Assembly (NCBI RefSeq): GCF_000340565.2
Contig: NZ_CP007203.1
Span: forward strand, 337,815-372,888
Length of the DNA stretch: 35,074 bases
Direction: 5' to 3'
From: Nodularia spumigena CCY9414
Lineage (GTDB): Bacteria > Cyanobacteriota > Cyanobacteriia > Cyanobacteriales > Nostocaceae
This document shows positions 1-35,074 of this stretch, piece by piece. The translations under genes were made by a program, and so were the position numbers. Position 1 is the stretch's first letter, and the number at the start of each line of letters is the position of its first letter. Below the pieces are notes generated by a model. The model was given only the letters and a program-made list of their open reading frames with translations, was not told the DNA's origin and searched no databases.

Positions 1-24
1 TCATAAAATTGTAGTTGTCCGTAG

Positions 25-1239
25 TCAAACGTAGCTATACCCGTCACTACAATGAACCTTAGTAATATCTTTCATTGTTGAAAATTCAACTCTAAAACCA
101 TTGATAACAATCTCACATCCGTTTTTTGTGGGAGTTTTAACACGACTTACATACTTTCCAGAAGTTATGTTTTTACGATCTTTGTGCAAAGTAGCCTTAA
201 CAAAATCTCCTGTAGAAACATGAGTGAATATTTTTTTAGGCTCAGTGCAAGGAAAACCAAATTTATTGATCCTACAGAATCTTCTGCAACTATGCCCCGT
301 GCTTTTTACTGTTAAAATTTTTGTTGTCAGTATTTTGAGAGTTTCAACTTTTCCTACACAAGCAGCATCAATCCAATGAGTTTTAGGCAATCCTAAACGA
401 GTTCTATTAAACTTAGTTAAACCTCCTGAACCTGTTGTTATAGGTAATCCAGTTTCTTTTAACTTATTAAATAAAGCCCATCTCGTTGAATTTACAGCAG
501 ACGCATCTTTTAGTGGACGCTTGGCTTGGGATAAAATTTGCTTCAACAACTCAGGCTTTTTTGCTAAAAACTTCTCAATATCTTGAGTACCTTTTTTGAT
601 ATTGCATTTCTCACAAGCTAGACACAAATTAGAAATTCTATTAGTTCCTCCTTTGGCTTTTGGTTTAATATGCTCAACTTGTAAAGGGACATTTTCCGCA
701 GTACAGTATGCACATTTTCTATTCCATTTATTCAAAAGATATTCACGGACTTCATACCCTTGTAACTCTCCCTGTTGATACTCAAAGCCTGATATCTCCG
801 GGTTTTCTAGCTGCTGTAGGTCAAACCTAGCAAGCTCTTGAACTATGTCAGTTATTGGGGCAAAATTACATAATCTTTTAACCCAAGTGTTAATAGTTAA
901 AACTCTATGGCTTAAAGAAGGTGCTAACCAACCTTGAGGTTTAGTGCGGTTAAGAAATCTAGCTTGACGATAACGAGTATGTCTAGAACGTCTTCCTCGC
1001 CTTACTCCTTTTCGAGTTTCTAGGCTTTCTTTAATAGCTAAACCTCTGTGTTGTAATTCCATACCCCAGATGACTTTATTATTTTGAACTAACGCAAAAC
1101 CTGTAGTTTTACTCCCTGGATCTATTTTTAATTCAATCGGTTGAGTTGGAACTTCAGATTTAGGTTCTTTCAAAATTATGGTAAATGGAAATCTTCTAAA
1201 TACAGCAGCTTTTTGTTGATTTAATAAAAAAACGTGCAT
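25..1239 (-). CDS. iscB: IscB RNA-guided nuclease (HNH/split RuvC), N-terminus shortened
   Basis: IscB proteins are omega-RNA-guided DNA endonucleases of IS200/IS605-type elements and relatives of the Cas9 ancestor. The 404-residue product shows RuvC-I around D40 (IDPGSKTTGFALV), an arginine-rich bridge helix at 77-97, RuvC-II with E135 (IVQELARFD), an HNH domain with C176/C179, VEH190, GG and C209/C212, and RuvC-III with H288 and D291. A basic C-terminal target-interaction domain follows (about 300-404). All catalytic residues are present. The N-terminal PLMP domain, normally about 45 residues before the KAAVFRR motif, is reduced to about nine residues, and an in-frame TGA lies 14 codons upstream, so no longer start exists in this frame. 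No tnpA is visible. The sequence upstream (1240-1490) carries the expected omega-RNA. Identification is secure; nuclease activity is uncertain. Confidence 0.93.
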   Translation of the reverse strand: MHVFLLNQQKAAVFRRFPFTIILKEPKSEVPTQPIELKIDPGSKTTGFALVQNNKVIWGMELQHRGLAIKESLETRKGVRRGRRSRHTRYRQARFLNRTKPQGWLAPSLSHRVLTINTWVKRLCNFAPITDIVQELARFDLQQLENPEISGFEYQQGELQGYEVREYLLNKWNRKCAYCTAENVPLQVEHIKPKAKGGTNRISNLCLACEKCNIKKGTQDIEKFLAKKPELLKQILSQAKRPLKDASAVNSTRWALFNKLKETGLPITTGSGGLTKFNRTRLGLPKTHWIDAACVGKVETLKILTTKILTVKSTGHSCRRFCRINKFGFPCTEPKKIFTHVSTGDFVKATLHKDRKNITSGKYVSRVKTPTKNGCEIVINGFRVEFSTMKDITKVHCSDGYSYV

Positions 1240-1490
1240 CTCCTGGATGAATTGGAGTAAGTGGTTTTTTTGTTGGTATCAAGAACTAGAACAAAATTAG
1301 ACATTTAAATTTCACCTTTTCAGGGTAATGTTTGCTTCAACCTTGTTATCTGAGCTTGTTATGCTAAATACACTATCCTTGCGGATTGTTTAATAAGTAG
1401 CAACATGGCAGGGGACTAGCGAATCCCAAGGTGTTATGACCTAGATAACGTTTACTCATGTTTTGAGTGGTTTGGTTCACATAAACTACA
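1240..1490 (-). ncRNA. Probable IscB omega-RNA scaffold and element left end
   Basis: The stretch immediately 5' of iscB, on the same strand, has the hallmarks of an IscB-associated guide RNA. Read on the minus strand there is hairpin ACTCA/TGAGT (1454-1468), hairpin GTTAT/ATAAC (1433-1449), then CTTGGGATTCGCTAGTCCCC (1411-1430), which closely resembles the conserved GGGAU...AGUCCCC pseudoknot core of known omega-RNAs. AT-rich sequence then runs to the iscB start. In IscB systems the guide is at the RNA 5' end and reads into flanking host DNA. That would place it about 1490-1520, at the junction with the broken hydrolase gene. Exact ends are inferred, not seen. Confidence 0.7.
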
Positions 1491-1737
1491 GATTACTCCG
1501 TTTATTTATGCTCTCTAATACTGTAACTTGAAAGTGGGGGGCTAGTAATTTGGCTAATTCACCCATTTCCCCACGCATGGAAACGCTACTAAAAGTTGGT
1601 AATAGTAAGAGGGGTGAACCTGTCCCGATGGTTTCGTAAATCACCCGCAATGGTTGGTTTTCCCAACTCCAGGTATATTCGTGAACTGTTCCACCAAATC
1701 CTACAGGATCATAGGTTGATAGTAAATTGGTTGACAT
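1486..1737 (-). pseudogene. Alpha/beta-hydrolase, N-terminal fragment cut by the IscB element
   Basis: The 83-residue reading frame begins like cyanobacterial alpha/beta-fold hydrolases: a short N-terminal segment, a strand-rich part (RVIYETIGTGSPLLLLPTFS), then a helix and strand ending in FQVTVL. In intact relatives this strand leads directly to the nucleophile-elbow half of the domain. Here it stops after about 74 residues (near 1516) and continues as ESINKRSNL followed by TAG, in sequence that belongs to the IscB element. The catalytic Ser, Asp and His are absent. The missing 3' part would lie beyond position 1, on the far side of iscB. I infer insertion of the element; the fragment cannot encode an enzyme alone. 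Confidence 0.75.
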
Positions 1738-1808
1738 GAGGGTAAATTTTAATTGTGATAAAAATTATCAAAACACCCCACCCCCTTAGCAAAGAAGTGA
1801 AAAACCCT

Positions 1809-1838
1809 TGTAGAGACTTTCCATGGAACGTCTCTACA
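1809..1838. repeat. 30-bp dispersed palindrome, copy 1
   Basis: Near-perfect palindrome with arms TGTAGAGACTTTCCA and TGGAACGTCTCTACA (one mismatch). The same element occurs as perfect palindromes at 14388-14417 and 20044-20073. It lies between sufE and the broken hydrolase gene and would form a hairpin in either transcript. Confidence 0.9.
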
Positions 1839-1877
1839 TTAATTTACTACATGGTTGAGGTGAAATGGTGCATTGAT

Positions 1878-2318
1878 TTAGCTAAGTAAATCTAATTTAC
1901 ATTCAAGTGCTTTTTTTTGCATGGTTTTAAATATATTAAAAAATCCATTCGCACGGGAAGGTGTCAGACTGACATTTAAACCTGTTTCTTGAATAAAATC
2001 TGGGGTGAGTTGCACAATTTCCGTAGGAGTTAGTCCATTTAAGCCTTCCACTAAAAGCCCTACTAATCCTTTTGTCAACTGGGAATCGGAATCGCCTTGG
2101 TATACAACTTTACCATCATCCAGGGCTGCGGTGATATAAACCTGAGATACACAGCCAGGAACTTTGTTTTCTGGTACTTTGCCAGTTTCTGGGAACTCCT
2201 TCAGCTTCTGAGCATACCAGATTAATTGTTCGTAGCGCCGCTTCGGTTCTGTAGCACGTTGGAAGCGCTGGACGATTTTAGCGAGAGCAGGTGGCAAAGA
2301 ATCGATAATTGAGGACAT
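1878..2318 (-). CDS. sufE: SufE-family cysteine desulfurase sulfur acceptor
   Basis: SufE accepts persulfide sulfur from the cysteine desulfurase SufS and passes it to the SufBCD scaffold during iron-sulfur cluster assembly in the cytoplasm. The 146-residue product matches the family in length. It has the conserved N-terminal helices (QRFQRATEPKRRYEQLIWYAQKLKEFP), the loop VPGCVSQV carrying acceptor Cys56, and the C-terminal RANGFFNIFKTMQKKA helix. No suf genes are adjacent, so the gene appears to be a stand-alone unit. Its 3' end is followed by a dispersed palindrome that may act as terminator. Identification is firm; the specific partner desulfurase is not visible in this window. Confidence 0.93.
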   Translation of the reverse strand: MSSIIDSLPPALAKIVQRFQRATEPKRRYEQLIWYAQKLKEFPETGKVPENKVPGCVSQVYITAALDDGKVVYQGDSDSQLTKGLVGLLVEGLNGLTPTEIVQLTPDFIQETGLNVSLTPSRANGFFNIFKTMQKKALECKLDLLS

Positions 2319-2376
2319 AACAGAAGCTGCAAATAATCAGTCTTACTTTGAGTGTAGATGATTTTGTGAGCAATGG

Positions 2377-2451
2377 GCGATCGCGTAGCGTGTTCGCAGG
2401 ACTTAGCCCCGCCTTTGGCGATGGCGCGGAGCGCCCGTTAAAAGCGATCGC
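2377..2451. repeat. HIP1-flanked GC-rich dispersed repeat
   Basis: A 75-bp GC-rich block bounded by two HIP1 octamers (2377-2384 and 2444-2451). It has an internal hairpin-prone GGCGATGGCGCGGAGCGCC. It interrupts AT-rich surroundings and meets the end of the NOS remnant. Such blocks are common dispersed repeats in Nostoc-type genomes. Confidence 0.65.
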
Positions 2452-2667
2452 GTACTACCATATTATTCCAGGCAATCCGCCCCACACACTTGGAAGCATT
2501 ACGCCAAGCTAACTGCGTTTAGCTGCAAAAAACTTTCCGTACTCCTCAACGGTTTTGAAACCATGCTCTCGCTCTGGTGGCGCACCTATAAGCGGTTCTC
2601 GATATAGAAAATCCTTAACTAAACTTTTCCAGATATTGCCAATTTTATTAGTTAGTACCTTGGAAGA
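2447..2667 (-). pseudogene. Nitric oxide synthase oxygenase domain, frameshifted remnant
   Basis: Minus-strand translation of this apparently empty spacer gives a coherent peptide. From 2667 one frame reads KVLTNKIGNIWKSLVKDFLY and continues to KFFAAKRS, then TAG (2509-2511). One base out of frame, from 2515, the sequence continues as QLAWRNASKCVGRIAWNN then MVVRDR. Restoring one base near 2514 joins them as FFAAKR-QLAWRNASKCVGRI. The AWRN..(R/K)C(I/V)GRI.W motif is the signature of the NOS oxygenase domain, in which the Cys (TGT, 2486-2488) is the heme thiolate ligand. Homology ends at about 2447, where a GC-rich HIP1 repeat begins. An in-frame TAA lies at 2668-2670. About 70 residues remain of a domain normally over 300. 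Motif identity is strong; the original domain layout is unknown. Confidence 0.75.
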
Positions 2668-2865
2668 TTACGATATACAAACCAGGAAATTTGTGAGATT
2701 TTTCTCGTAAATTTATTTCTAATGGTACAAGACAAATAAATAAACATAATGTAACTATTTAAGAGTAGAGCAATGTGAATTGTGGATATTGCTAAACCCA
2801 TCACTACTTTTAATGACATAAACTCTACTTTTCAATTTGATATTTCAAACAGGAAATAGAATATA
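2668..2865. other. AT-rich leader region of the Nif11 precursor gene
   Basis: No coding signal is seen on either strand. The region is AT-rich and should hold the promoter and 5' leader of the downstream peptide gene. The AGGA at 2851-2854 lies 11 bases before its ATG. I could not assign promoter boxes with confidence. Confidence 0.4.
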
Positions 2866-3099
2866 ATGGCACAGGAAAAAACTGCCCAACTTTTGCAAGC
2901 TGTTAAAGAAGACCAAGCATTACAAGCAAGACTCAAAGCCACAGATAATCCAGAAGCCTTCATCAAGATTGCTAAAGAGTCCGGCTATGACTTTACAGTT
3001 GAAGAACTGGAAGAGGAAATCAGTCAATTGTCGGACGAAGATTTGGCAGCTATTGTCAATCCCGGCTGGGGAACTAGACGGCACATTCACCCTAGATAA
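2866..3099 (+). CDS. Nif11-type leader peptide (putative RiPP precursor)
   Basis: Nif11-like leaders are precursor peptides for ribosomally made, modified natural products. The 77-residue product has the family pattern: a helical N-terminal leader (QLLQAVKEDQALQARLKATD, then PEAFIKIAKESGYDFTVEEL) and an acidic segment ending LSDEDLAAIVNPGW. The usual Gly-Gly cleavage motif is missing. After AIV comes a short basic tail NPGWGTRRHIHPR, with no Cys or Ser and only one Thr, so lanthionine chemistry is unlikely. Trp, two His and three Arg dominate the candidate core. No modification enzyme, protease or transporter gene is adjacent, so it is an orphan, or its enzymes act in trans. The start is supported by AGGA 11 bases upstream. 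Leader assignment is strong; product formation is inference. Confidence 0.82.
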   Translation: MAQEKTAQLLQAVKEDQALQARLKATDNPEAFIKIAKESGYDFTVEELEEEISQLSDEDLAAIVNPGWGTRRHIHPR

Positions 3100-3133
3100 T
3101 TCTTAAATCATTCTCTGCACTTTTAGTGTGCAT

Positions 3134-3168
3134 AATCGGGCAAAGGTAGAGTTAGCTTTTGCCTGATT
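3134..3168 (+). terminator. Probable terminator hairpin after the Nif11 gene
   Basis: Arms AATCGGGCAAA (3134-3144) and TTTGCCTGATT (3158-3168) pair with one mismatch around a 13-base loop, 35 bases after the Nif11 stop codon. The following run of T is weak, so this could also be only an RNA-stabilising hairpin. Confidence 0.4.
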
Positions 3169-3234
3169 CTCTGGTTTAAGGATTAATTAGGTAGATATTA
3201 AGAAGATATTTGTAAAATATCTCTTTTGATCAAT

Positions 3235-3309
3235 ATAGGAATCCGGTTTAATTTATGAAAAAAAATAAGTATTGTAGGGTGCGTTAGGATTTAATCCGTA
3301 ACGCACCAT
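3235..3309. repeat. Dispersed inverted-repeat element, copy A
   Basis: The segment starts AGGAATCCGGTTTAATTTAT and ends in an inverted repeat, GGTGCGTTA/TAACGCACC. It matches in order and spacing a second copy at 18281-18353, which begins AGGAATCCGATTTGATTAT. The two copies flank or truncate different genes, as expected of a small non-autonomous mobile element. Confidence 0.75.
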
Positions 3310-3354
3310 TATATAAAGCCATGAAAGTCTCCCTTTAGAAGGGGGAATTTACAA

Positions 3355-4245
3355 GTGTTGAATACCAAACTTAAAAGTCAAGGTAAGCGAATTGCGATTA
3401 TTGGCGAACCAGGTGCAGGAAAAACAACACTGTTACAGCAAATTGCTGATTACGCTTTCTTCCATGCTTCGTTTCAAGAATACTTTGCTGCTATAGTAAT
3501 TGATGATTGGCATTTCTTTCTCAATCATGTTCCCAAAAATCCCAGTCAAGGAACTTATCGCATCTTTGAATCGCAGTGGAAGCAAAGAATATTACTTTGG
3601 TTAGGGCGAGAAGAAGAAAAGCTCAAGCAGCAAAAGCAAAAGTTCATCGATGCTTTAGTTAATTTTAAAGATGGATGTCAAAAATGTTATGAATATCGCG
3701 CCTATTTTTTAGCCGCCGCAGGAATTGCAGAGTTTAGGGATTATTCTAAAGCAGATGAAATAGTAGCGCAAATTCTCAACTTGACAATTAATGGTCTGAG
3801 TTCAATTCAAGAAAAAGTTAGGTCAGCACTGCAACAAACAGACCGGACAAAAGCGATCGCCGCCTTGGTGGAACTGCTGCAATCTCCAACTGTGGATGAC
3901 GACACCCGTTGGCAGGCAGCAGAGAGCTTAGGGAGAATCGGCACAGGTAATGAAAAAGCGATCGCCGCCTTGGTGGAACTGCTGCAATCTCCAACTGTGG
4001 ATGACGACACCCGTTGGCAGGCAGCAGAGAGCTTAGGGAAAATTCTACAGAATAGTAAGAAGCGCTTGGAGGTAGTCAAAATTTTAAGTAGTTATTGGCG
4101 ATTGTATAATGAATCCCACAATTTAGCCTGGAAATGCTCCCAGAATATGCGTTACGCTGATTTCTATCAAGCTTGGCATCAGCATAATGTTGCTACTCGT
4201 GCGATGCGAAGCTTAAAGAAAATCCTCTTTACAAGAATAATTTAA
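3355..4245 (+). pseudogene. Collapsed NACHT/STAND NTPase with HEAT-like repeats
   Basis: Residues 11-27 hold a Walker A P-loop (GEPGAGKTT at 17-25). Residues 35-46 then read FFHASFQEYFAA, a motif that normally closes a NACHT-type domain a few hundred residues after the P-loop. Walker B, sensor and winged-helix parts are therefore missing, which points to a large in-frame internal deletion. The rest is a helical region and HEAT-like repeats (IAALVELLQSP, DTRWQAAESLG), two of them identical at DNA level (see repeat). The usual N-terminal effector domain is absent; the frame opens with GTG directly after dispersed repeats and an in-frame stop at 3322. STAND proteins are often defence or signalling switches. 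This copy cannot hydrolyse ATP in the usual way and is best called a pseudogene, though still open. Confidence 0.65.
3849..4039 (+). repeat. Identical 86-bp tandem HEAT-repeat copies (105-bp period)
   Basis: Bases 3849-3934 and 3954-4039 are identical over 86 bp and offset by 105 bp, that is 35 codons. Each encodes AIAALVELLQSPTVDDDTRW and more of one HEAT-like unit. Identity at silent sites indicates very recent duplication or gene conversion. Each copy contains a HIP1 octamer. Confidence 0.92.
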
Positions 4246-4358
4246 GTAAATTTGCACTGCGGTAAGTAACGACAGTTTGCCCATTCGTTATCAACCCTTC
4301 AGAAAAATTTATAAATGTAAGTTATATACTATTAACAGCAAAACTCAGATTCACAATA

Positions 4359-4598
4359 ATGAAAGTGATTGAAGTTAAAGGTACTGTCGATGAAGTCGGT
4401 CAACTTTCTTTAGACGAACCATTGACTTTGGCAAAAGACAGCCGCGTCCGAGTTATTGTACTCATAGCTGAGGAGAATGAAGAAGACGAGGAACTTGCAG
4501 AGTCTGCCAGCCAAAGTTTTCGTCAAGGTTGGTACGATGCTATGACCGGAAATACTGTGCCTATCTCTCAACTGTGGGAAGAGATTGATGCAGAGTGA
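4359..4598 (+). CDS. Antitoxin of RelE-type pair
   Basis: The 79-residue acidic protein has an N-terminal beta segment (MKVIEVKGTVDEVGQLSLDEPLTLAKDSRVRVIVL in the first half) that resembles small cyanobacterial antitoxins with AbrB-like swapped-hairpin or DUF2281-type folds. An acidic linker (EENEEDEE) and an amphipathic C-terminal half follow, suited to toxin wrapping. Its stop codon lies inside the start of the next gene (11-base overlap), the standard arrangement for translational coupling in type II toxin-antitoxin pairs. Autoregulation of its own promoter is expected from the family but no operator could be assigned. Function rests mainly on gene pairing. Confidence 0.72.
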   Translation: MKVIEVKGTVDEVGQLSLDEPLTLAKDSRVRVIVLIAEENEEDEELAESASQSFRQGWYDAMTGNTVPISQLWEEIDAE

Positions 4599-4938
4599 AC
4601 CACCCTTAATTCAGGTTGAAGCAACTGCTAAATTTAAACGAAATTTACGTGTTTTATCAAAAAAATATCGCAGAATTCGTAATGATATACAACCAGTTAT
4701 TAACCAACTGCAATTAGGAGAATTACCAGGAGATCAGATATCTGGAATTGGATATACAATTTTTAAGCTACGGGTTAAAAATAGCGATATTCAAAAAGGA
4801 AAAAGTGGCGGATATAGAGTAATTTATTATCTCAAAACAGTTACAAATATTATTTTAGTAACTATCTACTCAAAATCTGAGCAGGAAGACATCTCAGGAG
4901 AAGAGATTCAGCAAATACTAGCTGATTTTGAGAAATAA
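4588..4938 (+). CDS. RelE/ParE-superfamily toxin
   Basis: The 116-residue product fits the RelE/ParE fold: an N-terminal strand (IQVEATAKFKRNLRVLSKKYR), two helices, then the strand block GYTIFKLRVKNSDIQKGKSG followed by GYRVIYYLKT and VTIYSKSEQEDISGEE. The GGYRVIYY strand and the basic core are typical of RelE ribosome-dependent mRNA interferases. I chose the ATG at 4588; a TTG one codon earlier is possible. The overlap with the antitoxin implies coupled translation. Family assignment is firm; whether it cleaves mRNA or targets gyrase, as ParE does, cannot be told from sequence. Confidence 0.85.
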   Translation: MQSEPPLIQVEATAKFKRNLRVLSKKYRRIRNDIQPVINQLQLGELPGDQISGIGYTIFKLRVKNSDIQKGKSGGYRVIYYLKTVTNIILVTIYSKSEQEDISGEEIQQILADFEK

Positions 4939-5070
4939 CATCAAGGGTAGTGCCAACAACTCATCCTACACAGGCAAATGACCCATGAAACCAGCAATCC
5001 TATCCAAAACTACAGCCATAACATCTCTTTACGAAATCGGCTATTCTGATGCAGGTTTCAAGGCTCAAAC

Positions 5071-5580
5071 TTATTCAAACCAATCTTGACCTCCTGGTAA
5101 TTCAGCTAAATGATTATCAATAATATCGGGTAATTCTTTAGGCTGATATTTATAGGTTAAATTTAAAAGCTTGTCAGCAAAATTAATTAACATCTCTTGA
5201 TCCAGTCTTTGTGTAATTTGGCTAGGTTTTAAAGTACCCTGAAATATTTCCGCACTCGCTGGTCTAATTGCCATTGATAATGCTTATTCTAAATATTCTT
5301 GCCATTCATCAGCTTTAATATAATAAGATGTTTGATTGCTTTTAATATTTAATTTAGCGATTTTAATTACTGAGTCAGAAATAGATGCAATCCATGAATT
5401 AGTTAAACGTTGTTCAATTTGATTTTTAATGAGATGAATACATAATCTGACTAAAAAAGCTTCTATCTTTCGGAGTATTGCCTGTTTACTCATCTCCTCC
5501 AAATCATCAAGAATTTCCAAGGCATCATCATAACGACCTTCTAAGATACTTTGTCTTAATTCTATTAATTCTTGTGTCAT
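5071..5580 (-). pseudogene. DUF29 family gene interrupted by one in-frame stop
   Basis: Two minus-strand open segments lie in the same frame, separated only by TAA (5284-5286) and three sense codons (GCA TTA TCA). The first starts MTQELIELRQSILEGRYDDA at 5580 and ends NQTSYYIKADEWQEYLE. The second continues ALSMAIRPASAEIFQGTLKP to the end at 5071. Together they match the length and order of cyanobacterial DUF29 proteins (about 165-170 residues), where one uninterrupted chain is expected. A single substitution in a sense codon such as GAA, AAA or CAA explains the stop. DUF29 has no established function. The rest of the frame is undamaged, so the mutation is recent or the stop is read through at low level. 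Confidence 0.82.
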
Positions 5581-5663
5581 ATATTTGGGGAAAGGGGGCA
5601 AGAAAACAAATAAAAATAATCATTATTGAGAACAGAAGCAAAAAAATACCGCAATATTAGAAT

Positions 5664-6296
5664 TTACACACCTTGTTCAAATTGGTCAATAGCTTGAATA
5701 TCGTCGGAAATCTGGACGCATTTTTCTAATAAAGCAATATTTAGTTCTGGGAATAATTCACTGGCAGTAATATGTTCATAACCATAAGTATCTAAAAATA
5801 GAGATGGTGTTTCTTCCCGTAAATGGTAAATTTTGAGCCGATTGATTTGCCAAACCCAAATCTCAGCAACTCCTAAACGGTGGTAAATTTCTAACTTTTC
5901 AATGCTACCACTGGTGATAATCACCTCTACAGCTAAGTCTGGAATATCTTTCTTTTCGCCAATAGCGTAGCATTCATCTGGTTCAACTCCAGCCTGTTTG
6001 AGTTGTTTTCTAATAGTGGAACTTCCCATTGGGCTGAAGCGAATTCGCCTTGAGTAAAGATAGCGTTCTATTAAAATAGCCAAACGTTTTTTGAGATTTT
6101 CATGTCTGATAGACGGTGACACAATTTCTAAAATTCCATCTAAGTAAGTGACACGGTAATGAGAGTTATCTTCTAGTTTGGCTAGTAACGCTTCATACTT
6201 TTGCCAACTGATACCACTAATGATGAATTTTTCTTCTGGGTCATCACTAGATACAAGTTCGGAATCGTTTAAAAGTTCCTTCAGGCTGCTGACCAT
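5664..6296 (-). CDS. Uma2-family (DUF820) putative restriction-endonuclease-fold protein
   Basis: Uma2/DUF820 proteins form a large cyanobacterial family with a PD-(D/E)XK nuclease-like core and no settled biological role. The 210-residue product has the usual layout: SWQKYEALLAKL, the YLDGILEIVSPSIRHENLKK segment, a helix, the strand DIPDLAVEVIITSGSIEKLE with the putative catalytic Asp and Glu, then YHRLGVAEIWVWQ and a short C-terminal region. I prefer the ATG at 6296 because AGGAGA lies about 10 bases upstream; an upstream ATG at 6341 would add 15 residues but has a poorly spaced site. It is a single gene next to the broken DUF29 gene, in a cluster of accessory genes. Confidence 0.85.
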   Translation of the reverse strand: MVSSLKELLNDSELVSSDDPEEKFIISGISWQKYEALLAKLEDNSHYRVTYLDGILEIVSPSIRHENLKKRLAILIERYLYSRRIRFSPMGSSTIRKQLKQAGVEPDECYAIGEKKDIPDLAVEVIITSGSIEKLEIYHRLGVAEIWVWQINRLKIYHLREETPSLFLDTYGYEHITASELFPELNIALLEKCVQISDDIQAIDQFEQGV

Positions 6297-6471
6297 TGTT
6301 TTCTGTCTCCTAGTAAGGCTTTGCTGGTTTTCTGCGGTCATGCCTTTTGCTGGTTAGTTTTAATTATAATTTTAATTTTCCGGATGACTGCGACTTCTAT
6401 TCACCAGGGCTTTTATAATGCTGTTATCCTCGTAACGATACACACAAAACGCCCCTGAAAGATTCATCGCC

Positions 6472-8637
6472 ATGCTTCAGTACCCAAATCTCGAACAAGC
6501 GCTAAAATATAACTTTGGTTACGACCAATTCCGCCCCGGACAACGGCAAATTATTGAAGATGCGCTGGAAAATCGGGATTTGCTGGTAGTAATGCCCACT
6601 GGTGGGGGGAAATCTTTGTGCTTTCAGTTACCAGCTTTGATAAAATCAGGCTTAACGGTAGTGGTTTCACCGTTAATTGCTTTGATGCAAGACCAAGTAG
6701 AATCATTACGAAATAATAATATTTCCGCGACATTTCTCAATAGCAGTCTCAATCCTCATAAGGTGCGATCGCGTGAAGAAGCCATCCGCAATGGTAAAGT
6801 TAGATTACTCTACGTTGCCCCAGAACGGCTTTTAAGTGAAAGATTTCTGCCCTTTTTAGACTTAGTACATCACCAAATCGGCATTTCTACCTTCGCCATA
6901 GACGAAGCCCATTGTGTCTCAGAGTGGGGACACGACTTTCGTCCAGAATACCGCCAATTGAAATCCCTGCGAAAGCGTTACCCAGATGTTCCCACCATCG
7001 CCCTCACCGCTACAGCCACAGATCGCGTCCGTGGTGATATCATTCAACAATTAGGGTTAAAGCAACCTAGCATACACCTGGCTAGTTTTAACCGTCAAAA
7101 TCTTTATTACGAAGTTCGTCCGAAAACTAAGTCTGCTTACGCCGAAATCTTAGAACTGATTCGCGAAACTGATGGTTCCACAATTATTTATTGTTTAACT
7201 CGAAAAAAAGTCGATGAACTTACATTTAAACTGCAAAATGATAAAGTTGTGGCTTTGTCTTATCATGCTGGTTTAAGTGATGAAGAACGTTCAAAAAATC
7301 AAACTCGATTTATTCGCGATGATGTGCGCGTCATTGTCGCTACAATTGCCTTTGGAATGGGAATTAATAAGCCAGATGTGCGCTTAGTTGTTCACTTTGA
7401 TTTACCCCGAAATTTAGAAAGTTATTATCAAGAATCAGGAAGGGCGGGCAGAGATAGTGAACCATCCCGTTGTACAATGTTTTTTAGTTTCAGTGATATT
7501 AAAACTATTGAATGGAGTATTAACCAAAAGGCTGATCCTCAAGAACAATTAATTGCTAAACAACAGTTACGTCAGGTAATAGACTATGCTGAAGGTACAG
7601 ATTGTCGGCGGACAATTCAGCTAGGTTATTTTGGGGAACGTTTTCCAGGTAATTGCGATAATTGTGATAATTGTCGTTATCCTAAACCTGTACAAGATTG
7701 GACAATTGAAGCCATGAAGTTTTTATCTTGTGTGGCGCGTTGCAAAGAAAGATTCGGAATGCTGCACATTATTGAAGTGTTGCGGGGAGCTAAAAGTCAA
7801 AGAGTTATTCAGAATAAACACGATAAACTTTCTACCTATGGTATAGGTAAAGATAAAAGTTTAGATGAATGGCGAATGTTGGGGCGTTCTCTGTTACATC
7901 AAGGGTTGTTAGAACAAACCAACGATGGTTACTCGGTGTTAAAACTTAATGCTTTGAGTTGGGAAGTGATGAAGCGACAGCGCACCGTTTCTATTGCTGT
8001 TCCTGTGGTGCAAAAATTGAGTTTAGTCGGAGGAAGTGATAAAGCTGTTGAGGCTGAATTATTATTACAGAAATTGCGATCGCTCCGCAAACAATTGGCT
8101 GATGAACAGTCTGTACCGCCTTACGTTGTCTTTCAAGATTCTACCCTGAAGTTAATGGCACAGGAACAACCCCAATCTTTAGCCGACTTTGCGAAACTTT
8201 CTGGGGTAGGTAGTCACAAACTCGCTCAGTATGGTGAAAAATTCCTCGCAGAAATCACAGCCTATCGTCAAGAAAAAGGTATACCAGCACAACCAAATTA
8301 TTCTAAAGATTTTCTAGCTTATAATAATTCACCTAATGATAGTGAGTTGGTGACTTTAAGGTTGCATCAAGAAGGTTTGAGTATTGCCGAAATTGCTCAC
8401 AAACGTAATCTTAGCCCCTCAACAATTCTCACACATCTTTCTAAGTTAATGGCGAAAAATCAGCCTGTAGATATAAATCAGTTAGTTCCCCTAGAACATC
8501 AACAGAAAATTTGGCAAGTTTTAGAAATTCTTGGTGATATTTCTCTAACTCCCGTGAAAGAACAATTGGGTGAAAACTATACTTTTGATGAAATTCGCTT
8601 AGTCAGGGAAAAATGGCGACGCGAAAAATGTCATTGA
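6472..8637 (+). CDS. recQ: ATP-dependent DNA helicase RecQ
   Basis: RecQ unwinds DNA 3' to 5' in recombination and replication-fork repair. The 721-residue protein carries Walker A MPTGGGKS (41-48), the DEAH box (144-147), the RecQ aromatic-rich loop after it ([14 protein letters not shown]), helicase motifs V-VI ([21 protein letters not shown]), the zinc site C378, C395, C398, C401, a winged-helix region, and an HRDC domain at roughly 525-595. A further helix-turn-helix-like C-terminal region (about 605-721, with [20 protein letters not shown]) is the helical C-terminal extension seen in many bacterial RecQ proteins. ATG is preceded by a modest purine stretch. It appears monocistronic, divergent from the Uma2 gene. 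Confidence 0.97.
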
Positions 8638-8748
8638 TAGCGATCGCTTACCTATAGTAAAGTTTTATTAAAAAGGAGTTATTTTTGGGATATCTATGCT
8701 CATTCTACCAGATATCCACCAAGCGATCGCCCTGAATCAGATAAGTAA

Positions 8749-8913
8749 TCAAGCTGCATCCATCACACCAGAAATCTCAGCGCCCGACTCTGGCGATTGT
8801 ATTACAGGCTTTGATGGTTCCTGAATTTTGCTTTTAGCAGTTATTACAGATAATACTTTGGGCAGAGCAGTACAGACAACAGTATTGATCAAGGTTATCA
8901 ATAGACCATCCAT
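8749..8913 (-). CDS. Small hydrophobic peptide, paralogue 1
   Basis: A 54-codon frame encodes a peptide starting MDGLLITLINTVVCTALPKV. The N-terminal 30 residues are hydrophobic enough for one membrane helix, followed by a polar tail (KIQEPSKPVIQSPESG). The same N-terminal pattern recurs in a second frame 500 bp away on the same strand (MDALLLTLINAAVCLTLPKL): M-D-x-L-L-x-T-L-I-N-x-x-V-C-x-x-L-P-K, including the Cys and the LPK end. This conservation between two otherwise diverged spacers argues that both are real. I do not recognise the family. No partner gene is apparent. Confidence 0.55.
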   Translation of the reverse strand: MDGLLITLINTVVCTALPKVLSVITAKSKIQEPSKPVIQSPESGAEISGVMDAA

Positions 8914-8978
8914 GAAATTCATATATTATCCTTTTGTCCAAAATTAGTTTTTCCTATTTCTTAGTTTGACTCATAATT

Positions 8979-9003
8979 CAGTTATCAGTTATCAGTTATC
9001 AGT
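8979..9003. repeat. Heptanucleotide tandem repeat (CAGTTAT)n
   Basis: Three and a half copies of the 7-mer CAGTTAT in the spacer between the two micro-genes. This is a short tandemly repeated repetitive (STRR) type sequence as known from filamentous cyanobacteria. Confidence 0.9.
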
Positions 9004-9122
9004 CAAGCGACATAATTGGGTTTAAGTTTCGCACCACATCGGCGTTAACTGACAACTGGAAACTTATCACCCAGGTAGGCTTTGGGTTGCAGGTATAAAT
9101 TTTCCCCTCATACGCCTTAATC
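9004..9122. other. Spacer without visible gene
   Basis: Between the two heptamer arrays I see no conserved reading frame, hairpin or RNA motif. It completes the spacer between recQ and aas, which otherwise holds two micro-genes and two repeat arrays. Confidence 0.5.
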
Positions 9123-9164
9123 ACTGTTAACTGTTAACTGTTAACTGTTAACTGTTCACTGTTT
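9123..9164. repeat. Heptanucleotide tandem repeat (ACTGTTA)n
   Basis: Four perfect copies of ACTGTTA followed by two degenerate copies (ACTGTTC, ACTGTTT). It is an STRR-type array downstream of the second micro-gene. Confidence 0.92.
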
Positions 9165-9209
9165 TCGTAGAAAATTGGTACAAAAGATGCAGAGATTAGT
9201 ACCTTCACA

Positions 9210-9422
9210 TTAGTTTGGGGAACACTTGGAACAGAATTGAGGTCTGAACTTACAGAATTGGCTACCTGTCAATACGTAACTTGTACAGTATGGGAAACTA
9301 GTAATTTCTCTTCTGGCTTTTAGAGATGTTGATTGGGATTTACGAGCCAAAATTTTCGAGGCTAATTTGGGCAATGTTAAGCAGACAGCAGCATTGATTA
9401 AAGTCAGCAATAAAGCATCCAC
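9210..9422 (-). CDS. Small hydrophobic peptide, paralogue 2
   Basis: The 70-residue frame starts MDALLLTLINAAVCLTLPKL, the same pattern as the frame at 8749-8913, and then diverges to a basic and Cys-rich tail (FPYCTSYVLTGSQFCKFRPQ, ending FCSKCSPN). One short hydrophobic helix is predicted at the N-terminus. The two genes are co-oriented and divergent from aas. The tail contains four Cys in addition to the Cys in the helix, so a metal-binding or disulfide-linked tail is conceivable. Function unknown; the paralogy is the main evidence that it is coding. The true end of homology may come before the Cys-rich tail. Confidence 0.5.
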   Translation of the reverse strand: MDALLLTLINAAVCLTLPKLASKILARKSQSTSLKARREITSFPYCTSYVLTGSQFCKFRPQFCSKCSPN

Positions 9423-9683
9423 TAAATTGATAGTTCATCACCCCCGTGGAAAAATAGGTAATCTGGTGTTTTTGGCAGCCAGCATAACTCAAGCAACTGA
9501 TTTTCCCATAATCCATTGCCTTGAGTCTATATAAATTAACTTTAACATAAACTTTTATCAATACAACCGTTGAAGTGGCGAGACTTTCACCCCAAGTTTT
9601 CGGTAGTTATTGAGGAGAAGTAATATAGCCTAATAGCAGAATAATCTGTAACAAAGCAGTTTACTAAATTTGGGAGATATGTT
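9423..9683. other. Upstream region of aas
   Basis: Spacer between the divergent micro-gene and aas. A GGAG at about 9671 before ATG 9684 is a plausible ribosome-binding site. No other signal could be assigned. Confidence 0.4.
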
Positions 9684-11660
9684 ATGACAAACATCCAAGC
9701 TGCGCCTTCTTATTTATCGAAGATTAGCAAGCGAGAAAGCCAAGAATTACAGCGTTTGGTCGATTATACCGATGTGGTGGCATTACCAGAGATTTGGCCA
9801 TTGGCCGGAAAACGATTTGGTGATACTGTTGCCCTGCATAATCCCAACGCTAAACCAGAAGTAATCATTACCTATGCCCAGTTAGCAGATAAAATTCAAC
9901 AATTTGCCGCCGGGTTGCAAGCGTCAGGAGTTCAAGCAGGCGATCGCATTTCTTTAATAGCCGATAATAGTCCCCGGTGGTTTATTGCCGATCAAGGGAT
10001 GATGACAGCTGGTGCAGTCAATGCCGTGCGGAGTTCCCAAGCCGAACGGGAAGAACTCCTATTTATTATCGCCAATAGTGGCAGCACAGCCCTAGTAGTC
10101 CAAGATTTAAACACCCTCGATAAACTGCGCGAGCGCCTAAATGATCTACCCATTCAATTGATCATCTTACTCTCAGATGAAACCCCACCACCAGAAGCCA
10201 CCCCCAAGGTGCTGAACTTTTCTCAATTACTAGAAATTGGTGCGAATCATACCCTAATGCGGGTGCTGCCAAAAGGCGATAGTCTCGCTACCCTGATTTA
10301 TACTTCCGGCACTACAGGCAAACCCAAAGGTGTCATGCTCTCCCATAACAACTTATTACACCAAGTCAAAACCTTGGGTACTGTAGTCCAACCACAGCCA
10401 GGAGATGTCATTCTCAGTATCCTGCCATCTTGGCACAGTTACGAGCGCAGTGGTGAGTATTTCTTACTTTCTCAAGGTTGTACTCAAGTTTATACTAACT
10501 TGCGTTCTGTTAAACAGGATTTGAAGAAATTTAAACCTCATTACATGATCGCAGTCCCGCGCTTGTGGGAATCCATCCATGAAGGAGTGCTAAAGCAGTT
10601 TCGCGAACAACCAGCCAACAAGCAACGCCTAATTAACTTTTTGCTGGGAATGAGTGAAACTTATATCCAAAAACAACGCATTGCCCAAGGATTGAGTTTA
10701 AATCACCTTCATGCCTCAAGCTTGGAGAAATTCGCCTCTAAGATAGTAGCATTGGTCTTGTTGCCTTTTCATGCCCTGGGAGAACGCTTAGTTTATGCCA
10801 AAGTCCGCGAAGCCGTAGGCGGACGCATGAAGCACGTTATTACCGGTGGTGGTGCATTACCCAGACACATAGATACCTTTTTTGAAATTATTAGTGTGGA
10901 GATTTTGCAGGGTTACGGTTTAACAGAAACCTCTCCTGTAACTAACGCCCGTCGTCCTTGGCATAATGTGCGTGGTTCATCGGGACAGCCCATCGCCGGT
11001 ACAGAAGTAAAAATTGTTGATCCCGAAACCAAAGTACCTTTACCCCTTGGGGAACGAGGTTTGGTGCTATTGAAAGGACCGCAAATTATGCAAGGCTATT
11101 ACCAAAACCCCGAAGCAACGGCTAAGGTAATTGATGCCGAGGGATGGTTTAATAGTGGCGACTTGGGTTGGGTGACACCAGAAAACGACTTGGTGCTAAC
11201 TGGTAGGGCAAAAGATACAATTGTTTTGACCAATGGGGAAAATATCGAACCGCAACCAATTGAAGATGCTTGTTTGCGATCGCCTTACGTTGATCAAATT
11301 ATGCTAGTGGGACAAGATCAGCGCAGCATCGGGGCTTTAATTGTTCCCAACACCGAAGCCCTGAAAACATGGGCTTCAAGTCAAAATCTACAACTACCGC
11401 TATTACAAGAAAACTCTCCCGAAATCAGCACATCTATTGATCTGGAGAGTAAAATGATCCAGGACTTGTTTCGGCAAGAATTGAATCGGGAAGTGCAGAA
11501 CCGTCCCGGATATCGAGCCGATGACCGTGTTGGCCCCTTCAGGCTGATTCTCGAACCCTTTTCTATGGAAAATGGCTTGATGACACAAACCCTGAAAATT
11601 CGGCGGCACGTAGTCGCGGAACGCTATCGCGATATTATTGACGGAATGTATACCCGATAA
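9684..11660 (+). CDS. aas: Long-chain acyl-[acyl carrier protein]/CoA synthetase
   Basis: This ANL-superfamily enzyme activates free fatty acids with ATP. In cyanobacteria the single member of this type acts as an acyl-ACP synthetase that recycles fatty acids released from membrane lipids. The 658-residue protein shows the AMP-binding P-loop LIYTSGTTGKPKG (about 204-216), the GYGLTETSP motif, the GWFNSGDLGW segment and the hinge and Lys region TGRAKDTIVLTNGENIEP. The insert of about 100 residues between PRLWESIHEG and GGRMKHVITGGG is typical of long-chain enzymes. A YlqD-family gene follows 40 bases downstream on the same strand. Substrate choice, ACP rather than CoA, is inferred from lineage. 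Confidence 0.93.
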   Translation: MTNIQAAPSYLSKISKRESQELQRLVDYTDVVALPEIWPLAGKRFGDTVALHNPNAKPEVIITYAQLADKIQQFAAGLQASGVQAGDRISLIADNSPRWFIADQGMMTAGAVNAVRSSQAEREELLFIIANSGSTALVVQDLNTLDKLRERLNDLPIQLIILLSDETPPPEATPKVLNFSQLLEIGANHTLMRVLPKGDSLATLIYTSGTTGKPKGVMLSHNNLLHQVKTLGTVVQPQPGDVILSILPSWHSYERSGEYFLLSQGCTQVYTNLRSVKQDLKKFKPHYMIAVPRLWESIHEGVLKQFREQPANKQRLINFLLGMSETYIQKQRIAQGLSLNHLHASSLEKFASKIVALVLLPFHALGERLVYAKVREAVGGRMKHVITGGGALPRHIDTFFEIISVEILQGYGLTETSPVTNARRPWHNVRGSSGQPIAGTEVKIVDPETKVPLPLGERGLVLLKGPQIMQGYYQNPEATAKVIDAEGWFNSGDLGWVTPENDLVLTGRAKDTIVLTNGENIEPQPIEDACLRSPYVDQIMLVGQDQRSIGALIVPNTEALKTWASSQNLQLPLLQENSPEISTSIDLESKMIQDLFRQELNREVQNRPGYRADDRVGPFRLILEPFSMENGLMTQTLKIRRHVVAERYRDIIDGMYTR

Positions 11661-11700
11661 TCATTCCACCTGCTAACTATAGAGTGAACGTGAAAGTTTT

Positions 11701-12150
11701 ATGGATGTCTCCAACCCGAATTTGCTGCTCAAGCGTGTTGTTAATGTCAAAGTCATTGTGACTCCCCTGTGGAAAAAGGAAGTACAAGAGCAACTGCAAG
11801 CGCAAATCAATCAAAGTGACCAACAACTGCAACAGCTCGATGTTGAAGGACAAAGAGCTGTTGCGGCGATTCAAAAGCAGAGTCTACAACCACCAGGCCC
11901 CCAAACCCTCCAACAAATTGACAGTATCCAAGGCCAAGTTAATCAAAAGAAAACTGAACTGCTAGAGCAAAAAAATCAACTGCTCCAAAACCTCCAGCAA
12001 GTACAGTTTCTTGAATTGGATCAAGAAGTTAATCAATTCCAAATGGAAGGCTTTTTCCGCGCCGAAAAGGGTGATAACTTGATTAGTAAAATGCAGGTGG
12101 AAATCCTGCTGCGCGATGGCGTTATCGAAGACATTCGCGGCGACATTTAA
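11701..12150 (+). CDS. YlqD family protein (coiled coil)
   Basis: The 149-residue product matches the YlqD family, widespread in cyanobacteria and Firmicutes and of unknown function. A conserved N-terminal strand (LLKRVVNVKVIVTPLWKKEV) is followed by a long Gln-rich coiled coil (about 35-100, QLQAQINQSDQQLQQLDVEG and QKKTELLEQKNQLLQNLQQV) and a conserved C-terminal beta segment (GDNLISKMQVEILLRDGVIEDIRGD). There is no signal peptide. It lies 40 bases after aas and may be co-transcribed with it. It ends seven bases from the convergent gene at 12158. Confidence 0.88.
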   Translation: MDVSNPNLLLKRVVNVKVIVTPLWKKEVQEQLQAQINQSDQQLQQLDVEGQRAVAAIQKQSLQPPGPQTLQQIDSIQGQVNQKKTELLEQKNQLLQNLQQVQFLELDQEVNQFQMEGFFRAEKGDNLISKMQVEILLRDGVIEDIRGDI

Positions 12151-12157
12151 CAGTTAG

Positions 12158-12676
12158 TTATCTACTAACTCTTTTTTGATGGCTACTCCCAGGACGATAT
12201 TGTATCTGGGAGCCAGCCCAAACAATTTGCCATATCGGCGGAGAATTAGCTAAGAGCGATCGCCCAAAAGTAGTCATTTCCACTCGATACTCAATTGTAT
12301 CAACAGAATCATCATCCTGTTTAACTTGCGTAATTTTGACTAACGCTTGATTGGGCTGGGGATAAACTACTTCCACCAAGGGCTTTCCTTTGAGCAATGA
12401 TTGATCATCCAAAGCATTTAAAGCCAGGGTAGCAGGGTCACTACCTTGCAAAGCAGAAGTAATATTTTCTAGTGATATAGTTTGATATTGGTAACGCCCT
12501 GGGTAGTCCTCAATATCTTGAGAATGCTGCACATTCGCCACCTCCAGTTGTTCACCCTGGCCATTTTCTCCCATAATTGTAAATTGTTGCCCCTGGGAGA
12601 TATAAACACCAGCAGCAACACTCACAAAGATACTTAGTAACAAAATTAAAACAAAATTCCACTTGTTCAACATCAT
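12158..12676 (-). CDS. Conserved-type membrane-anchored or secreted protein
   Basis: The 172-residue product begins MMLNKWNFVLILLLSIFVSV, a single hydrophobic segment that is either an uncleaved anchor or a signal peptide (AAGVYISQG follows). The remainder is soluble, rich in Gln and Asp, with segments YQTISLENITSALQGSDPAT, PLVEVVYPQPNQALVKITQV and PPIWQIVWAGSQIQYRPG. No domain is recognised. The layout suggests an extracytoplasmic protein specific to cyanobacteria. I chose ATG 12676; a TTG at 12697 would extend the frame by seven residues. It is convergent with the YlqD gene and probably shares terminators with it. Confidence 0.68.
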   Translation of the reverse strand: MMLNKWNFVLILLLSIFVSVAAGVYISQGQQFTIMGENGQGEQLEVANVQHSQDIEDYPGRYQYQTISLENITSALQGSDPATLALNALDDQSLLKGKPLVEVVYPQPNQALVKITQVKQDDDSVDTIEYRVEMTTFGRSLLANSPPIWQIVWAGSQIQYRPGSSHQKRVSR

Positions 12677-12697
12677 AAAACTAAACAAGAAATTCAA

Positions 12698-13103
12698 ACA
12701 GCTTGATTATGAATGGGGAATTTCAAATTCAACCTTAACCACTGTTGATGAGTGGTCATTGCAGAATAGCAACATTTATAGCCATCCTATTGGAGTTGAG
12801 AAAACTCTTGGTAGCTATCGAATTGAATCATGCAATATTGACAAAAAATCGACCATTGTCATCAGTTGACTGGGTAAGCAGGAACAAAGTCTAAAACCAC
12901 ACAAAACCCAGTCTGTTGAGAGCAGGGTATGCTTACATAAGATAGACTTTTATCTCATCTAGAGGTTCCTGGGTTCATTCGTCTCACCTCATCGCTCCTG
13001 AGCGAAAACAGAAAATTTCCACATTAAAACTCCTCAGCCAAGATACAATTTAATCTGGCAAAAGCTGTTAAAGTCCATAAACCATTGATTCTGATACCAC
13101 CCT
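12698..13103. other. Divergent spacer upstream of pdhC
   Basis: About 400 bases between the anchored protein gene and pdhC. A 68-codon plus-strand frame at 12663-12869 has no recognisable features and was not accepted. Promoters for both flanking genes should be here, but no clear boxes or ribosome-binding site were assignable. Confidence 0.4.
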
Positions 13104-14372
13104 ATGAGCATTCACGAAGTATTTATGCCGGCGCTGAGTTCCACCATGACAGAAGGCAAAATCGTTTCCTGGGTGAAATCGCCGGGCGATAAAGTGGAAA
13201 AAGGTGAAACCGTGGTGGTGGTCGAGTCAGATAAGGCAGATATGGATGTGGAAACCTTCTATGAAGGATATCTCGCCCACATCATAGTCCAAGCCGGTGA
13301 CACCGCACCAGTAGGATCTGCCATCGCCTACGTAGTCGAAACAGAAGCCGAAATCGCCACCGCCAAGAATTTGGCTAACTCCGGTGCAGCTGCGGCTACC
13401 CCCACCCCCACCCCCGAACCAGTTGCAGCCTCAGCCTCAGCCCCAACACCCGCTTTGGCGACTCAAAACGGAAACAACCACCGAGAAGGAAGAGTCGTAG
13501 TTTCACCCCGCGCCCGCAAATTAGCCAAAGAACTCAAAGTTGATTTAACTACCCTCCAAGGTAGTGGCCCCTATGGTCGCATCGTCGCCCAAGATGTAGA
13601 ATCATCTGTAAATAAAGCCCAGCCAGCCGCAGCACCCAAACCAGCACCCACACCCACCTACACCCCAGCCGCAGCACCCGCACCCGCACCAGTAGTTCCT
13701 GGTCAAACAGTACCTTTAACCACTTTCCAAAACGCTGTAGTTAGGAACATGGTAGCCAGCCTAGCTGTACCAGTGTTCCGTGTAAGTTACACAATTAGCA
13801 CCGATGGCTTAGATAAACTTTACAAACAAATTAAATCCAAAGGCGTAACCATGACAGCGCTATTGGCTAAAGCCGTAGCGGTGACATTACAAAAACATCC
13901 ATTATTAAATGCCAGCTATTCAGACCAGGGAATTGTGTATCATTCTAATATCAACATTGCCGTAGCCGTAGCAATGGATGATGGCGGATTAATCACACCA
14001 GTATTGCAAAAAGCAGACACAGTAGATATTTACTCACTCTCCCGCACCTGGAAATCCTTAGTAGAAAAAGCTAAAGCCAAACAACTACAACCCGAAGAAT
14101 ACAACAGTGGCACATTTACCCTATCGAACTTAGGAATGTTTGGCGTAGACACATTTGATGCCATATTACCACCAGGACAAGGTTCAATCTTAGCCATTGG
14201 TGCATCCCGTCCCCAAGTAATAGCAACCGGAGAAGGTTTATTTGGAGTCCGTCAACAAATGCAAGTAAATATCACATCTGACCACCGAATTATATACGGC
14301 GCTGACGCTGCGGCCTTCCTCAAAGACCTAGCAAAACTGATTGAAACCAACCCTCAATCATTAACCATGTAG
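13104..14372 (+). CDS. pdhC: Pyruvate dehydrogenase E2 (dihydrolipoamide acetyltransferase)
   Basis: E2 forms the core of the pyruvate dehydrogenase complex and transfers acetyl groups from the lipoyl arm to CoA. The 422-residue protein has one lipoyl domain with Lys44 in the ESDKADMDVE motif, an Ala/Pro-rich linker (about 92-120), the E1/E3-binding domain VVSPRARKLAKELKVDLTTL with GSGPYGRIVAQDV, a second Ala/Pro linker (about 175-198) and the catalytic domain ending SDHRIIYGADAAAF. His394 is present, but the usual Asp of the H-x-x-x-D-G motif is Tyr, as in plastid and cyanobacterial E2. The last codon and stop (ATG TAG) fall inside a partial copy of the dispersed palindrome. No E1 or E3 gene is adjacent, as is usual in cyanobacteria. 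Confidence 0.95.
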   Translation: MSIHEVFMPALSSTMTEGKIVSWVKSPGDKVEKGETVVVVESDKADMDVETFYEGYLAHIIVQAGDTAPVGSAIAYVVETEAEIATAKNLANSGAAAATPTPTPEPVAASASAPTPALATQNGNNHREGRVVVSPRARKLAKELKVDLTTLQGSGPYGRIVAQDVESSVNKAQPAAAPKPAPTPTYTPAAAPAPAPVVPGQTVPLTTFQNAVVRNMVASLAVPVFRVSYTISTDGLDKLYKQIKSKGVTMTALLAKAVAVTLQKHPLLNASYSDQGIVYHSNINIAVAVAMDDGGLITPVLQKADTVDIYSLSRTWKSLVEKAKAKQLQPEEYNSGTFTLSNLGMFGVDTFDAILPPGQGSILAIGASRPQVIATGEGLFGVRQQMQVNITSDHRIIYGADAAAFLKDLAKLIETNPQSLTM

Positions 14373-14387
14373 AGACGTTGCAAAAAA

Positions 14388-14417
14388 TGTAGAGACGTTC
14401 CATGGAACGTCTCTACA
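14388..14417. repeat. 30-bp dispersed palindrome, copy 2
   Basis: Perfect palindrome with arms TGTAGAGACGTTCCA and its complement. A half copy (TGTAGAGACGTTG, 14368-14380) precedes it and overlaps the pdhC stop codon. It may serve as a bidirectional terminator for the convergent pdhC and rtcB genes. Confidence 0.93.
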
Positions 14418-14471
14418 AAAGTTATGTATTTCTCCGCGTACCTTTGCGCTAACCTCCGCGCACCTTTGCGT

Positions 14472-15653
14472 TTAACCCTTCACACAAACAACCTGCTTCA
14501 GAGTAGCAACAACCTCCACCAAATCAGCTTGATTAGCCATCACCTGATCAATAGACTTATAAGCACCAGGAATTTCATCCAAAACACCCGTATCCTTGCG
14601 GCATTCTACACCCTGAGTTTGATCAATCAAATCATCAAGAGTATAAGCCTTTTTTGCCTTAGCTCTAGACATTAACCGTCCTGCCCCGTGGGAGCAGGAA
14701 CAAAAGCTATGAGCATTACCTTTACCCTTCACAATAAAAGATTTTGCTCCCATTGAACCGGGGATAATGCCATAGTCTTCAGTTTGGGCGCGAACTGCAC
14801 CCTTACGAGTTACATAAACATCCTCATTAAAATGCACCTCTTTTTCAGCATAATTGTGGTGACAATTGACCTGTAATAAAGGTTTAGTCGCCTTTCCTCC
14901 CGCCAAATATTTCTCAACAATGTGCTTAAAACGCGCCATCATGACATCACGGTTAAAACGTGCGTAATCTTGCGCCCACTGTAAATCATGCCAGTAGGCT
15001 TGAAATTCTGGCGTACCAGCAATGAAGTAAGACAAATCAGGGTCAGGTAGTTTATTACCCGCCATCTTCGCTAACTCTTTGGCTGTACTAATATGGCATT
15101 GTGCTAGCTGATTTCCAATGTTACGTGAACCAGAATGCAACATTAGCCAAACTTGGTTTTTTGTATCGAGGCAAACTTCAATAAAGTGATTTCCTCCCCC
15201 TAGAGAACCCATTTGTTTCATCGCTTTACTTTCCAGGTCTTGAACACCTGGATGTAAGTCGGAAAAATCCCGCCACCGTTGCCAATTAGCGGCAGATTTT
15301 TCCACATCTTTATTAGCATTAAATCCCGTAGGAATTGCTGCTTCAATATCTAAGCGAATTTTCTTCAGTTTGCCTTCGAGTTGTTCACCTGTAAATGGCA
15401 TTTTGATAGCGCTCATCCCGCAACCAATATCCACGCCCACAGCCGCCGGAATTATTGCTTCTTTGGTAGCGATAACAGAACCAACTAAAGCACCTTTTCC
15501 TAAGTGAACATCTGGCATCAAAGCTACGTGTTTAAATACAAATGGTAGGGATGCCACATTTTTTGCCATCTTGGTTTCATCAGACGCTAAAGGATGATTT
15601 GCCCAAGATAAAACAGGGGATGGTGTAGTAATTTCTAATTTTTCGTAAGGCAT
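14472..15653 (-). CDS. rtcB: RNA-splicing ligase RtcB
   Basis: RtcB joins RNA 3'-phosphate or 2',3'-cyclic phosphate ends to 5'-OH ends using GTP and manganese, in tRNA splicing or RNA repair. The 393-residue protein has the metal-binding residues D75 and C78 (VGVDIGCG), H156 (SLGGGNHFIEV), H173 (MLHSGSRNIG), the VNCHHNYAEKE motif, and the guanylylated His322 in CSCSHGAGR. Length agrees with shorter bacterial RtcB forms. No archease or rtcA/rtcR regulator gene is beside it. It is convergent with pdhC and divergent from the methyltransferase gene. Confidence 0.95.
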   Translation of the reverse strand: MPYEKLEITTPSPVLSWANHPLASDETKMAKNVASLPFVFKHVALMPDVHLGKGALVGSVIATKEAIIPAAVGVDIGCGMSAIKMPFTGEQLEGKLKKIRLDIEAAIPTGFNANKDVEKSAANWQRWRDFSDLHPGVQDLESKAMKQMGSLGGGNHFIEVCLDTKNQVWLMLHSGSRNIGNQLAQCHISTAKELAKMAGNKLPDPDLSYFIAGTPEFQAYWHDLQWAQDYARFNRDVMMARFKHIVEKYLAGGKATKPLLQVNCHHNYAEKEVHFNEDVYVTRKGAVRAQTEDYGIIPGSMGAKSFIVKGKGNAHSFCSCSHGAGRLMSRAKAKKAYTLDDLIDQTQGVECRKDTGVLDEIPGAYKSIDQVMANQADLVEVVATLKQVVCVKG

Positions 15654-15685
15654 AATTTTATTTAATTTGATATATCGCTGGGTTC

Positions 15686-15717
15686 AGATCCCCGACTTCT
15701 CAAAGAAGTCGGGGATC
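15686..15717. repeat. Perfect inverted repeat, 15-bp arms
   Basis: Arms AGATCCCCGACTTCT (15686-15700) and its exact complement (15704-15718 minus one, ending 15718) surround the 3-base loop CAA. It is a dispersed-palindrome type sequence. Here it lies in the promoter region between rtcB and the methyltransferase gene, not at a gene end. Confidence 0.85.
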
Positions 15718-15865
15718 TATACTTTGAAACCATGTATTATTACTGTAATACACTGTAATTAAGATGTCAATAAAATCGCCTAAAAAACAAAAGCAGCTCG
15801 TCCCAGCTAGAATTAGTTAAAATTTGTGAAGCAGTAAACTAACTGATTAAATCTGGTAAAATCCT

Positions 15866-16783
15866 ATGGCTACTCGTCAAGATACTTTATGGGAAAAGTT
15901 TCTCTCCCCTGTAGTGCGGGCGTTTATTGATGAAGAGGCTTTGCAGCGTTACTCTGATAGTATTGACTGGCAGAAAGAAAGCGATCGCCTACGACAATCT
16001 CATGTCATAATGCCTTTATACTACAGCCAGCAAAACTTTCATGGCATTGAAGGCGGATATCTCAACTCCAGTGCAGCTGTTTCCTATGATCCCATTACTC
16101 AATACGTCTTACCACCCAACGAAACTGTAGTACGTCAAGCTTTAATTGATGCCATCAAAGTCAAACCACGACGTATACTTGATTTAGGCTGTGGTACAGG
16201 TTCCACAACTTTGAAGTTAAAACAGGCTTTTCCCCAAGCCGAAGTTATCGGTTTAGATTTATCTCCTTATATGCTGGTGAGGGCAGAAGATAAAGCCAGA
16301 AATGCAGGTTTAGATATACACTGGGAACATGGGAATGCTGAAACTACCAATTTCCCAGAGGCGCATTTTGACTTAGTAACAGCGTCTTTGTTATTTCATG
16401 AAACACCAAGTGTAGTATGTCAAGCCGTACTGCGGGAAAGCTTCCGGTTATTGGTAGCTGGTGGGCAAGTTTTAATTCTCGATGGTAATCAGAATACTCT
16501 ACGTCACTTACATTGGCTAAATGATATTTTTGAAGAGCCATATATTCGGGAATATGCGGCTGACAATTTAGACGCACGCATGGGCGCAGCTGGTTTTGAA
16601 GCGGTGCGAACTCAGGATGTGTGGTGGATAAATCAGGTAACAAGCGGGATTAAACCGATTCCTGTCACAGATGCAAAGATGCAAAATCAAGCCCGTCAGC
16701 ACATCCCCACACCAACAGACACCACAATAGATAATAATGATTTAGAGGATTTTGGATCTCCAGTGTTTGGCTTGACAACATGA
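15866..16783 (+). CDS. Class I SAM-dependent methyltransferase
   Basis: The 305-residue protein has the Rossmann-type methyltransferase core: motif I ILDLGCGTGS (104-113), motif II acidic strand EVIGLDLSPYM, NAETTNFPEAHFDLV (motif III region) and RESFRLLVAGGQVLILDGNQ (motif IV region). An N-terminal helical extension of about 95 residues (including DEEALQRYSDSIDWQKESD) precedes the core, and a polar C-terminal tail follows. The substrate is not evident; small-molecule methyltransferases of the UbiE/Coq5 style are the nearest match. The stop codon overlaps the next gene start (ATGA at 16780-16783), so the two are co-translated and probably act in one process. Confidence 0.85.
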   Translation: MATRQDTLWEKFLSPVVRAFIDEEALQRYSDSIDWQKESDRLRQSHVIMPLYYSQQNFHGIEGGYLNSSAAVSYDPITQYVLPPNETVVRQALIDAIKVKPRRILDLGCGTGSTTLKLKQAFPQAEVIGLDLSPYMLVRAEDKARNAGLDIHWEHGNAETTNFPEAHFDLVTASLLFHETPSVVCQAVLRESFRLLVAGGQVLILDGNQNTLRHLHWLNDIFEEPYIREYAADNLDARMGAAGFEAVRTQDVWWINQVTSGIKPIPVTDAKMQNQARQHIPTPTDTTIDNNDLEDFGSPVFGLTT

Positions 16784-17532
16784 GTTTAAAGGCAGTTTTA
16801 TTTGATTTTAACGGTGTAATCATTAACGATGAGCGCATCCATTTACAACTGATAGACGAAATTTTGATTGCGGAAAATCTGCAACCCCAAAAGGTGAGTG
16901 AGCGTCAAGCTTCTCTGGGACGGAGCGATCGCACTTATTTGCAAGAGTTGCTCAAAAGTCGTGGTAGGGTAGATAATGAAGAATATCTCACTAAACTACT
17001 GCACCGGAAAGCCCAAGCTTATGTGCAGGAACTGGATAAAATCGCCAAACTGCCATTGTATTCAGGTGTAGAAGACTTAATATATCAGGTGCGATCGCGC
17101 AAAATTGCCCCAGAAAATCCCCAAAGTGTGAAAATTGGCTTAGTTAGTGGTGCAATTCGCCCAGAAATCGAACTGGTACTAGAACGCGCCAAACTCGCCG
17201 AATATTTTTCCGTGATTGTCGCCGGGGATGACATTACTACCAGTAAACCAGAACCAGATGGTTATTTGCTGGCTGTAGAACGTCTCAACCAAGCATATCC
17301 TGATTTGGATTTAAAACCCCAAGAATGCCTAGCCATTGAAGATACTCCCGCCGGTATTGCAGCAGCCAAACAAGCCCAAATGCAAGTGGTTGGTGTGGCT
17401 AATACCTACCCATTTCATATGCTTCAGCGCTGCTGTAACTGGACTGTAGATTATTTAATTGAATTAGAGTTAGACCGGGTACAGGAAATTTATTTACAAA
17501 AAAATGTGAAACTTACAGCCCCTGAGTGTTAA
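16780..17532 (+). CDS. HAD-superfamily protein with DxN motif
   Basis: The 250-residue protein matches beta-phosphoglucomutase-like HAD hydrolases: motif I VLFDFNGVI (D9 nucleophile), a helical cap (about 16-90), motif II LVSGA (S/T), motif III Lys in SKPEPDGYLLAVE and motif IV IEDTPAGIAAAKQA. The second residue of motif I, normally the Asp acid/base two positions after the nucleophile, is Asn11. The cap-domain and all other motifs look intact, so this is a substitution within a live protein rather than decay. It overlaps the methyltransferase gene by four bases and is followed by tRNA-Ala. Substrate unknown. Confidence 0.88.
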   Translation: MSLKAVLFDFNGVIINDERIHLQLIDEILIAENLQPQKVSERQASLGRSDRTYLQELLKSRGRVDNEEYLTKLLHRKAQAYVQELDKIAKLPLYSGVEDLIYQVRSRKIAPENPQSVKIGLVSGAIRPEIELVLERAKLAEYFSVIVAGDDITTSKPEPDGYLLAVERLNQAYPDLDLKPQECLAIEDTPAGIAAAKQAQMQVVGVANTYPFHMLQRCCNWTVDYLIELELDRVQEIYLQKNVKLTAPEC

Positions 17533-17540
17533 AATATGAT
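17513..17540 (+). promoter_or_regulatory. Candidate promoter of tRNA-Ala
   Basis: TTACAG (17513-17518), a 16-base spacer and TATGAT (17535-17540) sit 35 bases before the mature tRNA 5' end. A hairpin CAGAGT/ACTCTG (about 17549-17565) lies in between, in the presumed 5' leader. The match is moderate. Confidence 0.35.
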
Positions 17541-17574
17541 ATGTGTGTCAGAGTTCGTGACTCTGCATTCATCC

Positions 17575-17647
17575 GGGGAATTAGCTCAGTTGGTAGAGTG
17601 CTGCGATCGCACCGCAGAGGTCAGGGGTTCGAGTCTCCTATTCTCCA
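17575..17647 (+). tRNA. tRNA-Ala (anticodon CGC)
   Basis: A complete 73-base cloverleaf folds: acceptor GGGGAAT/ATTCTCC with the G3-U70 pair that defines alanine tRNAs, discriminator A, D arm GCTC/GAGT, anticodon stem CTGCG/CGCAG, loop ATCGCAC with CGC at 34-36, five-base variable loop, and T arm AGGGG-TTCGAGT-CTCCT. CCA is not encoded. It decodes GCG. A HIP1 octamer occupies tRNA positions 29-36 (17603-17610), spanning the 5' anticodon stem, part of the loop and the whole anticodon. Confidence 0.95.
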
Positions 17648-17655
17648 TTTAATTT

Positions 17656-18003
17656 TCATAGCTGGAAAATTTGAATTAAGCGCGTGTTTAACTCTTCTAA
17701 TTGCTTGATTCCTAAATTACCAATCCGGCGGGTAATCAAATTGCGATCTATGGTGACAATGCGCGATACAATCACCTTAGAACTAAGTTTTAAACCTGTG
17801 TTAGCAAACTCCGGATCTGAATCACTAATTAAAAATTCTTCCGGCTGTAAGTTGATTAAATTTTGAGAATAAATAAAACAAATGATAATATTATTACTAC
17901 CCCTAGAACTAACCCAGAGAACAACAGCAGGGCGTAACTTAGTTTCACTAAAATCAGTAAATGGAAAAGGTGCTAAAATCACATCTCCTTTTTTAAGAGA
18001 CAT
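17656..18003 (-). CDS. MazF/PemK-type toxin
   Basis: The 115-residue product begins KKGDVILAPFPFTDFSETKL-RPAVVL, the hallmark beta-barrel start of MazF/PemK mRNA interferases (the Arg of KLRPAVV is catalytic in the family). A second part contains SSKVIVSRIVTIDRNLITRRIG, matching the usual VLVDQIRTIDK.RL..(K/R)IG segment. It is preceded by a small gene whose stop codon shares one base with this start (TAATG), so translation is coupled. It lies just after tRNA-Ala on the opposite strand. The family cuts single-stranded RNA at short motifs; specificity here cannot be predicted. Confidence 0.9.
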   Translation of the reverse strand: MSLKKGDVILAPFPFTDFSETKLRPAVVLWVSSRGSNNIIICFIYSQNLINLQPEEFLISDSDPEFANTGLKLSSKVIVSRIVTIDRNLITRRIGNLGIKQLEELNTRLIQIFQL

Positions 18004-18242
18004 TAAACAGGTTCTCCATCTTCACAGGTATAAATATCTGGTTCATTTGCCAAAAAATCAAAACAGCCTCCAGTTTCAGCTAGTTTGATTAATTCTTGAT
18101 TTGAGGGTTCAGAACTTTCAAAAAATAGCTCTCTTGCTAAAATTTGGCGTTCCTCTGGAGAAAGAGCGCGAATAACTTGGATAAGAGTATTTATTAATTT
18201 TATATTCACAGTTTGGGTTTCAAGTGTTTCCCTTTCATTCAT
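18003..18242 (-). CDS. Antitoxin partner of MazF-type toxin
   Basis: The 79-residue product (start MNERETLETQTVNIKLINTL) has a predicted helical middle (RALSPEERQILARELFFESS) and an acidic C-terminal end (FLANEPDIYTCEDGEPV), a pattern seen in small cyanobacterial antitoxins upstream of PemK-like toxins. I chose the ATG at 18242 because AGGAG is eight bases upstream; an ATG two codons earlier is too close to that site. One-base overlap with the toxin gene supports the pairing. It shows no obvious MazE or AbrB sequence motif, so the fold is unassigned. Confidence 0.72.
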   Translation of the reverse strand: MNERETLETQTVNIKLINTLIQVIRALSPEERQILARELFFESSEPSNQELIKLAETGGCFDFLANEPDIYTCEDGEPV

Positions 18243-18280
18243 CCTCATAGCTCCTGAGTTTGAAAAATAGCTGATTATGA

Positions 18281-18400
18281 TGTAGGAATCCGATTTGATT
18301 ATTGAAAAAATTTAAGTATATGTAGGGTGTGTTATGGCTTTAGCCTAACGCACCGTCTTCTGGGTCTTGGTGCGTTACACTTCGTGATAACACACCCTAC
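18281..18400. mobile_element. Small inverted-repeat element (MITE-like), copy B
   Basis: The element includes terminal inverted repeats GTAGGGTGTGTTAT (18322-18335) and ATAACACACCCTAC (18387-18400), plus a left extension TAGGAATCCGATTTGATTAT that is shared with copy A at 3235. Inside is a second nested inverted repeat based on GGTGCGTTA. No transposase is encoded. Its right end is the start of homology of the truncated YgjP gene. Confidence 0.75.
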
Positions 18401-18677
18401 TGAGTTTGACTGTGGTCATGGAGTGCAACTAATGAAACCATCAGTAAAACTGATGAGAACCAAATGGGGTACTTGCAATATTCAAGCTAAACGCATCTGG
18501 TTAAATCTGGAACTAGCCAAAAAAGACCCGCAGTGCTTAGAATATGTTGTAGTCCATGAAATGGTGCATCTGTTAGAACGCTATCATGGCGATCGCTTTA
18601 TCTCCTTCATGAATAAATTTCTCCCCAATTGGAAATTTTATAAGGATGAATTAAACCGTTCCCCCCTGGGAAGTTAA
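18401..18677 (+). pseudogene. YgjP-type metallopeptidase, C-terminal fragment
   Basis: The C-terminal part of a YgjP/DUF45 zinc metallopeptidase is clear: RTKWGTCNIQAKRIWLNLEL, then ECLEYVVVHE-like CLEYVVVHEMVHLLERYHGD with the HExxH zinc motif, and FMNKFLPNWKFYKDELNR. Intact proteins are roughly 230 residues; only about 90 remain. The open frame continues upstream (to 18327) only through the inverted-repeat element, giving residues unrelated to the family. The 5' half of the gene has therefore been lost at the element boundary near 18400. The first in-frame ATG inside the homologous part is at 18432. I consider it non-functional, although the zinc site itself is intact. Confidence 0.8.
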
Positions 18678-18714
18678 AAAAATTGTAGCGACTGTAAATA
18701 ATATAAATCTTGTG

Positions 18715-18736
18715 GGGTGGGCAAAGATGCCCGCCC
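18715..18736. terminator. GC-rich hairpin between convergent genes
   Basis: GGGTGGGC and GCCCGCCC (one G-T pair) enclose AAAGAT. It lies between the YgjP remnant and the convergent psaJ-like gene. It resembles a dispersed repeat and may act as a bidirectional terminator. Confidence 0.5.
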
Positions 18737-18776
18737 TTGTCTTTGTAACTCAGCTAAAATATGCTGTATGGAAACC

Positions 18777-18926
18777 TTATGGCATAGGATGAAAGAGAAG
18801 ATCAGGGAAAATGTTGTTAAAAATAGTCCAAGTTGAGAAAGCGACTATAACGGCAAAAACTGCAAGTACAGGTGCGGTGGAAAGATACTGAAGAAAATAT
18901 GCTTTTTGCTTATTTTGTTTTTGCAT
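18777..18926 (-). CDS. psaJ: PsaJ-like photosystem I subunit IX, orphan divergent copy
   Basis: A 49-codon gene encodes a PsaJ homologue: polar N-terminus MQKQNKQKAYF, the conserved LQYLSTAPVLAV, one transmembrane helix (about 18-36) and the C-terminal IFNNIFPDLLFHPMP. PsaJ is a single-helix subunit next to PsaF at the edge of photosystem I, with about 40-49 residues, so the length fits. The usual sequence IEFNRFFPDLLFHPL has Glu before Phe-Asn; here it is Ile35. That Glu and the His of FHP are described as chlorophyll ligands in PsaJ; the His (46) is kept, the Glu is lost. psaF, the normal neighbour, is absent. Upstream on the minus strand, GAGGA lies about 14 bases from the ATG. I call it an accessory PsaJ paralogue with high confidence in family and unknown role. 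Confidence 0.85.
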   Translation of the reverse strand: MQKQNKQKAYFLQYLSTAPVLAVFAVIVAFSTWTIFNNIFPDLLFHPMP

Positions 18927-19145
18927 AGAATTACTCTTTGTCCTCGTTAACTCTATTATATCGTAAAAAAATATATGACCTATAAATCTAGCTGAAGTAA
19001 TATTAATAAAACTCAGATGTATTCCTATCTATATACTTCATTAGATAGGAAAATTACCTAAAAAGTGACTGAGCAATAGGAAATAATTTTAAGTTAAATT
19101 AGAATATGAAAGCTTGAATTTACTGATTTTATAAAAATTATCAAA
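18927..19145. promoter_or_regulatory. Divergent promoter region with 10-bp inverted repeat
   Basis: AT-rich spacer between the psaJ-like gene and the amidase gene. It contains the perfect inverted repeat TTCCTATCTA (19022-19031) / TAGATAGGAA (19042-19051), with centres one to two helical turns apart, which could be an operator or a leader hairpin. Promoter boxes were not assignable. Confidence 0.4.
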
Positions 19146-20021
19146 ATGAAATTTACAGACTGGGCTACTAGAATATTACTGATTTCCCTGATGTTGACTA
19201 CACTAATGATAGTTTTGTCCCTGGGAAGAATACAAAGTAATAAAATAACTTCTAATCCCCAAAATGCCGATATTACTATAGATTGGAATCAATATCCCGA
19301 AGCCGAATTACAATCAGCAAAAAACCCAAAGGAAGAACCACCAAAAGATTTACCCGCGCCTTCAGTTACAACTAATCAAAATTCTGGGAGATACAGAACT
19401 ACAGAGGCTTTTGCTAAGTACACACCCCGGTATGAAATCGCGCCAGTAAACCCCAGCAACTATGGAGAGCGATATAGTCAAGACGTTAATGGTTTACCTC
19501 TGAATAATCAACCAATTATTGTGCTTCACGAAACAGCAGAGTCTGCTACTAGTGCGGTGAATTTTTTTCAAACACATAATGCAGATGATAATGTGCAAGC
19601 CAGTTATCATGCTTTAATTCAGCTAGATGGGACGATTATTTATTTAGTCCCCCCAGATAAACGCGCTTATGGGGCGGCTAATTCGGTGTTTGAGAGTCCT
19701 AATGGTGTGGAAACGGTGACAACTAATCCGAATTTAGCATCTTCTGTGAATAATTTTGCTTATCACGTTTCTTTGGAAACACCACCAGACGGACGGGGAA
19801 ATAATTTGCTCAAGTCTCATAGTGGTTATACAGAATTGCAATACAATTCTCTAGCTTGGTTAATTGCTCAAAGTCAAGTTCCCGATTATCGCATTACTAC
19901 CCATGAAGCTGTAGACCGTTCTGGTCAAAAAAGTGACCCCCTCAGTTTTGATGGTAATAAATTTTTGAGCTTACTGCATACCTATCGGGAACTAACTCCC
20001 AGCTATCAAGCGCAGAATTAA
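19146..20021 (+). CDS. Membrane-anchored N-acetylmuramoyl-L-alanine amidase (Amidase_2)
   Basis: The enzyme cleaves the amide bond between MurNAc and the stem peptide of peptidoglycan. The 291-residue protein has an N-terminal membrane segment (about 8-28, ILLISLMLTTLMIVLSLG), a Pro/Asn-rich linker (30-95) and an Amidase_2/PGRP domain from about 120. The likely zinc ligands are H128 (IIVLHETAES), H253 (TTHEAVD) and D264 (GQKSDP); H155 in ASYHALIQLDG is also conserved. The anchor places it on the periplasmic side. It could act in wall turnover or in septal remodelling in filaments. Not in an operon; the dispersed palindrome follows 22 bases after the stop. Confidence 0.88.
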   Translation: MKFTDWATRILLISLMLTTLMIVLSLGRIQSNKITSNPQNADITIDWNQYPEAELQSAKNPKEEPPKDLPAPSVTTNQNSGRYRTTEAFAKYTPRYEIAPVNPSNYGERYSQDVNGLPLNNQPIIVLHETAESATSAVNFFQTHNADDNVQASYHALIQLDGTIIYLVPPDKRAYGAANSVFESPNGVETVTTNPNLASSVNNFAYHVSLETPPDGRGNNLLKSHSGYTELQYNSLAWLIAQSQVPDYRITTHEAVDRSGQKSDPLSFDGNKFLSLLHTYRELTPSYQAQN

Positions 20022-20043
20022 AAGTGTTAGTTCCTAAACCGTT

Positions 20044-20073
20044 TGTAGAGACGTTCCATGGAACGTCTCTACA
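20044..20073. repeat. 30-bp dispersed palindrome, copy 3
   Basis: Perfect palindrome identical to copy 2 (arms TGTAGAGACGTTCCA). It is followed by TTTTTTT, so on the plus strand it makes a good intrinsic terminator for the amidase gene. Confidence 0.92.
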
Positions 20074-20110
20074 TTTTTTTATAATCAATAAAAAGCCGAT
20101 ACAATAATCT

Positions 20111-20138
20111 TTTTGACTTTTGACTTTTGACTTTTGAC
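20111..20138. repeat. Heptanucleotide tandem repeat (TTTTGAC)4
   Basis: Four perfect 7-bp units, an STRR-type array just downstream of ribBA in its transcription direction. Confidence 0.92.
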
Positions 20139-20153
20139 TTCCGCGCAGCGCCC

Positions 20154-21926
20154 CTACTCCCTACTAAAGCTATAAATTTGCTGCGTTTCTAGGCGATCGC
20201 ATATCGTAGAAGGTACAATATCCAAAGCAAAATGCTGTCTGTCTAATTTAACCTGCAAATTACTCAAAGGATCACTACCAGGAGAAATCAGAAATTCTAA
20301 CTTCTCCACATAAGGCAACGTTACCAGATAGTCGAGAATTTGGAAAATTGCTTGCAGGTAAGGATGACCATTTTGCTGATACCAATCACTATCAGCCACA
20401 TTTGCTTGATCAAAACCCAAGTGTACTGTTAAAGATGGTTGAGCAAACAACGCCAACCCTAACGGACGCGCTTCTTCTTGTAACAATAAATGATTACTTT
20501 TAGCTAAATGCCGTAATTTCTCTAAGCGTTCATAGCGTTCGGTGACTAATTCCGGGTCATCTTGCCAATTAATTGCTACAGTGACTAAGTAAGTTTGTAA
20601 CAACATATGACCCAGCTTTTGGGCTTTAGTTGCCAAATAATAAGAATTGTAATCGTTAGCTTCAATCAACAACGCTAAACGCTCGACTACTTCCAAGCCA
20701 TAACCCTTGAGTCCGGCAATTTTACGGGGATTATTCGTAATTAGGCGAATCTTTTTTATCCCTAAATCCATAAGCATTTGCGCCCCCATCCCATAATCGC
20801 GCAAGTCAGCCGGAAATCCTAAGCGCTCGTTAGCCTCTACTGTATCCAGTCCCATATCCTGCAAAGAATAGGCTTTGAGTTTATTAATTAAGCCAATTCC
20901 CCGCCCTTCTTGACGCAGGTAAACTACGACACCTTGACCAGCCGCTTCAATCATTTTTAATGCTGATTTTAGCTGCATCCGACAATCGCAACGCAAAGAA
21001 CCCAACGCGTCACCAGTTAAACATTCCGAGTGCATCCGCACCATCACAGCCTCATCTTGAAAATTAGCCGGATCACCCTTGACAATAGCGACGTGTTCTG
21101 TATTATCCAGAGTATGGCGATAGCCGTAAATATCAAACTGACCGAATTGGCTGGGTAGCTTTGTGACTATCTCACGATATATTAAGCGATCGTTTTGCAG
21201 ACGATAACTAATTAAATCAGCAATACTAATAATTTTGAGATTGTGATGTTGAGCATACAGGATTAATTCAGGCAACCGCGCCATTGAACCATTAGGGTTT
21301 TGAATTTCACAAATTACCCCGGCTGGATATAGCCCGGCTAGTCGCGATAAATCCACAGCCGCTTCTGTATGTCCGGCGCGTTTAAGTACCCCTCCCGCCT
21401 TGGCGCGAATCGGGAAAATGTGACCAGGACGACGTAAATCTGTAGGTTTTGTGGCTGGGTTGAGCGCAACTTGAATAGTACGGGCGCGGTCTTCGGCAGA
21501 AATTCCCGTAGAAACACCCAATTCCGGGCCAGCATCAATACTAACGGTAAAAGCAGTTTGGTTAGTATCGGTGATGTTAGTCACCATTAATGGTAAATCT
21601 AATTCATCCAAGCGATCGCCTGTCATGGCCAGACAAATTAGCCCTCTAGCTTCCACCGCCATGAAATTAATCATATCCGGTGTGGCAAATTGGGCAGCAC
21701 AAATTAAATCGCCTTCATTTTCTCTATTTTCATCATCTACCACCACAATGACGCGACCCGCTTTTAAGTCTGCCAAAGCAGCATCAATAGAATCAAATTT
21801 AAAGGCTGGGGTTGAAGAGTCAGCACTATCAGTTTTTTCCCCTACGGTCGGAGTTACACCCGTGCGGGTGTCTTCCCCATTCCAGGGAGTAGAATCAGAC
21901 TGTCGTGTAGGCTTAGGCTTTGACAC
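20154..21926 (-). CDS. ribBA: Bifunctional riboflavin biosynthesis protein RibBA
   Basis: The protein catalyses two entry steps to riboflavin: DHBP synthase (ribulose 5-phosphate to 3,4-dihydroxy-2-butanone 4-phosphate) and GTP cyclohydrolase II. Of 590 residues, 1-42 are a low-complexity N-terminal extension. The RibB domain (about 43-245) contains DDENRENEGDL (64-74) and GHTEAAVDLSRLAG. The RibA domain (about 250-440) contains the zinc cysteines C302, C313 and C315, and RQEGRGIGLINKL. A C-terminal extension of about 150 residues (441-590) has no recognised domain and is typical of cyanobacterial forms. No FMN riboswitch consensus is visible upstream. Confidence 0.95.
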   Translation of the reverse strand: MSKPKPTRQSDSTPWNGEDTRTGVTPTVGEKTDSADSSTPAFKFDSIDAALADLKAGRVIVVVDDENRENEGDLICAAQFATPDMINFMAVEARGLICLAMTGDRLDELDLPLMVTNITDTNQTAFTVSIDAGPELGVSTGISAEDRARTIQVALNPATKPTDLRRPGHIFPIRAKAGGVLKRAGHTEAAVDLSRLAGLYPAGVICEIQNPNGSMARLPELILYAQHHNLKIISIADLISYRLQNDRLIYREIVTKLPSQFGQFDIYGYRHTLDNTEHVAIVKGDPANFQDEAVMVRMHSECLTGDALGSLRCDCRMQLKSALKMIEAAGQGVVVYLRQEGRGIGLINKLKAYSLQDMGLDTVEANERLGFPADLRDYGMGAQMLMDLGIKKIRLITNNPRKIAGLKGYGLEVVERLALLIEANDYNSYYLATKAQKLGHMLLQTYLVTVAINWQDDPELVTERYERLEKLRHLAKSNHLLLQEEARPLGLALFAQPSLTVHLGFDQANVADSDWYQQNGHPYLQAIFQILDYLVTLPYVEKLEFLISPGSDPLSNLQVKLDRQHFALDIVPSTICDRLETQQIYSFSRE

Positions 21927-22330
21927 AGAAAATTTCCAGCTACCAAAAGTAAATTTTTTTTACAATTTCTTATTTTAAATTGTAGCTCGTTTATGTAGCA
22001 GAGAAGTAGACTAGCAATGTTTTCATAATTTGACAAAGTTTATGTAAAGTGCAACAAAATGGAAACCCTGATCAGCTATCAGCGCCAGAATACTATTTTA
22101 GTTGTTTCCAGTCAGGCTGTATGTCAAGGGGTCTGTCGGTGAGAAAAATTGCTCATATTTTCAGATTAGTGATGATTTGAGCGAGTAAAAGTGTAGAATC
22201 TTGCCACAACCCAAAGCAGAGCCAAAACACTACACTTGGGGTTACTGGTATATTGTGCGCCTGGGATTTTGTAGCTGATATTTGAGATTGACAACCAAAT
22301 TAACCAAAAACAGATAAGGATTTCATAATT
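21927..22330. other. Divergent spacer between ribBA and argC
   Basis: About 400 bases. I looked for an FMN riboswitch, tRNA and small frames and found none. AAGGA (22316-22320) precedes the argC ATG at a slightly long distance. The motif TTGACA at 22028-22033 is the best -35-like box but lacks a well-spaced -10. Confidence 0.45.
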
Positions 22331-23389
22331 ATGGGTAATTTTAGACGCGTACCAGTGGGAATTGTTGGCGCGTCAGGCTATGGCGGAGTGCAACTAATCA
22401 GATTATTGATGGAGCATCCAGAAGTTGAACTAGTTTATTTAGGCGGTGAGAGTAGTGCTGGTAAATCCTTTGGAGACCTCTACCCCCATCTGGCTCATCT
22501 AGTTAACTTACCAATTGAAGCAGTAGATGCAGAAGTAATTGCTCACCGTTGTGAAGTAGTATTTCTCTCCCTCCCCAATGGTCTGGCTTGCCAAATTGCC
22601 CCGATATTGTGTGAAAAAGGCTGTAAAGTCCTGGATTTGAGTGCAGACTATCGATTTAGCGACTTGACAACTTACACAAATTGGTATGGTACTCAGAGAA
22701 GCGATCGCACAACAGCCGCCACAGCAGTATATGGCTTACCGGAATTGTACCGCGATCGCATTGCCGAAGCCCAGTTAGTGGGCTGTCCTGGTTGTTACCC
22801 CACCGCCAGCCTCTTAGCCCTTTCGCCACTGCTCAAACAAGGCTTAATCGTCCCCGAAACCGCCATTATCGATGCCAAATCAGGCACATCAGGCGGCGGC
22901 AGACAAGGCAAAATTAACTTATTACTAGCTGAAGCGGATAACTCACTAGGAGCCTATGGTGTTGCTCGTCACCGTCACACCCCGGAAATTGAGCAGATTT
23001 GTAGTGATTTAGCAGGACACGAAGTCACCATTCAATTTACCCCCCATCTGATTCCAATGGTGCGGGGAATTTTAGCCACAGTATATGCCACACTCCGCGA
23101 TCCCGGCTTAGTGCGAGATGACTTAATTACCATTTATTCAGCCTTCTATCGCAACGCCCCCTGGGTGAGAATATGCAACAGTGGCATTTATCCTCAAACC
23201 AAGTGGGCGTGTGGTAGTAACCTTTGTTACATAGGCGTAGAAGTTGACCCCCGTACCGGGCGAGTCATAGTCATGTCAGCCATTGACAACCTGATTAAAG
23301 GACAGGCGGGACAAGCAATACAGTGTTTGAACCTGATGATGGGCTGGGATGAAACCTTGGGTTTACCCAAAGTCGGATTTTATCCATAA
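22331..23389 (+). CDS. argC: N-acetyl-gamma-glutamyl-phosphate reductase
   Basis: ArgC reduces N-acetylglutamyl phosphate to the semialdehyde with NADPH, the third step of arginine synthesis. The 352-residue protein has the dinucleotide-binding loop VGASGYGG (12-19), the catalytic Cys155 in [19 protein letters not shown], the substrate-binding region [13 protein letters not shown], and the C-terminal [12 protein letters not shown] motif. Length and motifs fit the short bacterial type. It is a stand-alone gene, as is common for arginine genes in cyanobacteria. Confidence 0.97.
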
Positions 23390-23395
23390 TCGGGG

Positions 23396-23470
23396 AAATC
23401 AATTTTGGATTTTGGATTTGCGATTTTAGATTATGGTTCAATCCAAAATCTAAAATCTAAAATCTAAAAT
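23396..23470. repeat. Imperfect inverted repeat between convergent argC and eno
   Basis: TTTTGGATTTTGGATTTGCG on the left and AATCCAAAATCTAAAATCTA on the right form a long AT-rich imperfect hairpin made of ATCTAAAA-type units. Its position between convergent gene ends suits a bidirectional terminator. Confidence 0.6.
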
Positions 23471-23479
23471 TCCTACTTC

Positions 23480-24820
<1,341 letters not shown>

Positions 24821-25007
24821 TTAGTCATAACCCAATCGTTAGTTTATGTGTTTCCGGCGCTAAATCGCCTGAGATTAAAGAAGATTTCCAATAGAGGACG
24901 GTGGAAGTTGGTTTACTGGGTAAGAAGTAAAACACAGATGACTATGGGCTACATCTGCTATAAAAGCTATTTACGTTATAATTTCCTTGAAATCCGAGAG
25001 ATTATTT

Positions 25008-25238
25008 ATGAACAAAGAAAGTATTACAGCCATAATTCATACGGGTGATGATTTTGGTTATGTGGCTGAATGTATAGAAATTTCTGTTGTTACTCAAGGG
25101 GATAGTTTGGATGAAGTTGTGAAAAATTGTACTGATGCAGTTTTTCTGCATTTGGAAGGGGAAAATCCCGAAGATTTTGGATTAATTGAGCATCCCGCTA
25201 TTCGCTTTGTTTTTGAACTCCAGCCGACTTATGCCTAA
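25008..25238 (+). CDS. hicB: HicB-family antitoxin
   Basis: The 76-residue product (start MNKESITAIIHTGDDFGYVA) has the HicB partial RNase H-like fold: strand, acidic turn, strand (ECIEISVVTQGDSLDEVVKN, then CTDAVFLHLEGENPEDFG). HicB normally neutralises HicA, a double-stranded RNA-binding mRNA interferase. Here the downstream hicA frame is truncated to its first 16 or so codons, so the antitoxin has no intact partner in place. GAGAG lies upstream of ATG 25008; an in-frame ATG at 24987 is less likely. Many cyanobacteria carry solitary HicB proteins. Confidence 0.88.
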   Translation: MNKESITAIIHTGDDFGYVAECIEISVVTQGDSLDEVVKNCTDAVFLHLEGENPEDFGLIEHPAIRFVFELQPTYA

Positions 25239-25332
25239 GTTAAAAAGACTATCAGCACAGGAAGTTATTGAAATTCTAGGGATTATTTATGAATACATTA
25301 GAAATTCGGCAACAAATTCAAGAATATGTTGA
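25231..25332 (+). pseudogene. hicA toxin, N-terminal fragment
   Basis: Overlapping the hicB stop by eight bases, a frame starts MPKLKRLSAQEVIEIL, the typical HicA N-terminus (LKRLSGQEVIKIL in relatives). After codon 16 (25278) the homology stops. The frame continues as GIIYEYIRNSATNSRIC in another gene's territory and ends at 25332. The catalytic His and the double-stranded RNA-binding part are missing. The break lies at a 13-base sequence, GATTATTTATGAA (25281-25293), that also occurs at the hicB start (25000-25012). Confidence 0.75.
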
Positions 25333-25519
25333 TCAACTGTCACCAGAAAAATTATTAGTTGCTGTTGATTTTTTGGCATATTTGGCAGATAGAGAAGATA
25401 ACTATGCCACTGAAGAGTTATTGAAAATAAATGATTTTAAAGCAGATTTTGCTAAGGCAAAAAAAAATGTTGAAGAAGGCAAGGTAATTTCCGTTGAGCG
25501 ACTTAAACGAAAATATTAA
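25289..25519 (+). CDS. Small antitoxin-like protein (DUF2281-type)
   Basis: The 76-residue product MNTLEIRQQIQEYVDQLSPE-KLLVAVDFLAYLADRED fits the common cyanobacterial antitoxin type in which an N-terminal helix pair (IRQQIQEYVDQL, KLLVAVDFLAYL) is followed by an acidic linker and a C-terminal toxin-binding helix (FKADFAKAKKNVEEGKVISV). It overlaps the next frame, a truncated RelE toxin, by 26 bases. It also begins inside the hicA remnant, which indicates that two toxin-antitoxin modules were joined by deletion. The frame itself looks intact. Function is inferred from context and composition. Confidence 0.65.
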   Translation: MNTLEIRQQIQEYVDQLSPEKLLVAVDFLAYLADREDNYATEELLKINDFKADFAKAKKNVEEGKVISVERLKRKY

Positions 25520-25700
25520 TTATACCGTTGTTATTAGCATTGATGCTCAAGGGTTTTTTGAATCTGCTTCTGGTGCTTTACAAAAGAAATTAGACAGGTG
25601 TTTTGAGGTTTTAAAGATTGATCCTCGTAATTATCCTAATATAAAAGCCCTGAAAGGTGAATTATCAGGTTATTATCGTTATCGCGTGAGTGATTGTTGA
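25494..25700 (+). pseudogene. RelE-type toxin truncated at the C-terminus
   Basis: The 68-residue frame (TTG start) reads NYTVVISIDAQGFFESASGA, LQKKLDRCFEVLKIDPRNYP, then LKGELSGYYRYRVSDC and stops. RelE-family toxins continue from the GYYRYRVGDYR strand into two more strands (RVIY and the final strand) that carry catalytic and ribosome-contact residues. Those about 20 residues are missing; the change from D-Y-R to D-C-stop suggests a small deletion or frameshift. The end overlaps the convergent antitoxin pseudogene by 22 bases. Probably inactive. Confidence 0.7.
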
Positions 25701-25975
25701 ATTATTAAACTATTTGCCCATTTCTGGACTTGTTCATGTTTGACTCCTGAACCTGTACTAAGGTAAGTTTCTAAAGCAGATTTGCTTTGCTCAATCATGT
25801 CTTTTTCATTCAGAGACTGAAAATTTAATTCTGTATCTATTTGACCATAATCAAGTGATTCTGCTCCTAAATTTTGCTCTTCTTGAGCTAATTATGTGGC
25901 TAAAAATTGAATGGATTTGATTTTTTATTGATGAGATAATTGTTGCAGTGAGGGTAAAATTTCTGTTAATTTCAT
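25679..25975 (-). pseudogene. Antitoxin-like gene with two in-frame stops
   Basis: A minus-strand frame of 99 codons starts MKLTEILPSLQQLSHQ and is interrupted by TAA at 25925-25927. It continues KIKSIQFLAT, a second TAA (25892-25894), then LAQEEQNLGAESLDYGQI and on to the final stop at 25679. The peptide is uniform in style (Leu, Gln and Glu rich, amphipathic), like small cyanobacterial proteins linked to toxin-antitoxin loci. Both stops can arise from sense codons by single substitutions. Two nonsense mutations in one short gene mean it is dead. Its toxin partner is not visible downstream. Confidence 0.68.
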
Positions 25976-26075
25976 AGAAATTAGGTGTAAAACTACTTAT
26001 ATTATACTGTAATTGCCCTTTATTTTCCATAGATGCAGAAAAGCCTCAGCATATTCAAAATCTGATCAATTTGAT

Positions 26076-26558
26076 TTATTCTCCTGCTTGTTTTAAAACT
26101 TGTTCATATAGTTTCGGATTTACCCAATATTGAGCTATATCAATCATTTCATCAAGTAGGGGTTTTACTTGATCAATAATCTGTTTTTCTTTAGCTAATA
26201 ACAGAATACCAAGAGTACCAATTAATTTTAATTCCATATTTTTAGCAACTTGTCGAGCTTCCCTTTCATCTAGTAAAATTTTATGTATACCAGTTTCTAA
26301 AGCTAAAGCAATAGCTTCTCTTTCTCCATCATCTAATTCTGTGGAAATGATGGGATCTATTTTTGCAACAGTGTGAATTTCCAACCATCCACAAGTAACT
26401 GCTTGTACAATAAATTGCGACCAAATAAAGGATGAAACTGTGGTTTCTTGGTAAACTGCTTGAGGAATTAAAACTCTTCCAAATATTTCTTGTAAAATAT
26501 TCAGACGATTAATAGCAGCAAAATTAATTAGAGGTGTAGCGTTACAAACAACAGTCAT
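26076..26558 (-). CDS. PIN-domain toxin (DUF3368)
   Basis: The 160-residue protein matches DUF3368, a PIN-like ribonuclease family. It starts MTVVCNATPLINFAAINRLN; the position of the first PIN Asp is Asn, as often seen in this family. The centre ELDDGEREAIALALETGIHK carries the conserved acidic residues, followed by ILLDEREARQVAKNMELKLI and GTLGILLLAKEKQII. It is preceded nine bases upstream by a UPF0175 gene, the standard partner. The pair is likely a type II toxin-antitoxin operon. Activity depends on remaining acidic residues (D/E at about 76-80 and D99). Confidence 0.88.
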   Translation of the reverse strand: MTVVCNATPLINFAAINRLNILQEIFGRVLIPQAVYQETTVSSFIWSQFIVQAVTCGWLEIHTVAKIDPIISTELDDGEREAIALALETGIHKILLDEREARQVAKNMELKLIGTLGILLLAKEKQIIDQVKPLLDEMIDIAQYWVNPKLYEQVLKQAGE

Positions 26559-26567
26559 AATTTTTCA

Positions 26568-26807
26568 TCAAAAACCTTCTTGAATTGTTTTTACATCTTC
26601 CAATAAATCAATTTCACTATAATGACGTTTAATTTGTCTCTGTCCTAAAAGTTGCTGAAATTCCCACACAGATAAATTAGCTAAATGTCGTGCTTGACCA
26701 AAACTAAAAACATTCTGTTCATATAATTGAACAGCCAATTCCTGACGAATAGCTTCCTCACCTGCTTGAATTAAATCAGATGATAATTGTAAATTAATAG
26801 AACTCAT
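26568..26807 (-). CDS. UPF0175 family antitoxin
   Basis: The 79-residue protein has the UPF0175 layout: an N-terminal strand SSINLQLSSDL, a helix AGEEAIRQELAVQLYEQNVF, then the helix-turn-helix-like SFGQARHLANLSVWEFQQLL and a C-terminal tail IKRHYSEIDLLEDVKTI. UPF0175 proteins pair with DUF3368 PIN toxins, which is what follows nine bases later. AGGAG eight bases before ATG supports the start. It probably represses its own promoter in the 26808-26973 spacer, which contains a HIP1 octamer but no palindrome that I could assign as operator. Confidence 0.88.
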   Translation of the reverse strand: MSSINLQLSSDLIQAGEEAIRQELAVQLYEQNVFSFGQARHLANLSVWEFQQLLGQRQIKRHYSEIDLLEDVKTIQEGF

Positions 26808-26973
26808 AGATTATTCTCCTGGTGTTAATTAGAAAAATTGCTCTTTTTCTGTCATATAATTTCCAAGATATATAGTTAGAGAAATTACTGGCTTTTTTCA
26901 GAGCGATCGCTTCATTCGCTGAAAGCAACAATTCTTAATGGAATCAATTATTTATTTTCAATAAAAAACTATC

Positions 26974-27309
26974 TCAAGCTACAGAAAAATCTGTAAATTG
27001 CCGATATTCAGGACGAATAAATCCTAAAATAATATCATCCTTTTCTACTCCTAATTCCAATAATTCCGTAGTTATTCCCCTTTCTGTTCCATCCCATTCA
27101 ATGCAGATTTTACCATCAATAATTCGCAAATGAAACACAACTGCATGAACCCTACCAGTTTTATCCCAACCTGTATCCATTAATAAGTAATTATCAGATT
27201 CTTGATCACAAACACATAAGCATTCTATTTTACCATGACTAGGTTTATATTGAGCGTGTTTTCTTACAATGCTAACTAGAATTTGTCTGTATTTTTCTAA
27301 TTTATCCAT
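26974..27309 (-). CDS. xisI: XisI-like protein (fdxN element excision controlling factor family)
   Basis: XisI was defined as a controlling factor for excision of the fdxN element during heterocyst differentiation; many paralogues exist in filamentous cyanobacteria with unknown roles. The 111-residue product has the full family sequence: LEKYRQILVSIVRKHAQYKP, the strand block IECLCVCDQESDNYLLMDTG, WDKTGRVHAVVFHLRIIDGK, IEWDGTERGITTELLELGV and the end ILGFIRPEYRQFTDFSVA. AGGAGGT nine bases upstream is a strong ribosome-binding site. The usual neighbour xisH is absent, so it stands alone. No excision element is visible here. Confidence 0.93.
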   Translation of the reverse strand: MDKLEKYRQILVSIVRKHAQYKPSHGKIECLCVCDQESDNYLLMDTGWDKTGRVHAVVFHLRIIDGKICIEWDGTERGITTELLELGVEKDDIILGFIRPEYRQFTDFSVA

Positions 27310-27434
27310 TGTATAATTACCTCCTGAATTGGATCGAAAATAATGTAATTAATCTGTGGTCACTCAAAATATGTTGTAACTTTTACAAACAGAATTTGCA
27401 ATAGTTGAGCAGATAGAAGCACACCTAGAGGCTG

Positions 27435-27464
27435 TTGATGTGTAAATCCCTGATGGGATATAAA
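27435..27464 (+). promoter_or_regulatory. Candidate promoter of gloA
   Basis: TTGATG (27435-27440), an 18-base spacer and TATAAA (27459-27464) precede the gloA ATG by about 27 bases. The boxes match the housekeeping consensus moderately well. Confidence 0.4.
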
Positions 27465-27490
27465 ATAGAATCATTAAAGAGAAGGTGAAT

Positions 27491-27925
27491 ATGCGATTAC
27501 TACACACAATGCTACGGGTCGGCAACCTGGACGAGTCTTTAAAATTTTACTGTGATGTCCTGGGGATGAAATTATTGCGGAGAAAAGACTATCCAGGCGG
27601 AGAATTTACCTTGGCGTTTATCGGCTATGGTGACGAAAGTGATAACAGCGTTATAGAACTAACTTATAACTGGGGAGTTGAAAAATACGACTTGGGTAAC
27701 GCTTACGGTCATATTGCCCTTGGCGTTGATGATATTTATACCACCTGTGAACAAATTAAAACCCTGGGTGGTAAAGTCACACGGGAACCAGGACCAATGA
27801 AACACGGTTCTACAGTCATTGCTTTTGTAGAAGACCCAGATGGGTATAAAGTTGAACTGATTCAACTGAAAAATCAAAGTTCAGCCGCAAAACCGGAACC
27901 AGCAGAACAACTGGTGAACAAATAA
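27491..27925 (+). CDS. gloA: Lactoylglutathione lyase (glyoxalase I)
   Basis: Glyoxalase I converts the hemithioacetal of methylglyoxal and glutathione to S-lactoylglutathione. The 144-residue protein has all four metal ligands at the positions known in the E. coli enzyme: H5 ([10 protein letters not shown]), E56 (VIELTYNW), H74 ([10 protein letters not shown]) and E122 (GYKVELIQL). This ligand set goes with the Ni/Co-dependent bacterial class. The ATG at 27491 is preceded by GAGAAGG; an upstream GTG (27485) overlaps that site and is rejected. The C-terminal tail [12 protein letters not shown] is unstructured. Single gene. Confidence 0.96.
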
Positions 27926-27965
27926 GATATCTGACAACATTCCCAAACCTGATGATTTCCTTGTG

Positions 27966-27986
27966 GAACAGGCCTCTGGCCTGTTC
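27966..27986. terminator. Perfect hairpin after gloA
   Basis: GAACAGGCC and GGCCTGTTC enclose TCT, 41 bases after the gloA stop. No T-run follows. It is probably a dispersed palindrome and could still act as terminator or 3'-end stabiliser. Confidence 0.5.
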
Positions 27987-28049
27987 TGGGAAGTCCAGAA
28001 GCTAAACTACATCCAATCTGGCAAAGTTCCCGCATAACGATATTTTAGT

Positions 28050-28191
28050 AGGACTTACGCAAGAACTCTCTGAAACCTTCTTAACTTCTCCCAAAGGGAG
28101 AGGCTAGCGCCAACGTGTCCTTCGTGTCCTTCTCCCAAGGGGAGACGCTTCGCGAACGTGGTTCGTTTTTCCATAATTTTGCGTAAGTCCT
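28050..28191. mobile_element. MITE-like element with 13-bp terminal inverted repeats
   Basis: 142 bp bounded by AGGACTTACGCAA (28050-28062) and its exact complement TTGCGTAAGTCCT (28179-28191). The interior has no reading frame and contains repeated CTTCTCCCAA.GGGAGA motifs. TTTAGT occurs directly on the left (28044-28049) and one base beyond the right end (28193-28198), a possible target duplication. Such ends resemble those of cyanobacterial insertion sequences, so it is likely mobilised in trans. Confidence 0.78.
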
Positions 28192-28379
28192 GTTTAGTTC
28201 TAAATTAGATATATGAATCAGAATCATCCCGCATTGCCACCGCAGATACAAGCTGATACATATTGTTAATCTTTGAATAATGTTTTGGGGGGTGGATACT
28301 GGAAAAATGATACTTTTACGTTATTCCCATCCTCATCCTGGCAACTTTCCTAAAAATCCTAAATCTAAAATCCTTAAAA
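28192..28379. other. Upstream region of clpB
   Basis: Spacer between the MITE-like element and clpB. No CIRCE-type inverted repeat or clear ribosome-binding site was seen; ATG follows AATCCTTAAAA directly. Confidence 0.4.
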
Positions 28380-31034
28380 ATGCAGCCTACAGATCCCAAT
28401 AAATTTACTGATACAGCCTGGGAAGCAATTGTCAAATCTCAGGATATAGTCCGCGCCTATCAACAACAGCAACTAGATGTTGAACATCTAATTATTGCCC
28501 TTTTACAAGAACCTACTAGTTTAGCCATCAGGATTTTTGCTCGTGCTGAAGTTGATCCTATCCGCTTACAACAGCAATTAGAAGCGTTTACCCAGCGTCA
28601 GCCGAAAGTTGGTAAAAGTGATCAGCTTTATCTGGGGCGTAACTTAGATATGTTACTAGATAAGGCTGACGAAGTTAAGGTGAGGATGCAGGATGCCTAT
28701 ATCTCAGTAGAACATATAATTTTGGCTTTCGCTGAAGATGAACGTATCGGACGGCGGATACTCAAAGCTTTTAACGCGGATAGCGCCAAGTTAGAAGCTA
28801 ATATCAAAACTGTGCGCGGTAGTCAAAAAGTTACAGACCAAAACCCAGAATCTCGTTATGAAGCGCTACAAAAATTTGGTAGAGATTTAACAGAACAAGC
28901 TAAAGCAGGGAAGTTAGACCCAGTAATTGGACGGGATGATGAGATTCGCCGGGTAATTCAAGTCTTATCTCGCCGCAGTAAGAATAATCCTGTGCTAATT
29001 GGTGAACCGGGAGTTGGTAAAACTGCGATCGCCGAAGCCCTAGCACAGCGTATGGTAAATGGAGATGTCCCAGAATCTCTAAAAAATCGCCAGTTGATTT
29101 CCTTAGATATCGGGAGTTTAATTGCTGGGGCGAAATTGCGGGGCGAATTTGAAGAACGCCTGAAAGCAGTTCTCAGGGAAGTCACAGAATCTAACGGTCA
29201 AATTGTCCTATTTATTGATGAACTCCACACCGTTGTCGGTACTGGTTCCAGCCAACAAGGGGCGATGGATGCGGGGAATTTACTTAAACCCATGCTGGCG
29301 CGGGGCGAATTGCGGTGTATTGGCGCGACCACACTAGATGAATACCGCAAACACATTGAAAAAGATGCGGCTTTAGAACGACGTTTTCAGCAAGTATTTG
29401 TAGACCAGCCTAGCGTAGAAAATACCATTTCCATCCTCCGGGGATTAAAAGAACGCTACGAAGTTCACCACAATGTGAAAATTTCTGACTCCGCTTTAGT
29501 CGCTGCGGCTACATTGTCTGCCCGTTATATTGCTGACCGCTTTTTACCAGATAAAGCCATTGATTTGGTCGATGAAGCCGCCGCCCAGTTGAAAATGGAG
29601 ATTACCTCTAAACCCGCAGAATTGGAAACCATTGACCGCCGCTTGATGCAGCTAGAAATGGAAAAACTTTCATTGGCTGGGGAAGAAAAGGAAACTGCGC
29701 CAGCTAGAGAACGTTTTGAGCGGATTGAGGCAGAAATTGCCACTTTGACGGTAAAACAGCAAGAATTTAATGAACAATGGCAAGGAGAGAAACGGCTATT
29801 AGAGGCTATCAGCACATTAAAGAAAGAAGAAGATGCTTTGCGGGTGCAAATTGAGCAGGCAGAAAGAGCTTATGATTTGAATAAAGCTGCCCAATTAAAG
29901 TATGGCAAATTGGAAGGTGTGCAGCGCGATCGCGAAGCTAAAGAAGCGCAACTATTAGAAATTCAAAATCAAGGTTCTACTCTGCTGCGAGAACAAGTCA
30001 TAGAGTCCGATATCGCCGAAATTGTCGCCAAATGGACAGGTATACCCGTTAATCGGCTCTTAGCATCAGAACGGCAGAAATTACTGCAACTAGAAACTCA
30101 TTTACATCAACGAGTTATCGGACAACATGAAGCCGTAGCCGCAGTATCCGCCGCAATTCGTCGCGCCCGTGCGGGAATGAAAGATCCCGGTCGTCCCATT
30201 GGTTCATTTTTGTTTATGGGACCCACCGGCGTAGGTAAAACCGAATTAGCCAGGGCTTTGGCGCAGTTTCTCTTTGATTCTGATGATGCTTTGATTCGTT
30301 TGGATATGTCCGAGTATATGGAAAAACACTCGGTTTCCCGTTTGGTGGGCGCGCCTCCAGGATATGTGGGTTATGAAGAAGGCGGTCAACTTTCCCAAGC
30401 TGTGCGCCGTCACCCCTATTCGGTGGTGCTATTCGATGAAGTGGAAAAGGCACATCCCGACGTGTTTAATATTTTATTGCAGGTGCTAGATGACGGCAGA
30501 ATTACTGACTCACAGGGCAGGGCTGTAGACTTTCGGAATACTGTTATAGTAATGACTAGCAACATCGGCAGCGAATATATATTAGATGTTTCCGGTGATG
30601 ATACTAAGTATGAAAAGATGCAAACTAGGGTAACAGATTCCCTGCGATCGCACTTCCGCCCCGAATTTCTCAACCGCGTCGATGATATCATTATCTTCCA
30701 TGCCCTCAGCCGTACCGAGATGCGCCATATCATTCGCATCCAACTGAAGCGGGTAGAAAAACTGCTGCGAGACCAAAAAATCTCCTTTGAAATCTCCGCC
30801 GCCGCCTGTGATTACTTAGTAGAAGCCGGCTATGATCCAGTATACGGCGCACGTCCATTGAAACGGGCAATTCAGCGAGAAGTAGAAAACCCTCTGGCTA
30901 CCAAGTTATTAGAGAATACCTTTATCCCTGGAGACACGATTTTCATTGAGAAAGAAGAACAGGGTTTAACTTTCAGTAAAACTATGCCGGTGAAAGTTAC
31001 AGTCTCTCCATCTTCTGTCAAGGTGTTGGAGTAA
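28380..31034 (+). CDS. clpB: ATP-dependent disaggregase ClpB
   Basis: ClpB is a hexameric AAA+ chaperone that rescues aggregated proteins together with DnaK. The 884-residue protein has the N-terminal substrate-binding domain (1-150), NBD1 with Walker A GEPGVGKT (208-215) and Walker B LFIDELHT, the coiled-coil middle domain (about 405-530, [20 protein letters not shown]), NBD2 with Walker A GPTGVGKT (614-621) and [13 protein letters not shown], and the C-terminal small domain. There is no IGF/IGL loop for ClpP binding. The N-terminus [20 protein letters not shown] is the long cyanobacterial form; an internal start may give a shorter protein, as reported for ClpB in other bacteria. Confidence 0.97.
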
Positions 31035-31074
31035 AAAAGCTCGTAGTGGGGGCTTCAGCCCTCACGCAAGCATC

Positions 31075-31302
31075 CTACTCAATAATTTCTTCATATTGAT
31101 TGGTGTCATCTTCGGGCAATTCCTTCATTTCTACCAACACATTCGCCAAAGTTTTTTGATCTAGCCATTGATGACGTTCTTTGGTATAATCTCCTTTACC
31201 AGGATGGAAATATTGAATAAACCGAATAGTGTCGGCAACTCCCAGAGAATTGATTAAGGCATCGTAGCCCTGTTGAATAATTTCATTTTGCGTTTTCATC
31301 AT
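31075..31302 (-). CDS. Small partner protein (putative antitoxin) of PIN toxin
   Basis: The 75-residue product MMKTQNEIIQQGYDALINSL, with IRFIQYFHPGKGDYTKERHQ and an acidic end (KELPEDDTNQYEEIIE), is of a type often found next to PIN-domain genes in cyanobacteria. It starts 20 bases inside the end of the PIN gene, so translation is coupled. It is therefore the second gene of the pair, the reverse of the common antitoxin-first order. No DNA-binding motif is recognised. Function rests on pairing. Confidence 0.7.
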   Translation of the reverse strand: MMKTQNEIIQQGYDALINSLGVADTIRFIQYFHPGKGDYTKERHQWLDQKTLANVLVEMKELPEDDTNQYEEIIE

Positions 31303-31768
31303 TGCTGTCCTCGGCTTGTATTACTTCCGCCAGCCATTGAACCGGATTTTTAATCTTGACGTTAATTAATTGAAAATTTCTTTGGGCTTTTCTGAAGAGT
31401 CTATCATCTGTTGTCAGAAATACATCAGCCTGACTTCTTTCAGCACTAGCGATGTGTGTGGCATCATAGCTGGAGAATCCTAATTTTTGCAGTTCGGCTG
31501 CTCTATCTTCAATGAAGGGACTATGAATAACTCTAATTTTAGCAATTAAGAGTAATTTTTTGACGTTTTGTAGTCTTTCTAAATCAGGTGTTTGGTTTAA
31601 TTCCGCGATTAAAGCACTGCTGTTGATAAGTTTCCAAGTCGCTGATTGACAATTATTCAGAATTGTGATAATTGCCTGTGCTTCTAAATAAATACGAGAT
31701 TGTGTCTGGTCATCAAACGGACGATTCAAACAACAAGCATCAAGATACAGTTTATATTGTTGAATCAT
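31283..31768 (-). CDS. PIN-domain ribonuclease toxin
   Basis: The 161-residue protein shows the PIN fold: YKLYLDACCLNRPFDDQTQS with the first Asp (D9), a conserved Glu-containing helix (SSALIAELNQTPDLER), then LGFSSYDATHIASAERSQAD with the central Asp, and VFLTTDDRLFRKAQR with the last acidic pair. All four acidic positions expected for metal-dependent RNase activity appear present. It precedes and overlaps its small partner gene. The family are tRNA or mRNA nucleases; target unknown. It is convergent with clpB. Confidence 0.87.
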   Translation of the reverse strand: MIQQYKLYLDACCLNRPFDDQTQSRIYLEAQAIITILNNCQSATWKLINSSALIAELNQTPDLERLQNVKKLLLIAKIRVIHSPFIEDRAAELQKLGFSSYDATHIASAERSQADVFLTTDDRLFRKAQRNFQLINVKIKNPVQWLAEVIQAEDSNDENAK

Positions 31769-32052
31769 GGTGTTGAAAGCCAGTAATCTGCTTTTGATTT
31801 GTGTACTGGCAACGAGAAAACCCGTCAGGATTCTTGCTCATATTCCTCTTATTCTACCAGGAGTAGGGAAATCCGCATACAGCGTGGCGGCAAACAATCC
31901 TAAAAATCAGGTGCGATCGCCTGGAGAATACCTTTAAAATTCTAGTTGGTATCACGGCTTCTGGTAGTTTCAGGGTTTATCCCTGATCACAGAGTGCTAA
32001 TGTGTATCAGCCACCATGATAATTTCAGATCTTAACATCAAAATTACCAATC
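31769..32052. other. Upstream region of htpG
   Basis: 284 bases between the PIN gene and htpG. One HIP1 site occurs near 31914. No known heat-shock operator (CIRCE) and no small gene were seen. Confidence 0.45.
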
Positions 32053-34035
32053 ATGCTTGAACAAGGTACTATCAGTATTCATACTGAGAATATTTTTCCC
32101 ATTATCAAAAAGTCTCTCTACTCAGACCATCAAATATTTTTGCGGGAATTGGTATCCAACGCCGTAGATGCTATCCAAAAGCTGAATATGGTATCCCGCG
32201 CCGGTGAATTTGCTGGTGATATCGGTGAACCAGAAATTCAATTGGCGATCGACAAGGATAAAAAAACCCTTTCCATTAGCGATAATGGCATTGGGATGAC
32301 CGCAGAGGAAGTGAAAAAGTACATTAATCAGGTAGCTTTCTCTAGTGCTGAAGAATTTATTCACAAGTATGAAGGCAAATCAGACCAACCAATTATTGGT
32401 CACTTTGGTTTAGGTTTCTACTCCTCCTTCATGGTGGCGCAAAACGTAGAAATTGATACTCTCTCATACAAAGAAGGCGCGCAAGCTGTCCACTGGATTT
32501 GCGACGGTTCCCCAGCATTTACCCTAGATGAATCAACCCGCACCACTCGCGGGACTACCATTACTCTCACCCTCGCAGGCGAAGAAGAGGAATTTTTAGA
32601 GCAAGCACGAATTAAGAATCTTGTCAAGACATACTGCGACTTCATGCCAGTACCAATTAAACTGGAAGGTGAAGTATTAAACCAGCAAAAAGCAGCTTGG
32701 CGGGAGTCGGCTAATAACCTGACTAAAGAAGATTATTTAGAATTTTACCGCTATTTGTACCCATTTCAAGAAGAACCATTGTTATGGGTGCATTTAAATA
32801 CTGATTACCCCTTTATCATCAACGGGATTCTGTATTTCCCCAAAATGCGCCCCGATGTCGATGTGACTAAAGGGCAAATTAAGCTATTCTGCAATCAAGT
32901 TTTTGTCAGTGACAACTGCGAAGAGATTGTCCCACAATTTCTCATGCCCATGCGGGGTGTGATAGATAGCACTGATATTCCTTTGAACGTCTCTCGCAGT
33001 GCATTGCAAGGCGATCGCACAGTCCGGAAAATCGGCGATTATATAGCTAAGAAAGTAGGCGATCGCCTCAAAGAATTGTACCGTGACAACCGCGAACAAT
33101 ACATCAGTGCTTGGAAAGACCTCAGCACATTTGTCAAATTTGGAGTCCTCAACGACGAGAAATTCCAAAAACAAATCCAAGACATCATCATCTTCCGCAC
33201 CACAGCCAAACTCCCAGAACCAGCCCAAACCCCAGTCGTAGAAGTCCAGTCATCAGAAGGCGATGCGTGGTCAGATGTCACTCCTTCCCCTGACGGACCA
33301 CTCCCCACTCCCCACTCCCCATATACCACCCTCAAAGAATACTTAGAACGAAACAAAGAACGAAACGAAAACCGAGTATTTTACAGCACCGATGAAACCA
33401 GCCAAGCCACATACATAGAACTGCACAAAAATCAAGGCTTAGAAGTCCTATTTATGGACTCCTTCATCGACACCCACTTTATCAACTTCCTCGAACGGGA
33501 ATACTCCGAAGTCAAATTTACCCGCGTAGATTCCGACTTAGATAACACCCTGCTAGAGCAAGACAAAACCGGGGAAATCGTTGACCCCACCACCAACAAA
33601 ACCAAGAGTGAAATCATCAAAGAAATCTTTGAGAAATCCCTCAACAAACCCAAACTTACCATTCGGACAGAAGCCTTAAAATCAGACGACCCTCAAGGAA
33701 CACCACCAGCAATGGTATTATTACCAGAAATACTGCGTCGTCTGCGGGAAATGAACGCCATGATGCAACAACAGAACGTAGATTTTCCCGAAGATCACAT
33801 TTTGTTAGTCAATACAGCCCATCCCCTGATTCAAAACCTAGCAAGTCTCAACCAAGGTACTATTATTCAGGAAGATGGTCAGACCTCCACAAATCCATTA
33901 GTAAATATGATTTGTCAACACGTCTATGATTTAGCGCTAATGACTCAAAAAGGATTTGACGCACAAGGAATGAAATCCTTCGTCGAGCGTTCCAATGACG
34001 TGCTGACAAAGTTGACAGAACAAGCCAGCAAGTAA
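32053..34035 (+). CDS. htpG: Molecular chaperone HtpG (Hsp90)
   Basis: HtpG is the bacterial Hsp90, a homodimeric ATP-dependent chaperone important for heat and oxidative stress in cyanobacteria. The 660-residue protein has the GHKL ATPase motifs: E32 and N36 in LRELVSNAVDAI, SISDNGIGMT with D77, and GHFGLGFYSSFMV. The middle domain includes NVSRSALQGDR with the catalytic-loop Arg, and a C-terminal dimerisation domain follows. Between the middle and C-terminal parts (about 390-425) is a low-complexity stretch, SSEGDAWSDVTPSPDGPLPT and PHSPYTT, partly encoded by heptamer repeats (33297-33321). This makes the protein longer than E. coli HtpG, which has 624 residues. Confidence 0.96.
   Translation: MLEQGTISIHTENIFPIIKKSLYSDHQIFLRELVSNAVDAIQKLNMVSRAGEFAGDIGEPEIQLAIDKDKKTLSISDNGIGMTAEEVKKYINQVAFSSAEEFIHKYEGKSDQPIIGHFGLGFYSSFMVAQNVEIDTLSYKEGAQAVHWICDGSPAFTLDESTRTTRGTTITLTLAGEEEEFLEQARIKNLVKTYCDFMPVPIKLEGEVLNQQKAAWRESANNLTKEDYLEFYRYLYPFQEEPLLWVHLNTDYPFIINGILYFPKMRPDVDVTKGQIKLFCNQVFVSDNCEEIVPQFLMPMRGVIDSTDIPLNVSRSALQGDRTVRKIGDYIAKKVGDRLKELYRDNREQYISAWKDLSTFVKFGVLNDEKFQKQIQDIIIFRTTAKLPEPAQTPVVEVQSSEGDAWSDVTPSPDGPLPTPHSPYTTLKEYLERNKERNENRVFYSTDETSQATYIELHKNQGLEVLFMDSFIDTHFINFLEREYSEVKFTRVDSDLDNTLLEQDKTGEIVDPTTNKTKSEIIKEIFEKSLNKPKLTIRTEALKSDDPQGTPPAMVLLPEILRRLREMNAMMQQQNVDFPEDHILLVNTAHPLIQNLASLNQGTIIQEDGQTSTNPLVNMICQHVYDLALMTQKGFDAQGMKSFVERSNDVLTKLTEQASK
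33297..33321 (+). repeat. Heptanucleotide repeat (CCCCACT)n inside htpG
   Basis: Two perfect CCCCACT units (33303-33309, 33310-33316) with partial units on both sides, about three in all. They encode PLPTPHSP in the linker of HtpG around residues 415-423. Confidence 0.85.
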
Positions 34036-34049
34036 AATCTAATAAAATT

Positions 34050-34339
34050 CCCCCCTCTCCTTAGTAAGGAGAGGGGTTGGGGGTGAGGTTCCAGATTTGG
34101 CGTGTAAACAAACCCCTTAAACCCCCTAATCAAGGAGGGAGATCAGAAGGTTAATTCATATTCCCCCCTCTCCTTACTAAGGAACCACTATGTACACACA
34201 AGTGATCTGATCCCCCTAAATCCCCCTTAAAAAGGGGGACTTTAAGAAATTTCCCCCCTGATCAAGGAGGGAAATCAGAAGGTTAAAATCCCCCCTCTCC
34301 TTACTAAGGAGAGGGGTTGGGGGTGAGGTTCCAGATTTG
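34050..34339. repeat. Nested dispersed repeats downstream of htpG
   Basis: Two nearly identical 50-bp blocks (34050-34099 and 34290-34339) each contain the palindrome CTCTCCTTAGTAAGGAGAG or its ACTAA variant, then GGGTTGGGGGTGAGGTTCCA and GATTTG. A third, truncated palindrome lies at 34163-34183. Between them are CCCCTAAATCCCCCTTAAAA-type and TGATCAAGGAGGGAAATCAG-type repeats. The array is non-coding and probably includes the htpG terminator. Confidence 0.88.
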
Positions 34340-34718
34340 ACTTGATGCTAGTCTGCTATATAAAACCTAGACAAAACTAGACTTTACTTTCTACTTCAAC
34401 GGGAGCATGGGAGCAGTTATCCCTCAGTAGACTTTCACGCCTTAGCCAGACGCGATTGTGTTCCAATTAAGTTTCTGAAAAAGACTACCACCATCATTGC
34501 TTGGTTTTCGCGTCGGCAATAGTCTCAATTCAATACTTGATATCACCGTATTATATATCAAGTAGTTGATTTTTTCCTAAAATATATATTGATTTTTGTC
34601 AATATAAGTATAGTTTTGTCTATGAAATTGTCAACTTAGGACTTGCTCAGACAGGAAAGACCTAATGCCGACTAGAATAGAAAGGTTGTATTAAAATAAA
34701 AATTTGGAGATAGTTGCT
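34340..34718. promoter_or_regulatory. Leader region of rpmB with 10-bp inverted repeat
   Basis: AT-rich, no gene seen. It contains a perfect inverted repeat TACTTGATAT (34534-34543) / ATATCAAGTA (34555-34564), a possible operator or hairpin. GGAGA (34706-34710) eight bases before ATG 34719 is the rpmB ribosome-binding site. Promoter boxes with correct spacing were not found. Confidence 0.45.
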
Positions 34719-34955
34719 ATGTCTCGTCGCTGCGAATTAACTGGGAAAAAAGCTAACAACGCCTTTGCAGTTTCTCACTCTCACCGCCGTACCAAACGCC
34801 TCCAGCACGCAAATCTGCAAAACAAGCGTGTTTGGTGGGCTGGGGGAAATCGCTGGGTAAGAATGAAGCTTTCCACCAAAGCCATCAAAAGCCTAGAAAC
34901 TAAAGGTTTAGAAGCAATGGCTAAAGAAGCTGGAATTAATCTCAATCATTACTAA
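34719..34955 (+). CDS. rpmB: 50S ribosomal protein L28
   Basis: L28 is a small protein of the large ribosomal subunit. The 78-residue product [39 protein letters not shown] shows the family N-terminus with CELTGK and the basic middle, followed by [20 protein letters not shown]. The ATG at 34719 matches the family start and has GGAGA eight bases upstream; an in-frame TTG five codons earlier overlaps that site. Length is standard for cyanobacteria. A strong terminator follows about 60 bases later, so it is transcribed alone. Confidence 0.97.
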
Positions 34956-35014
34956 GGCATTTCTCAAACACAAAAATCTCCAACTGGTAGAATAGACAGC
35001 CAGATTGAACTTTG

Positions 35015-35042
35015 AAAACCTCCCGCTCATGGGGAGGTTTTT
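35015..35042 (+). terminator. Intrinsic terminator of rpmB
   Basis: AAAACCTCCC and GGGAGGTTTT pair perfectly around GCTCATGG-type loop sequence and end in a run of T. It is a canonical Rho-independent terminator for the plus strand, and the A-rich left side also makes it usable on the minus strand. Confidence 0.92.
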
Positions 35043-35074
35043 AATTATTTTCACTTAATTTATTGTTACGTGAT

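Follow-up and report, generated by a model that had tools for sequence, protein, structure and literature searches.

What does the short spacer between sufE and a Nif11-domain peptide gene hold in Nodularia spumigena CCY9414? An initial annotation had proposed that this apparently empty DNA contains the fossil of a nitric oxide synthase (NOS) oxygenase domain. We analysed the window (the whole stretch of 35,074 nucleotides around this spacer) together with the rest of the genome and with related genomes. Our results indicate with high confidence that the spacer carries the last two fragments of a minus-strand NOS gene of the syNOS type, which was probably gained locally between sufE and nif11 and then mostly deleted. 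The relic amounts to about 150 bases from two distant parts of this large gene (Table 1; the names psaK, sufE and Nif11 are based on Pfam).

Table 1. Features of the sufE-nif11 spacer and its flanks (positions in the window)
Feature	Position	Strand	Basis or remark
sufE, conserved left flank	1878..2318	minus	PF02657, E 3.1e-41
GC-rich repeat-like element	2376..2443	no strand	HIP1 at left end (2377-2384); adjoins HIP1 2444-2451 on right
HIP1 octamer GCGATCGC	2444..2451	no strand	NOS homology stops exactly at its outer edge
NOS oxygenase-domain remnant with Cys motif, QLAWRNASKCVGRIAWNNMVVRDR	2444..2518	minus	codons 2515-2444
Deletion scar, 8 nt where intact genes have 765 nt	2516..2523	minus	junction comparison with intact genes
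NOS pseudoglobin-domain remnant, EPLIGAPPEREHGFKTVEEYGKFFA	2520..2599	minus	codons 2598-2524
Stretch without assigned origin	2600..2671	no strand	weak, unconvincing short-chain dehydrogenase match
Nif11-domain peptide gene, right flank	2866..3099	plus	PF07862, E 2.8e-17

The peptide QLAWRNASKCVGRIAWNN is present in the minus-strand translation of the window. The Pfam profile NO_synthase (PF02898) matches the codons of the oxygenase piece with an E-value of 2.6e-8 and 33.6 bits, above the gathering cut-off of 22.7, and the match contains the motif WRN..[RK]C.GR in the form WRNASKCVGR, whose Cys we take to be the heme ligand of the NOS oxygenase. A complete oxygenase domain, of ~360 residues in an open frame, is absent here: the match covers profile positions 56-79, that is 24 of 362, and the frame is closed by stops. 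All 24 residues are identical to those of the intact NOS of Nostoc sp. XA010, and none differs from those of a decayed copy in another genome of the family, G405. The DNA of this piece (2518-2444) is 96% identical to the G405 NOS over 75 nt and 96% identical to the XA010 gene over 72 nt, with 2 and 3 differences in 72 nt, respectively.

The second, upstream piece is read in a different minus-strand frame. The best PDB match of the joined peptide is syNOS of Synechococcus sp. PCC 7335 (PDB 9Q05 and 9Q06; PMC6104048, PMC12922734), to which the relic aligns at residues 249-277 and 527-553. According to the structural study (PMC12922734), syNOS has a pseudoglobin (pGlb) at residues 179-339, a globin at 340-473 and the oxygenase at 474-852, and the pseudoglobin insertion 245-263 is poorly defined in density. 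Residues 249-277 lie within the pGlb, and the upstream piece therefore belongs to the pseudoglobin domain. Taken alone this piece is weak in phmmer (15.1 bits, i-Evalue 0.21), a point against our reading; its match falls on the same syNOS chain as the strong oxygenase match. Independent support comes from tblastn with NOS proteins of relatives, which align to the piece at 84% identity with E-values of 3e-9 (L015) and 8e-9 (L019). Its DNA is 89% identical to G405 over 80 nt and 88% identical to XA010 over 74 nt; there are 8 and 10 differences in 75 nt, with four amino-acid changes in each case (21 of 25 residues identical to XA010). The initial annotation had attached a segment FFAAKR to the oxygenase domain: the FFA part is real NOS sequence from the pseudoglobin domain, while 'AKR' at the join showed no NOS homology in the searches made.

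The two pieces are syNOS homologues in the same order and orientation as in an intact gene, with the pseudoglobin segment upstream of the oxygenase, as in a six-domain NOS of the syNOS type. The spacing between the two segments is 765 nt in 20 of the 20 loci readable in one frame, some of which are copies of one another; the other seven of the 27 loci examined (L089, L096, L097, L123, L126, L131 and L146) are decayed or truncated, or did not fit the search pattern. The relic has 8 nt at this place, and the join is therefore a net deletion of ~757 nt, with no clear microhomology seen on comparison with intact genes. The earlier explanation, a single oxygenase stretch of about 70 residues interrupted by one missing base near 2514, consequently has virtually no chance of being correct. 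One base does bring both frames together, an accident of arithmetic, but the upstream piece, even with its own upstream part, has no Pfam match, PF02898 included, and corresponds to pseudoglobin sequence that lies 765 nt farther upstream in an intact gene. The supposed continuous peptide is two pieces plus ~20 residues (2600-2667) for which our searches found no NOS homology.

A search of the whole genome (5,462,271 bases in one contig, 99.77% complete) with PF02898 returned one match only, the relic itself (E 5.2e-7, 30.4 bits). When the full NOS of XA010 (1482 aa) was used as a query, it recovered, besides the two pieces, a single match of 29% identity (query residues 1218-1446), which sits in a separate, reductase-like open frame of 450 aa at 3.65 Mb, by its sequence presumably an ordinary ferredoxin-NADP reductase. 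With this query we found no further NOS pieces in the genome, and none of the globin, flavodoxin, FNR and C2 parts of a syNOS-type NOS; beside the relic there is neither the 5' part of the gene up to the D/E region of the pseudoglobin nor anything after the RDR codons. The two pieces score 58.2 and 50.8 bits in tblastn, as compared with a maximum of 28.5 among 1000 dinucleotide-shuffled versions of 2371-2700. The minus-strand Cys-motif peptide is thus real, and the earlier view of a decayed NOS copy in a genome where no intact one is found holds. A NOS may be present on an unassembled replicon. A plasmid source was considered and set aside: the oxygenase-domain query matched 14 plasmid records, all at less than 60% identity; one of these plasmids, from Nostoc sp. 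C052 (46.7%), is cyanobacterial.

The 3' end of the relic lies, as had been noticed before, on a HIP1 octamer beside the GC-rich element. HIP1 is common in cyanobacteria. Twenty of the 26 NOS loci bearing the Cys motif have the octamer at the RDR codons as well; the six that do not (L132, L135, L144, L145, L147 and L151) count against a HIP1-directed deletion. Matches to the left part of the GC-rich element occur at three other places in the genome: one is 92% identical over 51 nt, and two are 90% identical over 29 nt. The element's right part has no second copy when as many as 3 mismatches are allowed. Judged from these sequences, a deletion between two HIP1 copies could produce the 3' junction, in what is a single case where coincidence is possible. 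On the other side of the relic, positions 2601-2650 resemble a short-chain dehydrogenase (SDR) gene in three genomes (G058, G416 and G191; best E 2.8e-5), by our own reading in the SDR frame. We do not count this A+T-rich stretch as a third, SDR-derived fragment, which is unproven: its background is high, with matches at E <=0.05 in 125 of 388 genomes including that of N. spumigena, ~6 times the expectation. The SDR homologue in N. spumigena itself reaches no more than 76% identity, over 46 nt, and an SDR protein search of the NOS and sufE loci yielded only a 25%-identical SDR in L089.

How the relic came to lie here can be judged from four siblings of the same genus, G444, G455, G292 and G278. 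The sufE flank is 93-95% identical to G444, G292 and G278 over ~500 nt and 88.7% identical to G455 in one longer alignment (1514-2376). The Nif11 gene flank is conserved in G444 and G455; no Nif11 match was found within the stretches read in G292 and G278. Homology to the four siblings stops at 2370-2386 and resumes at 2672 (G455) or 2699 (G444), and positions 2387-2671 are therefore specific to N. spumigena among the genomes compared. PF02898 has no match in the four siblings. The initial annotation had suggested looking in related strains for an intact orthologue between sufE and the adjoining gene; none was found where the locus is readable. Instead, psaK (PF01241) lies between sufE and the Nif11 gene in G444, psaK and ~5 kb with a TonB receptor lie there in G455, and in G292 psaK is 529 bp from sufE; in G278 psaK and sufE are on different contigs. 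N. spumigena has 2 psaK-type genes, as compared with 3 in each of the four siblings. Since three siblings keep psaK beside sufE and N. spumigena does not, the NOS DNA was probably a local gain that was then almost wholly deleted.

Several other features of this region were noted along the way. The psaK beside sufE is missing in N. spumigena (2387-2671), and two divergent psaK-type genes are found at ~724 kb. In G455 a TonB-dependent receptor and frames resembling transporters lie in the sufE-psaK interval (L100:4580-9260), and the sufE spacer may therefore be an insertion hotspot. At 1-1513 of the window and L188:3387-6328, an alpha/beta hydrolase gene that is whole in G444 (PF12697) is interrupted in N. 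spumigena by ~2.94 kb of DNA with two RRXRR-HNH (IscB-like) reading frames in tandem, almost identical to each other; the G444 homology on the two sides of the interruption overlaps by 3 bp, as a short target duplication would. Two near-identical copies of ~85 bp, ~106 bp apart, are visible by eye at 3850-4040 within the frame 3355-4245.

NOS had been described as rare in cyanobacteria, a statement that needs qualifying: PF02898 matches 42 of the 388 sampled genomes of the order, N. spumigena included, but only this one of the five in the genus. Twenty-two of the 51 matches listed are in open frames of at least 1431 aa. The relic DNA itself matches 24 of the 145 genomes of the family, in 21 of them (N. 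spumigena included) through the NOS part. An earlier paper (PMC6104048) reports NOS with a globin in one branch of cyanobacteria and names Nostocales genera with NOS. The relic differs from syNOS in that ~50 of 1468 residues are kept and there is no open frame, and from the XA010 NOS (L090/L153), which is intact, has globin, oxygenase, flavodoxin, FAD and NAD domains in Pfam and lies at another locus, judged by the surrounding reading frames.

Three further NOS copies are plainly decayed, in G405, G191 and G413 (Scytonema sp. NIES-4073). Close inspection covered these three; short frames are also seen in G261, G006, G380, G296, G336 and G367, some of which may be contig ends. Like the relic, the three copies have been cut by large internal deletions; unlike it, they are much larger remnants. 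In G405 a truncated pseudoglobin piece is followed by a DDE transposase gene and an open frame of 457 aa that lacks residues 580-1225. This frame (L089:5198-6568) results from a deletion that, compared with XA010, took out 1986 nt without shifting the reading frame; in it the globin and the start of the oxygenase run straight into the reductase's NAD-binding end. G191 has NOS pieces 512-679 and 966-1469 in two frames, and G413 has residues 439-624 followed by 1375-1482. The Cys motif is kept in all decayed copies compared, but the searches used that piece or PF02898; its presence is therefore no evidence of preferential retention, and the number of decayed copies is a lower bound. G405 and XA010 differ from each other at 2 of 72 nt in the oxygenase segment and 10 of 75 nt in the pseudoglobin segment. 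The distances of the relic are about the same, and it is therefore either young or too short to show drift. As far as the sequence can tell, the damage to the NOS copy came by deletion, not by point mutation.

We propose the following history. The source gene would have had six domains (C2, pseudoglobin, globin, oxygenase, flavodoxin and FNR), and its DNA would have entered this spot after the split from the sampled congeners. A few large deletions would then have removed it. One of them probably ended at the HIP1 octamer, whose 8 bp occur both in the gene and in the repeat next to it, as would be expected of short-homology recombination, and a second, internal one would have proceeded without clear microhomology. 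In the simplest history psaK would have been lost along with the NOS deletion. Gain followed by loss, as the initial annotation had suggested, is the best reading, in an order of events that we infer; loss in the four congeners together with movement of a piece is an alternative. Further observations weigh against our reading: the HIP1 deletion is read from one junction, and NOS is apart from sufE in five of the five genomes in which both could be placed (by ~1 Mb in G356, on different contigs in G229, G370, G394 and G006). The latter would suit an explanation in which the fragments were never part of a whole NOS here and foreign or ectopic DNA was captured as filler in the repair of a break near psaK. 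The spacer is indeed a patchwork of a repeat, two NOS pieces and an unassigned stretch where the siblings have psaK; but the NOS pieces lie on one strand, ordered and placed relative to each other as within a single gene, and simple deletion would need fewer events, which makes filler capture unlikely.

It is far less probable still that a functional element, a small peptide or an RNA, was carved from the NOS and retained. The 24-aa piece is unchanged relative to G405 and XA010, as such an element might be, but the motif is strongly conserved in other copies too and few nucleotide changes have accrued, so the absence of amino-acid change says little. Each piece is bounded by stop codons in its own frame, and the one Rfam match in 2200-3000 (E 0.77, 14.3 bits) is far below its gathering score of 50. 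NO formation from arginine by the relic would not be expected, there being no open gene. We find no support for a present function, and the remains of the NOS gene are non-coding and presumably neutral.

The relic is an ordinary pseudogene remnant of the known NOS family, although it clearly marks an end stage of the repeated decay of NOS; our search of a library of CC-licensed papers brought up no evident publication on NOS pseudogenes of cyanobacteria. A broader idea, which we rate as rather improbable, is that Nostocaceae have repeatedly gained and discarded syNOS-type NOS, with loss through large deletions of which some end at intragenic HIP1 sites, so that HIP1 would be a break or recombination point shaping gene loss. 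NOS remnants occur in four genera of the family at different stages of decay (N. spumigena, G405, G191 and G413). These results suggest that recent loss contributes to the patchy distribution of NOS among cyanobacteria, and short NOS matches in genome surveys can be relics.
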